Assembly: GCA_013151025.1 (NCBI GenBank)
Contig: JAADJC010000057.1
Span: 2,530-66,529 of the forward strand
Direction: 5' to 3'
DNA from: Acidobacteriota bacterium
GTDB taxonomy: Bacteria > Acidobacteriota > Holophagae > Thermotomaculales > Thermotomaculaceae
Length of the DNA stretch: 64,000 nt
The notes beneath the pieces are model-generated. The model was given only the letters and a program-made list of their open reading frames with translations, did not search any database and was not told the DNA's origin. Below, in pieces: positions 1 to 64,000 of the stretch (positions are counted from its first letter, which is position 1; every line of letters begins with the position of its first letter). The position numbers were made by a program, and so were the translations under genes.

Positions 1-109
1 TCATCCAGACCGTATTTCCTGCTCAATTCATTCAGTACTTCACCAAGTTTCACACTCCGATAGCCATATGCCTTGAGATCAATTTGAACCGGTCCAGCCC
101 TTTTAGCAT
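1..109 (-). CDS. Partial unknown protein, N-terminus only
   Basis: A minus-strand frame opens with ATG at 109 and runs off the left edge after 36 codons. It begins MLKRAGPVQIDLKAYGYRSV and is rich in basic residues. A GGAG Shine-Dalgarno lies about 9 bases before the ATG, and a stop codon lies upstream in frame. No family is recognised from this short piece. Confidence 0.35.
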
Positions 110-525
110 TTAATTTTCTCCAATAAATTCAAAAGTGCCAACTCAATGCGCTCATCTCTGATATCTCACAGGCTTAACGGTGTCCCCTATTTCTTGTCCA
201 GACCTTGCGGATAATGCCCATCGTCATTCCCCGCAGTTTCTTCTGTACTTTCTTTTTCATTTTTCCTTTCGTTCTCTTTTGTTTTGTCTCTCTCAGGACA
301 ATTTTCTGTCTATTTGATTATCAGTTGCTTACTATTTTTTCGCCCCGCATTAGTGACAGATTATCAATGATATTTTTTTTGAAGGAATTACCGGCTGAAA
401 TTATCGGAGAGGGTTATCCACGTTTTAAAAGGCGTTGGATCCATGGATGTGCTTTCAGGTGATTTTGTCAAGGGTCGTGCCATATGGCGCACGTATGAAC
501 GCTTAGTGGCTGATTAAAAATAGGA
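110..525. other. Intergenic region without a convincing gene
   Basis: AT-rich stretch between the left-edge fragment and the aldo/keto reductase. The open frames here are short, hydrophobic and lack ribosome binding sites. On the minus strand near 185-260 a short basic peptide string can be read that might be transposase debris, but it is too degraded to assign. Confidence 0.4.
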
Positions 526-1482
526 TTAAGAGGGGAACCCGGATACCGTTCTCCCCGCCCACTCTGAAATGCGGGAAAGGTCGTCCGGAACCAGTGGAAC
601 AGATGCGGCTTTCGCGTTTTCGGCTGCCTGGGCCGGAGTCCTGGCGGCGGCAATGACGCCGGAAACGCCGGGCTGATTCAATGTCCATGACAGCACCAGT
701 GCCGGGATAGAGATGTCGTATTGTTTTGCCATTGGTGCAAGAGAAGTCAGTTTCCGGTTGATATCCGCCACTTTTTCCGGTTTCCAGTATTTCCTGTCGT
801 CTTCCGGCTCAAATATGCGTTGGGTGGAGGCGTTTCCGGTCAGCAGGCCCCGACCCAGCGGGGAATACGCGAGGAAACGGATGTTGTGTTTGCGGCAGTA
901 GGGAATCAGGCTCTTTTCCGGTTTCCGGTTTAATAAACTGTATTGGAACTGCAGAGAAGCCGGTTTTAACCCGGCGCTAACCAACAAGTGCAATGTTCCT
1001 GTATTGAGGTTGCAGACCCCCCACTCCCGGATTTTCCCTTCTTCTTTCAACCGTACCAGAACCCCCGCCATGTCCACAAAGATCGTCCGGTCATCATTCC
1101 AGTGCAGTTGGTAAAGGTCAATGCTGTCCACTTTAAGGCGTTTCAGCGAGGCCTCGCATTCGTTACGGATGCTTTCGGGGGAAAGGTTCCGAACCACTGT
1201 TCGTTTCTGTCCATTGAAAGTGGTTTCAAAAAACGGAACACCATCCGTATCCCAGCGAAGGCCGAACTTTGTCATGATGTAAACCGGAGAATCAATACTT
1301 TTCAATGCCCGCCCAAGCCGCTCTTCTCCCATGCCGAAGCCATAAACCGGGGCGGTATCAAACCAGGTTATTCCCGCTTCCGCAGCCACAATCGCCGCCC
1401 GGATTACAGTTTTTTCATCTACGTTGCTCCAGTGCCAGCCGCCCATGGGCCAGCCGCCGAATATCAGCCCTTCCGGAAGCAT
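526..1482 (-). CDS. Aldo/keto reductase
   Basis: Predicted NAD(P)H-dependent oxidoreductase of 318 residues with a TIM-barrel fold; substrate unknown. The catalytic tetrad is visible: Asp42 and Tyr47 in FDTAPVYGFG, Lys72 in MTKFG and His127 in DLYQLHWND. The cofactor phosphate-binding stretch GVIAAARTPAQ is near the C-terminus. The ATG at 1482 is preferred over a start 63 bases upstream because it overlaps the lnt stop as TAATG, indicating translational coupling. It is the last gene of the pyk-lnt-AKR operon. Nothing in the neighbours suggests a substrate. Confidence 0.85.
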   Translation of the reverse strand: MLPEGLIFGGWPMGGWHWSNVDEKTVIRAAIVAAEAGITWFDTAPVYGFGMGEERLGRALKSIDSPVYIMTKFGLRWDTDGVPFFETTFNGQKRTVVRNLSPESIRNECEASLKRLKVDSIDLYQLHWNDDRTIFVDMAGVLVRLKEEGKIREWGVCNLNTGTLHLLVSAGLKPASLQFQYSLLNRKPEKSLIPYCRKHNIRFLAYSPLGRGLLTGNASTQRIFEPEDDRKYWKPEKVADINRKLTSLAPMAKQYDISIPALVLSWTLNQPGVSGVIAAARTPAQAAENAKAASVPLVPDDLSRISEWAGRTVSGFPS

Positions 1483-2933
1483 TATTCTTCCTTCTGACGG
1501 CGCCGTGAGATAAACAGGCCGCAGAAAAGCAATGCGCCAATCCAAGGCATCCAGTTATGAATACGCTGAAACAGAGTGGTTTGATTAAGAAGCCGTATGT
1601 TCACTTCAAGGAAGCCGGGCTTTCCCTCCGGCAGGTCTTTCACGACCTGTCCCCGCTCATTGACTACAACGGTGTAGCCGGTATTGGTGGCACGGATCAG
1701 GTACCGGCGATTTTCAATGGCTTTCAAGCGAACCTGGGCAAAATGAAGATGGGTGGCACGGGTAGTACCAAACCATTCGTCGTCGGTTGGATTGACAATA
1801 AGATTAGCCGGCTTCGCCAGGGTGGCCACATAGCCCGGATAGATACATTCCAGACAGATGGGCGTCGCAATAATAAGGGAACAGTTTCTCAATACTCCGT
1901 GTTCCGGCCCCGGGCTGAAATTGGCAAATCCCGCCGCATAGATGGGCAAACGGCGAAAAAGAGAATAAAAGGGAAACCGTTCCCCAAACCACATGAGTTT
2001 CTGCTTGTCATAACGGGAAAAGGATCCGTCAATCCGCAACAGAAACTCGGAATTGGTCAGGCACCCGTCCCTGAGAACAACGCTGTTAAACAGCAGTGCG
2101 GACGCATGCAGGGAATGGCGGATTTCCCCCATCACGTCCATGAAATCCTGCCGTGCCACAATGCTGTCCGGCAGTGCCGATTCCGGGATAATAACCAGTT
2201 TCCCGGTGGATACTTCCCTGATTTTACCAATAGAACTGAAGAGCTTTTTCACCTTTACCGATTCGCTGTCCCCGTCCCGGACGCAGGGCTGTATCACCAC
2301 AGCCGAGATGGCCTTGGCCCCCGTGCTTCGCTTCTCTGAAACCGCCGTGGCCCACAAGCCATGAATCAGCATCAGCGCCACAACAGATACGGCTGCCATT
2401 GCGAATCGCCTGTCCCGGCGTTGCCATGCGGTCAACAAAAGGACATTGACCAGTACAATCAGGGCATCCAGCCCCCATTCCCCCCACCAGGATGCCGTCT
2501 GCGCCAGCACCGGCATCAGGGACAGGGTGGAGGAAATGGAATAGGGGAAAATCAACGGCAGGCTCCCTGTGAGGAAGGGAAACAGAAGCACCGGCAGAAA
2601 CATGTTTTTCCTGAAAAGGTATGGGAAAAAAACAAACCAAAGGGTAAAGGGCAGCATCTGGTACACCATCAACGGAAAGAACAGGAGAACGGAAACCGGG
2701 TAACTCATTCGGCCATAGTAATGAATGGGTACAACTGTCCAGTAGAAGTTGAAGAGAAAAATCAATGCCCCCCAGAATACACCCATCAGAAAACGACGTT
2801 TCCAACTTTTCTCCCTCAATGCAACCCATGCGGCCGGCACGAGAAAGAAAAATATGGGCAGAGAAGCGGTCCACGGCAGAAAAGCCAATGTGATGAGCAG
2901 TGCGGAAGCCGTCAGGAGCAAGATTTTTTTCAT
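1482..2933 (-). CDS. lnt: Apolipoprotein N-acyltransferase
   Basis: Inner-membrane enzyme that N-acylates the lipid-modified N-terminal cysteine of lipoproteins, the last step of Gram-negative lipoprotein maturation. The 483-residue protein has an N-terminal block of membrane helices (roughly residues 1-200) followed by a nitrilase-type domain. The catalytic triad is recognisable: Glu in VIIPESALPD, Lys in KLMWFGERFPF and Cys in ICLECIYPGY. The conserved NPTDDEWFG and RATNTG segments follow. Length fits the family. It overlaps the pyk stop by ATGA and the AKR start by TAATG, so the three genes are one operon. It implies an outer membrane with triacylated lipoproteins, consistent with the lipoprotein gene just upstream. 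Confidence 0.93.
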   Translation of the reverse strand: MKKILLLTASALLITLAFLPWTASLPIFFFLVPAAWVALREKSWKRRFLMGVFWGALIFLFNFYWTVVPIHYYGRMSYPVSVLLFFPLMVYQMLPFTLWFVFFPYLFRKNMFLPVLLFPFLTGSLPLIFPYSISSTLSLMPVLAQTASWWGEWGLDALIVLVNVLLLTAWQRRDRRFAMAAVSVVALMLIHGLWATAVSEKRSTGAKAISAVVIQPCVRDGDSESVKVKKLFSSIGKIREVSTGKLVIIPESALPDSIVARQDFMDVMGEIRHSLHASALLFNSVVLRDGCLTNSEFLLRIDGSFSRYDKQKLMWFGERFPFYSLFRRLPIYAAGFANFSPGPEHGVLRNCSLIIATPICLECIYPGYVATLAKPANLIVNPTDDEWFGTTRATHLHFAQVRLKAIENRRYLIRATNTGYTVVVNERGQVVKDLPEGKPGFLEVNIRLLNQTTLFQRIHNWMPWIGALLFCGLFISRRRQKEE

Positions 2934-4348
2934 TTAATCTCCATCACATGGAGCAAATTGGTTGTACCGGTCTGCCCGAACGGCAGTCCCATGGTCACCG
3001 CGACCTGGTCACCGGCTTTTGCACCGCCGATTTCCTTTAACCGGCTACCCACCAGTTGAAACAGTTGGTCCGTATTGTCCACCCTTTGAATCAATACCGG
3101 GATTACGCCGCGATACATGGTCAGCCGCCTGGCACAATCGGGATGGGAAGTCAGGCCGAATACAGGAACCATCGGTTTCTGCTTGGAAATCATCAATGCG
3201 GTATGGCCGGATTCGGTAAACGCGGCAATTCCCACCATGTCGGACAGCTCTGAGATTACAGTGGCGGAAATAGCAATGGCCCGATCCACCCGGCCATCCC
3301 TTGTGGCATTTTTCAGTTCATCCATTACCACCGGTTCCACCATCTTCTCAGCTGCCTTCGCCACCTTTGCCATTGTTTCCACTGCTTTTACCGGATAGCG
3401 TCCGACAGCGGTTTCACCGGAAAGCATAATGGCATCGGAACCGTCCAGAATTGCTGTTGAAATGTCGGTTACCTCCGCCCGGGTCGGGGACGGCGAATGA
3501 ATCATGGATTCCAACATCTGGGTGGCGGTAATGACAAAGCGGCCCCGGTCGTTTGCCAGGGTTATCATCCGTTTCTGCTGATATGGAACATCTTCCAGGG
3601 GAATTTCAATGCCGAGGTCCCCCCTTGCCACCATTATTCCGTCCGCCGCTTCCACAATCTTTTCAATGTGATCCAGCGCCTCCGGCCGTTCAATTTTGGC
3701 AATCAGCGGCACTTTCTTTTCCCCCATCGCCTCCCGTGCCATCCGTACATCCTCGGGGTGACGCACAAAGGAAATCGCGATAAAATCCACCCCTTCGGCC
3801 AGCGCGAATGCCATGTCTCCCCTATCCTTCTCTGTCAGCGACGGCGTAGATAACGCCACGCCGGGAAGATTGATTCCCTTGTGGGGCTTCAACTCCCCGT
3901 CGTTCAACGCCACGCAATCCACCGTATCATCCTCTTTTGTGATCACCTCAAACCGCAGCTTCCCATCGTCAATCAGCACAATGTCACCACGTGAAACATC
4001 CTGAACAAAAGCGGGATAGCTGGTCGAAACTGTTTTGCCATCTCCCACCAGTTTCCGTGTGGTAATCCGAAGCGATTGCCCGGCCACAACCGGATAGGCA
4101 GTGTCTTTCAGCTCACCGATCCGGATCTTCGGTCCCTGCAGGTCAGCGAGGATGCCCACAGGCCGTCCTGCCTGCAGAGCCGCTTTTTGAACTGCCCCAA
4201 TTCTCGCCCGGTGCTCTTCGTGTGTGCCGTGGGAAAAATTCATCCGCGCCACACTCATCCCGGCGCCAATCATTGAGGTCAGCGTGTCCACGCTGTCGCA
4301 ACCGGGCCCGATTGTACAAACAATTTTCGTCCGGGGCAGTGACTGCAT
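2930..4348 (-). CDS. pyk: Pyruvate kinase
   Basis: Glycolytic enzyme converting phosphoenolpyruvate and ADP to pyruvate and ATP in the cytoplasm. The 472-residue protein carries KIVCTIGP at the N-terminus, the MNFSHGTHEEH nucleotide site, the signature around VPLIAKIERPEALDHI with the catalytic lysine, and IMLSGETAVGRYPVKAV. The C-terminal allosteric-type domain is present. The ATG at 4348 is chosen because AGGAGG sits five to six bases before it; a start ten codons upstream has no such site. The stop overlaps the lnt start by ATGA. A sigma-70-like promoter lies at 4382-4410. Confidence 0.95.
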   Translation of the reverse strand: MQSLPRTKIVCTIGPGCDSVDTLTSMIGAGMSVARMNFSHGTHEEHRARIGAVQKAALQAGRPVGILADLQGPKIRIGELKDTAYPVVAGQSLRITTRKLVGDGKTVSTSYPAFVQDVSRGDIVLIDDGKLRFEVITKEDDTVDCVALNDGELKPHKGINLPGVALSTPSLTEKDRGDMAFALAEGVDFIAISFVRHPEDVRMAREAMGEKKVPLIAKIERPEALDHIEKIVEAADGIMVARGDLGIEIPLEDVPYQQKRMITLANDRGRFVITATQMLESMIHSPSPTRAEVTDISTAILDGSDAIMLSGETAVGRYPVKAVETMAKVAKAAEKMVEPVVMDELKNATRDGRVDRAIAISATVISELSDMVGIAAFTESGHTALMISKQKPMVPVFGLTSHPDCARRLTMYRGVIPVLIQRVDNTDQLFQLVGSRLKEIGGAKAGDQVAVTMGLPFGQTGTTNLLHVMEIK

Positions 4349-4381
4349 CTTCTCCTCCTGGAAATCGAACGTCTCCATTCA

Positions 4382-4410
4382 AGAATACCGGACAATCTCG
4401 GAAGAGACAA
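4382..4410 (-). promoter_or_regulatory. Sigma-70-type promoter of pyk operon
   Basis: On the minus strand TTGTCT and TATTCT are separated by 17 bases, about 34 bases before the pyk start. Position and spacing fit a housekeeping promoter for pyk-lnt-AKR. Confidence 0.5.
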
Positions 4411-4534
4411 GTAAAGATAATGTTAGCTTTAAGAGCAGTTAAATAGCATGAAATTACAGTTTTCTAAAATTGAAAACCAGTCCCAATAATTTATCCAAAA
4501 TGACAGATGATCGGCGCTTTCAATCAGGCAGCGA

Positions 4535-5839
4535 TCAGGAGCAATCGGGACAATTTCCGTTGGCATCCAGTTTCAAAAGATAAACGCCCCGGCTGTCATC
4601 CTGTGCAGTGGTCGTTCCCTCAAAATCCCGGTAATAGCCTACCACCAGGATTCCCCCATCATTGGAAATACTGATAGCGGTCGGCTCAATTGCGTCAAAT
4701 AAATCGGTAAACTTCCGCTGCCATAGCATATTACCCTGGGCGTCCAATCTGGCCACATTGAGATCAATATAGAAGTCCCACGCAGTTCCCTCCAATTGCC
4801 CTGTACGCCAGGTCGGCCACGCAATCACAGAAGACCCGTCCGACAACATCACTGCATTGCAACGGTTGGAGGACGCACTCGTTGAGAAGTTCCAGATGGG
4901 ATCACCTTCCGCATCAACCATTAAAAAAACCGCAGCATGGGAATCGTTTGTAACGTCATCCATTCCGTACACAATCAACATGGTGCCATCCGGTTTCAAC
5001 AGCAACCGTTTTGCCTGCCATATCAAGTTTTCTTCCGCAGGATAAAATGCGCGCGCCCACGACACAGAACCGGCCGGTTCAACTCTCAACAAAGCAATGC
5101 CACGAATCAATTTGATGCCATTTGACTTTACCACGCTGGCGAGGGCAACATAGGAAGCATCCGAATCATTGGCCACGTCAACTGCGGATCGGATCGTCAG
5201 CGTTTCTCCTTCAACAAGATCCGGATCCCATTCACTTTGATAGGCTCTTTGCCATTGAACAGAAAGATCCATTCCGGTAAATATGAACCGGGCAGTTCCC
5301 TCGTCGTCGCCGAACAAAAGCAAATTATCCGAGCCCAAAGAAGCTGTACTGATTGTCGACAGTGAATCAACGTATGCCTCAGATTGAACCGTTCCGTTCT
5401 CAGAAATCAGCGCAGTGTAGCCTTCGGGTCCCGAAGCACCCGGCCGCCCTCCGGTCACCAGATATCCATTGGACAACCGTTCCAAGTGGAAGGCAAAAAA
5501 ATCCGGAAAATCCGTCCGGGTGGTCGCCGACGTACCACTCATCTGGACCCGAACCAGACTGGCTGATCCTGTACAGGGATTATCCGATGGCAGTTGTGAA
5601 CATTGCTCCGACCCCGTCAGGAACACATAAGCATCACCTGCGTCAAAGATTCGATCCGGCAGGGGTGATACAATATCAGAACCACTGGGAACGAACGCAC
5701 GGACCAAACCGGTTGCAATGCCCGTTGGGCTATCATTATTACCAGAAGAATTGGAAGAACTGGAAGAATTGGAAGAACTACAGGCAATAAATAGCAGAAC
5801 CATTGTAATGGCCACGATGATAGCTGTCATCTTCTTCAT
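4535..5839 (-). CDS. Predicted lipoprotein, possible beta-propeller
   Basis: Unrecognised 434-residue exported lipoprotein. It begins MKKMTAIIVAITMVLLFIACS, a signal peptide ending in a lipobox with the modified cysteine, followed by a Ser/Asn-only linker (SSSNSSSSSNSSG). The linker DNA is a tandem 9-mer based on GAAGAATTG on the plus strand. The rest is repetitive: VTGG, WQRAY, WARAFYP and WQRKF segments recur at intervals, resembling bladed WD/PQQ-type propellers of secreted proteins. The C-terminus ends in GNCPDCS with two cysteines. The ATG at 5839 follows GGAGG; the in-frame TTG 18 bases upstream is less likely. Function unknown. Confidence 0.75.
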   Translation of the reverse strand: MKKMTAIIVAITMVLLFIACSSSNSSSSSNSSGNNDSPTGIATGLVRAFVPSGSDIVSPLPDRIFDAGDAYVFLTGSEQCSQLPSDNPCTGSASLVRVQMSGTSATTRTDFPDFFAFHLERLSNGYLVTGGRPGASGPEGYTALISENGTVQSEAYVDSLSTISTASLGSDNLLLFGDDEGTARFIFTGMDLSVQWQRAYQSEWDPDLVEGETLTIRSAVDVANDSDASYVALASVVKSNGIKLIRGIALLRVEPAGSVSWARAFYPAEENLIWQAKRLLLKPDGTMLIVYGMDDVTNDSHAAVFLMVDAEGDPIWNFSTSASSNRCNAVMLSDGSSVIAWPTWRTGQLEGTAWDFYIDLNVARLDAQGNMLWQRKFTDLFDAIEPTAISISNDGGILVVGYYRDFEGTTTAQDDSRGVYLLKLDANGNCPDCS

Positions 5840-5869
5840 ATTACCTCCACAACCCAATACAAAAACTTT

Positions 5870-5903
5870 ACTGTATTATATACAGTCAATTCAAACAAGA
5901 CAA
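5870..5903 (-). promoter_or_regulatory. Lipoprotein promoter with overlapping palindrome
   Basis: On the minus strand TTGTCT (5898-5903) and TATAAT (5875-5880) are exactly 17 bases apart. The -10 box lies inside a perfect palindrome, ACTGTAT-TAT-ATACAGT (5870-5886), a good candidate operator. It resembles the E. coli SOS box but has a spacer one base shorter, so LexA is only a guess. Confidence 0.6.
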
Positions 5904-6237
5904 CCAAAAACTTGACAACTGTAGAGGCATTCTTATCCGCTATCTGATTCGATAGAACTGATACCCGAGAATAACAGGGGCAGTCACCTGATTTTTAGCG
6001 CTTATTTTATTGATATATCAATCTATTAGGCAATTTCACCTTTCTCCGGCTTCGTTTGTCAATGCCGTAAAGCGGGGGACAGGTACCGGGGACGTTACCA
6101 GTCCCCGTTTTGCTCACTCCCTGATTCTTCCCTGTCTTTTTCCCGGCAATCTAACATCTAACACCTATCATCTAACATCCGGCGCGAAGCGCTGCTTCGC
6201 TCTTCAAACTCAGACTTGCCTCAACCTGTCCCTGCCG
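5904..6237. repeat. Intergenic region with heptamer array and hairpin
   Basis: Non-coding. It contains four degenerate 7-mers (CTAACAT, CTAACAC, CTATCAT, CTAACAT; 6151-6178) followed by a perfect hairpin GCGAAGC-GCT-GCTTCGC (6184-6200). This hairpin-plus-heptamer arrangement recurs across the window. Confidence 0.65.
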
Positions 6238-6243
6238 TATAAT
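6216..6243 (+). promoter_or_regulatory. Promoter of mtnA
   Basis: TTGCCT (6216-6221) and a perfect TATAAT (6238-6243) separated by 16 bases, about 30 bases before the mtnA start. Confidence 0.55.
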
Positions 6244-6272
6244 GAATGCAGAAAACAGGAGACGGAGGCGGC

Positions 6273-7250
6273 ATGGAACATATTTTATGGAAGAACGATG
6301 AACTGATTCTGATGGATCAACGGAAGCTGCCCGGGGAAACTGCTTTTGTCACCTGTAAAACGCCGGACGATGTCGCAGCTGCCATCCGGAACATGGTGGT
6401 CAGGGGTGCCCCGGCCATCGGCATTACCGCCGCGTACGGCCTCGCCATGTCGGCTATTTTGAAACGGGATTTTGATGCGGATTGCCAGCTTCTCCTGGAC
6501 AGCCGTCCCACCGCTGTAAATCTTCGATGGGCGGTGGAGCGGATGCGGGATTGCCGGAACAAAAACCACGGAAAATCCGATTTTTTTGTGGCGGAAGCGA
6601 TAGAGATTCACCGGGAAGATATTGAGATGAACCGGCGGATGGGGGAGTTCGGCGCTTCACTTTTCAGTAAACCGGTTACAATTTTGACCCATTGTAACGC
6701 AGGTGCTCTTGCCACGGGGGGCTATGGTACGGCACTTGGCGTAATCCGCTCCCTGTTCAACCATGGTAAGTTGAAAGAAGTATTCGCGGATGAGACGAGA
6801 CCCTATCTCCAGGGAGCCCGGCTCACCGCTTTTGAACTTGCCAAGGCAGGGATTCCCCACCGGGTAATTACTGACAACAGCGCCGGGTATTTCATGGCGA
6901 AGGGAGAAATTGACGCGGTGATTACCGGGGCTGACCGCGTCGCCGCAAACGGGGATACTGCCAACAAGATCGGAACGATGATGCTGGCAGTCCTTGCCCG
7001 TCATTTTGAGATACCATTTTATATTGCGGCACCATGGTCCACCTTCGACCTTTCCCTGGCGTCCGGCGTTGGCATTCCAATTGAAGAACGGGGCAGGGAT
7101 GAGGTGGCGTTTATCAACGGCAAATCCATTGTGCCGGACAACAGCCCTGTTGCCCACATCGGTTTTGACGTGACACCGGGGAATCTCATTTCCGGATTTG
7201 TCACCGAAAAGGGCATTCTCCATCCGCCTTTTCGGACTGATTCTGACTGA
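6273..7250 (+). CDS. mtnA: Methylthioribose-1-phosphate isomerase
   Basis: Predicted to isomerise 5-methylthioribose 1-phosphate to the ribulose form in methionine salvage; some relatives act on other 5-deoxyribose phosphates. The 325-residue protein shows the family motifs: VVRGAPAIGITAAYG near the N-terminus, the catalytic cysteine in HCNAGALATGGYGTALG and the catalytic aspartate in VITGADRVAANGDTANKIGT. The ATG at 6273 is preferred because GGAGG lies about five bases before it. No other mtn gene is in the window, so the rest of the salvage pathway is elsewhere or the enzyme serves deoxy-sugar disposal. Confidence 0.93.
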   Translation: MEHILWKNDELILMDQRKLPGETAFVTCKTPDDVAAAIRNMVVRGAPAIGITAAYGLAMSAILKRDFDADCQLLLDSRPTAVNLRWAVERMRDCRNKNHGKSDFFVAEAIEIHREDIEMNRRMGEFGASLFSKPVTILTHCNAGALATGGYGTALGVIRSLFNHGKLKEVFADETRPYLQGARLTAFELAKAGIPHRVITDNSAGYFMAKGEIDAVITGADRVAANGDTANKIGTMMLAVLARHFEIPFYIAAPWSTFDLSLASGVGIPIEERGRDEVAFINGKSIVPDNSPVAHIGFDVTPGNLISGFVTEKGILHPPFRTDSD

Positions 7251-7309
7251 TATAGCTTAACTGAGTGCTAAAAACGACAAAAAAGTCCATTTTGCAGAAC
7301 TTGTTTTGT

Positions 7310-7337
7310 TTGACAAGACCCGTGAAATTGCTATAAT
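7310..7337 (+). promoter_or_regulatory. Strong promoter of spoVG
   Basis: Consensus TTGACA (7310-7315) and TATAAT (7332-7337) separated by 16 bases, with an extended -10 TGC just before the -10 box. It lies 36 bases before the spoVG start and probably serves the following tRNA and prs block as well. Confidence 0.8.
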
Positions 7338-7372
7338 GACCACGTTTTGACTAAACATGGAGGTCATGTAGC

Positions 7373-7831
7373 ATGCAGATCACAGAGGTCAATGTAACAC
7401 CCATCAACAATGAGAAGAAACTGAAGGGATTTGCTTCCATCGTCTTTGACAATTGCTTCATCGTCAGTGACATCAAGATTATTGAAACTGCACGGGGGGC
7501 CTTCCTGTCCATGCCCAGCAAAAAGGCTGCAAATGGAAAATTCAGAGATGTTGCACATCCCCTGAACGGTGAAACCCGTAAAATGATTGAAGAACGGGTT
7601 TTCGAAATGTACGAAACCGTTACCGGACACCGGCTTGGCACAGACTTTGCCGAGGATGTCCGGACGGAAGAACTACCGGACACTCAGGAACTGGAACCAA
7701 TTGGAGGCACATCGGAACCGAGATTGGAACCGGCATTGGAATCGGAAACGGAACTGGAACCGGAAGAAAAGACAGATAAGGAATCGGCGGAAACTTCCAC
7801 CCTTCTGTCTGTCAAGGAATTCGGATACTGA
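7373..7831 (+). CDS. spoVG: SpoVG-family nucleic-acid-binding regulator
   Basis: The first ~87 residues match the SpoVG family (MQITEVNVTPINNEKKLKG, then AFLSMPSKK and FRDVAHPLN), a small DNA/RNA-binding regulator found well beyond spore formers. The gene is 152 codons, longer than the usual ~90-100. The tail from about residue 104 is acidic and encoded by a degenerate hexamer array of NNGGAA type (about 7685-7770), giving alternating Glu-Leu-Glu-Pro residues. GGAGGT precedes the ATG. Position before tRNA-Gln and prs is similar to other bacteria. The function of the tail is unknown. Confidence 0.9.
   Translation: MQITEVNVTPINNEKKLKGFASIVFDNCFIVSDIKIIETARGAFLSMPSKKAANGKFRDVAHPLNGETRKMIEERVFEMYETVTGHRLGTDFAEDVRTEELPDTQELEPIGGTSEPRLEPALESETELEPEEKTDKESAETSTLLSVKEFGY
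7685..7770 (+). repeat. Hexamer array inside spoVG
   Basis: Tandem degenerate six-base units ending in GGAA (TTGGAA, TCGGAA, ACGGAA, CTGGAA, CCGGAA) code for an in-frame acidic tail. The six-base period keeps the reading frame regardless of copy number, so the tail length could vary between strains. Confidence 0.7.
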
Positions 7832-7839
7832 TTAAAACT

Positions 7840-7914
7840 TGGGGAGTAGCCAAGAGGTAAGGCAGCGGGTTTTGGTTCCGCTATACGCAGGTTCGATTCC
7901 TGCCTCCCCAGCCA
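7840..7914 (+). tRNA. tRNA-Gln (UUG)
   Basis: Cloverleaf can be folded by eye. Acceptor stem TGGGGAG pairs with CTCCCCA; the D arm contains AGCCAAGAGGTAAGGC; the anticodon loop TTTTGGT reads TTG; the T arm is GCAGG-TTCGATT-CCTGC. Discriminator G and an encoded CCA follow. It lies between spoVG and prs, the same neighbour (prs) as in several Deltaproteobacteria. Confidence 0.95.
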
Positions 7915-7936
7915 TTCTGATTTTAGGAAGGGTTGA

Positions 7937-8884
7937 ATGATGAAAAATCATCCTCTCAAAATATTTTCCGGAAATGCAAACCCGGAAATTGCAAGGGAAA
8001 TCGTAGACTATCTGGGGATTGAACTTTCTCACATTGATCTTGGCCGTTTCAGTGACGGCGAAATCTCCTGTTATATCCCGGATAATGTTCGCGGATCAGA
8101 CGTATTTTTCATTCAATCCACCTGTGCCCCTGCCAATGAAAATCTCATGGAGCTACTCATTGTCATTGACACACTGAAACGTTCCAGTGCCACTCGAATT
8201 ACAGCTGTTATCCCCTATTTCGGGTATGCAAGACAGGATCGGAAACAAAAGCCCCGTGTTCCGATTACGGCAAAACTTGTGGCCGACCTCCTGGAACGGG
8301 CAGGTGTATCGAGAATCTTGACAATGGATCTTCACGCAAACCAGATCCAGGGCTTTTTTGATGTCCCGGTGGATCATCTGTACAGTTCCGCAATTTTTAT
8401 TGGCTTTATTCGCTCGCTGAATATCCCGAATCTCTGCGTTGTCGCTCCGGATGTGGGCGGAGCAGAAAGAGCCCGCGCATATTCAAAGCGCCTGGATGCC
8501 CCTTTGGCTATTGTAGACAAACGCAGGGAACAGGCCAACGAGTCAGAAGTGATGAACGTAGTCGGAAATGTGAAAGACAAAAATGTATTGATTATTGATG
8601 ACATCATTGATACTGCGGGCACCCTCGTCAAAACAGCCAAAGCACTGGCGGAAAAAGGCGCGAAAACGGTCCGGACCGCAATCACCCACGGGGTATTGTC
8701 CGGCCCCGCAATGGAACGTATCAACAAGTCCCATATCGAGAAGGTATACATTACCAATACCATCCCGTTCAATAAAAAGAATGACCCGAAGGACCGGGTC
8801 CAGGTACTGTCCGTTGCCAACCTCTTCGGTGAAGCAATCAAACGGACCCATGAAGAAACGTCAATCAGTTCACTATTCATCTAA
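7937..8884 (+). CDS. prs: Ribose-phosphate pyrophosphokinase
   Basis: Makes PRPP from ribose 5-phosphate and ATP for purine, pyrimidine, NAD, His and Trp synthesis. The 315-residue length is typical. Motifs include DLHANQIQGFFDVPVDHL, the metal/ATP region VVAPDVGGAERARAYSKRL and the PRPP-binding loop VLIIDDIIDTAGT. An AAGGG site lies before the ATG. It is followed 14 bases later by rplY. Confidence 0.96.
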   Translation: MMKNHPLKIFSGNANPEIAREIVDYLGIELSHIDLGRFSDGEISCYIPDNVRGSDVFFIQSTCAPANENLMELLIVIDTLKRSSATRITAVIPYFGYARQDRKQKPRVPITAKLVADLLERAGVSRILTMDLHANQIQGFFDVPVDHLYSSAIFIGFIRSLNIPNLCVVAPDVGGAERARAYSKRLDAPLAIVDKRREQANESEVMNVVGNVKDKNVLIIDDIIDTAGTLVKTAKALAEKGAKTVRTAITHGVLSGPAMERINKSHIEKVYITNTIPFNKKNDPKDRVQVLSVANLFGEAIKRTHEETSISSLFI

Positions 8885-8898
8885 TTTGGAGGAACACA

Positions 8899-9132
8899 AT
8901 GAAAGAGTATATTGAAGTTGAGCCAAGAGAACTAACGGGGAAAGGCCCCAACAGACGGCTCAGAAAGTTGGGAATGATTCCCGGCGTGGTATATGGCGGC
9001 GATAGAAAACCGTTATCTATTTCCATTTCAGAAAAGGAAGTCTGGCAAATGCTCCATGCTGAAACCGGTCTAAACACCGTTCGTACATTGAAACTTGCCG
9101 GGACAGAACAGATCGGCAACGCACCGTTATGA
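8899..9132 (+). pseudogene. rplY: Ribosomal protein L25, N-terminal part (frameshifted)
   Basis: The 77 codons match the 5S rRNA-binding N-terminal domain of L25/CTC (RELTGKGPNRRLRKLGMIPGVVYGG, LNTVRTLKLAG), then end early in TGA. The rest of L25 continues in another frame from 9129. The domain's last strand (IKDYQSDAITRRILHADFLRV) is on the far side of the break, so the half is not a complete domain. A one-base deletion near 9121 would explain the break. Alternatively the ATGA overlap could let ribosomes reinitiate and make two chains. GGAGG precedes the ATG. Confidence 0.85.
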
Positions 9133-9572
9133 TCAAGGATTATCAGTCGGATGCTATCACCCGACGCATTCTTCACGCGGATTTTCTGCGGGTCAACCCC
9201 GACCAGGAAATTGAAGTTTCGGTACCTGTTAAATTGAACGGAACTTCTTTCGGAGTCAAAACCGAGGGCGGCATGATGGATTTCGTTGCCCGTACCCTGA
9301 AACTTGTCGCAAAAGTTGCCGAAATTCCCGCCATTATTGAAGTGGATGTAACTGAGATGCGCATCGGAGACACGATCCGGGTAAAAGATCTTGATATTGA
9401 AAACGTCAGCTTTACTGAACAGGAAGATACCGTTATCGTAAAAGTAGATGTCATGAGAATCTCTGAGGAACCAGTCGAGGAAGCAGAAGAATTGCTGGAA
9501 GAGGGAGAAGAAGAAGCCGCAACAGCCGAAACGGCAGCAGCAGCAACCGAAACCAAAAGCGAAGAAAAATAA
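9129..9572 (+). pseudogene. rplY: Ribosomal protein L25, C-terminal part
   Basis: 147 codons carrying the end of the L25 RNA-binding domain (MIKDYQSDAITRRILHADFLRV), then the TL5/CTC beta-rich C-terminal domain and an acidic Ala/Glu tail typical of general-stress CTC forms. The ATG overlaps the upstream TGA as ATGA. Joined with the previous fragment the product would be about 223 residues, normal for a two-domain L25. It may be one gene broken by a sequencing error, a true frameshift, or two coupled chains. Confidence 0.85.
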
Positions 9573-9578
9573 TATTAT

Positions 9579-10154
9579 ATGTATCTTATTGTGGGATTGG
9601 GAAATCCGGGACGGCGGTATCAATTTACCCGCCACAATCTCGGATTTCTTTTTTTGGACTACATTTGCAGAGAACAGGGAGAGTCGGTTCGGTTCAAAGA
9701 CAAACTGAATTTTTCTTTTATCAGAACCGAACTTTTTGGAGAAGATGTGGTCCTTGCAAAACCATCCACATTCATGAATTTGAGTGGGAATGGTGTCAAA
9801 GATGCGCTGAATTATTTCAAGATCGATACCAACAGACTGATTGTCTGCTATGACGACTTGGACCTCCCTGCAGGGAACATTCGAATTCGGGAACGTGGCG
9901 CTTCCGGAGGGCACAAAGGACTGGCACACGTCATCAACGTTTTGGCAACAAATGAGTTTCTCCGCATTCGCTTTGGGATTGATTCCCCACTTCGGGGCGA
10001 CCGTCCCGGAGTTGACTATGTCCTTTCAAAGATCCCGAAAGGGGAACAGGAATTATTTGAAAATGCGCTTAAAAGCGCATATAATGCTCTTCATATATTT
10101 CTGGAGGAGCATGACTTGAAAAAGGTAATGCAGCTTTACAATAAACGAGTCTAA
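9579..10154 (+). CDS. pth: Peptidyl-tRNA hydrolase
   Basis: Releases tRNA from peptidyl-tRNA dropped by ribosomes. The 191-residue protein has [20 protein letters not shown] with the catalytic histidine, [41 protein letters not shown] and IRFGIDSP, all hallmark Pth segments. It begins 4 bases after the rplY stop and so belongs to the prs-rplY-pth transcription unit. Confidence 0.96.
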
Positions 10155-10168
10155 GGAGGGTTGGAATT

Positions 10169-12205
10169 TTGTCTATACAAACAATCATTTACCTGATACC
10201 AATTGGAGGAGTACTGGCTCTCCTGTTCGCATTATGGAAATCGATGTGGGTCGCAAAGCAGGACGAAGGTAATGACACAATGAAAGAAATTGCCTCCCAT
10301 ATTCGGGAAGGCGCAATGGCATTTCTCTCCCGTGAATATCGGGTGTTGGCTATTTTTGTCATCGTGGTTGCCATTCTACTGGTCATCGGAAATTACGGCA
10401 ACAGCGCCAGCAGCCCGCTGGTAGCCCTTTCTTTCGTGATTGGGGCATCGTGTTCAGCACTGGCCGGTTTCTTCGGTATGAAGGTCGCCACTCTTTCCAA
10501 TGTACGTACCACCAACGCAGCTAAGGAAAAAGGTCTTGTTTCCGCACTGATGGTTGCTTTTTCCGGCGGCTCGGTTATGGGAATGGCTGTGGTTGGACTG
10601 GGTGTGCTGGGCCTTGGAACACTGTTTATAGTGTATTTGAAGGTATTCCAGTTTGATTTCCAGAACCTCAGTGTCCTGAACCGAATCCTGGCTGTTCTCA
10701 GTGGATTCTCCCTGGGCGCCAGCTCCATTGCGCTCTTTGCCCGTGTCGGCGGTGGCATTTACACAAAGGCCGCAGATGTCGGAGCGGATCTGGTGGGGAA
10801 AGTAGAAGCCGGCATCCCTGAGGATGATCCCCGGAATCCGGCCGTTATTGCCGACAATGTCGGAGACAATGTCGGGGACGTCGCGGGAATGGGCGCCGAT
10901 CTCTTCGAATCCTATGTCGGTGCCATTATCGGGTCCATGATCCTTGGAACTACCATGCAACCGGCACCACTCAACTACGTGATCATGCCCCTGGCATTGG
11001 CTGCAGTGGGTATCGTCGTATCCATTCTCGGCACTTTTTTCGTCAGAACTAAAGAAGGTGGAAATCCACAATCTGCTTTGAATATCGGGACCTTTGGTGC
11101 AGGCATACTCATGACGATAGCATCCTATTTCATCATCGGGTATTTTGCCCCTGAAAATACACTGCATATCTTCATAGCAGTTGTCACCGGACTGGTCGCC
11201 GGTATCCTCATCGGGCTCATCACGGAATATTACACATCAGAATCTAAAAGTCATGCCCGTAACATCGCCAAAGATTCCCAGACCGGTGCTGCCACAAATA
11301 TCATCAGCGGCCTGGCAGTGGGGATGCGATCCACTGCGGCGCCGATTATCGTACTTGCAGTCGCAATTGTAACGGCTTTCCATTTTGCCGGTCTTTACGG
11401 AATTGCGCTGGCAGCCGTTGGTATGCTGGCTACGACCGGTATCCAGCTTGCAGTGGACGCCTATGGCCCCATTGCCGACAATGCCGGTGGAATTGCTGAA
11501 ATGGCACACCTTGGCCCGGAAGTGCGGGAAATTACGGATAAACTGGACGCAGTGGGCAACACCACAGCAGCTATCGGCAAGGGATTTGCCATCGGCTCCG
11601 CAGCACTGACAGCACTTGCATTGTTCAGCGCATTCAAACACACTGCCCACGTCGGCCCCATCGTTGTGGATAACCCCTACGTGATGGCCGGATTGTTCAT
11701 CGGCGGCATGCTGCCCTTCCTGTTCTCTTCTCTTGCCATGCAGGCGGTTGGAGAAGCCGCCTTTGAAATGATTGAAGAAGTAAGAAGACAGTTCCGGGAA
11801 ATTCCCGGACTGCTGGAGGGAAAAGCAAAAGCGGATTTCGCCCGTTGTGTGGATATTTCCACTGCTGCTGCTATTAAACGAATGGTGTTACCTGGCCTGA
11901 TAGCCATTGTCACACCAGTCGTTTTCGGTTTCGTCAACAAGGAAATGCTCGGTGGTTTGCTGGTCGGAGTCACTGTCAGTGGCGTGCTCATGGCCATTTT
12001 CATGGCCAATGCCGGTGGTGCCTGGGATAATGCAAAAAAACATATTGAAACAGGCGCATTCGGTGGAAAAGGCTCCGATGCGCACAAGGCGGCCGTAGTA
12101 GGCGACACTGTTGGCGACCCATTTAAGGATACAGCCGGCCCTTCCCTGAACATCCTGATCAAATTAATGTCAGTAGTTGCCCTTGTTATCGCGCCATTGC
12201 TCTGA
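10169..12205 (+). CDS. hppA: Membrane-bound K+-dependent pyrophosphatase
   Basis: Integral membrane ion pump driven by pyrophosphate hydrolysis, 678 residues with about 16 membrane helices. The substrate-binding loop [20 protein letters not shown], followed by [27 protein letters not shown], is complete, as is the second acidic cluster [31 protein letters not shown] has Ala where K+-independent enzymes have Lys, placing it in the K+-dependent class; these pump H+ or Na+, which cannot be told apart here. The start is TTG after a strong AAGGAGGG. The enzyme conserves energy from PPi, for example from the two acyl-CoA ligases in this window. Confidence 0.95.
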
Positions 12206-12223
12206 TATACTCTCGCAGTCCTT

Positions 12224-12246
12224 GGGAGCGGGAGGAACCCGCTCCC
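12224..12246 (+). promoter_or_regulatory. Hairpin in rpsF leader
   Basis: Perfect nine-base stem GGGAGCGGG-AGGAA-CCCGCTCCC between hppA and rpsF. No U-tract follows, so it is not a standard terminator. It could be a leader structure for ribosomal-protein feedback or an RNA-processing site. Confidence 0.4.
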
Positions 12247-12273
12247 TGTTAAAGCCATAAGGAGGTTTTAGAA

Positions 12274-12681
12274 ATGAGTTTTTATGAAACATTGATCCTC
12301 ACTGTGCCTCATCTAACCGATGAAGAACAGGATCAGATAGCGGCCGACTATACCGCCGTTATCGAGGGTCAGAAAGGAACGATCCGAAACGTGGACAAAT
12401 GGGGTAAGCGTGTTCTGGCTTATCCCATCAACAAAATCAATGAAGGCGTGTACACCCTCATCGAATTCACCGGCGACGGAAAAGTTGTTCTTGAACTGGA
12501 TCGTAAGTTGAAAATCAACGAAAACGTCATGCGCCACATCGTGGTCAACCAGGATCATGATATTAAACTGAGAGAAAGGGCAGAGGCAAAAGCCAAGAAG
12601 AAACAGCGCCCTGTAAAAGTTGAAGTCGAAGCCCCCACAGTAGAATCCACCCCGGCTCCTGAAACAAAAGAGGAGGCATAA
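12274..12681 (+). CDS. rpsF: Ribosomal protein S6
   Basis: Small-subunit protein that binds 16S rRNA with S18. The 135 residues contain the S6 ferredoxin-like fold segments ([51 protein letters not shown]), then a Lys/Pro/Glu-rich tail of about 35 residues. AAGGAGG precedes the ATG. It is followed one base later by rpsR. Confidence 0.96.
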
Positions 12682-12682
12682 G

Positions 12683-12946
12683 ATGGCTATGCAGCAAAGA
12701 CCGAGACGCCCGAGGGGTGGAAAGCGCAATTTTTTCTATAAAAAGAAAAAATATTGTAAATTCTGCGCCGGGAATATTGATGTAATCGATTACAAAGACA
12801 TCAACCTTCTGAGAAATTACGTGCTGGAAGGCTCCATGATCGCACCGCGCCGGGCAACCGGCACCTGTGCCAAGCACCAGCGCAAACTGCAGACTGCCAT
12901 CAAACGTGCCCGAGTAATGGCGCTTCTGCCCTATGTATCGGAGTAA
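12683..12946 (+). CDS. rpsR: Ribosomal protein S18
   Basis: Partner of S6 in the 30S platform, 87 residues. It has the conserved core [33 protein letters not shown]. Three cysteines (YCKFC and TGTC) are kept, as in zinc-binding C+ type S18. The stop overlaps the next gene as TAATG. Confidence 0.96.
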
Positions 12947-13818
12947 TGCAGCCTGAACTGAAATCTTTTCTCCTATTGACCGCTTTTTTGTTTGCATTGA
13001 ATTTTCTGGGACCGCTTGCATTGTTGCTGCCGGTCCCATTTATTTTCTACTACGAACGTGTACCCGCGTTGTATCGTGCTGTTTCAGCCGGTATTGTGGC
13101 CGTACTTTTACTGATACTGGTTCAGGAACCCCTTGCTCAGTTTGTCGTCATCTTTCAGTTCGCCTCATTGATTGCCCCTTTCCTACTCTTTCTCAGCATG
13201 CAGGAAAAAGGCCACAGCATCGACATCAGCATCCCTGCCGCCCTACTGCTTACATTTATTCTGGTAGCAGCAGGATCATTGGCTTACCCTTTTTTCTTTC
13301 ACATGCCAATCGCGGAACAACTTAGCGCAGTACTCAAGGAATCCGGCTTTCAACCCAGTCCTGACCTGAATCAGGCGCTGACATCCTTCATCCATATCCT
13401 GCCCGGCATCATATTCCTGTCTGAAGGGATAATCCTGCTGTTAAACTTAATGATATTCTCCAAAATTACCCGCGAGTCCCTTCATTTTCAATCTTTTCGT
13501 CTCCCAGATTCCCTCATCATTGCCTTTGTAATACTGGCTGTTCTGTTCATTTTCACTTCCATTGTTCCTGTGATCCATTCCGACACACTTCGGCATATGA
13601 CCACCAATACCCTGATTGCCATTGCATTTGCCTATTTTGCCCAGGGCTTGGCGGTGGCTGTATTCTTCATTAACAAAATGAAAATCCCTCCTCTCCTGCG
13701 TCTCGTCTTCTTTGTCTTCATCTTCATCCAACCGGGGCCCCTTCTCGTCGTCGGAATCGGTTTTGCTGACATCTGGGTTGAATTTCGAAAACGTTCCTTT
13801 ATAATCAATAAAAAGTAA
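12946..13818 (+). CDS. DUF2232 polytopic membrane protein
   Basis: 290-residue hydrophobic protein with about eight membrane helices. It matches the DUF2232 (YybS-like) membrane family in both character and position: in many bacteria this gene lies between rpsR and rplI. The start overlaps the rpsR stop as TAATG, showing coupling. The usual rplI (ribosomal L9) does not follow; two glycosyltransferases do. Biochemical function is unknown. Confidence 0.75.
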   Translation: MQPELKSFLLLTAFLFALNFLGPLALLLPVPFIFYYERVPALYRAVSAGIVAVLLLILVQEPLAQFVVIFQFASLIAPFLLFLSMQEKGHSIDISIPAALLLTFILVAAGSLAYPFFFHMPIAEQLSAVLKESGFQPSPDLNQALTSFIHILPGIIFLSEGIILLLNLMIFSKITRESLHFQSFRLPDSLIIAFVILAVLFIFTSIVPVIHSDTLRHMTTNTLIAIAFAYFAQGLAVAVFFINKMKIPPLLRLVFFVFIFIQPGPLLVVGIGFADIWVEFRKRSFIINKK

Positions 13819-13831
13819 AGGAGTGTACCTG

Positions 13832-14506
13832 TTGTACAAAGACAAGACCATTACCGTCGTCATCCCATGCCTCAACGAAGAAGAGGCTATCGGAAAAGTC
13901 CTCAATGATGTTCCGGATTTTGTGGAAAACGTCATCGTTGTGGACAACAACTCCACCGACCGAACACCGGAAATTGCCAGAGAAAAGGGTGCCACCGTTA
14001 TTCAGGAAACGATCCGGGGATACGGCCGAGCATACAAAACCGGGTTTTCCAAAGCCACCGGGGACGTCATTGTTACACTGGATGGGGACCATTCTTACCC
14101 GGTTCACGACCTGAAACGACTTCTTGACATCTTCTTCCAGTACAATGTAGACTTCCTCTCCTGCTGCCGTTTTCCGGTAATGGATGCCGACGCCATGTCG
14201 TTTAAACACTGGATCGGCAACCAGGTTCTGTCGCTGGTCATGTCCGTGTTGTACAAAACTCCCATCGAAGACTCTCAATCCGGTATGTGGGTATTTTACC
14301 GTAACATTCTGGGCAAAATTCGACTCAGAAGTGACGGCATGCCCTTGTCTGAAGAAATTAAAATAGAAGCCATCCGCAACCCGGAGATCCGTTTTAAGGA
14401 AGAGCATATCAAATACTCTGCCCGAAGCGGTGAAATCAAGCTCCGGCCATGGCGGGACGGTATGCGTAACCTCGTGTTCCTTTTTCGAAAACGGCTCTTT
14501 CCCTGA
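13832..14506 (+). CDS. Family 2 glycosyltransferase (DPM1-like)
   Basis: 224-residue GT-A enzyme beginning TITVVIPCLNEEEAIGKVL, with VIVVDNNSTDRT and the metal-binding DGDHSYP. It resembles polyprenyl-phosphate mannosyl/glucosyl transferases but lacks membrane helices. The TTG at 13832 is chosen because AAAGGAG lies eight bases upstream; a GTG at 13823 would overlap that site. The next gene is another GT2 enzyme, so both probably build a surface glycan, although they are 15 kb from the rhamnose operon. Confidence 0.85.
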   Translation: MYKDKTITVVIPCLNEEEAIGKVLNDVPDFVENVIVVDNNSTDRTPEIAREKGATVIQETIRGYGRAYKTGFSKATGDVIVTLDGDHSYPVHDLKRLLDIFFQYNVDFLSCCRFPVMDADAMSFKHWIGNQVLSLVMSVLYKTPIEDSQSGMWVFYRNILGKIRLRSDGMPLSEEIKIEAIRNPEIRFKEEHIKYSARSGEIKLRPWRDGMRNLVFLFRKRLFP

Positions 14507-14521
14507 CCCTGGACAAAACAC

Positions 14522-15541
14522 ATGGCAAGGGTCAGTGTTATTATTGCCAACTACAACGGCCTCCACTTCCTGAAAGATTGCCTGCACTCGCTATCCATCC
14601 AGACTTATCGAGATTTTGAAGTCATTGCGGTGGACAATGGCTCCGGTGACGGTTCTGCGGATTGGCTGAATGCTTCACCCTACCCCTTTGTGAAACCCGT
14701 TCTGCTCACAGAAAACTTTGGCTTCGGTATTGCCAACAACCGAGGCTATGACGTGGCAACTGGGGAAATTATTGTCATCCTCAATAACGATACTATCCTG
14801 CCGGAAAACTTTCTGAAAAAATTGATCGCCCCGCTGGCAAATGCGAATGTGGACATGGTCGCACCTCTCATCGTCTACAAGGATCGGGCTGACATTGTGG
14901 ACAAAGCCGGTGGGCACCTCTTTTATCCTGACGGGCTGAACCGGGGCCGGGGCTGCGGCGAAAAACTCATTCCCCGTTACCTGAAAGCGGGGGAATGCTT
15001 CTACCCCGATGGCTGCGCCGCCGCGTTTCGGCGGGAACTCATTGAAAAAGCCGGATTCTTTGACGAAGACTTCTTCCTCTACGGTGAAGATACCGACCTG
15101 GGCCTTCGGTACCGCAGGGCCGGAGCCACCTGCTTCTATCAGCCGGAAGCGGTGGTTAATCACATCCATTCCGGAACCGCCGGTAAATACAGCCCTGACA
15201 AAGCCTACTACGTGGAACGAAACCGCTGGTACGTCCTGATGAAAAACCTGCCGTGGTTCTGGATATTTCTATCGCCGTTTTTCACATTGATTCGCTACTT
15301 CTTCCAGGCCATTGCTGCGCTTGTGGGAAAGGGCTCCCCCGGCCACTTCGCCGAAGGGCATTCCAGAATGGAACTGCTGAAGACCCTCTATCGCGCCAAC
15401 CGGGATGGCATCAAAGCCATTCCTGCCCTTCTCAAAAAACGAAAACAACTGAGCCCCCTGTTCACAATCGGCGGCTTCGCCTTTTCTGGCTTGATCATCC
15501 GCTACTTTCTCTCCCCGGTGAAAATTGCGTTCAGGGATTAA
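14522..15541 (+). CDS. Family 2 glycosyltransferase (rhamnosyltransferase-like)
   Basis: 339 residues. The N-terminal GT-A domain has VSVIIANYNGLHFLKDCL, EVIAVDNGSGDGS, ENFGFGIANNRG and the NNDT metal site. FDEDFFLYGEDTDLGLRYRRAG is the acceptor-side motif of rhamnosyltransferase-type GT2 proteins such as WbbL. A hydrophobic segment near residues 240-265 suggests membrane association. It follows the previous GT by 15 bases and ends the plus-strand block. Confidence 0.87.
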   Translation: MARVSVIIANYNGLHFLKDCLHSLSIQTYRDFEVIAVDNGSGDGSADWLNASPYPFVKPVLLTENFGFGIANNRGYDVATGEIIVILNNDTILPENFLKKLIAPLANANVDMVAPLIVYKDRADIVDKAGGHLFYPDGLNRGRGCGEKLIPRYLKAGECFYPDGCAAAFRRELIEKAGFFDEDFFLYGEDTDLGLRYRRAGATCFYQPEAVVNHIHSGTAGKYSPDKAYYVERNRWYVLMKNLPWFWIFLSPFFTLIRYFFQAIAALVGKGSPGHFAEGHSRMELLKTLYRANRDGIKAIPALLKKRKQLSPLFTIGGFAFSGLIIRYFLSPVKIAFRD

Positions 15542-15705
15542 GGCCGGACAGAACCTGCGTCAATAAAGGGGAAATACCGTAATCTTCGCTCCCCGCACTT
15601 CCATTTCGGGTGAAACGCCAAAAAGCCGCAACCATTTATCCTGAAAAAAGCGAATAGACGGGCGCTGTTTCAGCTATACAAACCCCGCTATCGGGAACAA
15701 GCCCC

Positions 15706-16830
15706 TCACCGCTTCCTTTCACGCAATTCAACCACCGCCCCGTGGCGGCGGTGGGCGTCTGCCATGCGGGTAAAGACAGCTTTGGTTGCCAGCAGTTCCA
15801 GCGGCTTTACACCGGTTTCACGGATGACGCCATCCCGGATCATGGCAGCAGTTTCAGCTGCCGTTACGGCAACGGAATTCACCAGACCAAAGACGTCATT
15901 TTCAGAATTATACGGCATGTTGTAAAAATGGACATGGCTGCCTTCTGCACTTTCTACAGTGATTTCCATGATGAACATGTCATCCCGTTCTAAATTTCCA
16001 AACTGTTTTTCCAGCACCTTCGCCAGAAAACGGATGGGGATGACAGCAGTTGAGCCCATTTGAACCGGTTCACGGGACAGGAATCCGGCCTCCCGAATTG
16101 TTGCCATGAATTCCAGATGGCCATGCCACCGCAGTGTTCGCTCCTCCATTTCCGGTACATCGGGATAGGAAGTGAGAAAGGATCGGGCACCGTCGCTGAC
16201 GAAGGATTGAAGTTTCAGGCCATTAATTTCCTCCTCCTGCACGCTCTCAAAGGGGTCTTCTGTCGTCACATGCGCGTTTTTTCTCACTTTCGCGGGACGG
16301 ACATATTCTTCCATCAAATCTTCCACTGACCAGGTCAGACTGTGGAAAAACGGGGGCATGGGAGATTTTGGAATGGCACCCAGTTTCATCACCACCCGGG
16401 ACGCGCCTCCCAGTTGCCGTACCGAATACCCGGCCATGAGATGGGAAAAACCCGGAGCGGCCCCACAATCCGGAACAATCAATGCACCGACAGCTTTCGC
16501 CTCATTATCCAGAGCCATGAAATCTTCTTCAAGGAAGGAAACACTGACTGCGCGGATTCCGGCCTTCGCCGCCGCCTGCAGCAATGGATAGGACCAGACG
16601 GATGGCAGGGCGTCTATCAACAACTCAAAGGATGACAGCATAACTTCAGGCGCATTCTCCCCCAGTGGGCTTCGGTTCATAACATGAATCCGATTCCCAA
16701 ACCGTGCCTGTGCCCGTTCCACTACCTCTTTTGAACGATCATACACCGTTACTGCGTCAAAACCGTTTTCCAGCAACAGTTCCAGAATTCGAAACCCCTG
16801 TCTCCCAAGCCCCATAATCAGTGTTTTCAT
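15706..16830 (-). CDS. Saccharopine dehydrogenase-like oxidoreductase
   Basis: 374-residue NAD(P)-dependent oxidoreductase with a Rossmann start MKTLIMGLGRQGFRILELL. LIVPDCGAAPGFSHLMAGY and the overall layout fit the saccharopine-dehydrogenase / lysine 6-dehydrogenase group; the exact amino-acid substrate cannot be read from sequence. The ATG at 16830 follows AGGAG; the frame stays open upstream through repeat DNA, but that part (residues resembling translated repeats) is unlikely to be coding. It stands alone between the plus-strand glycosyltransferases and the aromatic operon. Confidence 0.75.
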   Translation of the reverse strand: MKTLIMGLGRQGFRILELLLENGFDAVTVYDRSKEVVERAQARFGNRIHVMNRSPLGENAPEVMLSSFELLIDALPSVWSYPLLQAAAKAGIRAVSVSFLEEDFMALDNEAKAVGALIVPDCGAAPGFSHLMAGYSVRQLGGASRVVMKLGAIPKSPMPPFFHSLTWSVEDLMEEYVRPAKVRKNAHVTTEDPFESVQEEEINGLKLQSFVSDGARSFLTSYPDVPEMEERTLRWHGHLEFMATIREAGFLSREPVQMGSTAVIPIRFLAKVLEKQFGNLERDDMFIMEITVESAEGSHVHFYNMPYNSENDVFGLVNSVAVTAAETAAMIRDGVIRETGVKPLELLATKAVFTRMADAHRRHGAVVELRERKR

Positions 16831-16867
16831 CGAATCTCCTTCGTTTTTGTTCCAGCCAATTATACAC

Positions 16868-16927
16868 GGCACCTGCGGCTCGCAGGTGCCGAATGTTAAA
16901 AATAAATGTTGAATGTTAAATGACAGA
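16868..16927. repeat. Ten-base-stem hairpin plus AATGTT array
   Basis: Perfect hairpin GGCACCTGCG-GCT-CGCAGGTGCC (16868-16890) followed directly by a degenerate seven-base array built on GAATGTT (to about 16923). Same architecture as at 21522 and 6151. Confidence 0.7.
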
Positions 16928-17140
16928 AGAAGAATAGGAAAAGGCAGGGAAGTTGCCAGTCCCCGTTTTACTCCCAGTCTTTCCCTTTTTGCCTCTGGTG
17001 ATTTTTCAATTTGCTGAAGCAAATTGAGGGGCGTGCGGATTGGGCGTCCGGGTGCCGAACGGGGACGGGACTACCGCCCCCGGACTGGAGGGGGTGGGTG
17101 TTATCAAACATCCTGTCAAGACGCGTCCCCATCAGTTCCT
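16928..17140. other. Non-coding region before repeat copy A
   Basis: GC-rich stretch with no convincing gene. It contains CCCCCGGACTGGAG (from about 17079), whose complement appears at about 24315 next to the other copy of the 120-base repeat. Confidence 0.45.
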
Positions 17141-17263
17141 GTTCCCACGTCTACGTGGCGGATGCCGGGAACGCAAAGGCCTCACGCTTGCATGAAGGTC
17201 TGCGGCGTTTCAGGCAGCCGGAAGATGGCGCAAAGCGCCACCGGGAACAAAAACTGATTCCCA
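17141..17263. repeat. 120-bp interspersed repeat, copy A
   Basis: Homologous over about 120 bases to 24558-24680. Shared blocks include GTTCCCA, GGATGCCGG, ACGCAAAGG, GAAGG and AACTGATTCC. It contains the hairpin TGGCGC-AAA-GCGCCA (17226-17240); the other copy has a different but equally perfect stem at the same place. It begins right after the tyrA stop on the minus strand. Confidence 0.75.
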
Positions 17264-17265
17264 CG

Positions 17266-18051
17266 TCACGGTGCCAACGGCACCACATTTTCCCGCAACC
17301 GGTTGAAGAAAGAAACGGCTTCTTCGTAGTCCCGGCCACGGATGACATGGCGCATAAATTCCATCCGGCTGATAACCCGCTCCAACTGCTTTATGGAATG
17401 GGGGTTGAACAGAATTTCCGCCAGCAGGTAGTCGTCTTCGGACAAAAGTCCGGTGGCAATTTCACGATGTTTCTTGAAAGTGGTGCCTGGTACCACGTCT
17501 TTGTCCATACATGCCGCAAACACCATTGTGGACACGAAGGGCAACGTCAAGGAGTACGCCATCATCCGGTCATGCTCATCGAATGAATAATCGAAGATGG
17601 AAAGCCCCTTTTCTTCAAAGAATCCACGAAAAAATGCGGCTGAACCGGGATCGGACTCATGGATGATGACGGCGGATTCTTCGTTCAGGGCGCGGATGTT
17701 GGCAAATGTGGGGCCGAACATGGGGTGGATGGAAACAAATTGACGCCCGCACCGGGAATAGAATTCCGGCAATTCCCCTTTTACCGATGTAATGTCACAC
17801 AGAATACAGTTTTGCGGCAAAATTTCCTTCACAGATTGAAAAACAGGGATGGTTTCTTTCAATGGAACAGCGTTGATTAAGAGTTCCGGCGCGAAATCTT
17901 CCAATTCATCAAGGGTTTCCAGCTTCTTCACTCCTTTGATTTTTTCCACCCGGCCTGGAATCGGGTCAAAGGCGTGAACGGTGTGGTGCACAGCCAGTTC
18001 CCGTGCCAACCAGCTTCCCATGTTGCCGCAACCGAGAATCGCGACTCTCAC
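17266..18051 (-). CDS. tyrA: Prephenate dehydrogenase
   Basis: Oxidises prephenate to 4-hydroxyphenylpyruvate for tyrosine. 261 residues: the NAD-binding start VRVAILGCGNMGSWLARELA, DITSVKGELPEFY, the conserved SIHPMFGPT and a helical C-terminal half with [11 protein letters not shown]. No ACT or chorismate mutase domain is fused. The GTG at 18051 is chosen because it overlaps the pheA stop as GTGA. Last gene of aroF-aroA-pheA-tyrA, under the Phe/Tyr leader. Confidence 0.88.
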   Translation of the reverse strand: MRVAILGCGNMGSWLARELAVHHTVHAFDPIPGRVEKIKGVKKLETLDELEDFAPELLINAVPLKETIPVFQSVKEILPQNCILCDITSVKGELPEFYSRCGRQFVSIHPMFGPTFANIRALNEESAVIIHESDPGSAAFFRGFFEEKGLSIFDYSFDEHDRMMAYSLTLPFVSTMVFAACMDKDVVPGTTFKKHREIATGLLSEDDYLLAEILFNPHSIKQLERVISRMEFMRHVIRGRDYEEAVSFFNRLRENVVPLAP

Positions 18052-19109
18052 AGCACCGCCCCCCGTTTGTAACAACCGAGAAAACGAAAGCGGCTGGTTT
18101 TTTCCCGAACATCTTTCAACACTTTCTGAACCGCGTTATCCCGGTCGTTTCCCAGAAAGTCCAGAAAAAAAACATAGTTTCCCGGACGGCTTCCCATGGG
18201 TACCGATTCAATCCGGGTAAGGTTGATACCCTCCTTCGCAAATGCCTCCAGAATCCCGAACAACGCTCCCGCCTTGTGGGCGGTGGAAAACACGATGGAG
18301 CATTTATCCCCCGGTTTTGCCGCAGCGTTCCCGGAAAGCACCAGGAACCGGGTGACGTTGTCCGGGTGGTCTTCCACTTTTTCTTTAATCACTTCAAGGT
18401 GGTAGAGTTTCGCGCAGGATTCCCCGGCAATGACCGCGGTTCCGCCGGGGCGTTCCCGAAACAGCATTTCCGCCGCCCCGGCGGTGTCGTAGAAGGGCCG
18501 CCCTTCCAGCTTGTGCCGGGTGAGAAACCCCCGGCACTGGGCAAGGGCCTGGGGATGGGAAACCACCACTCGAATATCCCGGTAGTCGGTTTCCGGAAGC
18601 GCCAACAGGAAGTGATGCACCGGAAGCAGAACCTCTCCCACCACGTGAACATTCCGTGTTGCCATCAGTTTGTTAACCTGGGAAACCATTCCCCCCAGCG
18701 AGTTTTCCACCGGAACAATGCCGTAATCCAGAACGCCCGCTTCTACCCCGTCAAATACTTCCGCAAATGATTCCATGGGAATGGATGCCATTCCCGACTG
18801 AAATCGCAGGGCCGCAGCCTCGCTGTTGGCACCATGCTCTCCCTGAAACCCCAGAAGGGGCCGGCCCGCTTCCTGGAGCTTCCGGCTCTCCGCCATGACA
18901 ATGGAGAGCAGGGACCGGCTGAATTCCGGCGTTATCTGCCCATTCGCATACGCCGCAGCAGCCTGCAGAACGGCTTTTTCCCTTTCCTCGTCCAGCACTT
19001 CGTTTTTGAATTTCCGGGATGTCAATGCCAGTTCCATCCGCCGGTTCAAGAGTGCCAGCACCTCGAGATCAATTCGGTCAATCTGTTTTCTTACGCCTTC
19101 CAGGTTCAT
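18048..19109 (-). CDS. pheA: Chorismate mutase / prephenate dehydratase (P-protein)
   Basis: Bifunctional phenylalanine enzyme of 353 residues. Residues 1-85 are an AroQ chorismate mutase (VRKQIDRIDLEVLALLNRRMEL). Residues ~87-270 are the prephenate dehydratase with LGFQGEHGANSEAAAL, GIVPVENSLGG and the catalytic TRF in DNVTRFLVL. The C-terminal ACT domain (GALFGILEAFAKEGINLTRIES) should bind Phe for feedback inhibition. Start and stop overlap aroA and tyrA by four bases each, so translation is coupled. Confidence 0.95.
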   Translation of the reverse strand: MNLEGVRKQIDRIDLEVLALLNRRMELALTSRKFKNEVLDEEREKAVLQAAAAYANGQITPEFSRSLLSIVMAESRKLQEAGRPLLGFQGEHGANSEAAALRFQSGMASIPMESFAEVFDGVEAGVLDYGIVPVENSLGGMVSQVNKLMATRNVHVVGEVLLPVHHFLLALPETDYRDIRVVVSHPQALAQCRGFLTRHKLEGRPFYDTAGAAEMLFRERPGGTAVIAGESCAKLYHLEVIKEKVEDHPDNVTRFLVLSGNAAAKPGDKCSIVFSTAHKAGALFGILEAFAKEGINLTRIESVPMGSRPGNYVFFLDFLGNDRDNAVQKVLKDVREKTSRFRFLGCYKRGAVL

Positions 19110-20389
19110 TTCCAGGCCCCCTTCCCTTTGGATTCCAATTTAATCTTCGCGCCAATTCGCACCAAATCCTCAAAAAAACCAGGATAGGATTTGTCCACAC
19201 ATTCTGCTTCATCAATTTCCACAGGACCGTTGGCATTCAACCCGGAAACTGCCAGCGCCATTGCGATCCGGTGGTCACCTGCCGCCGACACATACCCCCC
19301 TGACAACATCCCGCCAACAACGGTGACAGCGTCATCTGTCACTTTTACATTTGCGCCAAGTCTTCCGAATTCCCGCTTCAATACCCTTGCCCGATCACTT
19401 TCTTTGAATTTAAGCCGGGATGTTCCTGTGATAATCGTTTCCCCATTGCAATGGACCGCCAATGCCACCAGCGCAGGAACCATGTCAGGATATTCAGTTA
19501 CATCAAATTGAAATCCATCCAGATGATCCCGGGAAACCGTCACTGAGTCACCGGAAATAGAAACAGATGCCCCGGCCTGTTCCAGTACATTGAGAATTGT
19601 CCGGTCACCCTGAAGGGAATCCTGAGAAAGTCCTGTCACCGTTACCGGGCCGCCGATGGCTCCGGCAACAAATAAAGCTGTTGCCGCTGACCAGTCTCCC
19701 GGCACAGTAAACTCCGAACAGTGAAGCCGCTGATGCCCCGGTGAACGGAATATCAGAAGTTCCTCTTCCTCTACCTGCCAACAGATACCAAATGACTCCA
19801 GAACTGACAGGGTCATATCCACGTAAGGACGGCTTGCAAGGCCGGAAACCCGGATTTCGCTGTTTTCAGGACAGCCTGGCAAGGCAATGAGCAGACCGCT
19901 CAGAAACTGAGAAGTTACTGTACCTTCTACGTCAACCTTTCCGCCGTGGAGCGGGCCGTTGATATGAACCGGGGGAAGGTTATTTTTCGACTCAAAGGAC
20001 ACACCAAGCTGGCGGAAAGAGTTTCCCATCATTCCAACGGGCCTGTGACAAAGTGTCCCCGAAGCTTCAATAATCACCGAAAACGGAAGCCTTGCCGCAA
20101 CAGGGGCGAACATCCGTAAAGAAAGCCCGGATTCACCAGCATTGAGGATGTTTCCGGGATCATGACAACCGGGGCGAATGGTCACATTCTTCCCTTTTCT
20201 GTCAACATCCGCTCCCAGATCAGCAGCCAATTTCAAAGACACATGGCCATCGTCTGACAGAGATGGATTTTGAATGATTGTTTCGGTATCCGAAAGTACC
20301 GCGCAGGCTACCACCCGTTGCATGAACGACTTGGATGCAGGCGCATGGACCCTACCCGAAACCATCCCCGGGGAAACGCTACCACGCAT
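19106..20389 (-). CDS. aroA: EPSP synthase
   Basis: 3-phosphoshikimate 1-carboxyvinyltransferase, 427 residues. [15 protein letters not shown] is the substrate loop; [15 protein letters not shown] corresponds to the LGNAGTxxR motif but has Glu-Ser in place of Ala/Thr; RLKFKESDR and [11 protein letters not shown] are conserved. The changed NAGESG residues deserve a look because this loop binds the phosphate and affects inhibitor sensitivity, although GES is seen in some natural enzymes. It overlaps aroF by 11 bases and pheA by ATGA. Confidence 0.94.
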
Positions 20390-21269
20390 ATTCCCTCACT
20401 CTTCCCTTTTCAGATCCTTCCAACGCAATTTCCTTTCCAGCATGCACATCGTTTTCATGGATTGTCCCATTCAGTGCATCTTTCAAGCGGTTGACATCAG
20501 CCATCAGGCTGTCGAACTGCTCCGGCAAAAGTGCCTGGGGGCCATCGCTCATTGCATGTTCCGGGTCATGATGAACCTCCACCATCAAACCGTCCGCACC
20601 GACAGCCACTGCTGCCATTGCCATAGGTTGAATCAGTTCCACACGCCCTGTTCCATGCGTCGGATCCACAAAAACCGGCAGGTGAGACAGTTCTTTCATT
20701 GCCGGTACCGCACTCAAATCCAGCGTGTTCCGTGTCCATGGTTCAAAGGTTCGAATCCCCCGTTCACAGAGTATGACATCAGGGTTTCCGGCATCCAGAA
20801 TGTATTCTGCACAATTCAGCCATTCGGCATAGGTTGCGAACATTCCCCGTTTCAACATCACTGGTTTTCCCACCTTTCCAATCTCCTTCAACAGCGAAAA
20901 ATTCTGCATATTCCGCGCTCCCACCTGCAATATGTCTACGTACTCACTGACCCATCCCACGTCCCGGGTATCCAGCACCTCGGTAATCACCGGCAGGCCA
21001 GTCTCCGTCCTCGCCTTTGCAAGTATTTTCAAGCCCTCCAGCCCCAGCCCCTGGAAAGAGTACGGAGAAGTTCTGGGCTTGAACGCGCCGCCCCGAAGTA
21101 ACCCGGCACCCGCACGCTTCACTGCCCGGGCAATAGTCAGCGTCTGCTCTTCACTCTCCACACTGCACGGCCCTGCAATAATCGTCAAATCCTGCCCGAT
21201 CCTGAGCTCACCGACCCGGATCACGGTTCGGGAACCATCCATCCTTCCCGCCAGTTTCAGATGATTCAT
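20379..21269 (-). CDS. aroF: 3-deoxy-7-phosphoheptulonate synthase (KdsA-like class)
   Basis: First enzyme of the shikimate pathway, joining PEP and erythrose 4-phosphate. The 296-residue protein belongs to the short AroA-beta/KdsA-like type: [51 protein letters not shown] and VDPTHGTGR are all present. No fused ACT or mutase domain is seen, so flux control may rest on transcription, consistent with the attenuator directly upstream. GGGGGAAAGG lies before the ATG. Confidence 0.94.
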
Positions 21270-21286
21270 TTTAACCTTTCCCCCTT

Positions 21287-21322
21287 AAAAGAAAAAGGGC
21301 CATGAATTTTCATTCACGGCCC
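21287..21322 (-). terminator. Attenuator terminator upstream of aroF
   Basis: On the minus strand GGGCCGTGAAT and ATTCATGGCCC form an 11-base stem (one G-U) around a GAAA loop, followed by TTTTTCTTTT. It ends about 18 bases before the aroF start, leaving room only for the ribosome binding site. This fits a rho-independent attenuator (strands 3 and 4). Confidence 0.85.
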
Positions 21323-21326
21323 ATTA

Positions 21327-21363
21327 CAAAAAATGGACCGTGCGGCTTATCACCGCACGGTCC
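21327..21363 (-). terminator. First leader hairpin (pause/terminator)
   Basis: On the minus strand GGACCGTGCGG and CCGCACGGTCC form a perfect 11-base stem with a seven-base loop, followed by ATTTTTTG. Its downstream arm (CACGGTCC) can instead pair with the upstream arm of the next hairpin (GGGCCGTG), giving the antiterminator expected of ribosome-mediated attenuation. Confidence 0.75.
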
Positions 21364-21389
21364 GAAAACCTTACACTAACGGCGACAAC

Positions 21390-21455
21390 CTACCTGTTAA
21401 AATAAAAATAATAAAAGTAAAACTGTCTGCCAAAAGTGCTGTTCACCATCTTCAT
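21390..21455 (-). CDS. Phe/Tyr leader peptide of aromatic operon
   Basis: A 21-codon frame starting MKMVNSTFGR and continuing QFYFYYFYFNR before TAG. Eight consecutive codons are TTT/TAC/TAT (Phe or Tyr), nine aromatic residues in all. It sits just ahead of two mutually exclusive hairpins and then aroF-aroA-pheA-tyrA, exactly the genes whose products are Phe and Tyr. Ribosome stalling on these codons when charged tRNA-Phe or tRNA-Tyr is scarce should favour the antiterminator. An in-frame ATG four codons upstream is an alternative start. No Shine-Dalgarno is visible and the -10 box is 7 bases away, so it may be read from a leaderless transcript. Confidence 0.85.
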   Translation of the reverse strand: MKMVNSTFGRQFYFYYFYFNR

Positions 21456-21462
21456 GGCGAGA

Positions 21463-21490
21463 AGCATACCATACAACAGAACAAAGTCAA
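21463..21490 (-). promoter_or_regulatory. Promoter of aromatic operon
   Basis: Minus-strand TTGACT (21485-21490) and TATGCT (21463-21468) separated by 16 bases. Transcription would begin at or within two bases of the leader-peptide ATG. Confidence 0.6.
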
Positions 21491-21521
21491 AAAAATCAAA
21501 GAAGTAGGCGTTGGGACAGGA

Positions 21522-21660
21522 CGGCGCAGAGCGCCGAATGTTAAATGTTAAATGAAGGAAAACAAGGAAAAAGAGGTCAACTCCCTATCCCTGTTTTTGT
21601 CACTCATCACCCTTCACCCATTACTTCTTTTGTCACCCGTCACTTCTTTTGTGTTTTTTC
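21522..21660. repeat. Hairpin with heptamer arrays
   Basis: Perfect hairpin CGGCGC-AGA-GCGCCG (21522-21536), then AATGTTA units (21537-21554), then after a purine-rich stretch a second array of TCACCCT/TCACCCA/TTACTTC-like seven-mers (about 21600-21655) reaching the 3' end of the next minus-strand gene. Confidence 0.65.
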
Positions 21661-21923
21661 AGAACGACCCGTATTGCAATCCAGGGTATCAGGAAGAAAA
21701 TAAATATGATAATTTTCAGAAAAGCCGTTCCATAATAATACATCAGAACAAATTCGTGCTTTGATATACCAAACATCATCGAATGGGCCTGGAAAGCTGC
21801 ATCTCCTGCCACCATGAATGTCAGCAGAGATACAGCTAAGAGGACAACAGAATACCAGAAACAGCGAATCAGAATTTCAGCAAGATAATCAAGGGTGGCT
21901 GAACCATTAGTTGAATTTATCAT
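21633..21923 (-). CDS. Small membrane protein, DUF6868-like
   Basis: 96 residues with two membrane helices (ILIRCFWYSVVLLAVSLL and LKIIIFIFFLIPWIAI). The middle part FGISKHEFVLMYYYGTAFLK and the closing IPWIAIRVV resemble the DUF6868 family of unknown function. The ATG at 21923 is preferred since GGAGG precedes it; an ATG twelve bases upstream overlaps that site. The C-terminal basic residues are encoded by DNA that merges with the heptamer array. It lies between a c-di-GMP enzyme and the aromatic operon. Confidence 0.6.
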   Translation of the reverse strand: MINSTNGSATLDYLAEILIRCFWYSVVLLAVSLLTFMVAGDAAFQAHSMMFGISKHEFVLMYYYGTAFLKIIIFIFFLIPWIAIRVVLKKHKRSDG

Positions 21924-21958
21924 TTTCTCCTCCATTATGAATTAATTCTGCCGTTTTA

Positions 21959-23992
21959 TCAGCGCAAAAGCATCTTTTCTATTTCGTCGACGGAAATGGG
22001 GGGTGAAACAAGAAACCCCTGTATCTCATCACAACCGGCTTCTTTGAGAAAGGCCAGTTGGTCCTCTGTTTCCACGCCTTCTACCACGATTCTGAGCCCC
22101 AGTTCCCGACTCAACTGGACCAGAAAGCGAATAATGGAACGGCTTCCCGGGTCTGTTATCACATCCTGAACAAATGACTGATCAATTTTTAAGGTGTCAA
22201 TGGGAAGCATTCGAAGGTAATTCAATGAAGAGTACCCAGTCCCAAAATCATCCAGAGCGATGCGCACTCCCAGTTTTCGAATTCTCCGCATTACGCTGAC
22301 TGCCTGACGAACATCCTGAATCACTGCGGACTCTGTTAATTCCAGTTCAAGTTCCCCTGGCTCCAGGCCATTTGTTTCAAGAAAGCCATGAACCTGGTTC
22401 ACCAGGTCGCTTCTGAAAAGCTGTCTCGCCGATACATTCAGAGAAATCATCCGCATTGGAACATTCCCACGTTTCCACTTTCCCAACTGACGGCAGGCTT
22501 CTTCCAGAACCCATTTCCCGATGGGAAGGATGAGATCCATTTCCTCTGCCAGCGGGATAAACGTGGAAGGCAGCAATTGCCCGGATTTCGGGTGCGCCCA
22601 CCTCACCAGACATTCTGCAGAATAAATCGCGTCATCTTTCATATTCAGTATTGGCTGAAAGTTCAACTCGAACTCTTCGTCTTTCACCGCCCTAAACAGC
22701 TCGGTTTTCATCCGGAAATGGCCCGCCATTTCTCCTTCCAGTCGCCTGGAATAAACTTTCCACTGATTGTGGCCCTGGGACTTTGCCGCGTGCATAGCAA
22801 TATCCGCATCCTTCAGCAGGCCTTCTACGTCTTCTCCATCCTTCGGAAAGCGTGCAATCCCAAGCCCCACCGTCTGGTAAGCCGCACCGAAATCTGTCAG
22901 GAATGATGGCGCGAAAAGGGCAATCAAACCTTCCGCAAATTCTGTAATTTCCTCCACCGTTTTTACCCGTGAGTTCAATATCGCAAACTCATCTCCACTG
23001 AGCCGAGCTACCGTCATCTCCTTCCCGGCAAAGTCTTTCAGTCTTTCCCCCACCTGTTGAATCATTGCGTCTCCCAGCATATGTCCATACGTTCGATTGA
23101 TGAGATTGAAAGCATCCAGATCCAATACAGCAATCGCTCCCCTTCCACCCTCTTTTCCTGCACGGCTGATTTCTTTTTGGGCCAGACGTCGGAAATGATT
23201 CCGGTTTGGCAACCCGGTGAGAACATCCCTCCTGGACAGGTACTGCATGAATTCCTGATTTTGCTTTGTGCGGGTAATGTCCTGAAAAACAGCCATAACA
23301 CGCTCCAATCGGCCCTGTCCTCCTCGCATGCCAATCATCACCAGTTGCTGCGGATAGTCCATTCCTCCCTTTCTGGTTGCCCAGATTTCGCCTTCCCAGT
23401 ACCCTTCCTGCTCCAATTGGCGCCACATGGCCTGTACATCTTTTCGTTTGGTTTTCGCAGATTTCATAAAAACGGGATTTTTGCCAATGAGGTCCGAAGG
23501 GGCGTAGCCGGTGATTGCTGTTACAGCCGCATTACAGTAAAGCACCCTTGGGACAGAATCCATCACAACAATGCCATTGGGTAAGCGCTGAAAAAGCGTA
23601 TCTGCGACACGCACATGTTCCTGCAGATGGGCAAGCTCTTTCATGTCTTCAGCAAGTATCAGTACGGTATTCTGACATGCGTCCGGTAAGAACGTCAGCG
23701 ACCATCGGCCATATTCCCCGGCATGGGCCACCTCCACCGCCTTCCCTTCGGACAAGACCTGGTTCACCTGTTCCCGCCATTTTTTTTTCAGATATAACCC
23801 GACATCTTCCTGAAGATCCACAAGAAAGTGCAGGGTTTCAAGGGGAAAACTGAGTGGCGCCTCCGGCTGGCGGATTCCCCGTACATCACATATCAGGCTT
23901 TCTTTATCCACACGAAGCGCGATTTTTCTGAGGTAATGGAGTTCGGTGCCGAAAAAATTCAGTTTCAATGGAATTCCATGGTCTTCCGCCAT
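21959..23992 (-). CDS. PAS-GGDEF-EAL c-di-GMP enzyme
   Basis: 677-residue cytoplasmic signalling protein. Order: an N-terminal region without clear family, a PAS domain around residues 125-245 (PNGIVVMDSVPRVLYCNAAVTAITGY), a GGDEF domain with SGDEF at the active site, and an EAL domain. The phosphodiesterase residues look intact (ECLVRW in place of EALxRW, ELTESAV, DDFGTGYSSL, LKIDQSFV, VEGVET, IQGFLVS), so PDE activity is likely; cyclase activity is possible. The ATG at 23992 has a weak GGGGGTG; an in-frame TTG lies 24 bases upstream. Confidence 0.88.
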   Translation of the reverse strand: MAEDHGIPLKLNFFGTELHYLRKIALRVDKESLICDVRGIRQPEAPLSFPLETLHFLVDLQEDVGLYLKKKWREQVNQVLSEGKAVEVAHAGEYGRWSLTFLPDACQNTVLILAEDMKELAHLQEHVRVADTLFQRLPNGIVVMDSVPRVLYCNAAVTAITGYAPSDLIGKNPVFMKSAKTKRKDVQAMWRQLEQEGYWEGEIWATRKGGMDYPQQLVMIGMRGGQGRLERVMAVFQDITRTKQNQEFMQYLSRRDVLTGLPNRNHFRRLAQKEISRAGKEGGRGAIAVLDLDAFNLINRTYGHMLGDAMIQQVGERLKDFAGKEMTVARLSGDEFAILNSRVKTVEEITEFAEGLIALFAPSFLTDFGAAYQTVGLGIARFPKDGEDVEGLLKDADIAMHAAKSQGHNQWKVYSRRLEGEMAGHFRMKTELFRAVKDEEFELNFQPILNMKDDAIYSAECLVRWAHPKSGQLLPSTFIPLAEEMDLILPIGKWVLEEACRQLGKWKRGNVPMRMISLNVSARQLFRSDLVNQVHGFLETNGLEPGELELELTESAVIQDVRQAVSVMRRIRKLGVRIALDDFGTGYSSLNYLRMLPIDTLKIDQSFVQDVITDPGSRSIIRFLVQLSRELGLRIVVEGVETEDQLAFLKEAGCDEIQGFLVSPPISVDEIEKMLLR

Positions 23993-24314
23993 CTGAACAC
24001 CCCCGGAAACAGGCAATCAAAAGAATCACGACCCGTGCTTTCCTTCAATGCTTCATTCGTTAACTGAACGCTGAATTCAGTATAGCACACACGGCGACCC
24101 GCACCGGATGTTAGATGACAGGACAGGGAAACCGGATAAGCCCAAGTCCCAAACTTGTTACCAGTACCCGGCTTTTCCCATCTATCAGAACACTGAATAC
24201 CCTTTTTAAAGATGGGACCAGGTCCCACAGGTCCCAAACTTGACAAACTCTTTCCCCGGCCTGCGAAGCAGCCAGGCCTTTAACTTTCCGGATAAAAAAA
24301 CTACAATTCCGCAG
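23993..24314. other. Intergenic region with repeat debris
   Basis: No gene supported. It contains GGATGTTAGATGACAGG (about 24097), a short relative of the heptamer arrays, and two similar GGGACCAGGTCCCA / CAGGTCCCAAACTTG segments near 24211-24243. Confidence 0.45.
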
Positions 24315-24557
24315 CTCCAGTCCGGGGAGGGAGTGTACAGCTCAGGTGTACACGCACCGACCAACGGATGGAACGCGACGGAATTGGGCCAGATGTGTGC
24401 GTTGGGGGCCCAGGGGAACGAACGAGGAGCAGTCCATGCGTACGTGACGAGGAGTGCAGGGAGTGAACGCTTGCAGATGGCCCGAGACTTGAGCGTTAAT
24501 GGGAAGGAGGAGGAAAGGCTTGCCCTCATAACTGACATACGCATTCCCTCAGTTGCA
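24315..24557. other. GC-rich structured region of unknown nature
   Basis: Starts with CTCCAGTCCGGGG, the complement of a stretch beside repeat copy A. It contains hairpin potential, e.g. GTGTACA...TGTACAC (24332-24352) and GGGCC...GGCCC (about 24388-24412). Open frames run through it on both strands, but none has a ribosome binding site or a recognisable product. It may be a structured RNA or a decayed mobile element. Confidence 0.35.
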
Positions 24558-24680
24558 GTTCCCAGGCCCCGCGTAGTGGATGCCGGGGACGCAAAGGATT
24601 CACGGCTTATGTGAAGGACTGCAGCGTTTCCGGTAGCCAATAGGTGACGGTACGTCACCGGAAACAGCAACTGATTCCGG
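24558..24680. repeat. 120-bp interspersed repeat, copy B
   Basis: Second copy of the element at 17141-17263 in the same orientation. The hairpin here is GGTGACG-GTA-CGTCACC (24643-24659), different in sequence from copy A but perfectly paired at the same place. It also ends just after the stop of a minus-strand gene (macrodomain protein). Confidence 0.75.
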
Positions 24681-24688
24681 CCAATGCG

Positions 24689-25240
24689 TTAATGCAACTC
24701 ATTTTGCAAAAACTCATACACGGAATTGTAGATTTCCAGATCAGTGTCGGAAAACAGCTCCATTATTACTTTTATGGGCTTCCCATGAATTTTCAGAAAA
24801 TTCACGATAGTCGCAAGGGCAATCTTTGCCGCAGCCGTTATCGGGTAGCCATAAATACCGGTGCTGATGGAGGGAAACGCGATTGTCTCAATCCCGTTTT
24901 TCAATGCCAGGTTCAACGATTCCCGATAGCACGATGAAAGCAGCTGTGCAGCTTCCTCCGGTTCATGGGCATGGTAAACTGGCCCCACGGTGTGGATCAC
25001 GTGCCCTGCCGGCAGCTGATATCCCCCGGTCATCTTTGCCATTCCGGTTTCACAACCGCCAAGGACCGCACATTCTACCGCCAGCTCCGGTCCGGCAGCC
25101 TGGTGAATCGCCCCGCACACGCCTCCACCGTGGGACAGTGCGGGATTGGCCGAATTGACAATGGCGGTCACCGGTTCCTGCGTGATGTCCCCCCGTTTCA
25201 ATATCAGTTCGCACCTGTTAATGGTATATGTGTATTCCAT
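24689..25240 (-). CDS. Macrodomain protein (O-acetyl-ADP-ribose deacetylase-like)
   Basis: 183 residues covering one macrodomain, which binds ADP-ribose and in this subgroup often deacetylates O-acetyl-ADP-ribose or removes ADP-ribose from proteins. Diagnostic segments: GDITQEPVTAIVNSANPALSHGGGVCGAI, the AG..L region, HVIHTVGPVY and AFPSISTGIYGYP. The ATG at 25240 follows GGGAGGG by about seven bases. It lies between two c-di-GMP enzymes on the same strand; a shared function is not evident. Confidence 0.9.
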   Translation of the reverse strand: MEYTYTINRCELILKRGDITQEPVTAIVNSANPALSHGGGVCGAIHQAAGPELAVECAVLGGCETGMAKMTGGYQLPAGHVIHTVGPVYHAHEPEEAAQLLSSCYRESLNLALKNGIETIAFPSISTGIYGYPITAAAKIALATIVNFLKIHGKPIKVIMELFSDTDLEIYNSVYEFLQNELH

Positions 25241-25263
25241 ATGTATTCCCTCCCGACCCAATA

Positions 25264-26481
25264 CTATCGATTTCCGGTTTTTCCTCCCCGAATTCGAATG
25301 GAGGTGGAAGAGTCTCTGCGACGAAGAGATTTGTTTTCGTACATAGAGGAATCGGCCATGGCAAGCGCTTCATCTATCGGCGTATCCCCTCCAAATTCGC
25401 TGATTCCCGCAGATATGAAAATCGGTATTCCATTCTCATCCGGTACTGCCAGTAACTCCCGCAGGCGGGCTATCCTCTCTTTTGCATCTTTATGTGAAAG
25501 GCCGAAGGCGACAGCAAGGAATTCATCTCCCCCCATGCGGAACAGTCCGTCTTCAGCCCGAAAAACCTGACGCATCATGTCCGCTACCCTTCGAAGGGAA
25601 AGGTCCCCCGCAGCATGCCCCCAGTTGTCGTTCACAGACTTGAATTTGTCCACGTCCATAAAAATAAGGATTCCGGTTGTCCCGGAAAGATCCCCCATGA
25701 ACCCACGGAATTTACGGCGATTATATAAACCGGTAAGAGGGTCCGCATCCACAAGGTTCCGCAAGGCCTGCTGGCTGAATTCCAGCCTCTTGTTAGCTTC
25801 CCACATTTCATCCATGGCACGAAGTCCAGCCGCCAGCAGACAGGCCAGACCCACGGCAAATTCGAAAATAGCATCGACAAAGGAGATATGGCTCATGTAA
25901 TCGGGAGCAACTCTCCCCCAGAAAACCGGAAGCAAAACCAGTGAATGATGGAGAAACCATACCGCATCCAGAATCAGGATAGATGCAAGGATTCTTACTC
26001 CCTTGAATTTATCATGGGAAAGTGCGTCCAGACTCGCCACCATCAGTAGAAGCCCCAATGCAAAATAAACAGCGATCTGGATAAATATCACGTTTCCGTT
26101 CAATACAAACAACAGAAGTATCCACCCTCCAATCAGCCAATACAGCCAACGGGGTACAACTCCTTCCATGGCAAATGAAGCCCTACGATACTGATATAGT
26201 CCCAATACCATAAATAAACCGAACAGGAGCTTGGCAACCCCGTATCCCACATAAACAGTAACGACGCGAAAGGAAGTTATATTGATTCCCACCGCATGGT
26301 ACACAAATATCATGGCCAACGCGTCCATGGCCCAGGCCAGGGTCCAGGTTAACAATACCTTTCGTCTTGTTAAGGCCCAGGCCACTGCAAAAAAGGCAAA
26401 TAAAACAAAAATTACGCCACCCTGTACAGTGATAGACCACCTGGAAAGTACCATTCCAACAAGATCCGGAGTGCCGGTCAT
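25264..26481 (-). CDS. Membrane diguanylate cyclase
   Basis: 405 residues. The N-terminal half is a block of about seven to eight hydrophobic helices acting as a probable membrane sensor; a C-terminal GGDEF domain follows (DPLTGLYNRRKF, FMDVDKFKSVND, GHAAGD, FRMGGDEFLAV). The active-site GGDEF is intact and an RxxD product-inhibition site (RAED) lies exactly five residues before it, so it should make c-di-GMP and be feedback-inhibited. The ATG at 26481 with GGGGGAG upstream is preferred over a start 27 codons earlier. Confidence 0.87.
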   Translation of the reverse strand: MTGTPDLVGMVLSRWSITVQGGVIFVLFAFFAVAWALTRRKVLLTWTLAWAMDALAMIFVYHAVGINITSFRVVTVYVGYGVAKLLFGLFMVLGLYQYRRASFAMEGVVPRWLYWLIGGWILLLFVLNGNVIFIQIAVYFALGLLLMVASLDALSHDKFKGVRILASILILDAVWFLHHSLVLLPVFWGRVAPDYMSHISFVDAIFEFAVGLACLLAAGLRAMDEMWEANKRLEFSQQALRNLVDADPLTGLYNRRKFRGFMGDLSGTTGILIFMDVDKFKSVNDNWGHAAGDLSLRRVADMMRQVFRAEDGLFRMGGDEFLAVAFGLSHKDAKERIARLRELLAVPDENGIPIFISAGISEFGGDTPIDEALAMADSSMYENKSLRRRDSSTSIRIRGGKTGNR

Positions 26482-26699
26482 AAACTCCCCCTGAAAATTA
26501 AAGACCTGTATTCTTTTGCTTTCAATACATGAACATTTTCCCAGCTTCTCATTATTCGCCATCCATCATTTATTAATACAAAGATTGTACCATAGCGATG
26601 GGACAATCAAACCATATCATCCGGGGAAATTCAGCATCCTTTCCCACGCCGCTTAGTGGTAGAATGAAATGGAAGTCAATCCGGCAATGGAGTCGAAAA

Positions 26700-28133
26700 A
26701 TGAAAACGTACCCGTTAATCGCTGGTGGACACCAGCTTGAAACCCAGAAAAAACAGAGCGTAACAGATAAATATTCCGGTGAAACTTTTGCCGAAGTTTC
26801 TGTAGCTGGAGATAATGAACTGGATATGGCACTGAAAGCGGCAGAAAAAGCCGGGCCGGCAATGGCCGCTCTCCCAGCCCATGAACGAAGCCGGATTATC
26901 TCAGATGCCGGGAAAAAGCTGGCAGGCAAGGCAGATGAACTGGCGGAAACAATTTCTCGGGAAGCAGGTAAGCCGCTGAAGTACGCAAAGGGAGAAGTGG
27001 CACGATGCCTGGAAAACCTCACATTTGCCGCAGAAGAGGCAAAGCGCATCCACGGAGAAACCCTTCCGCTGGATGCCAGCACTGCGGGAGAAAACCGCAT
27101 GGGATTTTATGAACGGTTCCCCATTGGAATAGTTGCGGCGATTTCCCCTTTCAATTTCCCGTTGAATCTTGCAGCCCACAAGGTCGCTCCTGCCATTGCC
27201 GCCGGATGCCCGGTTATTTTGAAACCGGCAGGACTGACACCCCTTTCCGGAATTGAGTTGATTCGCGCATTTGTGGAAGCCGGCGCACCGGAAGGCGCCC
27301 TCAGTGTGCTTCCAGGTCCAGGCTCCATCGTGGGAGAAAATCTCATCACTGATGCAAGAATTGCCAAAATCACCTTTACCGGCAGCCGTATGGTGGGCAC
27401 ACACATTACCCGGGTAGCCGGGCTCAAAAAAGTGACGATGGAACTGGGTGCCAACAGCGGCGTTGTTGTGGACAAAGACTGTTCCAGGATGGACTATGCT
27501 GTTAAACGATGCGTATTGGGCGCATACTACAACCAGGGACAAGTCTGTATCTCGGTGCAGCGAATTTTTGTCCATGAAAAAAACATCGCAGAATTTACCA
27601 ACAAGTTTATTACCGCCACAGAAAAACTGATCATTGGTAATCCTATTGACGAAACCACAGACGTGGGACCGATTATTTCAGAACCGGAAATCGCCCGAAT
27701 CGAAAACTGGCTGGCGGAAGCAAGGAAACAGGGAGCAGAGATTCTCATCGGAGGGAAACGGGAAGGGAATGTGCTGACACCGGCCGTCATTGTAAATGCC
27801 CGGCCGGATATGCGAGTCATGAAAGAGGAATTGTTTGCCCCGGCGGTGGTTATCCACCCAATCTCTTCTTTTGAAGAAGGCATCCGTCTGCTGGATGATT
27901 CCAGCTACGGTCTCCAGGCCGGCATCTTTACCGACAACGTGGACAAGGCATTGGATGCTGTCCGCCACGTCAATGTCGGCGGTGTGATAATCAACGACAT
28001 TCCCGCCTTCCGGGTTGACCACATGCCCTACGGCGGAAACAAGGGAAGCGGACTGGGACGGGAAGGGGCAAAATTCGCCATTGAAGACATGACCACACTG
28101 AGGATGGTCGTGTTTAACCGTAATCGAGACTAA
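26700..28133 (+). CDS. Aldehyde dehydrogenase family protein
   Basis: 477-residue NAD(P)-dependent aldehyde dehydrogenase. FGER-type entry FPIGIVAAISPFNFPLNLAAHK, ITFTGSRMVGTHI, catalytic Glu in VTMELGANSG and catalytic Cys in YYNQGQVCISVQRIFV are visible. Overall it resembles lactaldehyde / non-phosphorylating glyceraldehyde-3-phosphate types, but the substrate is not decided. GGAG precedes the ATG at 26700; the longer open frame upstream has no such site. A TGgTAGAAT extended -10 box lies at 26657-26665. It probably shares a transcript with the peptidase 19 bases downstream. Confidence 0.88.
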   Translation: MKTYPLIAGGHQLETQKKQSVTDKYSGETFAEVSVAGDNELDMALKAAEKAGPAMAALPAHERSRIISDAGKKLAGKADELAETISREAGKPLKYAKGEVARCLENLTFAAEEAKRIHGETLPLDASTAGENRMGFYERFPIGIVAAISPFNFPLNLAAHKVAPAIAAGCPVILKPAGLTPLSGIELIRAFVEAGAPEGALSVLPGPGSIVGENLITDARIAKITFTGSRMVGTHITRVAGLKKVTMELGANSGVVVDKDCSRMDYAVKRCVLGAYYNQGQVCISVQRIFVHEKNIAEFTNKFITATEKLIIGNPIDETTDVGPIISEPEIARIENWLAEARKQGAEILIGGKREGNVLTPAVIVNARPDMRVMKEELFAPAVVIHPISSFEEGIRLLDDSSYGLQAGIFTDNVDKALDAVRHVNVGGVIINDIPAFRVDHMPYGGNKGSGLGREGAKFAIEDMTTLRMVVFNRNRD

Positions 28134-28152
28134 GATACTAAACGGAGGGAAA

Positions 28153-29229
28153 ATGTCTGAAAGAATGATCAAACAGTTTATGGAAATGGTACAGATTAAC
28201 AGCGAATCAGGAAATGAAGCACAGTTTATTGAATATCTGAAAGGGGAATTTGAAAAACTGGGCGGTACTGCCACCATCGACAATTATGGCAACCTTGTGG
28301 CAAAATTTCCTTCTAAGAACAGCAAGGCCACCGGACCCATCCTCTTGTCCTGTCATGCCGACACGGTAAAGCCCGGTGTGGATATTGAACCGGTGCTCAA
28401 GGACGGCGTGATCCGATCCAAGGGGGACACAATTCTCGGCGCGGATGACAAAGCCGGTATCGCGGAAATGCTGGAAGCGTTGCGAACTGCGAAAGTTCTA
28501 CCGCCGGTGGAAGTGGCGATCAGCCGCCAGGAAGAAGTGGGTCTCTTCGGGGTCAAGAATATGGACTACTCACTGATCACAGCGACAAAAGGCTTTTTAC
28601 TGGACAATGACACACTGGATACCATCGTCATCGGCGGCCCCAGTTATTTTGCTATTGACGTAACAGTCACCGGAAAAGCCGCCCATGCCGGAATGGAACC
28701 GGAAAAGGGAATCAACGCCATCCACGCCGCCGCAAAAGCAATATCTGCACTGAAACTGGGACGCCTCGACCATGAAACTACCGCCAACGTCGGCGTTATC
28801 AATGGCGGGATGATTAGAAACGGCGTTCCGGATATCTGTACTTTTCTGGCTGAATGCCGGTCGTTGAACCATGATAAAGCACAGGAACTGGCAGACAGCA
28901 TGATTGCCACAATCCGGAAACAAATTTTAGATTTCGGTGCCACTGTGGACGTCAAGGTTGACAACTTATGCAAAGCAGTGGACATTCCGGAAGATTCTGA
29001 AACTGTTGAAGTTGCCAAAAGGGCATTGAAAACAGCCGGCATTGATGCCACCACCACCTTCATCACCGGCTTCACCGACGCATCGATCTACAACAACCAC
29101 GGCATTGAAATGGCCGTTGTGGGTATCGGCGCAAGGGAAGAACACGCCACATCGGAACATATCTATGTGGCGGATATGGAAAAAGCACTCACTATGATTA
29201 TCGAAATATTGCGCATAATGGGAGAATAA
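28153..29229 (+). CDS. M20-family metallopeptidase (PepT-like)
   Basis: 358-residue zinc aminopeptidase-like protein of the M20 family. Metal ligands and catalytic residues appear in LLSCHADTV, ILGADDKAGIAEML and SRQEEVGLFG; the dimerisation-domain motif GKAAHAGMEPEKGINAI is present, and the second His is near EEHATSEHIYV. The sequence is closest in pattern to tripeptidase T-like enzymes. GGAGGG precedes the ATG. Likely co-transcribed with the aldehyde dehydrogenase. Confidence 0.9.
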   Translation: MSERMIKQFMEMVQINSESGNEAQFIEYLKGEFEKLGGTATIDNYGNLVAKFPSKNSKATGPILLSCHADTVKPGVDIEPVLKDGVIRSKGDTILGADDKAGIAEMLEALRTAKVLPPVEVAISRQEEVGLFGVKNMDYSLITATKGFLLDNDTLDTIVIGGPSYFAIDVTVTGKAAHAGMEPEKGINAIHAAAKAISALKLGRLDHETTANVGVINGGMIRNGVPDICTFLAECRSLNHDKAQELADSMIATIRKQILDFGATVDVKVDNLCKAVDIPEDSETVEVAKRALKTAGIDATTTFITGFTDASIYNNHGIEMAVVGIGAREEHATSEHIYVADMEKALTMIIEILRIMGE

Positions 29230-29393
29230 ATATAAAGAAAAAGTGTTCCGTGCGCCTTCGGCGCCTGTGTTCTGTTCCGACCGGAAAAAGCATGGAAAGA
29301 GACGTGATGAGTTCAAGACCGGAGTAGCCAACGCACCGAATTTACAACTCACAAGTTACGAGTCACAGTGCCACTTTGTGGCACTCCCATTCT
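29230..29393. repeat. Two three-base-loop hairpins and repeat DNA
   Basis: Contains GCGCC-TTC-GGCGC (29252-29264), flanked by GTGTTC and CCTGTGTTCTG, and AGTGCCAC-TTT-GTGGCACT (29367-29385), preceded by seven-mers ACAACTC, ACAAGTT, ACGAGTC. The first block resembles 40585-40640 closely. Confidence 0.65.
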
Positions 29394-29987
29394 CTACTGG
29401 TTTACCGTCTCTTTAATCATATCAACGACCTTTTTGTAGGCCGATTTCCCCTCTTTCAGAACCTTTCCCTCTCCGCCTATAATGAGGAAGTGGGGAATGG
29501 ACCGTAGATTGAATTGCCTGGCAATGGGAGAGCCCCAATCAATACCTTTATGGTCCTTCCGGTTGATATCGATGCGAATCACGTGAATATCTGGGCGTGC
29601 CTTCGCAAGCTTTTCGAGGTAGGGGGCAATTGCGTGACATGGCGGACAATACTCACTGTACAAGTCCACAATATTTGTCTTCCCCGACTCTATCATGGAG
29701 GTGAGATTGATAGGGCCATCGGGAAAATCCGTCACATAGGCATGGGGCGAAGAGCTACGGAAAAGAAAAAAGAGGAGGACACCCACAAGGGCAATAATAC
29801 CCACGACCAAAACACTTCGGTTACTGAGAATACCTGAATTTCTTCCCGAATGAACACTACGGGACGGAAAAGAAGCGGCTGACTGGCGTTTCCGGGGAAC
29901 AGCTTCTACAGCCGGTAATTGCTCTCCGCAGTGCACACAAACCGGGCTGTCATCCGGTGTGTAACAATCACAATTTGGACAATTCAT
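29394..29987 (-). CDS. Zinc-ribbon, membrane-anchored thioredoxin-like protein
   Basis: 197 residues. N-terminal zinc ribbon (CPNC...CVHC, residues 3-21), basic Ser/Arg linker, one membrane helix (SVLVVGIIALVGVLLFFLF, about 58-76), then a thioredoxin fold with active-site CPPC in DLYSEYCPPCHAIAPYLE. The predicted topology puts the ribbon in the cytoplasm and the redox domain outside. The partner is unknown. A good GGAGG lies before the ATG. Confidence 0.82.
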   Translation of the reverse strand: MNCPNCDCYTPDDSPVCVHCGEQLPAVEAVPRKRQSAASFPSRSVHSGRNSGILSNRSVLVVGIIALVGVLLFFLFRSSSPHAYVTDFPDGPINLTSMIESGKTNIVDLYSEYCPPCHAIAPYLEKLAKARPDIHVIRIDINRKDHKGIDWGSPIARQFNLRSIPHFLIIGGEGKVLKEGKSAYKKVVDMIKETVNQ

Positions 29988-30283
29988 AACACCTCCTGAT
30001 CATTTACTCCATCCACTGTATCAAAAACCCCTTCTCCCGGGCAAGCGCAAATGAGACTGGAAATGTGTGAACAGCTGAGAAGAGCACAAGTGAAAGTGCA
30101 TGTGTGTGAAAGAGTAGGGGTTGGAGTAGGAATAGGGGGCAAGCGCTGTAACTTTGATTTGTTCAGACAAATCAGGGAATTGGCGATGAAGAGTTTTTGG
30201 TAAAATCCCCTTATTACTCTTCACTTCTTATCCGAATCTTATCTGAACTTGACCCCAACCCTGCATTCAACTCAACCTTATCT
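29988..30283. repeat. Intergenic region with hexamer repeats
   Basis: No gene supported. Degenerate six-mers GTGAAA, GTGCAT, GTGTGT (30080-30110) run into GAGTAGGGGTTGGAGTAGGA (from about 30111), almost identical to the repeat at 33961 in the rfb operon. Confidence 0.6.
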
Positions 30284-31735
30284 CTAATATGCTCCATCCC
30301 GTTTCAAGACAACACCAATGGTTTTGATCAGAATTTCCACGTCCAGCCACAGGGTCCAGTTGGAGACATACCATTCATCCAGCCGGAGCCGTTCCCCAAA
30401 ATCAAGATTGCTTCGCCCGGAAATTTGCCAGAGACCGGAAATACCCGGCCGGGTCTCCACAATCATACTGAACTTATCCCCCATTTCCACTTTCTCATCA
30501 GGGAGATATGGCCGGGGCCCCACAAGACTCATATTACCCTTTAACACATTTAAAAACTGCGGCAATTCGTCCAGTGATGTTTTTCGGATAAATTGTCCAA
30601 TCTTTGTAACTCTTGGATCCTTACCATGGATCTTTTTGTATTGTTCCCATTCTGCTCCGGCTCCAGGGTTTTCCTTTAGATATTTCTCCAGAATCTCTTT
30701 GTTGTTCAAATACATGGAACGAAATTTATACAACTTGAATTGTTTTCCCCGACGACCAATCCTTTCCTGGCTATAAATTGCCGCCCCTTTGGACTCAAAG
30801 CGAATCAAAACAATTAGAATCAGATACAGGAACAGGAAAATCGGAGAAGCCAGCAAGGTTAGAGTCAGGTCAAAGGCCCGCTTGATCAACCGATTTATTG
30901 GTGATAGCAGATTATTTTTTATTTTCAATACTATCATCTGTTCCCGAAAGAGGTGCAACGACTCAGTGTTCAGCACCGGAATTTTCAGGCTGGATGGGAC
31001 AACCAATACGTTATGAAAATAGCGAATCAAATCATTCAGTCTTGCAGTTGCCTCTTCATGGCCCATATCTTCTTCGGCAAAGGCGATCTCCGTCGTACGG
31101 AAAATTGCCATGGATTGTATTGCCTGTTCCAAGGTGCCCAGAATCGGGAAGCTCCGCCCATCGTGTGCTTCGACCGTGGCTTTGTGCAGTGCATGAGGTG
31201 CAATAAACCCTACTACCTCAACCCCCATATGCTTGTCCGAAGTGAGGGCCTCTGCAACAGAAACCGCCAGGGGGCCAACCCCCCAGATTGCCACCTTTTC
31301 CCGCCAGATACCGGAATAAAACAAGAGTCGTTTTCCCCAGAGCCGAACAAGGGGATGAAGCAACACCAGAAACATCCCCATCAAAACCAGAAGCAGGCGG
31401 GAATACTGTTCAGATATCTTCAACAGGGTCAGGATCGCAAAAACCGCCCATGTCCCAATAAAATCAGCCCGAATTAACCGACCGACTTCATCCCAATAAG
31501 GAGAACGCCGGGTATAAAGTCCTTCGTATAAATAGATGGCAAGATAAATCAGGGGAATCCACCAGAGAACAACATAATAATGAAACGGGATCTTAAATTG
31601 GACTGTGACTACCCCGTTCAAAGCGATACGAACCCAATGCGCAAGGCCAAGTGAAAATACGTATACAAGTAAGTCTATGGCCATCAGCAGGACGGCGCCT
31701 GTCCATTTACGGACATGTTCCTTGATTTCAGTCAC
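30284..31735 (-). CDS. UndP-sugar phosphotransferase (WbaP-like)
   Basis: Initiating enzyme of surface polysaccharide synthesis, moving a sugar phosphate onto undecaprenyl phosphate. 483 residues: four to five N-terminal membrane helices, a Rossmann-like middle domain (EKVAIWGVGPLAVSVAEAL) and the C-terminal transferase with RAFDLTLTLLASP, YSQERIGRRGKQFKLYKFRSM, RKTSLDELPQFLNVLKGNMSLVGPRP and RPGISGLWQ. The GTG at 31735 with GGAG upstream is preferred; TTG at 31783 is possible. It belongs with the rfb genes upstream but has its own promoter. Confidence 0.88.
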   Translation of the reverse strand: MTEIKEHVRKWTGAVLLMAIDLLVYVFSLGLAHWVRIALNGVVTVQFKIPFHYYVVLWWIPLIYLAIYLYEGLYTRRSPYWDEVGRLIRADFIGTWAVFAILTLLKISEQYSRLLLVLMGMFLVLLHPLVRLWGKRLLFYSGIWREKVAIWGVGPLAVSVAEALTSDKHMGVEVVGFIAPHALHKATVEAHDGRSFPILGTLEQAIQSMAIFRTTEIAFAEEDMGHEEATARLNDLIRYFHNVLVVPSSLKIPVLNTESLHLFREQMIVLKIKNNLLSPINRLIKRAFDLTLTLLASPIFLFLYLILIVLIRFESKGAAIYSQERIGRRGKQFKLYKFRSMYLNNKEILEKYLKENPGAGAEWEQYKKIHGKDPRVTKIGQFIRKTSLDELPQFLNVLKGNMSLVGPRPYLPDEKVEMGDKFSMIVETRPGISGLWQISGRSNLDFGERLRLDEWYVSNWTLWLDVEILIKTIGVVLKRDGAY

Positions 31736-31900
31736 GGATTTATGGCTCCATTTCTGACAGGATACGGAGAAAAAGTTCGGCAATGGCTATTTTTTTGACG
31801 GCGCTCCGCAATATACCTCCAGTGAACCGAAATAATTCTGTCGGCACTTTCAATGAAACTGCCTCTTCCATTTGAAAACCAGATATTTTTTCATAACCTG

Positions 31901-31928
31901 ATTATACCAGATGCTATAAACTTGTAAA
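31901..31928 (-). promoter_or_regulatory. Promoter upstream of WbaP-like gene
   Basis: TTTACA (31923-31928) and TATAAT (31901-31906) on the minus strand, 16 bases apart. An ATG six bases after the -10 box opens a 14-codon frame (MKKYLVFKWKRQFH) whose meaning is unclear. Confidence 0.6.
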
Positions 31929-31961
31929 TCCTTCCGGATAAGAAATGCAAAACCACAGAGT

Positions 31962-33074
31962 TCATTTTAGGACCCCATCAATCCATTTCCTGTTTTCTAG
32001 GTACCACCGAATGGTATGAGTCAGACCATCTTGAAAAGCTGTTCTGGGCTTCCACCCTAATTCACTGCTGATTCTGTCAATGTTCATGGCATAACGGCGA
32101 TCGTGACCCGGCCGGTCGGTGACAAAAGCCACCAGTTCGTTGTACGAACTGGTGGGTGATGAGTGATGAGTGATGGGTGATGCACCTTTCTCTTTCTTTC
32201 GCGCACTCGCACTTTCACTATCACTCCCCCGAAGGGGATGAAGAGTGTCCAGGATGCCACAGATAGTGTTGACCAGATGGATATTGGCAATTTCGCAGTT
32301 ACCGCCAATGTTGTAGGTTTTACCGGGAGTGCCGGATGTCAGGATTCGCCACAGGGCCTCACAATGGTCTCCTACAAAAAGCCAGTCCCGGACATTCCCG
32401 CCGTCTCCGTAAACCGGGATGGGCTTTCCGGCAAGGGCGTTCAGGATAACCACCGGAATTAGTTTTTCCGGGAATTGATACGGCCCGTAATTGTTGGAAC
32501 AGTTAGAAATAGTAACAGGCAGGTCGTAGGTATGATGCCAGGCACGGACAAGATGGTCGGAAGATGCTTTGGATGCGGAATAGGGACTCCGGGGGTCATA
32601 GGGAGAAATTTCACTGAACGCCGGGTCTTCCGGTCCTAACTGGCCATAAACTTCGTCTGTGGATACGTGGTGAAACCGAAATTGCGTCGGATCCGCATGG
32701 CCGCCCCAGGTGTCACGGGCCGCTTCCAGTAATATCCAGGTTCCCAGAATATTGGTTTCCATAAAGGGATCCGAGCCTGAAATGGAGCGGTCCACATGGG
32801 ATTCCGCCGCGAAATGGACCACTGTTCTTATCTGAAATTCATGGAATATTCTGCCCACAATTTCCCGATCCGTTATATCGCCTTGAATAAAGTGGTACCG
32901 GTCAGAATACTTCAATTGAATGTCTTCCACATTTTCCAGATGGCCGGCGTAGGTTAGCTTATCCAGATTCACCACTTTTCCAGAGAAATCGGTTTTTTCA
33001 AACAGGAAACGAATAAAATTGGACCCGATAAATCCACAGCCACCCGTTACCAATATGGTTCCGGAGCTTTTCAC
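31962..33074 (-). CDS. rfbB: dTDP-glucose 4,6-dehydratase with internal repeat insertion
   Basis: Second step of dTDP-L-rhamnose synthesis, 370 residues. NAD-binding ILVTGGCGFIGSNFIRF, STDEVYG, the catalytic YSASKASSDHLV and RPGHDRRYA are intact. Between ILDTLHP and SYNELVAFV there are about 29 additional residues (281-309) of low complexity (SDSESASARKKEKGASP...) where relatives have only a few. That DNA (about 32147-32234) is a hexamer array plus a heptamer array of the same kind as in intergenic regions. The insert lies in a surface loop between conserved parts, so activity may be kept. Overlaps rfbD by ATGA. Confidence 0.92.
   Translation of the reverse strand: MKSSGTILVTGGCGFIGSNFIRFLFEKTDFSGKVVNLDKLTYAGHLENVEDIQLKYSDRYHFIQGDITDREIVGRIFHEFQIRTVVHFAAESHVDRSISGSDPFMETNILGTWILLEAARDTWGGHADPTQFRFHHVSTDEVYGQLGPEDPAFSEISPYDPRSPYSASKASSDHLVRAWHHTYDLPVTISNCSNNYGPYQFPEKLIPVVILNALAGKPIPVYGDGGNVRDWLFVGDHCEALWRILTSGTPGKTYNIGGNCEIANIHLVNTICGILDTLHPLRGSDSESASARKKEKGASPITHHSSPTSSYNELVAFVTDRPGHDRRYAMNIDRISSELGWKPRTAFQDGLTHTIRWYLENRKWIDGVLK
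32129..32155. repeat. Perfect 11-base inverted repeat at insert edge in rfbB
   Basis: CCACCAGTTCG-TTGTA-CGAACTGGTGG. One arm codes the conserved YNELV region, the other lies at the edge of the repeat insertion. Confidence 0.75.
32147..32234. repeat. Hexamer/heptamer array inserted in rfbB
   Basis: Plus-strand TGATGAG/TGATGGG seven-mers (32152-32180) and six-mers GCACTC, GCACTT, TCACTA, TCACTC (about 32200-32225) stay in frame within the gene. Confidence 0.75.
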
Positions 33075-34012
33075 CTTCTTATCTCCTTTCTTTCCTCAAA
33101 ATACTGTAACAAATTTTCTTTCCAGTCCGCCACAACAAAATTCAGTGTCTTTTGAAGCTTCTCCGTGTTGAGAACCGAAAAAGCCGGGCGCTTTGCGACA
33201 GTGATGAACTCTTCGGTCGTGACCGGCATGATCCGGCATTTTTTGGTTAAAATCCCCCTTATAAGCCCTTTTTTCTGAATTTCCCTTGCAAAACCATACC
33301 ACGAAATCCGGCCCTTGTCCTGATAATGGTAAATCCCCTGCGGCAGGTCTTCCCGTTCAATTAAATCCACAATGTTCCGCGCCAGCCGTCCGGCATAGGT
33401 TGGCGCCCCCAATTGATCTGCCACCACCCGGATTTCTTCCTTTTCATTCAGAAGGTTCAGCATTGTTTCAACAAAATTACGTCCGTAAATGCCATACAGC
33501 CAGCTGATTCGAATTATTGCGGCGGTTTTGCACGCCTCCGTCAGCGCCGATTCTCCCGCAAGCTTTGTTTGACCGTAAACCGATACCGGATTCGGCGCGT
33601 CTATTTCCCGGTAGGGCTTATTCGAAAGGCCATCAAAAACGTAATCGGTGGAAATGTGGATTACCCGGGTACCCCTTCGGGCGGCCGCTTCCCCCAAAAT
33701 ACCCGGTGCCGTCCCGTTCACCGCCATGGCAATATCCGGCTCATTCTCCGCCCGGTCCACGGCGGTATATGCGGCACAGTTGATAATCCGCTTGAACCGG
33801 TGTCTTGCCATAAAATTCATCACAACCTTTGAGTCCGCGATATTCACCTCCGCATCGGTTCCGATGAAAGCGATATTACAATGCGCCAATTCCTCCGCAA
33901 TTTGCCGCCCCAACATGCCGGCTGCGCCGGTGAGCCAGATTTCCGGCTGCGCCGATAACTGAGTAGGGGTTGGAGTAGGAGTAGGTGGAGAAACAGAGTG
34001 ATTATTTGTCAT
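33071..34012 (-). CDS. rfbD: dTDP-4-dehydrorhamnose reductase
   Basis: Final reduction to dTDP-L-rhamnose, 313 residues. IWLTGAAGMLGRQIAEEL, INCAAYTAVDRAE, ISTDYVFDG and the catalytic YGQTKLAGE are clear. The N-terminus has about 23 extra residues (MTNNHSVSPPTPTPTPTQ...) before the Rossmann strand. They are encoded by the GAGTAG/GTTGGA hexamer repeat, so the repeat has extended or replaced the original start. AAGGAG precedes the ATG. Stop overlaps the rfbB start by ATGA. Confidence 0.92.
   Translation of the reverse strand: MTNNHSVSPPTPTPTPTQLSAQPEIWLTGAAGMLGRQIAEELAHCNIAFIGTDAEVNIADSKVVMNFMARHRFKRIINCAAYTAVDRAENEPDIAMAVNGTAPGILGEAAARRGTRVIHISTDYVFDGLSNKPYREIDAPNPVSVYGQTKLAGESALTEACKTAAIIRISWLYGIYGRNFVETMLNLLNEKEEIRVVADQLGAPTYAGRLARNIVDLIEREDLPQGIYHYQDKGRISWYGFAREIQKKGLIRGILTKKCRIMPVTTEEFITVAKRPAFSVLNTEKLQKTLNFVVADWKENLLQYFEERKEIRR
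33961..33991. repeat. Hexamer repeat, left arm
   Basis: Plus strand reads GAGTAGGGGTTGGAGTAGGA then GTAGGTGGAG. It is an inverted counterpart of 34416-34446 and nearly identical to 30111-30140. Confidence 0.7.
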
Positions 34013-34018
34013 GTATTG

Positions 34019-34414
34019 TTACTCCTTGCTCAATGTCTGAATGAGCCGATATAGCATCTTTTGAATTGCTTCCAACTCGGAGTTCATTACAATTTCAGTT
34101 TTTTTCTCAAGAAATTCAAGGTCAGCAGCAAGTTTCAAAAAATATGCCACTTCTCTGCTTGATCCTTTGGATATCTGAGCAAAATGCCTCAGTTCTTTCC
34201 TGGTTCCTCTCCCGGCACCTTCTGCCAGGTTTGCGCAAATAGATGAGGCCGCCCTTCGCAGCTGGGAAACAATTCCAAATTTCTCGGATTGAGGAAAATT
34301 GCGGGTAATTTGATACACCGTTAATGTCAGTTCATGCGCCTTCTTGAACACCCCTAATTCTTCAATTTTCTGAATCGTCAGTATTTCTTTCCCGTTACCA
34401 TCTCTGATTCCCAC
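34019..34414 (-). CDS. Four-helix-bundle (S23 / 23S IVP family) protein
   Basis: 131 residues of the family once called S23 ribosomal protein, found in 23S rRNA intervening sequences and related to Avd of diversity-generating retroelements. Diagnostic: KAHELTLTVYQITRNFPQSEKFGIVSQLRRAASSICANLAEGAGR, then KELRHFAQISKGSSREVAYFLKLA. The start is GTG with AGGAGG five to six bases upstream; that site is part of the hexamer repeat. It sits between rfbC and rfbD and is bracketed by inverted copies of the repeat. No reverse transcriptase or variable target is nearby, so a role in retro-diversification is not supported. Confidence 0.88.
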   Translation of the reverse strand: MGIRDGNGKEILTIQKIEELGVFKKAHELTLTVYQITRNFPQSEKFGIVSQLRRAASSICANLAEGAGRGTRKELRHFAQISKGSSREVAYFLKLAADLEFLEKKTEIVMNSELEAIQKMLYRLIQTLSKE

Positions 34415-34415
34415 T

Positions 34416-34446
34416 CTGCCTCCTACTCCTACCCCAACTCCAACTC
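34416..34446. repeat. Hexamer repeat, right arm
   Basis: Plus strand CCTCCTACTCCTACCCCAAC then TCCAACTCTC, the inverted counterpart of 33961-33991. It codes the last residues of rfbC (ELELG), its stop, and the Shine-Dalgarno of the four-helix gene. Confidence 0.7.
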
Positions 34447-34974
34447 TCTTATCCCCGGTAGTTTCTGATCTTTATCAGAAACTACCGGGGATGAGATGGG
34501 CCACCTGATAGCCAGATCCGGGTCGTCCCAGCGGATACCATGGTCCAGATCCGGGGCATAGGGAGCGGTGACTTTGTACATCACCAGTGCGGTTTCGCTT
34601 AAGACAACGAAACCATGGGCAAAACCGGCGGGGAGCCAGAGCATGTGATGATTATCAGCAGAAAGATGCTCAGCAACCCATTTCCCGAACGTGGGAGAGC
34701 CTTTTCGAATATCCACCGCCACATCCCAGATCTTACCGGACAGACATTGCACCAGTTTTCCCTGAGCCTTTGGCGGCAATTGAAAATGAAGGCCTCGGAG
34801 AACATTTATAGACGAAAACGACACGTTATCCTGCACAAAGGGGCCAATTCCAAACCGGGCAAAGGAGTCTTCAGAGTGTGTCTCCTTGAACCAGCCTCGT
34901 TCATCCCGGTAAATCTCCGGTTCTATCGCCTTCACGTCCGGAATACCATCCAAATCTCTGAATATAAATGCCAT
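34429..34974 (-). CDS. rfbC: dTDP-4-dehydrorhamnose 3,5-epimerase
   Basis: 181-residue cupin epimerase of dTDP-rhamnose synthesis. EIYRDERGWFKETHSEDSF, VLRGLHFQLPPKAQGKLVQ with the catalytic His, LWLPAGFAHGFVVLSE and YKVTAPYAPDLDHGIRWDDP are family motifs. The C-terminal SPVVSDKDQKLPG is conserved in meaning, but its DNA is a perfect 19-base inverted repeat; the last residues (ELELG) come from the hexamer repeat. Start overlaps a possible small frame behind rfbA. Confidence 0.94.
   Translation of the reverse strand: MAFIFRDLDGIPDVKAIEPEIYRDERGWFKETHSEDSFARFGIGPFVQDNVSFSSINVLRGLHFQLPPKAQGKLVQCLSGKIWDVAVDIRKGSPTFGKWVAEHLSADNHHMLWLPAGFAHGFVVLSETALVMYKVTAPYAPDLDHGIRWDDPDLAIRWPISSPVVSDKDQKLPGIRELELG
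34451..34492. repeat. Perfect 19-bp palindrome in rfbC 3' end
   Basis: ATCCCCGGTAGTTTCTGAT and its exact complement flank a four-base CTTT loop. It is coding, with no U-tract. It may have been perfected by template switching from an imperfect palindrome. Confidence 0.85.
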
Positions 34975-34975
34975 C

Positions 34976-35080
34976 CTATTTATCCTCTTTCATTTTTACG
35001 AGAAACTCCAAAAACTCTGTGCTAAATTGTTCGTCGATCCGCGGGAGTATTATTTCCCGAGACATAGCCAGGTCAGTCAT
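34976..35080 (-). CDS. Possible small ORF between rfbA and rfbC
   Basis: 34 codons (MTDLAMSREIILPRIDEQFS...). The ATG overlaps the rfbA stop by eight bases, the TAG overlaps the rfbC start region, and GAGG for rfbC lies inside it. The tight fit suggests translation through the junction, but no family is recognised. It could also be the remnant of an rfbA extension. Confidence 0.3.
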   Translation of the reverse strand: MTDLAMSREIILPRIDEQFSTEFLEFLVKMKEDK

Positions 35081-35939
35081 TGAGGCGCTCCAGAAGGTAG
35101 TTACCGTAACCGCTGTTCATCAACGGTCTTGCCAAGGCGGTCAAACCATCATCATTAATCCAGCCATTTTGCCAGGCAATTTCTTCAATGCAGGCGATTT
35201 TCATATGCTGCCTGTCCTCGATGGTACGAATAAAGGTTGAAGCATCCAGCATGTCCCGATGGGTTCCGGTATCCAGCCAGGCGTAGCCCCGGCCCATGAG
35301 ACGGACGTGGAGTTGTCCCTGCTCCAGGTACACACGATTGACGTCGGTAATTTCAAGCTCTCCTCTGGCAGAGGGCCTCAGGTTCTTTGCAATCTCCAGA
35401 ACATTGTTGTCATAAACATAAAGCCCGACAATCGCAATGTTGGACTGGGGGTGTTTCGGCTTTTCTTCCAATCCAGTCACGGTGCCATCCGGATTCATTG
35501 TCACAACGCCGTAATATTCCGGGTGGTGAACCCGATAACCGAACACCGTGGCGCCTTCTCTTTTTTTTGCCGCATCCACCAGCAGATTCGGTAAACCATG
35601 CCCATAAAACACATTATCACCGAGAACAAGTGTCACATAAGCGTTCCCCACAAATTCCCTGCCCACCCGAAAGGCATCGGCAATTCCCTTCGGTTCGTTC
35701 TGAACCGCATAGTGAAAAGACATGCCCAATTGACTGCCATCGCCAAACAGCGCCTGAAAGCGGGGCAAGTCCGCTTCGGTGGAAATTATAAGCACTTCCC
35801 GGATTCCCGCCAGCATGAGCGTGGAAAGTGGATAGTAAATCATGGGTTTATCGTAGACAGGCAACAATTGCTTGCAAATCATCCGGGTGGCCGGATACAA
35901 ACGGGTCCCGGCACCGCCGGCCAGTATAATTCCTTTCAT
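35073..35939 (-). CDS. rfbA: Glucose-1-phosphate thymidylyltransferase
   Basis: First step of dTDP-rhamnose synthesis, 288 residues. KGIILAGGAGTRLYPATRMICKQLLPVYDKPMIYYPLS is the nucleotide-binding signature; VLGDNVFYGHGL and WLDTGTHRDMLDAS follow. The ATG at 35939 is chosen because upstream residues lie within the galE end. The order galE-rfbA-rfbC-(four-helix)-rfbD-rfbB is one operon. Confidence 0.96.
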   Translation of the reverse strand: MKGIILAGGAGTRLYPATRMICKQLLPVYDKPMIYYPLSTLMLAGIREVLIISTEADLPRFQALFGDGSQLGMSFHYAVQNEPKGIADAFRVGREFVGNAYVTLVLGDNVFYGHGLPNLLVDAAKKREGATVFGYRVHHPEYYGVVTMNPDGTVTGLEEKPKHPQSNIAIVGLYVYDNNVLEIAKNLRPSARGELEITDVNRVYLEQGQLHVRLMGRGYAWLDTGTHRDMLDASTFIRTIEDRQHMKIACIEEIAWQNGWINDDGLTALARPLMNSGYGNYLLERLND

Positions 35940-35941
35940 GA

Positions 35942-36916
35942 TCAATACCTCCGGTTCAGTTCCCAATTCCAGACAGTTTCAATAATGGCATTCAGGTTAT
36001 CAAACTGCGGTTTCCACTTCAATATCTCTGTCAATAAACGGCTGTCCGCCACCAGCTCCGCCGGGTCTCCGGTCCTTGGAGGCGCTTCCACCACTGAAAA
36101 ATCTTTTCCCGTCATCCGCTTTACTGCGTCCAGCACTTCCCGAACCGAATACCCGTGGCCGTACCCGCAGTTGAATACACGGCTTTCGCCACCATCTTTG
36201 AGGTAATCCAGTGCCTTGAGATGAGCATCCGCCAGATCGTTTACATGCACGTAATCCCGGACGCAGGTGCCGTCAGGCGTAGGATAGTCAGTACCGAAGA
36301 TGGAAATATCTTTCCGCTCTCCAGAAGCTGCTTGCAGAACCAGTGGAATCAGGTGGCTTTCCGGTTTGTGGGACTCTCCGATTTCACCGGAGGGATCCGC
36401 TCCCGCCGCATTGAAGTAACGAAGCGCCACATACCGAAAATCAGAAGCCGCTGCCAGATCACGCAGGGCCTGCTCCACAAACAGCTTTGAAAACCCGTAC
36501 GGATTGATGGGAGCAAGGGATGCTGTTTCCGGAATCGGTACCGCTTTCGGGGTACCATAGACTGCTGCGGTTGATGAAAATATGAATTTTCGGATTCCGG
36601 CTTCCTGACACGCGGCCAGCAGAGAAAATCCGTTCGCCGTATTGTTTTGATAGTATTTCAGCGGATTTCGTACCGATTCCCCCACTTCAATGAACGCGGC
36701 AAAATGGATCACTGCCTCCGGCTGAAAGGCTTTCATCAAACGTTTGAGTCCGGCATTGTCGGAAAGATCCATTACCTCCAGGCGCGCAACTCCCACTGCT
36801 TCCCTATGACCATTGACAAGGTTATCCAGCACAAGCACATCATCTCCCCTGAGAAGCAATTGTCTCACCACATGGGAACCGATGTAACCGGCACCCCCTG
36901 TCACCAATACTTTCAT
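35942..36916 (-). CDS. galE: UDP-glucose 4-epimerase
   Basis: Interconverts UDP-glucose and UDP-galactose for surface polysaccharide. 324 residues: MKVLVTGGAGYIGSHVVRQLL, IHFAAFIEVGESVRNPLKYYQNN, SSTAAVYGTP and catalytic NPYGFSKLFVEQ. It is the first gene of the rfb cluster, ending three bases before rfbA. Confidence 0.94.
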   Translation of the reverse strand: MKVLVTGGAGYIGSHVVRQLLLRGDDVLVLDNLVNGHREAVGVARLEVMDLSDNAGLKRLMKAFQPEAVIHFAAFIEVGESVRNPLKYYQNNTANGFSLLAACQEAGIRKFIFSSTAAVYGTPKAVPIPETASLAPINPYGFSKLFVEQALRDLAAASDFRYVALRYFNAAGADPSGEIGESHKPESHLIPLVLQAASGERKDISIFGTDYPTPDGTCVRDYVHVNDLADAHLKALDYLKDGGESRVFNCGYGHGYSVREVLDAVKRMTGKDFSVVEAPPRTGDPAELVADSRLLTEILKWKPQFDNLNAIIETVWNWELNRRY

Positions 36917-37001
36917 CTACTTCCCCCTTTTGAAATACCTGAAACCGGGGAGTGAATAGAAAAAATCAAAGACTCAACAATTTCCTGCATTGTGTCATTC
37001 A

Positions 37002-37463
37002 TTACTCACTACCCGCTGCTATCCTAACGCCAATGAGTTCCGCCCGGGCCGTCACCTCGTCACCGACCCGCATTTCCAGCTCCACCGTTACGGAACGGGC
37101 ACCTTCCCGAACTGCACGGCCTTCCAGAAACAGTTCCGGGCCCAGGGGAGTGGGTTTCAGATATTCCACCGTCAGTTTCCGGGTAACAAACATCACCGCT
37201 TTCCCGTATTTTTCCTGAAAATATGCGACAGCAGTCCAGATACCGTGGCAGTCCAATACGGTGGCAATCACCCCGCCATTGACCACACCGGGAAAAGCGG
37301 TATGATGCGGTTCTGGATGAAATCGGCACAAACATCGGCCGTTTTCCGTCCAGCTTTTGATTCTAAGTCCGTGAACATTGTCAGCCCCGCAACCAAAACA
37401 GACCCTTGCGCCGCTGTCTTTCGGAAGTTCATCCTGCAAAAATGAATGGGGGGTGCGGCACAT
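37002..37463 (-). CDS. Hotdog-fold thioesterase (PaaI/DUF4442-like)
   Basis: 153 residues with a single hotdog domain, probably hydrolysing acyl-CoA. The N-terminal CFGCGADNVHGLRI motif and the helix FPGVVNGGVIATVLDCHGIWTA are typical of the THEM4/PaaI-like group. The ATG at 37463 overlaps the upstream stop as TAATG. It is coupled with the MEMO gene; no specific substrate can be named. Confidence 0.83.
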   Translation of the reverse strand: MCRTPHSFLQDELPKDSGARVCFGCGADNVHGLRIKSWTENGRCLCRFHPEPHHTAFPGVVNGGVIATVLDCHGIWTAVAYFQEKYGKAVMFVTRKLTVEYLKPTPLGPELFLEGRAVREGARSVTVELEMRVGDEVTARAELIGVRIAAGSE

Positions 37464-38536
37464 TATTTCCCCGCCTTTGCTCCGGAGTTTTTCCGGTTCG
37501 CAAGCCAATAGCCCATGGAAAGATGCCCTACCCAGTGCTGCAGCGAGAAGGGAGCGGTAACGCCAAAACCGCTTTTTCTCAATGGAATCGGTCCGTTACT
37601 GTAAGTATCCGCATAACCCAGCACCTGTCCGGCCATCTCTTTTGACGGTGCCAGTGCCCACAGCACTTTCATTGTTGTCAGCATTCCGAATGGAATGGAA
37701 AAATGCCCACACCACAGGGCTTTCCCGTTTTCCGTGGCACCAATCACACTGTGGATTTTCTTCACCGTCACTTTACCGGAAAGAAATTTCCGGGCAATCC
37801 GCCAGTCATTTGCAACCGCTTTCTCATGCCCCTGTTCCCCTGTTCCGAATACGGTGTTATGAAAATCCTCTCCATAATGGTTGGCATCGGATGAAATCAG
37901 GAAGAATACATCTTTTCCGGGTTTCAAGTCATTTTTCTTCATATAAGCCACAATAATATTTGCCAGTTTGGAAGACAGTCTTTCCATCCGTTCAAATGAC
38001 ATCCCGGTCACCATCACCGGCATCAATTTAATATTCCGGTTAAAATACTGCAGAAACGGAACCATCCCTTCAATGGAATGTTCCAATGCCTGTGCCTTGT
38101 TGCTCACCATGTATTCCTTTGACGACAATTTTTCCTTCAAAAATTCCCGCAATGGAGAAATCGCCATCGGCCCGTACGGCCCTTTCCAACTATCGTAGGC
38201 ATCCAGAATTAGAACATTTTTCGGGTCTTTCATCGCCATTCTGACGTCATGATGGGTTACCCCGAAAACAATCACTTCCTTTGCGTGAATCCGCCTCATC
38301 AGTGGCAGATACACCGGCCCGGCGTAGAGAAAATCATCGTGGGGACAAATTCCTGCAACCAGAGACGGCAATTGCGCATCTGAATGACAACCGGCAAGGA
38401 GATAATCCATCAGGCGATTCATTGAATTGGGCGACCATACGTAGCCGATTGGGTCTCGCACCGGCCTTGTCCCCTGTGCCAGTACCGTAACGAATACCGC
38501 CAATACCAGAACTGAAAATACTGCCCGTTTTGCCAT
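37463..38536 (-). CDS. Exported MEMO-family protein (AmmeMemoRadiSam B-like)
   Basis: 357 residues. The C-terminal ~300 residues match the MEMO1/AMMECR-associated family: LVAGICPHDDFLYAGPVYLPL, VIVFGVTHHDV, ALEHSIEGMVPFLQYF and FFLISSDANHYG, with the conserved metal-site His/Asp residues. Unusually, it starts with a signal peptide (MAKRAVFSVLVLAVFVTVLA), predicting export, whereas MEMO proteins are usually cytoplasmic. The ATG at 38536 follows GGGAGG. No AMMECR1 or radical SAM partner is next to it. Confidence 0.85.
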   Translation of the reverse strand: MAKRAVFSVLVLAVFVTVLAQGTRPVRDPIGYVWSPNSMNRLMDYLLAGCHSDAQLPSLVAGICPHDDFLYAGPVYLPLMRRIHAKEVIVFGVTHHDVRMAMKDPKNVLILDAYDSWKGPYGPMAISPLREFLKEKLSSKEYMVSNKAQALEHSIEGMVPFLQYFNRNIKLMPVMVTGMSFERMERLSSKLANIIVAYMKKNDLKPGKDVFFLISSDANHYGEDFHNTVFGTGEQGHEKAVANDWRIARKFLSGKVTVKKIHSVIGATENGKALWCGHFSIPFGMLTTMKVLWALAPSKEMAGQVLGYADTYSNGPIPLRKSGFGVTAPFSLQHWVGHLSMGYWLANRKNSGAKAGK

Positions 38537-38742
38537 ACTCCCTCCCATGCTACTTGTAAAATCATGACTACGGGCATATTGTATCAAACCGGAGAGACAA
38601 GTTTGAGCCTGAGTTTAAGTTTGAGTGGGAAAAGGGAACAGAAGGCAATTCTCTTCCCTGTTCCAGCCCGAACTATCCACCCGGCCCGAAGGTCAGTAAA
38701 TCTCACATCGAAAAAACCTGTGCTTTGTGCTAAATTATAACT

Positions 38743-40575
38743 ATGGGAAAATCAAAAAAGTCCGAAGGTGATATATTTCAAAGCGTTCCCCACATACTGA
38801 TGGATACGATAGCCACATACCCGGATCGCAACGCCTTTCTCTTTCGCCGGGGTGGTCGAATAGTCAGCATGTCTTATCGGGAATTCGGAGATCTTGTGGA
38901 AGATCTTGCCCATGGCCTTGCCGCAATCGGGCTCAAACGTCATGACCGGGTTGCCATTCTCTCTGAAAATCGTGTGGAATGGGCGATCGTAGACCTTGCT
39001 GTCATGTCCATCGGCGGTATTGTTGTCCCGGTTTACCAGACACTGTCACCGGACCAGATCGCATACATCCTGATGGATTCAGGTGTACGAGTCATTTTTG
39101 TGGAAAATCGCTATCACTATGAAAAGCTCATGCAAATTCAGGAACAGCTACCGAATTTGAAAACAATCCTGACTTTCGAGCCCATTCGGAATGTGAATGG
39201 CCCCACCACTGTTTTTAAGCGCATTCTCCGTCTTGGAGACAAACACCGTGCCGCCCGGCCCGGCTGGTTTAAAAGAACACTGAACAAGATCAACCGGGAC
39301 GATGTCTGTTCCATTGTGTACACCTCCGGCACCACAGGGGATCCAAAGGGCGTTCGGCTTCGCCACAGTGGATTCATTGAGAATATTGTAAATACTGAAA
39401 CTGCACTGCCATTGAAATACGATGATATTTTCCTTTCTTTTCTTCCATTGAGCCACCTGTACGAGCGCGTAGCCGGGCACTGGACTCCGATGTACCGAGG
39501 GTGCTGCATCGCCTACGCCAGGTCCATCTCAACCGTGGTTGAAGATATGCAGGTATTGCATCCCACCGTCCTGGTGAGTGTTCCTCAATTCTTTGACAAA
39601 ATAACCGCCGGCGTACACCGAAAAATCAGTGACAGTGGATTGATTCGCCGATTGACATTCCAATGGGCTGAAAAACTGGGAAATCGCCTCGCTGAAGGAC
39701 GCCGGGAAGGGAAAAACCATCCTATTTTGAAATCACTTCGGCCATTGGCCAGAAAACTGGTATTCAGTAAACTCTATCGCTACCTGGGTGGCTCCCTTCG
39801 ATATCCCATCTCAGGAGGCGCTCCCCTTCCCCGGAAAACCGCCCGTTTTTTTGAAGCCATGGAACTCCCGATAATTGAAGGATACGGACTTACGGAAACA
39901 CATCTGGTTGTCACACTGAGCCCCATGGAAAATCGAAAGGAGGGCTCTTGTGGACCCCCGATTGCCGGGGTAAGCATCAGAATTGCAGACGACGGGGAAA
40001 TCCTTGTTCGGGGAAAAACTATTATGAACGAATACCACAACGCCCCGGAATTAACTGCTTCTGTAATTGATTCAGACGGCTGGTTTCATACCGGTGACAT
40101 CGGGTTTCTGGATAAGGACAATTACCTGACCATTACCGACCGAAAAAAAAATATCATCGTTATCTCCTCAGGAGAAAAGATCGCCCCAGCCCCAATTGAG
40201 ACAAAGCTTAAAGATAGCCCGTATATTGATGAAATCTGCCTCATAGGTGACGGCCAAAATTTCATTTCAGCCTTGATTGTCCCGGACATGGAAGCCATTC
40301 TCCACTGGTCACGAAAAGAAAAACTCCCTTACGAAGACCTGGAAGAACTGCTGCCCAGCCTGGAATTGAAACGTCTCTTGAAATACGAAATTAACCTTCG
40401 GCAAAAACAACTGGCCTGGTTTGAAAGGATAAAAAAGTTCGTGGTGCTGGACCATCCACTGGAAATCCGGAAGGGTGAACTCACTCCCACCATGAAAGTC
40501 CGCCGAGCTGTCCTGGAAGGGAAATACTGGGAAGAAATTGACCGCATGTATGACAGTGAACCGGAAAAGAAGTGA
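38743..40575 (+). CDS. fadD: Long-chain fatty acid-CoA ligase
   Basis: 610-residue AMP-forming acyl-CoA synthetase. VYTSGTTGDPKGVRL is the P-loop, IIEGYGLTET the A5 motif, GWFHTGDIGFLD and ITDRKKNIIVISSGEKIAP the hinge and C-terminal motifs. Length and overall pattern fit long-chain (FAA1/FadD15) synthetases. The ATG at 38743 lacks a Shine-Dalgarno and lies six bases after TGcTAAATT, a possible extended -10 box, so the mRNA may be leaderless. It stands alone between repeat-rich intergenic regions. Confidence 0.92.
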   Translation: MGKSKKSEGDIFQSVPHILMDTIATYPDRNAFLFRRGGRIVSMSYREFGDLVEDLAHGLAAIGLKRHDRVAILSENRVEWAIVDLAVMSIGGIVVPVYQTLSPDQIAYILMDSGVRVIFVENRYHYEKLMQIQEQLPNLKTILTFEPIRNVNGPTTVFKRILRLGDKHRAARPGWFKRTLNKINRDDVCSIVYTSGTTGDPKGVRLRHSGFIENIVNTETALPLKYDDIFLSFLPLSHLYERVAGHWTPMYRGCCIAYARSISTVVEDMQVLHPTVLVSVPQFFDKITAGVHRKISDSGLIRRLTFQWAEKLGNRLAEGRREGKNHPILKSLRPLARKLVFSKLYRYLGGSLRYPISGGAPLPRKTARFFEAMELPIIEGYGLTETHLVVTLSPMENRKEGSCGPPIAGVSIRIADDGEILVRGKTIMNEYHNAPELTASVIDSDGWFHTGDIGFLDKDNYLTITDRKKNIIVISSGEKIAPAPIETKLKDSPYIDEICLIGDGQNFISALIVPDMEAILHWSRKEKLPYEDLEELLPSLELKRLLKYEINLRQKQLAWFERIKKFVVLDHPLEIRKGELTPTMKVRRAVLEGKYWEEIDRMYDSEPEKK

Positions 40576-41007
40576 AAAGAAGTGTTCAGTGTTCTGTGCG
40601 GCTCTGCCGCCTGTGTTCTGATCGGAAAAAGACAGGGAATCTGCCATTCACCATTCATGGCCTGCCGCCTTCGGCGGGATGATAGATGATGGGTGTTAGA
40701 TGACAGAATGGGAAGATATATAATAGAGAAAATTGCCAAGTTTGGCCAGGTCTGATCCCCATCTATCCCACACGCACTTGCACATTCACTTGCACCTCTC
40801 TGACGCCCACCCTTTTCCACCCGCACTATTTTTGCTAACTCCCTGTTTTTCTTGTCACCTAACACCCAACATCTATCCTCTAACACCCGGCGCAATGCGC
40901 CGTCTGCGCCCACTCTTTCACGTACACACACATTCACTTGCACTTTGCCTGCTTTGCCGGCACGCCCACTCTTCAAATTCCCCCGTGACGAAGTGGGGCA
41001 AATTAGG
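40576..41007. repeat. 480-bp intergenic region of composite repeats
   Basis: No gene supported. Contains hairpins GCGGC-TCT-GCCGC (40598-40610), CCGCC-TTC-GGCGG (40665-40677) and CGGCGC-AAT-GCGCCG (40888-40902). Heptamers GATGATA/GATGATG/GGTGTTA/GATGACA lie at 40678-40705 and TAACACC/CAACATC/TATCCTC/TAACACC at 40858-40887. Hexamers of CACTTG/CACATT type lie at 40770-40800 and 40922-40950. Confidence 0.75.
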
Positions 41008-41013
41008 TACAAT
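41008..41013 (+). promoter_or_regulatory. Possible -10 box of glyQS
   Basis: TACAAT about 48 bases before the glyQ start, with GTGACG 17 bases upstream as a weak -35. Confidence 0.35.
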
Positions 41014-41060
41014 CGGAACCGACGCGAAATGAAGCTCTTGGAGAAAGGAAGGATATTGAT

Positions 41061-41906
41061 TTGAATTTTCAGGAATTGATTTTGGCTTTGCAGGAATTCT
41101 GGTCCGATCATGGCTGTCTGATTTCACAACCCTATGACATCGAAACCGGTGCAGGCACCATGAATCCCCACACATTCCTCCGGGTTCTGGGAGAAAAACC
41201 ATGGAATGTGGCGTATGTGGAACCCTCCCGGCGCCCCACAGACGGGCGATACGGCGAAAACCCTTTTCGCGTATATAAGCACTATCAGTTCCAGGTCATT
41301 ATGAAACCCAGCCCGAACAACATCCAGGATTTGTATATTAAAAGTCTGAAAGCTTTTGGCATCAAACCGGAAGAGCACGACATCCGCTTCGAAGAAGATA
41401 ACTGGGAATCCCCCACACTGGGCGCCTGGGGAGTCGGCTGGCAGGTGTTGCTGGACGGAATGGAAATCTCCCAGTTCACCTACTTTCAACAGGCAGGCGG
41501 CATCGATCTGAAGCCGATTTCAGTGGAAATAACCTATGGAATTGAGCGAATCTGCATGTTTATAAACGGAATTGACAACATGTACAACCTGGAATGGGGC
41601 CACGGCATCAGCTATGGAGAAATTCGAAAACAAGATGAATACCAATTTTCAAAATACAGTTTTGAACTGGCCGACATTGATCTTCATTTCAAGCTCTTTG
41701 ACCTGTACGAAGCGGAATGCCTCAGGATACTGGAGCAAAACCTGCCCATTGCCGCCTTTGACAATGCGTTGAAATGCTCCCATGCCTTCAATGTACTGGA
41801 TGCCCGGAATGCTATCAGTGTTACGGAGCGGGCACGCTTCATCAACCGTGTCCGAACACTGGCCTGTGCCTGTGCCAAAAGCCACCTGGAGGTGTCCAAT
41901 GGCTGA
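41061..41906 (+). CDS. glyQ: Glycyl-tRNA synthetase alpha subunit
   Basis: Catalytic subunit of the bacterial alpha2-beta2 GlyRS, 281 residues. [56 protein letters not shown] and GIERICMF are invariant family parts. The start is TTG with GGAAGG upstream. An 11-codon frame ([11 protein letters not shown]) from 41030 overlaps this start and might couple translation. glyS overlaps the 3' end by eight bases. Confidence 0.96.
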
Positions 41907-43983
41907 ATTCTTTATCGAAATCGGTTGCGAGGAAATACCGGCAAAGATGATTCCCGGTTCACTGGGAGAAGGCCGAAAGATTCTGGAAAAATTCCTGGAC
42001 GGATACAATATTCATGTCAGCAATATTACGACCTATGCGTCCCCAACCCGACTGGTGTATCACATTCCGGAAATAGACCTGAAAGAAGCTGACCAGACGG
42101 TCACGATTCAAGGTCCGCCCCGACGCATTTGCCTGAACGAAGACGGCACGCCATCCCGGGCATTGCTGGGATTTATGAAGAAAAACAGTATTTCCGAAGA
42201 CAATATCCGCTATATTCAGGGAAAAACAGGGGAAATAGCGGCAGCAAATGTCTTTGTTCCCGGAAAAAATACCGATTTCATACTGAAAGAAGTTCTGCCG
42301 GTCTGGCTGAAAAAAATTCCATTTCGCAAAAATATGAAATGGGCCGATCTCAATATTCGCTTTGTCCGCCCTATTCGATGGATCTGCGCGCTTTTAGACG
42401 GGAATCCACTTGTCTTTGAATATGCCGGCGTTACAGCCGGAAAAACAACATGGGGCCATCGCATCCTCGGCAAACGGGACATTTCTGTTACCTGTTTTTC
42501 CGACTATAAATCCAGACTGAAAGAAAACTATGTGGAAATTGACTCGGTTGCCCGAAAAACCGTGATTCAACAGGCCATTGCCGCCTTTGAAACCACCCAT
42601 AATGCCACTGTAATCCGGGATGAAGCGCTCCTTGATGAAGTCAGTTATCTGGTAGAGACCCCTTTTGTAGTGGAAGGTTCTTTTGAGAACAAATTCTTGA
42701 AAATCCCGGAAGAAGTGTTGATTACGTCTATGAAGGAACACCAGAAGTATTTTGCTGCAAGGGGAAGTGATGGAAAATTGCTACCCCGGTTTCTCGCTGT
42801 AGCCTCAACCTCAAACGATCCGAAAGGCTACATCCAGTTGGGCAGCGAACGGGTACTGGCGGCCCGACTATACGACGCGCAATTCTTCTGGGATGAGGAC
42901 AGAAAAAAGCCCCTGGAAAGCCGCATGGACAAACTGGATCGCCAGATATTCCAGACCGACCTGGGAACTTACGGGGACAAAATTCAACGGATACAGAAAA
43001 TCGGCGAAATATTTAACCGATTCATACCCTGCGATGCAAAAGCACTGAAAGAAACCATCCGACTTTGCAAATGCGACCTTGCCACCGATATGGTATATGA
43101 GTTCCCGGAACTTCAGGGCATCATGGGAGGTCTTTACGCAAAGGAAGAAGGCAAACCGGAAGAGGTGTGGAAAGGCATCTATGACCAATACCGCCCCGGT
43201 TCCATGGACGACGACCTGCCCCGAACCCGGGAAGGAGAATTGACCGCCATTTCGGACAGGCTGGACACTTTCCTCGGCTGTCTCGCGGTAGGCATTGTCC
43301 CCACAAGCTCCAAAGACCCATTCGGGTTACGCCGTGCCGCTCAGAGTATCATTCGAATTGTACTGGAAAAAAACCTGGACTTTGACTTGTATCAGGCTAT
43401 CCGGGATTGTTTGCCCATCTTTGATTCCGCACTGAAAATCATCCGTTCCGACTGGGAAAATCAGATATTCTCCATTCTGGATGCCAGGTTGCGCTTCTGG
43501 CTCAATACCCGGGGATTTGCCTACGATGAAATTGATGCAGTCCTTTCTATCCACCACGGAAACCTGCTGGATACACTGAACCGGGTAAAAGCCCTTCGGG
43601 AGTCTCGGAAAGATGCAGATTTTCTTCGGGTTGCTGGCAGCTTCAAACGTATCCACAATATCCTGGATGCCGCAAAGGACATCGCACCGGACACTGTAAA
43701 CGTGGATTTGTTCAGCCAACCGGAAGAAGCCGCGCTCTTTGATGCCATGGTCACTCTTCGCGAAGACGCAGAGTTTTTTACCACTGAAAAAAAATATGGT
43801 TCCGCTTTGAAGAGAGTCGGCGAAATTGCGGATATAGTGGACCGGTTCTTCGATGAAGTGCTGGTAATGGACAAAAATGACGACGCCAGACAGAACCGCC
43901 TGGCCATGCTGACCAGCCTTCGTAAAGTATTCTTGACCATCGCGGATTTCTCCCGCCTGGTCATCAGCGATTCGAAGAGCTGA
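41899..43983 (+). CDS. glyS: Glycyl-tRNA synthetase beta subunit
   Basis: tRNA-binding subunit of GlyRS, 694 residues. [67 protein letters not shown]-type segment and the HD-like/anticodon C-terminal regions are present. The ATG at 41899 follows GGAGG and overlaps glyQ; the longer frame upstream is glyQ read in another phase. Confidence 0.96.
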
Positions 43984-44017
43984 AGGCCGGGGGCCATCCG
44001 GTTCCAAAGGAGGCCCC

Positions 44018-45004
44018 GTGATGACATCATTGGATTTCTTCACCTCACCGGAACAGATAACTCCATCCTGTGGAAAAAGATTTCTGTTTGCTGTCATACT
44101 TATTCTGGGGCTTGCAACATCCGCACATTCGTTGGCAACACCTGCTTTTGGAAAAAGATTCCTTTCATCTGAGAACCGCTATTTCACTGTTTTTTACCGG
44201 AAAGAAAATATTCGACTGGCCGCAATCCTGTCTGGAGACAGTGACAGCTTTGCCCGACGATTCTGCAGTGAATTGGGGCTGAAAAAGCCTACCAGCCCGA
44301 TTCCAGTGTACATTGACCCCGCCAGCAAAGGAAAATCAGAAGTTTTTCCCTCTCCAAGGTGGGTAAACGGGTTTTATGATCCTGAAAAACGCATCATCGT
44401 CATCAAAACCGCTCGTCAACTGGGCCGGGGGGCTGAAGCGGAAATCCTTGTGGTTTTTCACCATGAGGCTGTCCACGCCATGCTCCATGCCAACATTTCC
44501 CACATCCCCCGGTGGCTGGATGAAGGACTCGCCCAGTCTTTCAGCCGGGGCTTCACCGTTCGGGACGGCCGGGCCTTGCTAAGTATTCCAGTTAACAGCT
44601 TTCGAAAGTATCTACCGGAAACCGCGTTTCAACAGAAAGAAACTGCCAGACTGGCCTACCCCCTTTCCTGCGGCCTTGTCGGTTACCTCCGGGAACTGGG
44701 TAGAAAACCACTGACTGTATTTCTGGAACGCCTGAACCGAATGGATCTGGAAACTGCCTTCGATTCCGCCTATGGAATTCATCTGTCTTTCTTTTTCTAT
44801 ATGTTTCGGGAAAACTACCTTTCCCGTTACACCATGCTCAACCTCATTGTGTCAGATGAGGGGTTGTTCGGCCTGATGACACTCCTGGCAGTGATACTTC
44901 TCCTTGTTCAGAAAGTCCGAAACCACCGAAAGCTCATCCGGTTGGGAGAAGAAGATGAGGAAGAAGAAGGAGAAAAAGAAAAAGAAGTGATGGGTGATGA
45001 GTAA
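44018..45004 (+). CDS. Peptidase MA-like gluzincin, membrane-anchored
   Basis: 328 residues. N-terminal signal/anchor (RFLFAVILILGLATSAHSLA, ~21-40). The zinc site is HHEAVHAMLH with the downstream Glu ligand in RWLDEGLAQSFS, the arrangement of peptidase MA-like gluzincins. A C-terminal membrane helix (LFGLMTLLAVILLLV) follows. The last residues (EEDEEEEGEKEKEVMGDE) are encoded by DNA running into the GTGATGG heptamer array, so the tail may be repeat-derived. Substrate unknown. Confidence 0.78.
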   Translation: MMTSLDFFTSPEQITPSCGKRFLFAVILILGLATSAHSLATPAFGKRFLSSENRYFTVFYRKENIRLAAILSGDSDSFARRFCSELGLKKPTSPIPVYIDPASKGKSEVFPSPRWVNGFYDPEKRIIVIKTARQLGRGAEAEILVVFHHEAVHAMLHANISHIPRWLDEGLAQSFSRGFTVRDGRALLSIPVNSFRKYLPETAFQQKETARLAYPLSCGLVGYLRELGRKPLTVFLERLNRMDLETAFDSAYGIHLSFFFYMFRENYLSRYTMLNLIVSDEGLFGLMTLLAVILLLVQKVRNHRKLIRLGEEDEEEEGEKEKEVMGDE

Positions 45005-45208
45005 TGGGTGACAAAAGTCAGGGGGCATCTCGCCAAGTAAAAAGTGACAGATTTCGACATCCGCCAATTCATTTTGTATTTTGATTTTTCTGTTTTCTTT
45101 TTCCCACCTTTGCGTTCTTTGCGGCTTTGCGAGAGGCAATTCCTATCCTTTCCCTCCCTCCCAAGCTCGCACTCGCACTTGCCGCTTTACGGTAGCGGCG
45201 GCAACAGG
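44985..45208. repeat. Heptamer/hexamer repeat region
   Basis: GTGATGG/GTGATGA/GTAATGG seven-mers (44987-45012) overlap the end of the peptidase gene. Six-mers GCTCGC/ACTCGC/ACTTGC lie at 45163-45181, followed by the hairpin GCCGC...GCGGC (45181-45198). Confidence 0.6.
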
Positions 45209-45214
45209 TATAAT
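45186..45214 (+). promoter_or_regulatory. Promoter of queDE
   Basis: TTTACG (45186-45191), 17-base spacer, TATAAT (45209-45214). The ATG of queD is seven bases downstream without a Shine-Dalgarno. Confidence 0.6.
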
Positions 45215-45221
45215 GGTTGCG

Positions 45222-45593
45222 ATGTATAGTGTAAAGGTTGAAACTCGTTTTTCATCGTCCCACCATCTCACCGGATACGAGGGGGACTGTGCCAGACTCC
45301 ACGGCCACAACTGGCGTGTCGTAGTGGAAGTAGCAGGCAAAGAACTTAATAAAACCGGAATGCTGGTGGATTTCACCCGGTTAAAAGAAAAACTGGATGA
45401 AATTGCCTCAAAACTGGATCACATTGTCCTGAATGAACATCCCCACTTCCAGTCAACCGGCCTGAATCCAACTGCGGAAAACATCGCTGCATTCTTCTAT
45501 TCTCGCCTTCAAGGCAATTTCGGCACTAATCAGGTTCAACGGGTTGAGGTCTATGAAACCGACGATTATGTCGCTGCCTATGAACCGGACTGA
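45222..45593 (+). CDS. queD: 6-carboxy-5,6,7,8-tetrahydropterin synthase
   Basis: Zinc enzyme of queuosine/7-deazaguanine synthesis, 123 residues. FSSSHHLTGYEGDCARLHGHNWRVVVEV has the catalytic Cys and zinc histidines; MLVDFTRLK, LDHIVLNEHP, NPTAENIA and VYETDDYVAAYEP are typical. ATG at 45222 (or 45213) with no ribosome site; promoter position suggests a leaderless mRNA. Stop overlaps queE as TGATG. Confidence 0.93.
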   Translation: MYSVKVETRFSSSHHLTGYEGDCARLHGHNWRVVVEVAGKELNKTGMLVDFTRLKEKLDEIASKLDHIVLNEHPHFQSTGLNPTAENIAAFFYSRLQGNFGTNQVQRVEVYETDDYVAAYEPD

Positions 45594-46237
45594 TGAAAGT
45601 TAATGAGATCTTCACCACCATTGAAGGAGAAACATCACTAACCGGTATTCCCATGCTTTTTATTCGATTCACCGGCTGCCCGTTACGCTGCAGCTATTGC
45701 GACACCACCTACGCCTACGAAGACGGTACAGAAATGGCCATCTCAGAACTCCTGAAAATCATTAAGAGGCATGGGCTTCCGATTGTCCACCTCACCGGGG
45801 GAGAGCCCCTGGCGCAGGCAGAGCTCCCTGAACTGGTTGCCCGGATCCTGCAGAATCACAACGAGATTATAATTGAAACCGGTGGTTCAATGGATATTGA
45901 ACCTTTCATTAAAGAACACGTACGGATCATGCTGGATATCAAAACGCCGGGAAGCGGAATGGATCATCACAATCATCTGGAAAACATACCGCTGATGCGG
46001 GAGAAAACGGATGAATTCAAATTCACCCTCTGTAACCGGAAAAATTACAACTGGGCCGTTGATTTTATCTCCCGCCACCGGCTTATGGAAAAAAACTGTG
46101 TGATCAATTTTTCCCCGGTAATGCCGGGCCTTTCCCCGGCAGAACTGGCAGATTGGATTCTTAAAGACCGGCTTTCCGTCCGACTCAACTGTCAGCTTCA
46201 CCGCTTCATCTGGCCGGATCAAACGCGTGGGGTGTAA
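45593..46237 (+). CDS. queE: 7-carboxy-7-deazaguanine synthase
   Basis: Radical SAM enzyme converting carboxytetrahydropterin to CDG, 214 residues. The cluster motif is GCPLRCSYCDTTYAY (CX3CX2C, the canonical form). IFTTIEGETSLTGIPMLFIRF, HLTGGEPLAQ and DIKTPGSGM fit QueE. It is translationally coupled to queD; queC/queF are not in the window. Confidence 0.93.
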   Translation: MKVNEIFTTIEGETSLTGIPMLFIRFTGCPLRCSYCDTTYAYEDGTEMAISELLKIIKRHGLPIVHLTGGEPLAQAELPELVARILQNHNEIIIETGGSMDIEPFIKEHVRIMLDIKTPGSGMDHHNHLENIPLMREKTDEFKFTLCNRKNYNWAVDFISRHRLMEKNCVINFSPVMPGLSPAELADWILKDRLSVRLNCQLHRFIWPDQTRGV

Positions 46238-46325
46238 ACGGCGCTTCGCACCGAATGTTGAATGAAAGAAACAGAGGAGAACACAGAACACTTCTTTTGT
46301 CACTCCTCACCCGTCACGCTCCTAC
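46238..46325. repeat. Imperfect hairpin and short repeat
   Basis: CGGCGC-TTC-GCACCG (one mismatch; 46240-46254) directly followed by AATGTTGAATG, then TCACTCC/TCACCCG seven-mers near 46300-46317. Confidence 0.55.
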
Positions 46326-47084
46326 TTATTCATAGTTGAGGTAGGAAATAAGACCGGGATGGCGTTCTTCCAGATAAGCTGAGACAGAATCAGTAAAATA
46401 TTTGTGCCATTGTCCCGCGCGGGGATTCCGTATATGCCTGTGATTTTTGCCTCCTGACTTCACTGCGTATCGCCCGGCAAAAAAGAGGCCAAGTTGAATG
46501 ACTGTTTCTGACAGTCCATAGAATTCAAACATTTCACGAAACGCCTTCTTTTCGTGTCCGAGAATGTCTTCGTAGCGCAACACGTGAATTCGAGGATCAT
46601 GCGTCTGCCACTTCATCATGGAACCAAAATGATGCTTTCTGAACTGGATCTCTGCAATCAGACCCTCTTCAAGAGAAACCCTCATCAGATAATCCCTGTA
46701 GGATTCACCCGGCTTCAAGCCTGAGGGAACACACCCGTTCACTTCCCGCAGATTCTCATCTCTCGGGTCCGGTAACACGGTCCATTTTTCATTGCACCCA
46801 CAGTGATAGAAATAGCCGGACATGATCAAGTCCCTGGGGTCACGGATAAATCGTGTCATGCGAAAATCGCCCAATTTATTCAGATCCGGACAACAGTTAT
46901 TCAAGGAGAGCACACGGTAGCGCTTGAGATTGGCATAAAAGAGGTTCAAATTGCTCCTGAAATGCCTGTATCGACCACAACAACAAAACAATGAGCGGTT
47001 GAAAAGGGCACGCAGAACCCGCTTTGTGTAAACCGTCATACATTTATGGTACGAACAGTGCAGTAGAACGGGGCGCTTTGTCAT
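46326..47084 (-). CDS. Sulfotransferase-family protein
   Basis: 252 residues with PAPS-dependent sulfotransferase-like motifs: a P-loop-like VLLHCSYHKCMTVYTKRVL near the N-terminus and RFIRDPRDLIMSGYFYH for the 3'-phosphate site. FEFYGLSE and the C-terminal GQWHKYF also recall this fold. The acceptor is unknown; some relatives modify surface glycans. Cysteine-rich around residues 30-70 (CCCGR, NCCPD). The ATG at 47084 lies just after the flavin reductase stop, with GGGAGA upstream. Confidence 0.7.
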   Translation of the reverse strand: MTKRPVLLHCSYHKCMTVYTKRVLRALFNRSLFCCCGRYRHFRSNLNLFYANLKRYRVLSLNNCCPDLNKLGDFRMTRFIRDPRDLIMSGYFYHCGCNEKWTVLPDPRDENLREVNGCVPSGLKPGESYRDYLMRVSLEEGLIAEIQFRKHHFGSMMKWQTHDPRIHVLRYEDILGHEKKAFREMFEFYGLSETVIQLGLFFAGRYAVKSGGKNHRHIRNPRAGQWHKYFTDSVSAYLEERHPGLISYLNYE

Positions 47085-47088
47085 TTCA

Positions 47089-47604
47089 TCATCTCCCATC
47101 AAAACGCCAGCAGGATGTAATCTCCCCAATATAGATATTGTGATAGTCCTTCTTCGGGTAATTCTTCTCAATGGCTGAATCAAGGAAATGCTCGGGCTTC
47201 AACGTATCCTGATATAGTTTCCTGCAACTGATTGCAAGGCGTGCCTCCCGGAAACTTAAGCCACCTTCCGGCAGCGGCTCAGCGTGGAGCCCGACAATGG
47301 CAGCCTTGTCCTCGTTCCGGCCGGAAATTGTTCCGCAGATGGTGAGCACGTCTCTGTACTTTTCCTCAAAAAAAGAAAGGGTAAACAGTTCATTCTTTTT
47401 CACAAATTCATCCGTGTACCGAACCGGGCGGATGTAAACCGTGGCCACCGGTTTGTGCCAGAGTACCCCCATCCCGCCCCAGCTCGCTGTCATGGTGTTG
47501 TAATCGTCCTCGGTGCCTGCGGTAATCAGCATCCAGTCTTTCCCGATCAGCTTGAACACATTGTCTGCCAGCTCTTCGGGATTTATCGGTTTCCAGTCTT
47601 TCAT
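47089..47604 (-). CDS. Flavin reductase-like FMN-binding protein
   Basis: 171-residue split-barrel flavoprotein. MLITAGTEDDYNTMTASWGGMGVLWHKPVATVYIRPVRYT is the FMN-binding region, followed by FTLSFFEEKYRDVLTICGTISGRNEDK. Likely an NAD(P)H flavin reductase-type or FMN-dependent protein of unknown substrate. GGAGG lies just before the ATG at 47604. It is in operon with the sulfotransferase gene and divergent from the kinase. Confidence 0.87.
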   Translation of the reverse strand: MKDWKPINPEELADNVFKLIGKDWMLITAGTEDDYNTMTASWGGMGVLWHKPVATVYIRPVRYTDEFVKKNELFTLSFFEEKYRDVLTICGTISGRNEDKAAIVGLHAEPLPEGGLSFREARLAISCRKLYQDTLKPEHFLDSAIEKNYPKKDYHNIYIGEITSCWRFDGR

Positions 47605-47706
47605 ATTCTCCTCCCTGTTTTCCATATTTTAACAGACTTTGGCAATGACGGATATCCGGCATAAATCGCCTCCGCCGAACCTCCGGTTTTGTGCTATCAT
47701 ATCGGC

Positions 47707-48660
47707 ATGTTGCTGGACAGGAAAACACTGGGCAAATACCGGATCATGAAGCGGCTGGGAAGCGGAGGCTTCGGGTCTGTTTACCTGGCATCCGATACCT
47801 GGGTCAAACGTAAGGTCGCATTGAAAATTCCCCACGATCAGAATCAGGATCTGGAAAAAATGCTTCATGAGCCCCGGCTTCAGGCTTCCCTGTCCCATCC
47901 CAACATCGTTCAGATTTATTCTGTGGAAAAAAAAGAAGGCATCTTCTTCATCGTTTCCGAGTATATTTCCGGGCCATCACTGGATCGGCTGATCAGAGAC
48001 TCTGATGGCTTGAAATGGGAAAAAGCAATATCCATTATTTTTCAGGTATGTGACGCAGTGAAGTTCGCCCATGACCATCAGATTATCCACCGGGACATCC
48101 GACCGGCAAATGTGCTGCTGACGGAAGAAGGCCTGGTAAAAATGACCGATTTCGGCACTTCCCGCTACCTCAACCCTGAATCCATTGCCGTTACCCGGGT
48201 GGGCTGCCCGCCCTACATGGCACCAGAACATTTTGAAGGGAAAGCTGTCTTTCAATCTGACATTTACTCTATCGGCATGATGTTTTACGAAATGATGATG
48301 GGAAAACTCCCTTTTGAAAGTTTCAATCCCTTGAAAATCGAGAAAGAAGTCAAAGAAAGACTGTTCACCGCCATCCACGAAAAAGTGGACAACCTGACAT
48401 CGGGCCAATCCGCAGTTATCATGAAGGCACTGGCTAAAAACTACAATGAACGATACAAAGACGCTTCTGAACTCAAGAAAGCCATTATTGAACTCCAGAC
48501 TTCCAATACACCACCGGAAATACCAAGGGGAGAAATTCCCCAGCCATCCAACCGGAAAACCCCGGATAGAACACCATCCAAGAAAGTCTGCTTCAACTGT
48601 GGAAAACTGCTGTCTCCCCGGGCAAAGGTCTGCCCCTATTGCTACCAGGAACAGGATTGA
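47707..48660 (+). CDS. Hanks-type Ser/Thr kinase with C-terminal zinc ribbon
   Basis: 317 residues. Kinase domain 10-270 is complete: GSGGFG loop, VALK (Lys40), HRD (128-130) in IIHRDIRPANVLL, DFG (148-150), APE in YMAPEHF. Then a Pro-rich linker and a zinc ribbon CFNCGKLLSPRAKVCPYC at the C-terminus; no membrane helix or PASTA repeat. ATG at 47707 lies six bases after TGcTATCAT and has no Shine-Dalgarno. It is upstream of the pseudopilin genes; a regulatory link is possible but unproven. Confidence 0.92.
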   Translation: MLLDRKTLGKYRIMKRLGSGGFGSVYLASDTWVKRKVALKIPHDQNQDLEKMLHEPRLQASLSHPNIVQIYSVEKKEGIFFIVSEYISGPSLDRLIRDSDGLKWEKAISIIFQVCDAVKFAHDHQIIHRDIRPANVLLTEEGLVKMTDFGTSRYLNPESIAVTRVGCPPYMAPEHFEGKAVFQSDIYSIGMMFYEMMMGKLPFESFNPLKIEKEVKERLFTAIHEKVDNLTSGQSAVIMKALAKNYNERYKDASELKKAIIELQTSNTPPEIPRGEIPQPSNRKTPDRTPSKKVCFNCGKLLSPRAKVCPYCYQEQD

Positions 48661-48846
48661 GCCAGATAAGTTTGAGTAAATTAAAAAGTATTCTGTCTGA
48701 TCGGAAAGGGACAGAGAATTGGCCATTGACAGTCCATAGCCAATTCTCTGATTTATCCGTCATTCAACACTTAATACTCAAATTTAACACTCGGCGCCCT
48801 ACGCCGCAGGCACTTTCACTTGCACTGATGCTCTTGCGGCGGTAGA
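48661..48846. repeat. Intergenic repeat region before pseudopilins
   Basis: TTCTGTCTGATCGGAAAGGGACAG-like block (48683-48712), related to 40592-40640. Degenerate seven-mers ATTCAAC, ACTTAAT, ACTCAAA, TTTAACA (48762-48790), CGGCG...CGCCG hairpin (48791-48806), and ACTTTC/ACTTGC hexamers (48810-48826). Confidence 0.6.
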
Positions 48847-49356
48847 ATGAAATCAATGAAAGTAATAACACTGGTCGGAGGGAACAAATCGAAGGAAAGC
48901 GTGCAGGGATTTACCCTCATTGAACTTGTAATGGTAATTGTGATTATTGGCATTGTTGCCATTGTCACCACTCCAAAACTACTGTCTGTTTCCGATACCC
49001 GGGTGCGAAAAGACTCAAAAATGCTGCTCAATTACCTGACCATGGCACAGGAACTCGCCATGTCCAGAAGTGAATCCTACGGTGTATGCCTGGATACCGC
49101 TAACAGCCTTTATACAGTTAATAAGACAGATTGCGCGAATACAGCCAACATAATCACGTCTCAGGAAGATCGAGTCAGCCCCCTCAGGGTGAACTATGAC
49201 TCTACATTCGCGATTGTACCTTCCGGTACCACTTCTATTTTCTTTGACTATCTGGGAAGACCTACGCCCAATGGAGTGACGTTGACTTTTTCTTCCGGCA
49301 GCCTGTCCATGACCATCAAAGTCGAACCGAATACAGGATATGCCCATGAATTATAG
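48847..49356 (+). CDS. MshC-like pseudopilin
   Basis: 169-residue type IV pilin-like protein. The prepilin cleavage site is QG/FTLIELVMVIVIIG after a 21-residue leader, with the conserved Glu5. The C-terminal globular part has one cysteine pair (VCLDTANSLYTVNKTDC). Gene order with the next three fits mshC-mshD-mshO-mshP of MSHA pili. Overlaps the next gene by 17 bases. Confidence 0.8.
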   Translation: MKSMKVITLVGGNKSKESVQGFTLIELVMVIVIIGIVAIVTTPKLLSVSDTRVRKDSKMLLNYLTMAQELAMSRSESYGVCLDTANSLYTVNKTDCANTANIITSQEDRVSPLRVNYDSTFAIVPSGTTSIFFDYLGRPTPNGVTLTFSSGSLSMTIKVEPNTGYAHEL

Positions 49357-49903
49357 AAAACTGTCTCCGGCCGTAACACCCGTTCCTTCCCGAAATCAAG
49401 GATTCACGTTGATTGAAACTGTAATCTCAATCGTGGTCATCGGAATCGCCCTGACTGGAATTATCAGTGTAATTCTTAACAACATTCAGGAGGGTGCCCG
49501 CCCTTTTCTGGAAGCCAGGGGAGTGGAATTAGGCCAGGCCATGATGAATGAAATTCTCCTGAAGCGGTGGGACGAAGACACTCCGCTGGGAGGCGGAAGA
49601 ATACCTATCGCCCAGGCAAACATTGGCACCGAAGCAGGGGAAAACAGCCGAAGCGATTTTGATGACGTGGATGATTACAACGGCTACGCGGACGGGGTGT
49701 CTGGAGAACCCCTGAAAAATGAACTGGGAACCGACATTTCGGCTGATTTCACAGGGTATTCCCGTTCTGTGGCCGTGGATTTTTATAAACCGGCCGGTGC
49801 TCCGGCCAGCCTGGACACGAAAAATTATAAACGAATCCGGGTAACCGTGACCGCGCCAACGGGGGAAAGTTTTGTTTTTACAGCAATCAAAACCAACTTC
49901 TAA
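49340..49903 (+). CDS. MshD-like pseudopilin
   Basis: 187 residues; prepilin site QG/FTLIETVISIVVIGIALTG, then an acidic globular region (SRSDFDDVDDYNGYADG) that matches the minor-pilin MshD type. It overlaps both neighbours, so the four genes are one operon. No major pilin, PilD, PilQ or ATPase gene is in the window. Confidence 0.8.
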   Translation: MPMNYRKLSPAVTPVPSRNQGFTLIETVISIVVIGIALTGIISVILNNIQEGARPFLEARGVELGQAMMNEILLKRWDEDTPLGGGRIPIAQANIGTEAGENSRSDFDDVDDYNGYADGVSGEPLKNELGTDISADFTGYSRSVAVDFYKPAGAPASLDTKNYKRIRVTVTAPTGESFVFTAIKTNF

Positions 49904-50642
49904 AAACGGCTTCACGCTTATTGAACTGGTGATTTCCATCGTGCTGGTTGGGATTATCGCCGGCATCCTGGCACCAATAATTTTCTATGGAGCAGAAGGA
50001 TTCAGGCAGCAGGTCGCGCGAAAAGAATTGGTGTCCCAGGCAAGGTTGGCACTTGAGAGAATGTCCCGTGAAATGCGGGAATCTGTGCCTAATTCGGTAC
50101 GGGTTTCCACTACCAATGCGGCAAATGACACAATCGAATTCGGCCGTGCTGTGTTTTTTTCTCACTACAACAGCATTACCGGTGGATCTGCCCCCTACAC
50201 GCTGAATGATGACACTGGTCTTGCTCCGCCATCTACTTCATTCATTGCCATTTACAATGTTTCGCCGGATGACTTTTATGCCTACCCTGCTTCTCCTTCC
50301 ACCTTTCAGGTTGCAGGGGTCGCCGGGAACCAGGTAAGCATAAATTCCGCGTCCAAGCCCCATTCCTCTACCAAACGCTACCAGATGTGCACCGGCGCGG
50401 TTACGTATTCCAGAAACACGTCCGGTGAATTGATCCGGTACTCCGGATATGATCCGGGCCAGGTCCACGGTACCAGTGCCACTGATCAGGATATTCTCAT
50501 TGACCATGTATCCTCAATCCAGTTCCAATACACAGCGGGAACACTTTCAAATACCGCACTCCTATCCATTCTGCTGCAAGTCAGCGCCGGTGGTGAAAGC
50601 ATGAATTTTCATCAGGAGGTACACATCCGAAATGTGCCATAA
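49872..50642 (+). CDS. MshO-like pseudopilin
   Basis: 256 residues; NG/FTLIELVISIVLVGIIAGILAP is the prepilin segment. ARLALERMSREMRESVPNSVRV is the characteristic PulJ/MshO stretch. The globular part is Ser/Thr-rich. Overlaps the upstream gene by 32 bases and the next by 11. Confidence 0.82.
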   Translation: MFLQQSKPTSKNGFTLIELVISIVLVGIIAGILAPIIFYGAEGFRQQVARKELVSQARLALERMSREMRESVPNSVRVSTTNAANDTIEFGRAVFFSHYNSITGGSAPYTLNDDTGLAPPSTSFIAIYNVSPDDFYAYPASPSTFQVAGVAGNQVSINSASKPHSSTKRYQMCTGAVTYSRNTSGELIRYSGYDPGQVHGTSATDQDILIDHVSSIQFQYTAGTLSNTALLSILLQVSAGGESMNFHQEVHIRNVP

Positions 50643-51000
50643 ACATGAACGGGGCGTGTCCCTGATTGCCGCCATCTTTGTTGTCATTTTTCTTGCCTTC
50701 ATGGGGATCATTCTGGCTACCTACACCATCTCATCGGCTGAGGAGGCGGGAAACGAGTACCTTTCTACCCAGGCACTGTTCTATGCGGACACCGGCATCT
50801 ATAATGCGCTGACTGACATCACAGACGACGGCATTCTGGATGTCACCTCGTATTCTTTTTCCAATCCCACCGGAACCGCAACAATAACTGTGGTAAGCCA
50901 CGTTGGCGCCATCTGGGTCATTGACTGCACTGCCATCTGCGGAAATACTGCAAAGGAAAAGTATGGCCGCCGAACCGTTCAGGTCACCTTCAAGAACTGA
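50632..51000 (+). CDS. MshP-like minor pilin / PilX-type protein
   Basis: 122 residues; RGVSLIAAIFVVIFLAFMGIILATYTISS lacks the Glu5 of true pilins, as in PilX/GspK/MshP proteins. QALFYADTGIYNAL follows as in MshP. Cysteines CTAIC near the end may form a disulfide. Last gene of the pseudopilin operon. Confidence 0.78.
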   Translation: MCHKHERGVSLIAAIFVVIFLAFMGIILATYTISSAEEAGNEYLSTQALFYADTGIYNALTDITDDGILDVTSYSFSNPTGTATITVVSHVGAIWVIDCTAICGNTAKEKYGRRTVQVTFKN

Positions 51001-51213
51001 TTTAGGAAGAAAAGGCAAGTTTGAGTTTGAGTTTAAGTCAAGATAAGATATAGAAAAGACAGGAAGAAACTCGGACTTTACCCCTCTGTAACCTCTCCCC
51101 CTCTGTTTCCCTTCTCACTCCCTGTCCGTACTCAGACTCAGACTCAGACTCAAACTTATACTTATACTCAAACTCAGGCTTATCCCTACTTGTCTCATGC
51201 GGAAGGTTTGCGG
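51001..51213. repeat. Hexamer arrays before MFS gene
   Basis: TTTGAG/TTTGAG/TTTAAG units at about 51018-51036. An extended complementary array (ACTCAG, ACTCAG, ACTCAG, ACTCAA, ACTTAT, ACTTAT, ACTCAA, ACTCAG, GCTTAT) lies at 51129-51183. The two could pair as arms of a long imperfect hairpin. A relative (TTTGAG/CCTGAG/TTTAAG/TTTGAG) is at 38600-38625. Confidence 0.7.
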
Positions 51214-51219
51214 TACAAT
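51190..51219 (+). promoter_or_regulatory. Promoter of MFS transporter gene
   Basis: TTGTCT (51190-51195) and TACAAT (51214-51219), spacer 18, 37 bases before the ATG. Confidence 0.45.
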
Positions 51220-51256
51220 GCTGAGAGGTTGAAAATTCGAAAGTAAGGAAGGAACT

Positions 51257-52879
51257 ATGGCAGACCAGACGACTGAAACAGAATCATTGGGCAAGGTCAT
51301 CACAGATGCCCTGAAAGAACTGAAACAAACAGCCATTGCATTTGTAAAAGCACCCAAAGCATTGTGGGGAGTAAATATCCCCTACGTACTGGAGGGACTG
51401 GTTTATTTTGGCATTCTAACTATTCTGGGTAAATACTGCTCTGAAAATGTTCAATTAAGCGATCTCTATTCCGGCTGGGTCTATTCCGGCGTTACCGGCG
51501 GCATTACCCTTGCCATGCTCTTTCTGGGCGGAGTTTCCGACAAAATCGGGGTTCGAAAAGCACTGATTCTGTCCTTTGTCCTGTTTGTCACCGGCAGGAC
51601 CACAATCGCATTATCCGGCACCCTTCCACTGGGCCATGGCGTCGGTTCTCCTATGTTTTTTACCCTTATTGCCGGACTCTTTATCATGGTTGTAGCCTAT
51701 GGGCTGTACCAGCCCGCCGCCTACGCCGGTGTAAAACGTTACACCAACCCCCAGACAGCAGCCATGGGATATGCCGTTGTATATGGACTCATGAACCTGG
51801 GCGCTTTCTTTTCCGGTTTCATTTCTCCCCTGACCCGCCATCACTTCAAAAGTGCTTTCCCTCCCAATGGTCTGAGCGCGGTATTCTGGGTGTATGCCGC
51901 CATCTCCTTGTTTGGCCTCATATTCACCGTCATAGTACTGACGAAAAAAACGGACGAAAAGGCTGTCAGTCAGATCGCAGGTGAAACAGAAAACCAGACG
52001 AAGGAAAACGGAAAAGAATCCTCAACGGAAAAGTCTAAAACCGAAAATATCCCGAAAGTTCACATTAATAATTCTCTATTGGCACTTTTTTCTGCCCTTT
52101 CATCCATTGCGCTGGTTGTGGGAATCATGATCCACAACGGTGAAATCGCAATTTCTTCCACCACCCTGTACCGGGGACTGCCTTATGAAGAATGGGCCGC
52201 ATACGCCGCCACCCTGGTTTTTGTCATTTTAACGACAATCAACTACCTGATCCACCGCCCGGATCATCCCTTCCGGGACATGCGGTTCACGTTCTTTATC
52301 TTTATCCTTATCCCGGTTCAAACTCTCTTCGCCCACAACTGGCTGACATTGCCCTATTACCTGGATCGGGCCTTCAAAGGCAGCATGGTCAGCCATTACT
52401 TTGAATTTTTCTCCAATCTGAACCCCATCCTGATTTTCTTCCTGGCACCTCTGGTAGCCGGGCTTACGGCAAAGGCCAACGTATACAAAATGATGATTTA
52501 CGGCACTTTTGTCATGGCCATTCCCACTTTCCTCCTTTCCCTGGGGCCCAGTGTGCCGCTCTTTTTAACCTATATTTTGTTTATGTCCATCGGCGAGGCC
52601 ATGTGGCAACCACGGTTCCTTCAGTGGATCGCGGAAATTGCGCCGAAAGGGAAAGTGGGAATTTACATGGGTATCGGCCAATTCCCCTGGTTTTTGACCA
52701 AAATGATCACCGGTTTTTATTCCGGTTATTTCGTAGCAAAATATCTCCCGAAAACCGGTATCCCCCATAGCGGCCGAATGTGGTTCATTTACGGTTGCAT
52801 TGCTATGGTCTCCCCTTTCGCATTGATTCTGGCCAAACGCTGGATGCAGAAAGGGATGAAACAAAAAGCAGAAGCGTGA
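51257..52879 (+). CDS. MFS transporter (POT-like)
   Basis: 540-residue inner-membrane carrier with about 12 membrane helices. GGVSDKIGVRKALILS is the MFS loop-2 motif; the pattern VLEGLVYFGILTIL...LSDLYSGWVYSGVTGG resembles the proton-dependent oligopeptide group. A long charged cytoplasmic loop (about residues 235-275) separates the halves. The substrate is unknown. A terminator follows directly. Confidence 0.85.
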   Translation: MADQTTETESLGKVITDALKELKQTAIAFVKAPKALWGVNIPYVLEGLVYFGILTILGKYCSENVQLSDLYSGWVYSGVTGGITLAMLFLGGVSDKIGVRKALILSFVLFVTGRTTIALSGTLPLGHGVGSPMFFTLIAGLFIMVVAYGLYQPAAYAGVKRYTNPQTAAMGYAVVYGLMNLGAFFSGFISPLTRHHFKSAFPPNGLSAVFWVYAAISLFGLIFTVIVLTKKTDEKAVSQIAGETENQTKENGKESSTEKSKTENIPKVHINNSLLALFSALSSIALVVGIMIHNGEIAISSTTLYRGLPYEEWAAYAATLVFVILTTINYLIHRPDHPFRDMRFTFFIFILIPVQTLFAHNWLTLPYYLDRAFKGSMVSHYFEFFSNLNPILIFFLAPLVAGLTAKANVYKMMIYGTFVMAIPTFLLSLGPSVPLFLTYILFMSIGEAMWQPRFLQWIAEIAPKGKVGIYMGIGQFPWFLTKMITGFYSGYFVAKYLPKTGIPHSGRMWFIYGCIAMVSPFALILAKRWMQKGMKQKAEA

Positions 52880-52886
52880 ATCCTGT

Positions 52887-52914
52887 AAAGAGGGGCACAT
52901 GCCCCTCTTTTTTT
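52887..52914 (+). terminator. Rho-independent terminator
   Basis: AAAGAGGGGC-ACAT-GCCCCTCTTT followed by four more T residues, eight bases after the MFS stop. Confidence 0.9.
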
Positions 52915-52941
52915 GCATTTTTCGACTGGATGTTTTATATT
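52913..52941 (+). promoter_or_regulatory. Promoter of PilZ gene
   Basis: TTGCAT (52913-52918), 17-base spacer, TATATT (52936-52941), starting inside the terminator T-run. Confidence 0.45.
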
Positions 52942-52964
52942 GAATGTAGAAAAAGGAGGCATAC

Positions 52965-53249
52965 ATGGATGAGGAAAAACGCCAACATCGACGGAAACTC
53001 ATTTCCAGACTAGTCGGTATAGACAAAGGAAATGGTGAAATCAATTTTGGTATGACAGGCAATATTTCCAAAGGCGGAATGTTGATGAAAAGTCCATACC
53101 CTGTTGAAACCCGCCACCAGTTCACCTTTTTCCTGGGGATGGGGGACAATGTAGTTTCCGTTTCAGGTAAGGCCGTAGGCTGTAAACGAGTAAACGGCCT
53201 TTATAATGTTCATGTGGCGTTCATTTCCGATTTTCCGGAAGAACTGTGA
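52965..53249 (+). CDS. PilZ-domain c-di-GMP receptor
   Basis: 94 residues, a single PilZ domain. RQHRR (6-10) supplies the RxxxR motif and GNISKGGM (32-39) the [D/N]xSxxG motif, so c-di-GMP binding is expected. AAGGAGG precedes the ATG. It may read the c-di-GMP made and degraded by the proteins at 22-26 kb; its nearness to the pseudopilin operon hints at surface appendage control. Confidence 0.88.
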   Translation: MDEEKRQHRRKLISRLVGIDKGNGEINFGMTGNISKGGMLMKSPYPVETRHQFTFFLGMGDNVVSVSGKAVGCKRVNGLYNVHVAFISDFPEEL

Positions 53250-53345
53250 CCATATCCACATATTGCCTTTCGTAACCTAAGAATTGAAACCGATATAAAC
53301 AGACCCTGTGGATTCAGAATCAAGCGAAAAAACGGCAGGAAACAA

Positions 53346-54767
53346 ATGGAACATTATTATTCAGGGTTATATACAGATTTTTACGAATTAACCATGGCTC
53401 AAGCTTTTTTCTTTTCCGGAAAAAGAGATACTACCGCCATATTTGACCTATATTTCAGGAGCAACCCCTTCAAAGGTGGATACGGAGTTTTTGCCGGCCT
53501 GGAAAACGCAATAAACGGCGTGCTCCAATTCTCTTTTGAGGGAAATGACCTGGACTATCTCGCTTCCCTTGGTTTCAGGAAGGAATTTTTGGATTATCTG
53601 GTCACCTTTCGCTTCTCCGGAAACATTTTTGGATTCCGTGAAGGGGACATCGTGTTTCCCAACGACCCTCTGCTTCGGGTGGAAGCACCGATTCTGGAAG
53701 CCCAGTTGATCGAATCCATGCTTTTAAACATTATCAACTACCAAACCCTTATCGCCACCAAGGCCACACGGGCAGTATTTGCCGCAAGAGGCCGGGATGT
53801 CGTCGACTTTGGTCTTCGCCGGGCCCAGAGTATGGGTGCCATAGCCGCTGCACGATCTGCATACATCGGCGGTGCGATTGGCACTTCCAACACCTTTGCG
53901 GCGAAACGCTACGGTATTCCGGCGGTGGGTACCCATGCCCACAGCTGGATTCAGAGTTTCGACACCGAACTAAAAGCCTTCCGGGAATATGCCAGACAAT
54001 ATCCCGACCATACGACTCTGCTGGTAGACACATACGACACGTTGAAATCCGGTATTCCCCACGCCATCCAGGTGGCAAAAGAACTGGCCGAAAAGGGTCA
54101 TAAGCTGCAGGCAATCCGCCTGGACTCCGGTGACCTGACCTATTTCAGCAAGAAGGCACGAAAACTTCTGGACAAAGCAGACCTGACCGGTGTCAAGATT
54201 GTGGTATCCAACCAGTTGGACGAGAAATTGATCGCCAGCCTGCTGGAACAGGGTGCCCCCATTGATATTTTTGGAGTCGGCACCAGATTGGTAACCGGGG
54301 GAGAACAATCTGCCCTTGATGGTATTTATAAATTGAGTTCTATCGGGAATGTACCAACTCTAAAGCTCTCTGAAAATGAAGAAAAAATCAATTTTCCCGG
54401 TAAAAAAAAGGTGATTCGATACCTAAATGGAGATGGACATTTTGCCATTGACGGAATACTGCTGGAAGATGAGACAGAGGATCGCATCCGTGTCCTGCGC
54501 CACCCCTCCACCGAATTCAAAAAAACTCGAATTGACCGGGATGGACTGAAAACAGAACAAGTATTTTTCCCCTTTGTGGAAAAAGGGAATGCTCTGGGAC
54601 CCTTCCCGTCTCTTGACGAAGTCCGTCAGTTTGCCCGGAGGCGCTTCGCCCTTCTCCCGGATGGACACAAACGTTTCGTAAACCCCCACATCTATCGGAT
54701 CGGACTCAGCAATCGCCTCTACGAACTCCGCAAAACCCTCATCGAGCAGGGGCACCACCATGGATAA
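53346..54767 (+). CDS. pncB: Nicotinate phosphoribosyltransferase
   Basis: NAD salvage enzyme joining nicotinate and PRPP, 473 residues. LYTDFYELTMAQAFF, FDLYFRSNPF, DFGLRRAQSMGAIAAARSAYIGGAIGTSN, the catalytic His in VGTHAHSWIQSF and AIRLDSGDL are conserved. It overlaps pncA by eight bases, making the two-step route nicotinamide to nicotinate mononucleotide. Confidence 0.94.
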   Translation: MEHYYSGLYTDFYELTMAQAFFFSGKRDTTAIFDLYFRSNPFKGGYGVFAGLENAINGVLQFSFEGNDLDYLASLGFRKEFLDYLVTFRFSGNIFGFREGDIVFPNDPLLRVEAPILEAQLIESMLLNIINYQTLIATKATRAVFAARGRDVVDFGLRRAQSMGAIAAARSAYIGGAIGTSNTFAAKRYGIPAVGTHAHSWIQSFDTELKAFREYARQYPDHTTLLVDTYDTLKSGIPHAIQVAKELAEKGHKLQAIRLDSGDLTYFSKKARKLLDKADLTGVKIVVSNQLDEKLIASLLEQGAPIDIFGVGTRLVTGGEQSALDGIYKLSSIGNVPTLKLSENEEKINFPGKKKVIRYLNGDGHFAIDGILLEDETEDRIRVLRHPSTEFKKTRIDRDGLKTEQVFFPFVEKGNALGPFPSLDEVRQFARRRFALLPDGHKRFVNPHIYRIGLSNRLYELRKTLIEQGHHHG

Positions 54768-55312
54768 ATGCTGCCTCCTGATCGTGGACGTGCAAAACGA
54801 TTTCTGCCCTGGCGGCGCACTGCCGGTTCCAGATGGAGATGAGGTCGTTCCCACCATCAACCGGATTCTGCCGGAGTTCGAACTGATCATTGCCACCCGG
54901 GACATGCACCCGAAAAAAACAATTCACTTTGAAAAATGGCCGCCTCACTGCGTCGCCGGAACTGCCGGTGCGGAGTTTCACCCGGACCTGGATGTATCCA
55001 AAATAACGTTTTTCGCCGAAAAAGGGACATCCGATGCCGATGACGGTTACAGCTGTTTTGAAGCAACGAACATAGACCTTGCCGCCATACTCCGGGAACA
55101 GCAGATAACAAAACTGTTCATCTGCGGACTGGCAACCGACTACTGCGTCAATGCCACCGCACTGGACGCGGTAAAATACGGGTTTCCCACCACCCGTACT
55201 GACAGATTGTGTCCGTGCCATCAATATCCGCCCGGATGACGGTGAGAAAGCCCTTTCGGAAATGGCCGCCGCCGGCATTTACCTGACAACAAGCGGTACC
55301 ATCTCCGAATAA
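54760..55312 (+). pseudogene. pncA: Nicotinamidase, frameshifted
   Basis: Hydrolyses nicotinamide to nicotinate. LLIVDVQNDFCPGGALPVPDGDEV (catalytic Asp), ATRDMHPKKTIHFEKWPPHCVAGTAGAEFHP (metal His and Lys) and GLATDYCVNATALDA with the catalytic Cys are intact. After KYGFPTT the frame goes wrong and stops at 55239. One base removed from the CCC at about 55193-55195 restores VLTDCVRAINIRPDDGEKALSEM and an end at 55312. So there is one extra C: a sequencing error, a real knockout or a phase variant. Confidence 0.88.
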
Positions 55313-55443
55313 ACAGAGACAGAGAAGGAAATCGGACAGCAAAATAGAGGGAAACATCCGACTACCGCCGCCGGTATTCCGATTTGTCCCTATTCTGAAA
55401 AAATGACATTCACATTGCACCGGGAAGAGAAATCAGAGCACAA

Positions 55444-56187
55444 TTAATCCCCGCTCGCAAGGAATCCGGTCATCCGTTTCGAAGCAAAAGGGAAAAGCCG
55501 GGCCAGAAATACAAGGGTTTTCGTCTGAATCCCTACATAATGATGAACTCTCTTTCTCTTTAATACCGCATTATAAACAGCTGCCGCAATCCTGTCAGGG
55601 CTGACGGGCACTCCGAGTTTCTTCACACTTGTCGCAATATTTTCGCTGTCCAGAATCATCGGCGTCCTGACATAACCAACAATAATGTCAGAAACATGGA
55701 TAGATTCTTTCCCGAATTCAATGTTCAGAGATTCGGTGACGGATTGAACCGCACTCTTTGTGGCAGAATATACGGCAAGTTCAGGTGTACCGTAAATTGC
55801 GGAAAGAGACGCCATGTTTACAATGCCGGCCCCCTCATTCAACAGCGATTTAAAGCAGTGGATACAATTGAGAACCCCTTTGAAATTCACATCAACTTCC
55901 CGGAGCTGCATTTCAATGGGAATAGCCTCAAATGTCCCCATCCGCAAAATACCGGCACAGTTAAACAGCGCATCCAAACGGATTCCCCCCTCCTTTAAAA
56001 TACCGGCAACTTCTTTTACCCGGTTCAAATCCGAAACATCGCATTGGAAATAACTGAAATTCTCTTTTTGAACAGGGGGAGCGGGAAGCAAGTCCAAAGC
56101 GGCAACAGACCACCCGTTCTTCAGAAACAGTTCGGCGGTTTCTTTCCCGATTCCCGATAATGCACCGGTAATCAGTATGGTCTTCAC
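55444..56187 (-). CDS. Short-chain dehydrogenase/reductase
   Basis: 247-residue NAD(P) oxidoreductase. ILITGALSGIGKETAELF, NCAGIL, MASLSAIYGT and catalytic YSATK. Last gene of the TetR-controlled acyl-CoA operon, two bases after the thiolase. Likely acts on a hydroxy- or ketoacyl intermediate or an alcohol; the substrate cannot be read. The C-terminus carries a hydrophobic segment (TKTLVFLARLFPF). Confidence 0.88.
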   Translation of the reverse strand: MKTILITGALSGIGKETAELFLKNGWSVAALDLLPAPPVQKENFSYFQCDVSDLNRVKEVAGILKEGGIRLDALFNCAGILRMGTFEAIPIEMQLREVDVNFKGVLNCIHCFKSLLNEGAGIVNMASLSAIYGTPELAVYSATKSAVQSVTESLNIEFGKESIHVSDIIVGYVRTPMILDSENIATSVKKLGVPVSPDRIAAAVYNAVLKRKRVHHYVGIQTKTLVFLARLFPFASKRMTGFLASGD

Positions 56188-56188
56188 T

Positions 56189-57427
56189 TCATCCCCGCTC
56201 TAAAACGGTAATTCCCATCACCGCTTCTTCCAGTCCGATATTCCCGCCTCCGTTCTGGGCAAGGGCCAGTCTCGCACCCTTTACCTGCCTTGCACCGGCT
56301 TCTCCTCTCAACTGCATCACCAGTTCATGAATCTGCGCAAGCCCTGATGCGCCAATGGGATGCCCTCTGGACTCAAGCCCGCCGCTGGTATTGACCGGGA
56401 TTCTGCCACCAAGTTTTGTTTCTCCCTTTTCAGCAATGATCCCCCCTTCCCCTTCCGCGCAAAACCCGAGGTTTTCACATTGGTGGAGCTCTCCGTATGC
56501 CGTCGCATCGTGAAGTTCCGCCACATTAATTTCTTCCGGCTGAACAGATGCCCTTTCATACGCGAGGCTTCCAAGCCTTTTGCCCAGATCTTCGGCGTCA
56601 ATATCCCGATCTCTTCCTGTTCCCAAAACACTTGCCCGAATTCTCACCGCCCGCTTTTTGCCATGCTTTTTCAGAAAGCTGTCAGACACAACAACACAGG
56701 CGGCCGCACCGTCACCCACAGGCGCGCACATGGAACGGGTCAGCGGCCAGACAACCGGGCTGTCGTTCAACACCATATCAGGGGTCATGGGAATTTGATA
56801 CTGGGCCAACGGATTCATTGAGGAATGCCAGTGATTCTTCGCCGCGACAACGGCAAGCTGCCGCTGGGTTGAACCGTATCTGTTCATATGCCACCTCGCA
56901 CCCACAGCATACACATCCATAAAAACCGAGCGCCCTTTACCCGGTTTTCGAAATTCTTCGGGAATAACAAGATTCTGAAACGATTGCTGCAGAATCAGAA
57001 CATCATTCAAATGGTGTTTAAAATTCTCCATATCCATGCACGAGGCATAAGCGGTCAGGGACTTGAGTTTATCTTCCGAGCTGATTTTCTCGGAACCGAC
57101 GGCAAGGGCAACCTCACACTGTCCGCTCAACACGGCAAGATAAGCCATGTGCAAAGCGGTGGCGCCCCCGGCACAGGCATTTTCGACATTGACGACCGGA
57201 ATGCAATCCATCCCCATGGAACGCAGAATCACTTCTCCTTTTATTGAATCCTGTCTGGAAAACATTCCCCAGAAAGTGTTGGAGAAAAACGCGTACTCTA
57301 TCTGCTTCTTTTCAATTTCCCCGTCTTTCAACGCGGACTCAATGGCATCAATCGCCATTGTTCTGACGGTTTTGTCCGGATATTTACCGAACTTAATCAT
57401 TCCGGAACCCGCAATATATGTTTCCAT
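56189..57427 (-). CDS. SCP-x/lipid-transfer-type thiolase
   Basis: 412 residues. The catalytic Cys is in NVENACAGGATALHMAYLAV; the HDA motif is in AELHDATAYGELH, and the RGHPIGASG motif is typical of SCP-x thiolases and lacks the classic second Cys (LAQNGGGNIG at the C-terminus replaces CxGGGxG). Such proteins cleave bulky 3-ketoacyl-CoA such as sterol side chains or work as aldolases with a DUF35 partner; no DUF35 gene is present. Confidence 0.88.
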   Translation of the reverse strand: METYIAGSGMIKFGKYPDKTVRTMAIDAIESALKDGEIEKKQIEYAFFSNTFWGMFSRQDSIKGEVILRSMGMDCIPVVNVENACAGGATALHMAYLAVLSGQCEVALAVGSEKISSEDKLKSLTAYASCMDMENFKHHLNDVLILQQSFQNLVIPEEFRKPGKGRSVFMDVYAVGARWHMNRYGSTQRQLAVVAAKNHWHSSMNPLAQYQIPMTPDMVLNDSPVVWPLTRSMCAPVGDGAAACVVVSDSFLKKHGKKRAVRIRASVLGTGRDRDIDAEDLGKRLGSLAYERASVQPEEINVAELHDATAYGELHQCENLGFCAEGEGGIIAEKGETKLGGRIPVNTSGGLESRGHPIGASGLAQIHELVMQLRGEAGARQVKGARLALAQNGGGNIGLEEAVMGITVLERG

Positions 57428-57428
57428 A

Positions 57429-58664
57429 TTAAAAAATCTCCTTTACAATCATATTCCCGCCGCTTATCGCGAGAACATCATTGGAACCGTCTTCGATCAG
57501 TCCCGCTCTGGCGTCCCTGAATAGTTTCTCAATCTCATATTCTTTGCTGAGGCCGTAACCGCCGAACAACTGCACAGCGGTATTGCATACGTCAAAAGCA
57601 GCCTGCGTACAGTAAACTTTTGACGAAAGACTGTATTTGGCAACCGGCGGCGCAATGTTCAGATTGAAATTCATGACAGCCCTTGAATAAGACCGCGCCG
57701 TTTCCACCTTCGTAAACATATTAAAAAGTTTTCTCTTAACATCCTGATGTTCAACGAGATAACGGCCGCCCTGTTTTCTCTCAACGCAATATGCCAAAGC
57801 AAGGTCATACGCAGACTGCGCCAAACCGGTAAAAAACGCCCCCATGTGCATATTGGCCTCGGCAATTACAATCTCGGTCATCACCTCATAACTTTCCGGA
57901 TCCACAATCATCAATTCCTCAGGCACTTCAGCATCTGAAAAATATATCTCACCCTGAGGCAGCTCCCGCTGGCCGAGCTTATCCAGAGGTTTCCCTTTTT
58001 CGACACCTTTTTGCGTCAAATCACAGATACAGATACCTCCACCGGCCATTCCCATCGTTTTATCAATATTGACAAAGAGAAGCGCCTGGGTCGCAACAGG
58101 GCCATTGGAAACCCATGCGGACTTTTGACCGTTCAGAATCCATTTGTCTCCCTTCTTGACTGCCTTCACATCCTGAATTACTTCCGGGTTTCTGAAAACG
58201 TCCATTCCCGAAACCAGGGTATCGCTTCCGTGATTCGGCTCGGTAATTGCCCAGCATCCCATTCGGGTGGCATCCGCACAATCCGCAAACGGCTTGATAA
58301 CCTCTTCAATGATAAAATCATCCGCCAGCATGGAGGCCATAAAAGAGGGAAACAGACTGACCCCGAGGGAAACCGCGAATCCGACGCTTCCGTAGCCGAG
58401 TTCTTCCCAGAAAATATGCTGGGATACCGGATCAAGGCCGAGGCCGCCGTATTCATCCGGGGTATGAACCGTATGATACCCCAATTGATACATTTTTCTC
58501 ATCACATCCCAGTAAACAGACTCCGGTGCAATGACTTCTGTCGGAGATTTTTTATCAAGCTCCGCCGCGGCGGGCCGCAGAACCTCAACTGCAAACTTAT
58601 GTATCTCCTTTTTTAATACTTCCTGTTCCTCGGCTAATTCAATATTTAAATCGGCATATGACAC
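57429..58664 (-). CDS. Acyl-CoA dehydrogenase
   Basis: 411-residue flavoprotein. MGCWAITEPNHGSDT is the FAD/substrate signature, LNGQKSAWVSNGPVA follows; the catalytic base Glu is expected in the YEIEKLFRDARAGLIEDGSND region, where Glu precedes DGSND. AVQLFGGYGLSKEYEIEKLFRD is typical. Electron acceptor genes (etfAB) are absent from the window. Start overlaps nothing; AGGAGG region upstream. Confidence 0.9.
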   Translation of the reverse strand: MSYADLNIELAEEQEVLKKEIHKFAVEVLRPAAAELDKKSPTEVIAPESVYWDVMRKMYQLGYHTVHTPDEYGGLGLDPVSQHIFWEELGYGSVGFAVSLGVSLFPSFMASMLADDFIIEEVIKPFADCADATRMGCWAITEPNHGSDTLVSGMDVFRNPEVIQDVKAVKKGDKWILNGQKSAWVSNGPVATQALLFVNIDKTMGMAGGGICICDLTQKGVEKGKPLDKLGQRELPQGEIYFSDAEVPEELMIVDPESYEVMTEIVIAEANMHMGAFFTGLAQSAYDLALAYCVERKQGGRYLVEHQDVKRKLFNMFTKVETARSYSRAVMNFNLNIAPPVAKYSLSSKVYCTQAAFDVCNTAVQLFGGYGLSKEYEIEKLFRDARAGLIEDGSNDVLAISGGNMIVKEIF

Positions 58665-58673
58665 AAAAGCCTC

Positions 58674-60272
58674 CTATTGTTCCCGATACACGTTATTCAG
58701 GTCCGGGCTGAATTTTTCGATCAGAACCCTTTTCAAAAATTTTTCAGACGGTGTTTTCGGAATCTCATCCAAAATCCACAGGTAAAGCGGTACGGAGTTG
58801 GGCTCAAGGCTGTTCCGGCAAAAAGTAAAAAGCTCTTCCGTACCGGGTTCCCCGCTGCCAAAAGGACGGATTACCGCGACAATGTCGTGTTCTCCCGGAG
58901 CGCCGCTCTCAGCCGGAATTCCAATCACACACACCTCGGAAACCGCCTCATGCTTTCCAATTACCGCTTCAAGATATTCAGGCTGAATAAAATCCCCCGC
59001 CCTTCTCAGTTCCGTTCCTTTTCTGAAATCAAAGAAAAACCAGCCATTTTTATCGTAATGAACCATATCACCGGTAAACATCCACCCCTTCCTGACTTTC
59101 AATTCCGACGCTTCGGCATTATCGAAGTAATTCACTTTTGTTTCTCCCCGAAGATTCCGGATTATCAGCTCACCGGTCTGATCGGGGCCAAGGCGGTTTT
59201 CCGCCTCATCAATAACCGCGAACTCCATAATCCCCGGCAGCGGTTTCCCAAAACTGCCCACAGGGCCCTTCCCCGGAAGATTATGCGCGAATCCTCCTTC
59301 GGCCGCGCCGTACCATTCGTGAACAAAAACCCCGAATCGCTTCTCAAATGCTTTCCAGATTACCTTCGGCATCCCCGCGCTTACAACCGTCCGTACCGGA
59401 TTATCCGCATCATCCGCCCTTCCGGGCTCGTTGAAAATCCCTGCCGCCATTCCCCCGAGAAGGGAAAATGTCGTACAGCCGTATTTCCTGCAGATTTCCC
59501 AAATCCTTGACTTTGTAAACCTCGGACTGAAAACAGCCCGAACTCCCCCGTAAAGGGCGGGGAATAGGGTCACTGCCTGTGCATTGGCATGGGAAAGCGA
59601 AAGGCCTGTGTACAGAACATCATCTTTTTTATACTTCCAGGCAAGCTGCCGCAAAAGATTGTACAAACCGATTCTCTGATGCGGTATCACCACACCTTTT
59701 GGATTTCCCGTTGTACCGGAAGTGAAAAGAATCTGTGCCGGATGGCCCACATCAAACACACGCTGTTCCACAGTGCCCCACTTCTTTTCAATAACTTCAT
59801 TCAAAGATTCAAAATTCCTGTCTTCTTCAACGGGATAATCCCTCTGATATGCCACTGCGGCAAACTCCAGAGAAGCAACCTCGTCTTTCACCTCCCGGCA
59901 GGCTTCAAGCGTTTCGCCGGCCACAATGATTCCTTTGGCTTTCGTATGGGCCAGATAATACTTCAGCCGGCTCCCCCTCGAACGCGGGTCTATGGGAACG
60001 GCAATCGCCCCAATGGTTGAGGCAGCCACAAATAACGATACGACTTCCGGGCGGTTGTACATAAAAACGGCAACAACATCTCCCTTTTTCACCCCCTTGC
60101 CCAGAAGGTAGGCGGCAAGCCTGTTGCCCGTTAAATGCAAATCGGAATAGGTCAGAACATCTTCCCCCGAACCGCCCCTCTCAAACACAAGAATTTCTCT
60201 ATCGGGAAATCTGTCGGCCTGGAACTCCACCAGATGGGATGTGATTACCTGATTCAGATGTGATTTACTCAT
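58674..60272 (-). CDS. Acyl-CoA ligase, AMP-forming
   Basis: 532 residues. ILFTSGTTGNPKGVVIPHQ is the P-loop, HEWYGAAEGGFA the A5 motif, GWMFTGDMVHYDKNGWFFFDFRKGTELRRAGDFIQP the hinge region, and SEKFLKRVL the catalytic Lys of the C-domain. Pattern fits FadD/CaiC-like or FadD17/19-like ligases for unusual acids. It activates the pathway substrate in the TetR operon. Confidence 0.9.
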   Translation of the reverse strand: MSKSHLNQVITSHLVEFQADRFPDREILVFERGGSGEDVLTYSDLHLTGNRLAAYLLGKGVKKGDVVAVFMYNRPEVVSLFVAASTIGAIAVPIDPRSRGSRLKYYLAHTKAKGIIVAGETLEACREVKDEVASLEFAAVAYQRDYPVEEDRNFESLNEVIEKKWGTVEQRVFDVGHPAQILFTSGTTGNPKGVVIPHQRIGLYNLLRQLAWKYKKDDVLYTGLSLSHANAQAVTLFPALYGGVRAVFSPRFTKSRIWEICRKYGCTTFSLLGGMAAGIFNEPGRADDADNPVRTVVSAGMPKVIWKAFEKRFGVFVHEWYGAAEGGFAHNLPGKGPVGSFGKPLPGIMEFAVIDEAENRLGPDQTGELIIRNLRGETKVNYFDNAEASELKVRKGWMFTGDMVHYDKNGWFFFDFRKGTELRRAGDFIQPEYLEAVIGKHEAVSEVCVIGIPAESGAPGEHDIVAVIRPFGSGEPGTEELFTFCRNSLEPNSVPLYLWILDEIPKTPSEKFLKRVLIEKFSPDLNNVYREQ

Positions 60273-60281
60273 GCACCCTCC

Positions 60282-60932
60282 TCATTCCTCCACTGCCCCG
60301 ATAAATCCCCTGTTAAATGTCGGAAACTCCCTGTTGAAAACCCTTTCCCATTCTTCCTTTGTCCAAAATTGATGCCGATCAAAGAAAGGATCTTTCCTGG
60401 CCGCACTTACCGCAACCCCGACCACAATATCCGCGTCAATATACTCAAGCGCCTTCGCGGCAAAGGCAAGTGTGGAAAAAACCCGGCAATGAAGTCCCAG
60501 CCTTCCCGCGGTGGCGGCAGCGGCATTGGCTGCCATATTCAAGTTCAAGGTCTCAAAAACACAGGCGGGGCCGTTTGAGGTCAGCGATTCCATCGTTTCC
60601 GCTTTGTTTAACTCCGCGCAGGTTCTGAAACCGCAGGCACCGCAATTGTAATTAAAAGTTGATTTCCTGCCGGCGCCAAAGACCAGAACAGCCCAGGGCT
60701 CTTTCATCAACTCAAGGGCAAACCGGCCGTCCCGGGCCGCAAGAGGGGACATGTCTCCGAGGGAGAGAGCGTAATTCGCCATCTCTTCCATCTCATCCTC
60801 ATCCAGATAAACCATCTTTAAAGTCTGTTTTCCGCCAAAGTGCCACGCATCATTGGCGGCAAGGGCCATCAGTTCAACCGCCCTCTCAAGGCCCGATTGA
60901 ACCAGATCCTCCATCATTCTCTTTGCCATCAC
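60282..60932 (-). CDS. DUF2148 ferredoxin-like protein, copy 1
   Basis: 216 residues with the DUF2148 domain: FNYNCGACGFRTCAELNKA and NGPACVFETLNLNMA carry the four Fe-S-type cysteines. Such proteins occur in anaerobes; the function is unknown. It pairs with a divergent paralogue just upstream. Here they are embedded in an acyl-CoA operon, suggesting electron transfer for the dehydrogenase, which is an inference. Confidence 0.87.
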   Translation of the reverse strand: MMAKRMMEDLVQSGLERAVELMALAANDAWHFGGKQTLKMVYLDEDEMEEMANYALSLGDMSPLAARDGRFALELMKEPWAVLVFGAGRKSTFNYNCGACGFRTCAELNKAETMESLTSNGPACVFETLNLNMAANAAAATAGRLGLHCRVFSTLAFAAKALEYIDADIVVGVAVSAARKDPFFDRHQFWTKEEWERVFNREFPTFNRGFIGAVEE

Positions 60933-60939
60933 GCACTCC

Positions 60940-61620
60940 TTACGAATAAATTGAACGGAATTGCGGCCACAATCGATAAATAATCCTGTCTTTCATGCTC
61001 CTGTCATTGAATTTATCGTAATCCAGGGGAATATCCCTGAAAGGCGATTTTTCGGAAATACTGATTCCCACCGCGACGGCAAAACCGGTATCCCGGGGAA
61101 CCGCCCCCATCCGCATGGCAGCAAGCCCCGCACTCCAGAAAACACCGAAATCAACTCCCAGCTGCTTTGCCAGAGAAATCACCCCGTTCAAGGCATACGC
61201 TACATTGGCCGCTCTGAATGTACACAACGGGCCGGTGTAGGCAACAGCAGCATCTTTTTTGTCCAACTTTTCTCTTTGCTCCATATACTCACAGGTCAAA
61301 TAACCGCACATATTGCAGTTGATATCGGAAGGATCTTTCAGTGACCTCAATGAAGTGATGACAATGACCGCGTCCGCGTCCCGAAGCATCTGCGCATCTC
61401 TCTTAAAAAATCCCCACGCCTCATTGTCATTCGAAATCTTTTCGATTTGCTGGCAGATATCTTCAATATCACACTCATCCTCAACAATATGAAACGTGCA
61501 TTCCCCGACACCTCCCACCCTGGGGGAAGTTGTCCCGGATGCGATTAAAAGCCTGGACAGAATCCTGACAGATTCCTTTCTGTCCGCTTCAAACTGCCGA
61601 ATCGCCCTTTCGATAGCCAT
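60940..61620 (-). CDS. DUF2148 ferredoxin-like protein, copy 2
   Basis: 226 residues; paralogue with INCNMCGYLTCEYMEQRE and TGPLCTFRAANVAYALNG. Cysteine spacing matches copy 1 (CxxCGxxTC ... GPxC). The two could form a heterodimer. Separated from SCP2 gene by nine bases. Confidence 0.86.
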   Translation of the reverse strand: MAIERAIRQFEADRKESVRILSRLLIASGTTSPRVGGVGECTFHIVEDECDIEDICQQIEKISNDNEAWGFFKRDAQMLRDADAVIVITSLRSLKDPSDINCNMCGYLTCEYMEQREKLDKKDAAVAYTGPLCTFRAANVAYALNGVISLAKQLGVDFGVFWSAGLAAMRMGAVPRDTGFAVAVGISISEKSPFRDIPLDYDKFNDRSMKDRIIYRLWPQFRSIYS

Positions 61621-61629
61621 CCTCTCCCC

Positions 61630-62025
61630 CTAAATATTCAAGCCGTGTTTTTTCGCAATTGCGGGATAAGCCTCGTATGCGGGGTTCAGAATCGGAAGAA
61701 GTTTCAATACCTTTGCCAGCGGCCCCTTTGCCCGGATCAGTCCTTTCGCAAGTGCAACCGGCATGGTAATCTTCTTCAACCAGAAATTGTGAGCGGTATC
61801 TCCGCTTAATGTCATTGAAATGTCCGCCTTCAGTCCCTCCGGGACACCGCAAACCACCTTTCCTTCCGGAAGAAGCCATATTTCACCCTGAGGCTCATTC
61901 ATAATGAACCGGATTGTAACCGCCTGCTTTTTGAACTTCTCGCCTGCCACGGGATGTTCAAGCAAAGTTTCAAAAAGATCCCCCAAAACCTCAAACATCT
62001 TTTCAGTTGACTCAAAAACCGCCAT
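61630..62025 (-). CDS. SCP2 sterol-carrier domain protein
   Basis: 131 residues forming one SCP2 lipid-binding domain: VTIRFIMNEPQGEIWLLPEG and ADISMTLSGDTAHNFWLKKITMPVALAKGLIRAKGPLAKVLKLLPIL. It probably binds the acyl or sterol-like substrate and hands it to the ligase or thiolase. Starts 12 bases after the TetR stop. Confidence 0.88.
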   Translation of the reverse strand: MAVFESTEKMFEVLGDLFETLLEHPVAGEKFKKQAVTIRFIMNEPQGEIWLLPEGKVVCGVPEGLKADISMTLSGDTAHNFWLKKITMPVALAKGLIRAKGPLAKVLKLLPILNPAYEAYPAIAKKHGLNI

Positions 62026-62037
62026 ACGTCCTCCCTC

Positions 62038-62640
62038 TTAATATTTGTTTCCCATAAGAAAACTCACAAGATTCCTTACCGTCTTTACAGCCCATTCATC
62101 CGGGTGATTCTCAGGGTCTAAAAACCATCGGGATGCCACCCCCTGATAAACCGCCGAAACACTTCTGGCCGTTTCGTCAATGTTCTCAACCTGAAAATCG
62201 CCTGCCGCAATACCTTTGGAAATCGAAGCTTTCAGCAACGTAATCCAGTTTTCAACAAAGTCCTGAAATACCTGCCGGTAACGCCGGTCCTGGGACGCAA
62301 TTGACATCATGTCAAAAAACAGCCTGTATCCGACGAGAAGATCCGGTTCATTTTTGTTATAAAGCCAGGTATAAGAAAGTATCTGTTCAAAGGGATTATC
62401 AATTTTGTCGCGAATCTCTTTTCCCCTTTTAAAAATTTTCTTGAAAAATTCAGTGACCGCACTCTCAATCAACTTATCCTTACCGGAGAAATAGTGCACC
62501 AGCCCACCCTTTGAAAGCTCCGCCCGTTCTGCAACCTGATCCAGGGTAATATTCTGAATTCCCTTTTCAGCAATTAAAGTTACGGTTGCATCCAATATCC
62601 GGGGCACCCGGATGGAATGAATGATTTTGTTCTTTCCCAC
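62038..62640 (-). CDS. TetR-family repressor of the acyl-CoA operon
   Basis: 200 residues. N-terminal helix-turn-helix ILDATVTLIAEKGIQNITLDQVAERAELSKGGLVHYFSGKDKLIESAV; all-helical ligand domain follows, ending in GVASRWFLDPENHP. It heads the eight-gene operon, and two repeats of an AAACCGACT half-site lie between its -10 box and start, fitting autoregulation. The ligand is probably an acyl-CoA of the pathway. Confidence 0.92.
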   Translation of the reverse strand: MGKNKIIHSIRVPRILDATVTLIAEKGIQNITLDQVAERAELSKGGLVHYFSGKDKLIESAVTEFFKKIFKRGKEIRDKIDNPFEQILSYTWLYNKNEPDLLVGYRLFFDMMSIASQDRRYRQVFQDFVENWITLLKASISKGIAAGDFQVENIDETARSVSAVYQGVASRWFLDPENHPDEWAVKTVRNLVSFLMGNKY

Positions 62641-62651
62641 ACCACACCTCC

Positions 62652-62689
62652 AAACCGACTGGTTGTTTTATAAACCGACTATTCAGTTT
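62652..62689 (-). promoter_or_regulatory. Probable TetR operators
   Basis: Two copies of AAACCGACT starting at 62652 and 62672, 20 bases apart. The second is an imperfect palindrome, AAACCGACTATTCAGTTT (14 of 18 positions symmetric). They lie just downstream of the -10 box, over the expected start of transcription. Confidence 0.6.
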
Positions 62690-62691
62690 AT

Positions 62692-62720
62692 ATATTAAAT
62701 CAGCTTCACTTTCTTGTCAA
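62692..62720 (-). promoter_or_regulatory. Promoter of TetR acyl-CoA operon
   Basis: TTGACA (62715-62720) and TAATAT (62692-62697) on the minus strand, exactly 17 bases apart. Confidence 0.8.
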
Positions 62721-62805
62721 GAAAGGCCTTGAAATGTCCTCCACTTCTTCCCCTCCCTCCTCCTTTTTGTGCTAAAATCCAGTCACCACTGGTTCGGAGG
62801 GATTT

Positions 62806-64000
62806 ATGCGTCGTTTGATCCTGATTCTTGCCCTTGTAACAATCGCTTTTTTCACCGCTTCAGCCAAAGAGGTGACAATTACCATTCTGGCGACCACAGA
62901 TATGCACGGCAACGTAACCGGAAAAGATTACGTAAGCGGGAAAAAACTGGGCTACGGCCTTGTCCAGGCAGCCCCGCTGATTGACAAATTGCGGAAAAGT
63001 AAGAAAAACAGCATTCTTGTGGACTGCGGAGACACCTTTGCGGGAAACCCACTCACTTTCTACCACCATTATCACGCCATTGACAAGGATAACCCGGTGG
63101 TCACAGCCATGCGTATGTTGAAATACGACGTGGCTGTTCCGGGAAATCATGATTTTGATTACGGTACCGATGCACTGAAGCAGAATACTTCCCACACCCG
63201 TTTCCCCTGGATTTCAGCCAACATTCTGAATAAAGCCAATCATCCGTTGTTTCCCGGCACCCTGATTCTGAAACGGGGTGGCGTTAAAGTCGGGTTTTTC
63301 GGATTAACAACCCCCGCCACTGGCCTTTTTGAAACGCCGAAAATGCTGGATGGGACACATTTCCTCGATATGGTGACATCGGCAAAAAAGGCAGTGGAAG
63401 AACTGAAACTGCAGGGAACGGACATCATTATCGGCTTGGTTCACAGTGGCAAGGGTCAGAAACTGCAAACCGGACAGATGAATGAAAATGCCGTCTATCA
63501 GGTAATAGAAAACGTGCCCGGCATTGATGCAATCATTTTCGGCCACACCCACAAGGAAGTTCATCTGGAGATGTACAAAGGTGTTTTGCTCTGTCAGCCC
63601 AAAGACCACGCAAAGTCTGTTGGCGTTGTTCTGATGGACCTGCAACAGCGGGACGGGAAATGGGAAATACTGGGTAAAAGTTCCACAACATTGCAGGTGG
63701 ATGACAGTAGGATAGACAAGAAAATTGAAAAGAAGGTTCGGAAACTGGACAAAGCCACTGAGAAATTCATGGATTCAGATGTAGGTGAATATCGCCATCC
63801 GGTAGAATTTACAGACGATCCCCTGGCCCCTGGAACTGCGTCTTATTTTATTGCCGACGCCATGCAGCACTGGAAGGATTCAGACATTCAGCTGGTCACG
63901 CTATCCAATCCCGGCATGAGGGTAAAATCTAAACGGGCAACAGTGGTCAATACTCATATCTTCAAATTGCTTCCCTATGACAATTTTCTGGCTCAGATAT
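62806..64000 (+). CDS. Secreted 5'-nucleotidase/metallophosphoesterase (UshA-like), partial
   Basis: At least 398 residues, running off the right edge. Signal peptide MRRLILILALVTIAFFTASA, then calcineurin-type metallophosphatase motifs ILATTDMHGN, LVDCGDTFAGN, VPGNHDFDYG, GLVHSGKG and IIFGHTHKE. The start of the C-terminal nucleotidase domain (VTLSNPGMRVK, LPYDNFL) is included. It likely hydrolyses nucleotides in the periplasm. GGAGGG precedes the ATG; TGcTAAAAT (62770-62778) may be an extended -10 box. Confidence 0.93.
   Translation, partial: MRRLILILALVTIAFFTASAKEVTITILATTDMHGNVTGKDYVSGKKLGYGLVQAAPLIDKLRKSKKNSILVDCGDTFAGNPLTFYHHYHAIDKDNPVVTAMRMLKYDVAVPGNHDFDYGTDALKQNTSHTRFPWISANILNKANHPLFPGTLILKRGGVKVGFFGLTTPATGLFETPKMLDGTHFLDMVTSAKKAVEELKLQGTDIIIGLVHSGKGQKLQTGQMNENAVYQVIENVPGIDAIIFGHTHKEVHLEMYKGVLLCQPKDHAKSVGVVLMDLQQRDGKWEILGKSSTTLQVDDSRIDKKIEKKVRKLDKATEKFMDSDVGEYRHPVEFTDDPLAPGTASYFIADAMQHWKDSDIQLVTLSNPGMRVKSKRATVVNTHIFKLLPYDNFLAQI

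Follow-up and report, generated by a model that had tools for sequence, protein, structure and literature searches.

A predicted leader-peptide attenuator with mixed Phe/Tyr codons and two serial terminators upstream of an acidobacterial aroF-aroA-pheA-tyrA operon

The window examined here, a 64,000-nt stretch of the genome of an Acidobacteriota bacterium, carries on its minus strand an aroF-aroA-pheA-tyrA operon whose gene ends overlap. Immediately upstream (21490-21287, minus strand) lie a promoter, a short leader ORF and two hairpins, H1 and H2, in that order (Table 1), which raises the question of whether, and by what wiring, a ribosome on the leader could decide if the operon is transcribed. 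An earlier note, made from the letters of this DNA, had proposed ribosome-mediated attenuation by Phe and Tyr, a prediction that receives strong comparative support from the family. Sequence comparison and modelled folding suggest that the region is very likely a ribosome-mediated transcription attenuator, one that responds to charged tRNA-Phe and tRNA-Tyr and governs all four genes of the operon. The 21-codon leader with eight Phe/Tyr codons in a row described in the note was found at 21455-21390, both hairpins with their U-tracts are present after it, and the leader region folds with a z-score of -8.4 (0/200 dinucleotide shuffles were as stable). A second DAHP synthase gene, also TIGR01361, is located elsewhere in the genome (L002:1327-2142, contig C117), 60 nt behind another gene and with no space for an attenuator; it may supply unregulated flux.

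Table 1 Features of the leader region, the operon and related loci (window positions unless a locus is named).
Feature	Position	Strand	Evidence or property
-35 hexamer TTGACT	21485..21490	-	promoter scan, 9 of 12 with extended -10
-10 hexamer TATGCT, extended	21463..21468	-	ends 7 nt before leader ATG
Leader ORF MKMVNSTFGRQFYFYYFYFNR*, 21 codons	21390..21455	-	ORF translation; length equal in seven genomes
Segment 1, GGCAGACAG, leader codons 9-11, just before Phe/Tyr codons	21423..21431	-	pairs with segment 2
Regulatory codons, 8 consecutive Phe/Tyr (FYFYYFYF)	21399..21422	-	codon-run scan of window and genome
Segment 2, GGTTGTCGCC, from last base of stop codon	21381..21390	-	pairs with segment 1 or 3
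Segment 3, GGTGATAAGCC, inner 5' arm and loop of H1	21344..21354	-	pairs with segment 2 (antiterminator)
H1 (3:4), first intrinsic terminator stem-loop	21335..21363	-	12 bp, 5-nt loop in all seven genomes
Segment 4, 3' arm of H1	21335..21346	-	can pair with segment 5
U-tract of H1, ATTTTTT	21328..21334	-	follows H1
Segment 5, 5' arm of H2	21312..21322	-	can pair with segment 4
H2, second intrinsic terminator stem-loop, 11 bp	21297..21322	-	compensatory changes
U-tract of H2, TTTTTCTTTT	21287..21296	-	follows H2
aroF-like DAHP synthase, first operon gene	20379..21269	-	TIGR01361, 397.6 bits (cut-off 267.75)
aroA, EPSP synthase	19106..20389	-	TIGR01356 above cut-off
pheA, chorismate mutase-prephenate dehydratase with ACT domain	18048..19109	-	PF01817, PF00800, PF01842
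tyrA, prephenate dehydrogenase, divergent	17266..18075	-	PF02153; under NCBIfam cut-offs
Predicted Trp-leader attenuator before trpE of G007, LVIRFENNFSNCKQSGWWWCVKLKSL*, WWW, 12-bp terminator	L144:10272-10412 (G007:C74)		
Phe/Tyr-rich leader and terminator upstream of DAHP synthase	L063, L080, L081, L099, L084, L112, L116, L073, L083, L098, L101, L041, L091		

Seven genomes were compared, comprising the source genome (G000), three congeneric relatives and three relatives from a second genus. All seven retain the 21-codon leader, an eight-codon aromatic run at codons 12-19, an H1 of 12 bp with a 5-nt loop, H2 and the gene order of the operon, while the stem sequences differ between the two genera; in a fourth second-genus genome a contig end cuts the element, the end of H1 and the whole of H2 still being present. 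Leader residues 2-8 diverge widely between the genera, and Phe and Tyr are freely swapped within the run, which is 8/8 Phe/Tyr in the source genome and carries a Trp in one of the seven. Aromatic run and stem covariation, on whose survival in close relatives the proposal had been staked, are both kept. Across all frames of the 2.6-Mb genome there is a single run of at least seven Phe/Tyr codons, the one in the leader; it is likewise the only run of seven in the window (none expected from shuffles). Since the reversed control pattern gave three chance matches per genome, the run by itself is weak rather than decisive evidence. The GRQ/GGQ motif of the peptide is conserved alongside the run, which would fit a functional small peptide with incidental hairpins, but the GRQ/GGQ codons are RNA segment 1, conservation does not extend to the remaining residues and hairpin covariation is strong; we regard this explanation as barely plausible.

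Upstream of the leader ORF, the promoter scan identified a promoter-like site, TTGACT-16-TATGCT, directly before the ATG. TTGAC(A/T) occupies the equivalent -35 place in six of the seven genomes, and the gap between the -10 hexamer and the ATG is exactly 7 nt in 7/7. With the -10 ending so close to the ATG, the transcript is predicted to begin at the AUG or within a few bases of it, and the leader mRNA, if translated as proposed, is probably leaderless, in keeping with the "nearly leaderless" peptide of the earlier note. A REP-like dispersed element (GGCGCnnnGCGCCGAATGTTAAATG) is found at 21520-21562, just upstream of the promoter, and similar copies are present at six other places in the genome.

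The pairing segments follow the classical 1:2 / 2:3 / 3:4 scheme, in which H1 (-24.7 kcal/mol) is 3:4. Segment 1, with the consensus GGC[A/G]GACAG, occupies leader codons immediately ahead of the aromatic run. Segment 2 (GG[C/T]TGTCGCC in genus 1 and GGGCTGTCTGC in genus 2) starts no more than a few bases from the stop codon, and segment 3 reads GGTGAT[A/C]AGCC in genus 1 and GCAGACAGNCN in genus 2, where it repeats the sequence of segment 1. In all seven genomes 1:2 pairs at 8/8 or 9/9 positions (p <= 0.02 against shuffled post-stop sequence) and 2:3 at 10/10 or 11/11 (shuffle p <= 0.011 per genome). In the source genome, GGTTGTCGCC and GGTGATAAGCC pair 10/10 with one bulged A, and this antiterminator and H1 are mutually exclusive. 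The wiring originally put forward was therefore half right. It recognised the 2:3 pairing but cast it as a further switch rather than as the primary antiterminator, and it overlooked segment 1 (GGCAGACAG), which makes the antiterminator respond to a stall; the pairing of the H1 3' arm with the H2 5' arm, which it took for the 2:3 versus 3:4 choice, does exist (8/8) but is too distant from the ribosome to act as the sensor.

Compensatory changes are seen at 6 of the 12 pairs of H1 and at 4 of the 11 pairs of H2, with 97% of the H2 cells paired. Taken jointly, the two stems have 98.8% of cells paired and ten pairs with a double change, a covariation above all 500 shuffles and every slid control, although the seven sequences represent only two clades, which means that in essence a single divergence accounts for the compensatory changes. 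Tandem terminators are common, and a small gene (DUF6868, 21633-21935) is encoded upstream in the same orientation, raising the idea that H1 and H2 are ordinary terminators of that gene and the leader ORF fortuitous. However, the promoter, the leader and segments 1 and 2 separate the DUF6868 gene from the hairpins; among the relatives, this gene was seen only in the examined region of G002, while the element goes with the aro operon in 7/7 genomes; and the aromatic run is kept while the remaining peptide drifts. This origin of the hairpins is very improbable. Equally, a metabolite or tRNA riboswitch would leave the aromatic codon run and its position relative to segments 1 and 2 unexplained. 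No Rfam family, Phe leaders and T-box included, was matched at the gathering score. The sole match in a search relaxed to E <= 5, which speaks weakly for a riboswitch, was to the Moco family (19.8 bits, below its gathering score of 36; E 0.026), an identity we rejected as sub-threshold. We give the riboswitch reading hardly any credence.

To follow the leader-peptide switch during transcription, growing transcripts of the seven genomes were folded with a 30-nt stretch masked as the ribosome, the footprint sizes being assumed. In these computations the position of the ribosome selects the fold, a stall leaving segment 2 free and a ribosome at the stop codon covering it. With the A site at codons 2-6 of the run, the ribosome sits on segment 1, and 2:3 forms while the 3' arm of H1 is still unfinished; a stall at codon 2 gives only weak 2:3 in G000 and G003. 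A stall on the last codon of the run frees segment 1 and leads to termination in the simple model. When the ribosome was placed at the stop codon or left out, H1 and then H2 were formed. The full-length RNA mostly favours H1 plus H2 at equilibrium; antitermination must therefore be under kinetic control, a usual feature of attenuators.

These foldings are consistent with the following mechanism. With plentiful Phe and Tyr, the ribosome would reach the stop codon and cover segment 2, or depart and allow 1:2 to re-form; H1 (3:4) would then fold, and RNA polymerase would stop at H1 or H2. When Phe or Tyr is scarce, the ribosome would stall in the run and cover segment 1, and segment 2 would sequester segment 3 ahead of synthesis of the H1 3' arm, preventing H1. 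The freed 3' arm could subsequently pair with the 5' arm of H2, and the second terminator would be opened as well. Termination would be the default state without translation.

The last of these steps depends on the 4:5 helix, CACGGTCC:GGGCCGTG, which pairs 8/8 with one G-U in the source genome and is 100% paired, 8/8, in all seven, with double changes in four of its eight columns. In the source genome and the three second-genus relatives (G004, G005 and G007), masked folding prefers 2:3 plus 4:5 from the point at which the 5' arm of H2 is out until H2 is complete, while 4:5 is weak in the model of the genus-1 relatives G003, G001 and G002. Resemblance between the H1 and H2 stems within a genus is limited to the outer 7-8 bp, and these change together between the genera, a pattern better accounted for by selection on 4:5 than by stem duplication, though as an argument from sequence, not a proof. 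Rather than a sensor, 4:5 is probably a second, downstream relay, able to open H2 as well. Conceivably, only H1 is regulated as in a classical attenuator, H2 being an insulated back-up and the cross-pairing a by-product of similar stems: 1:2/2:3/3:4 is enough to explain the sensing, the pairing of 4:5 in single genomes is marginal against shuffles (p 0.03-0.05) and partly implied by the similar stem bases, and little 4:5 is formed in the model of three genomes. Against this, antitermination at H1 would be useless if H2 stayed closed, and the co-changing similarity, fully paired, is confined to the outer 7-8 bp of the stems. We consider control of H1 alone unlikely, though a good deal less so than the rival explanations discussed above.

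The amino acids to which the attenuator would respond can be compared with the biosynthetic genes of the family. In profile searches, TrpE (PF04715) and IGPS (PF00218) were absent from eight of nine family genomes, including a single-contig genome, the exception being G007; HisG (PF01634), sought with a His leader in mind, was absent from 9/9. Controls for these searches were positive in 13-14 of 14 reference genomes. The family is likely to be auxotrophic for His and Trp, judging from its gene content. As TrpE and IGPS are missing, the chorismate-derived amino acids of the other members should be Phe and Tyr only, matching a leader with Phe and Tyr codons alone. G007 is also the only member with a Trp codon in the run of its aro leader (QFYFWFYFYFN), so that the leader Trp codon and the presence of trpE and trpC coincide in G007 only; resting on one case, this correlation is suggestive only. 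The trpE contig of G007 is genuine, as evidenced by a guaB-motA-exbD-spoIID-surE order syntenic across the family, and trpC is located on contig C75.

Upstream of trpE, G007 carries a predicted Trp-leader attenuator of its own (Table 1). As in the aro leader, a segment at the leader stop pairs with the terminator loop and 3' arm, and masked folding responds alike, stalls on the first two Trp codons giving the antiterminator, and no ribosome or one at the stop giving the terminator. Unlike the aro leader, it has three Trp codons, a single terminator and a Shine-Dalgarno-like GGAGG before the start. Two such switches, one for Phe/Tyr and one for Trp in a single relative, are documented by comparison in one family.

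The logic proposed here is that of trp/pheA attenuation. In E. coli, the attenuators of pheA (pheL) and pheST consist of a Phe-rich leader ORF, the 1:2/2:3/3:4 alternatives and an intrinsic terminator before the operon. These elements are common to both systems, whereas the acidobacterial leader has alternating Phe and Tyr codons, two serial terminators, a probable leaderless start, a four-gene operon headed by DAHP synthase and no Rfam match. The enterobacterial his attenuator likewise passes one choice along several stems through a chain of alternative helices; there the terminator is in the last stem only, while here H1 also has a U-tract. A leader RNA whose 5' end coincides with the leader-ORF AUG, and which may act as a leaderless mRNA, has been described for trpLE(G) of Sinorhizobium meliloti (PMC7298713), an alphaproteobacterial Trp system; in the present case the start is predicted and two terminators follow. 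Attenuators have also been predicted ahead of tyrA-containing supraoperons with most Phe and Tyr genes in the Merino data (PMC1173090), which, in the part of that source considered here, are terminator/antiterminator listings without a described Phe/Tyr leader peptide or a member of the Holophagae. A survey from 2010 assigned almost no function to acidobacterial attenuators (PMC2965389). On the basis of an open-literature search, the mechanism is classical, and what appears tentatively to be new is the acidobacterial lineage, the mixed Phe/Tyr leader, which would govern the entry enzyme of the shikimate pathway, the two serial terminators and the probable leaderless start.

How far such leaders extend was assessed with a covariance model run over 396 genomes of the phylum, in which strong matches (118-158 bits) were confined to the family. 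Weaker matches (<= 32.5 bits) turned out to be ordinary terminators at gene ends. The leader of the family was not found before DAHP synthases from other families of the class (L019-L038). A broader search of 77 DAHP synthase loci drawn from a public genome set revealed a Phe/Tyr-rich short ORF followed by an intrinsic terminator at 14 loci, one of them that of G007 from the family itself, versus 3 of 400 control windows (Fisher p ~1e-9, the loci being phylogenetically non-independent). Carriers include Clostridia, a fusobacterium, a spirochaete and a Gemmatimonadaceae MAG, and the leader loci tested outside the family gave no Rfam match. From this survey, control of this step by aromatic leaders appears to be common and for the most part unannotated. 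Because their peptides are unlike the leader of the family, those of other phyla probably arose independently.

Taken as a whole, we put forward a wider proposal, to which we assign a chance slightly short of even: that one stalled ribosome opens two serial intrinsic terminators via a helix chain (1:2, 2:3, 3:4 = H1, 4:5 and H2) on a leaderless mRNA, that the leader codon set is evolutionarily tuned to the aromatic amino acids made (Phe/Tyr in Trp-less lineages, Phe/Tyr/Trp in one with trpE and trpC), and that such attenuators arose repeatedly before DAHP synthase across phyla. Direct tests are feasible for the mixed leader, for the relay between tandem terminators and for the agreement of leader codons with pathway content.

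Two further observations were made at DAHP synthase loci. Oscillibacter and its relatives have a conserved AEYRYFSFTYFFGKAYFGL-type leader before the gene. Two MAGs labelled as archaeal (an uncultured archaeon, L039:4828-4917, and a Micrarchaeota, L044:4810-4920) have an F/Y(W)-rich short ORF between trpA and aroF, together with a TATA-like box and a T-rich stretch, possibly representing leader-peptide control in archaea or misbinned contigs.
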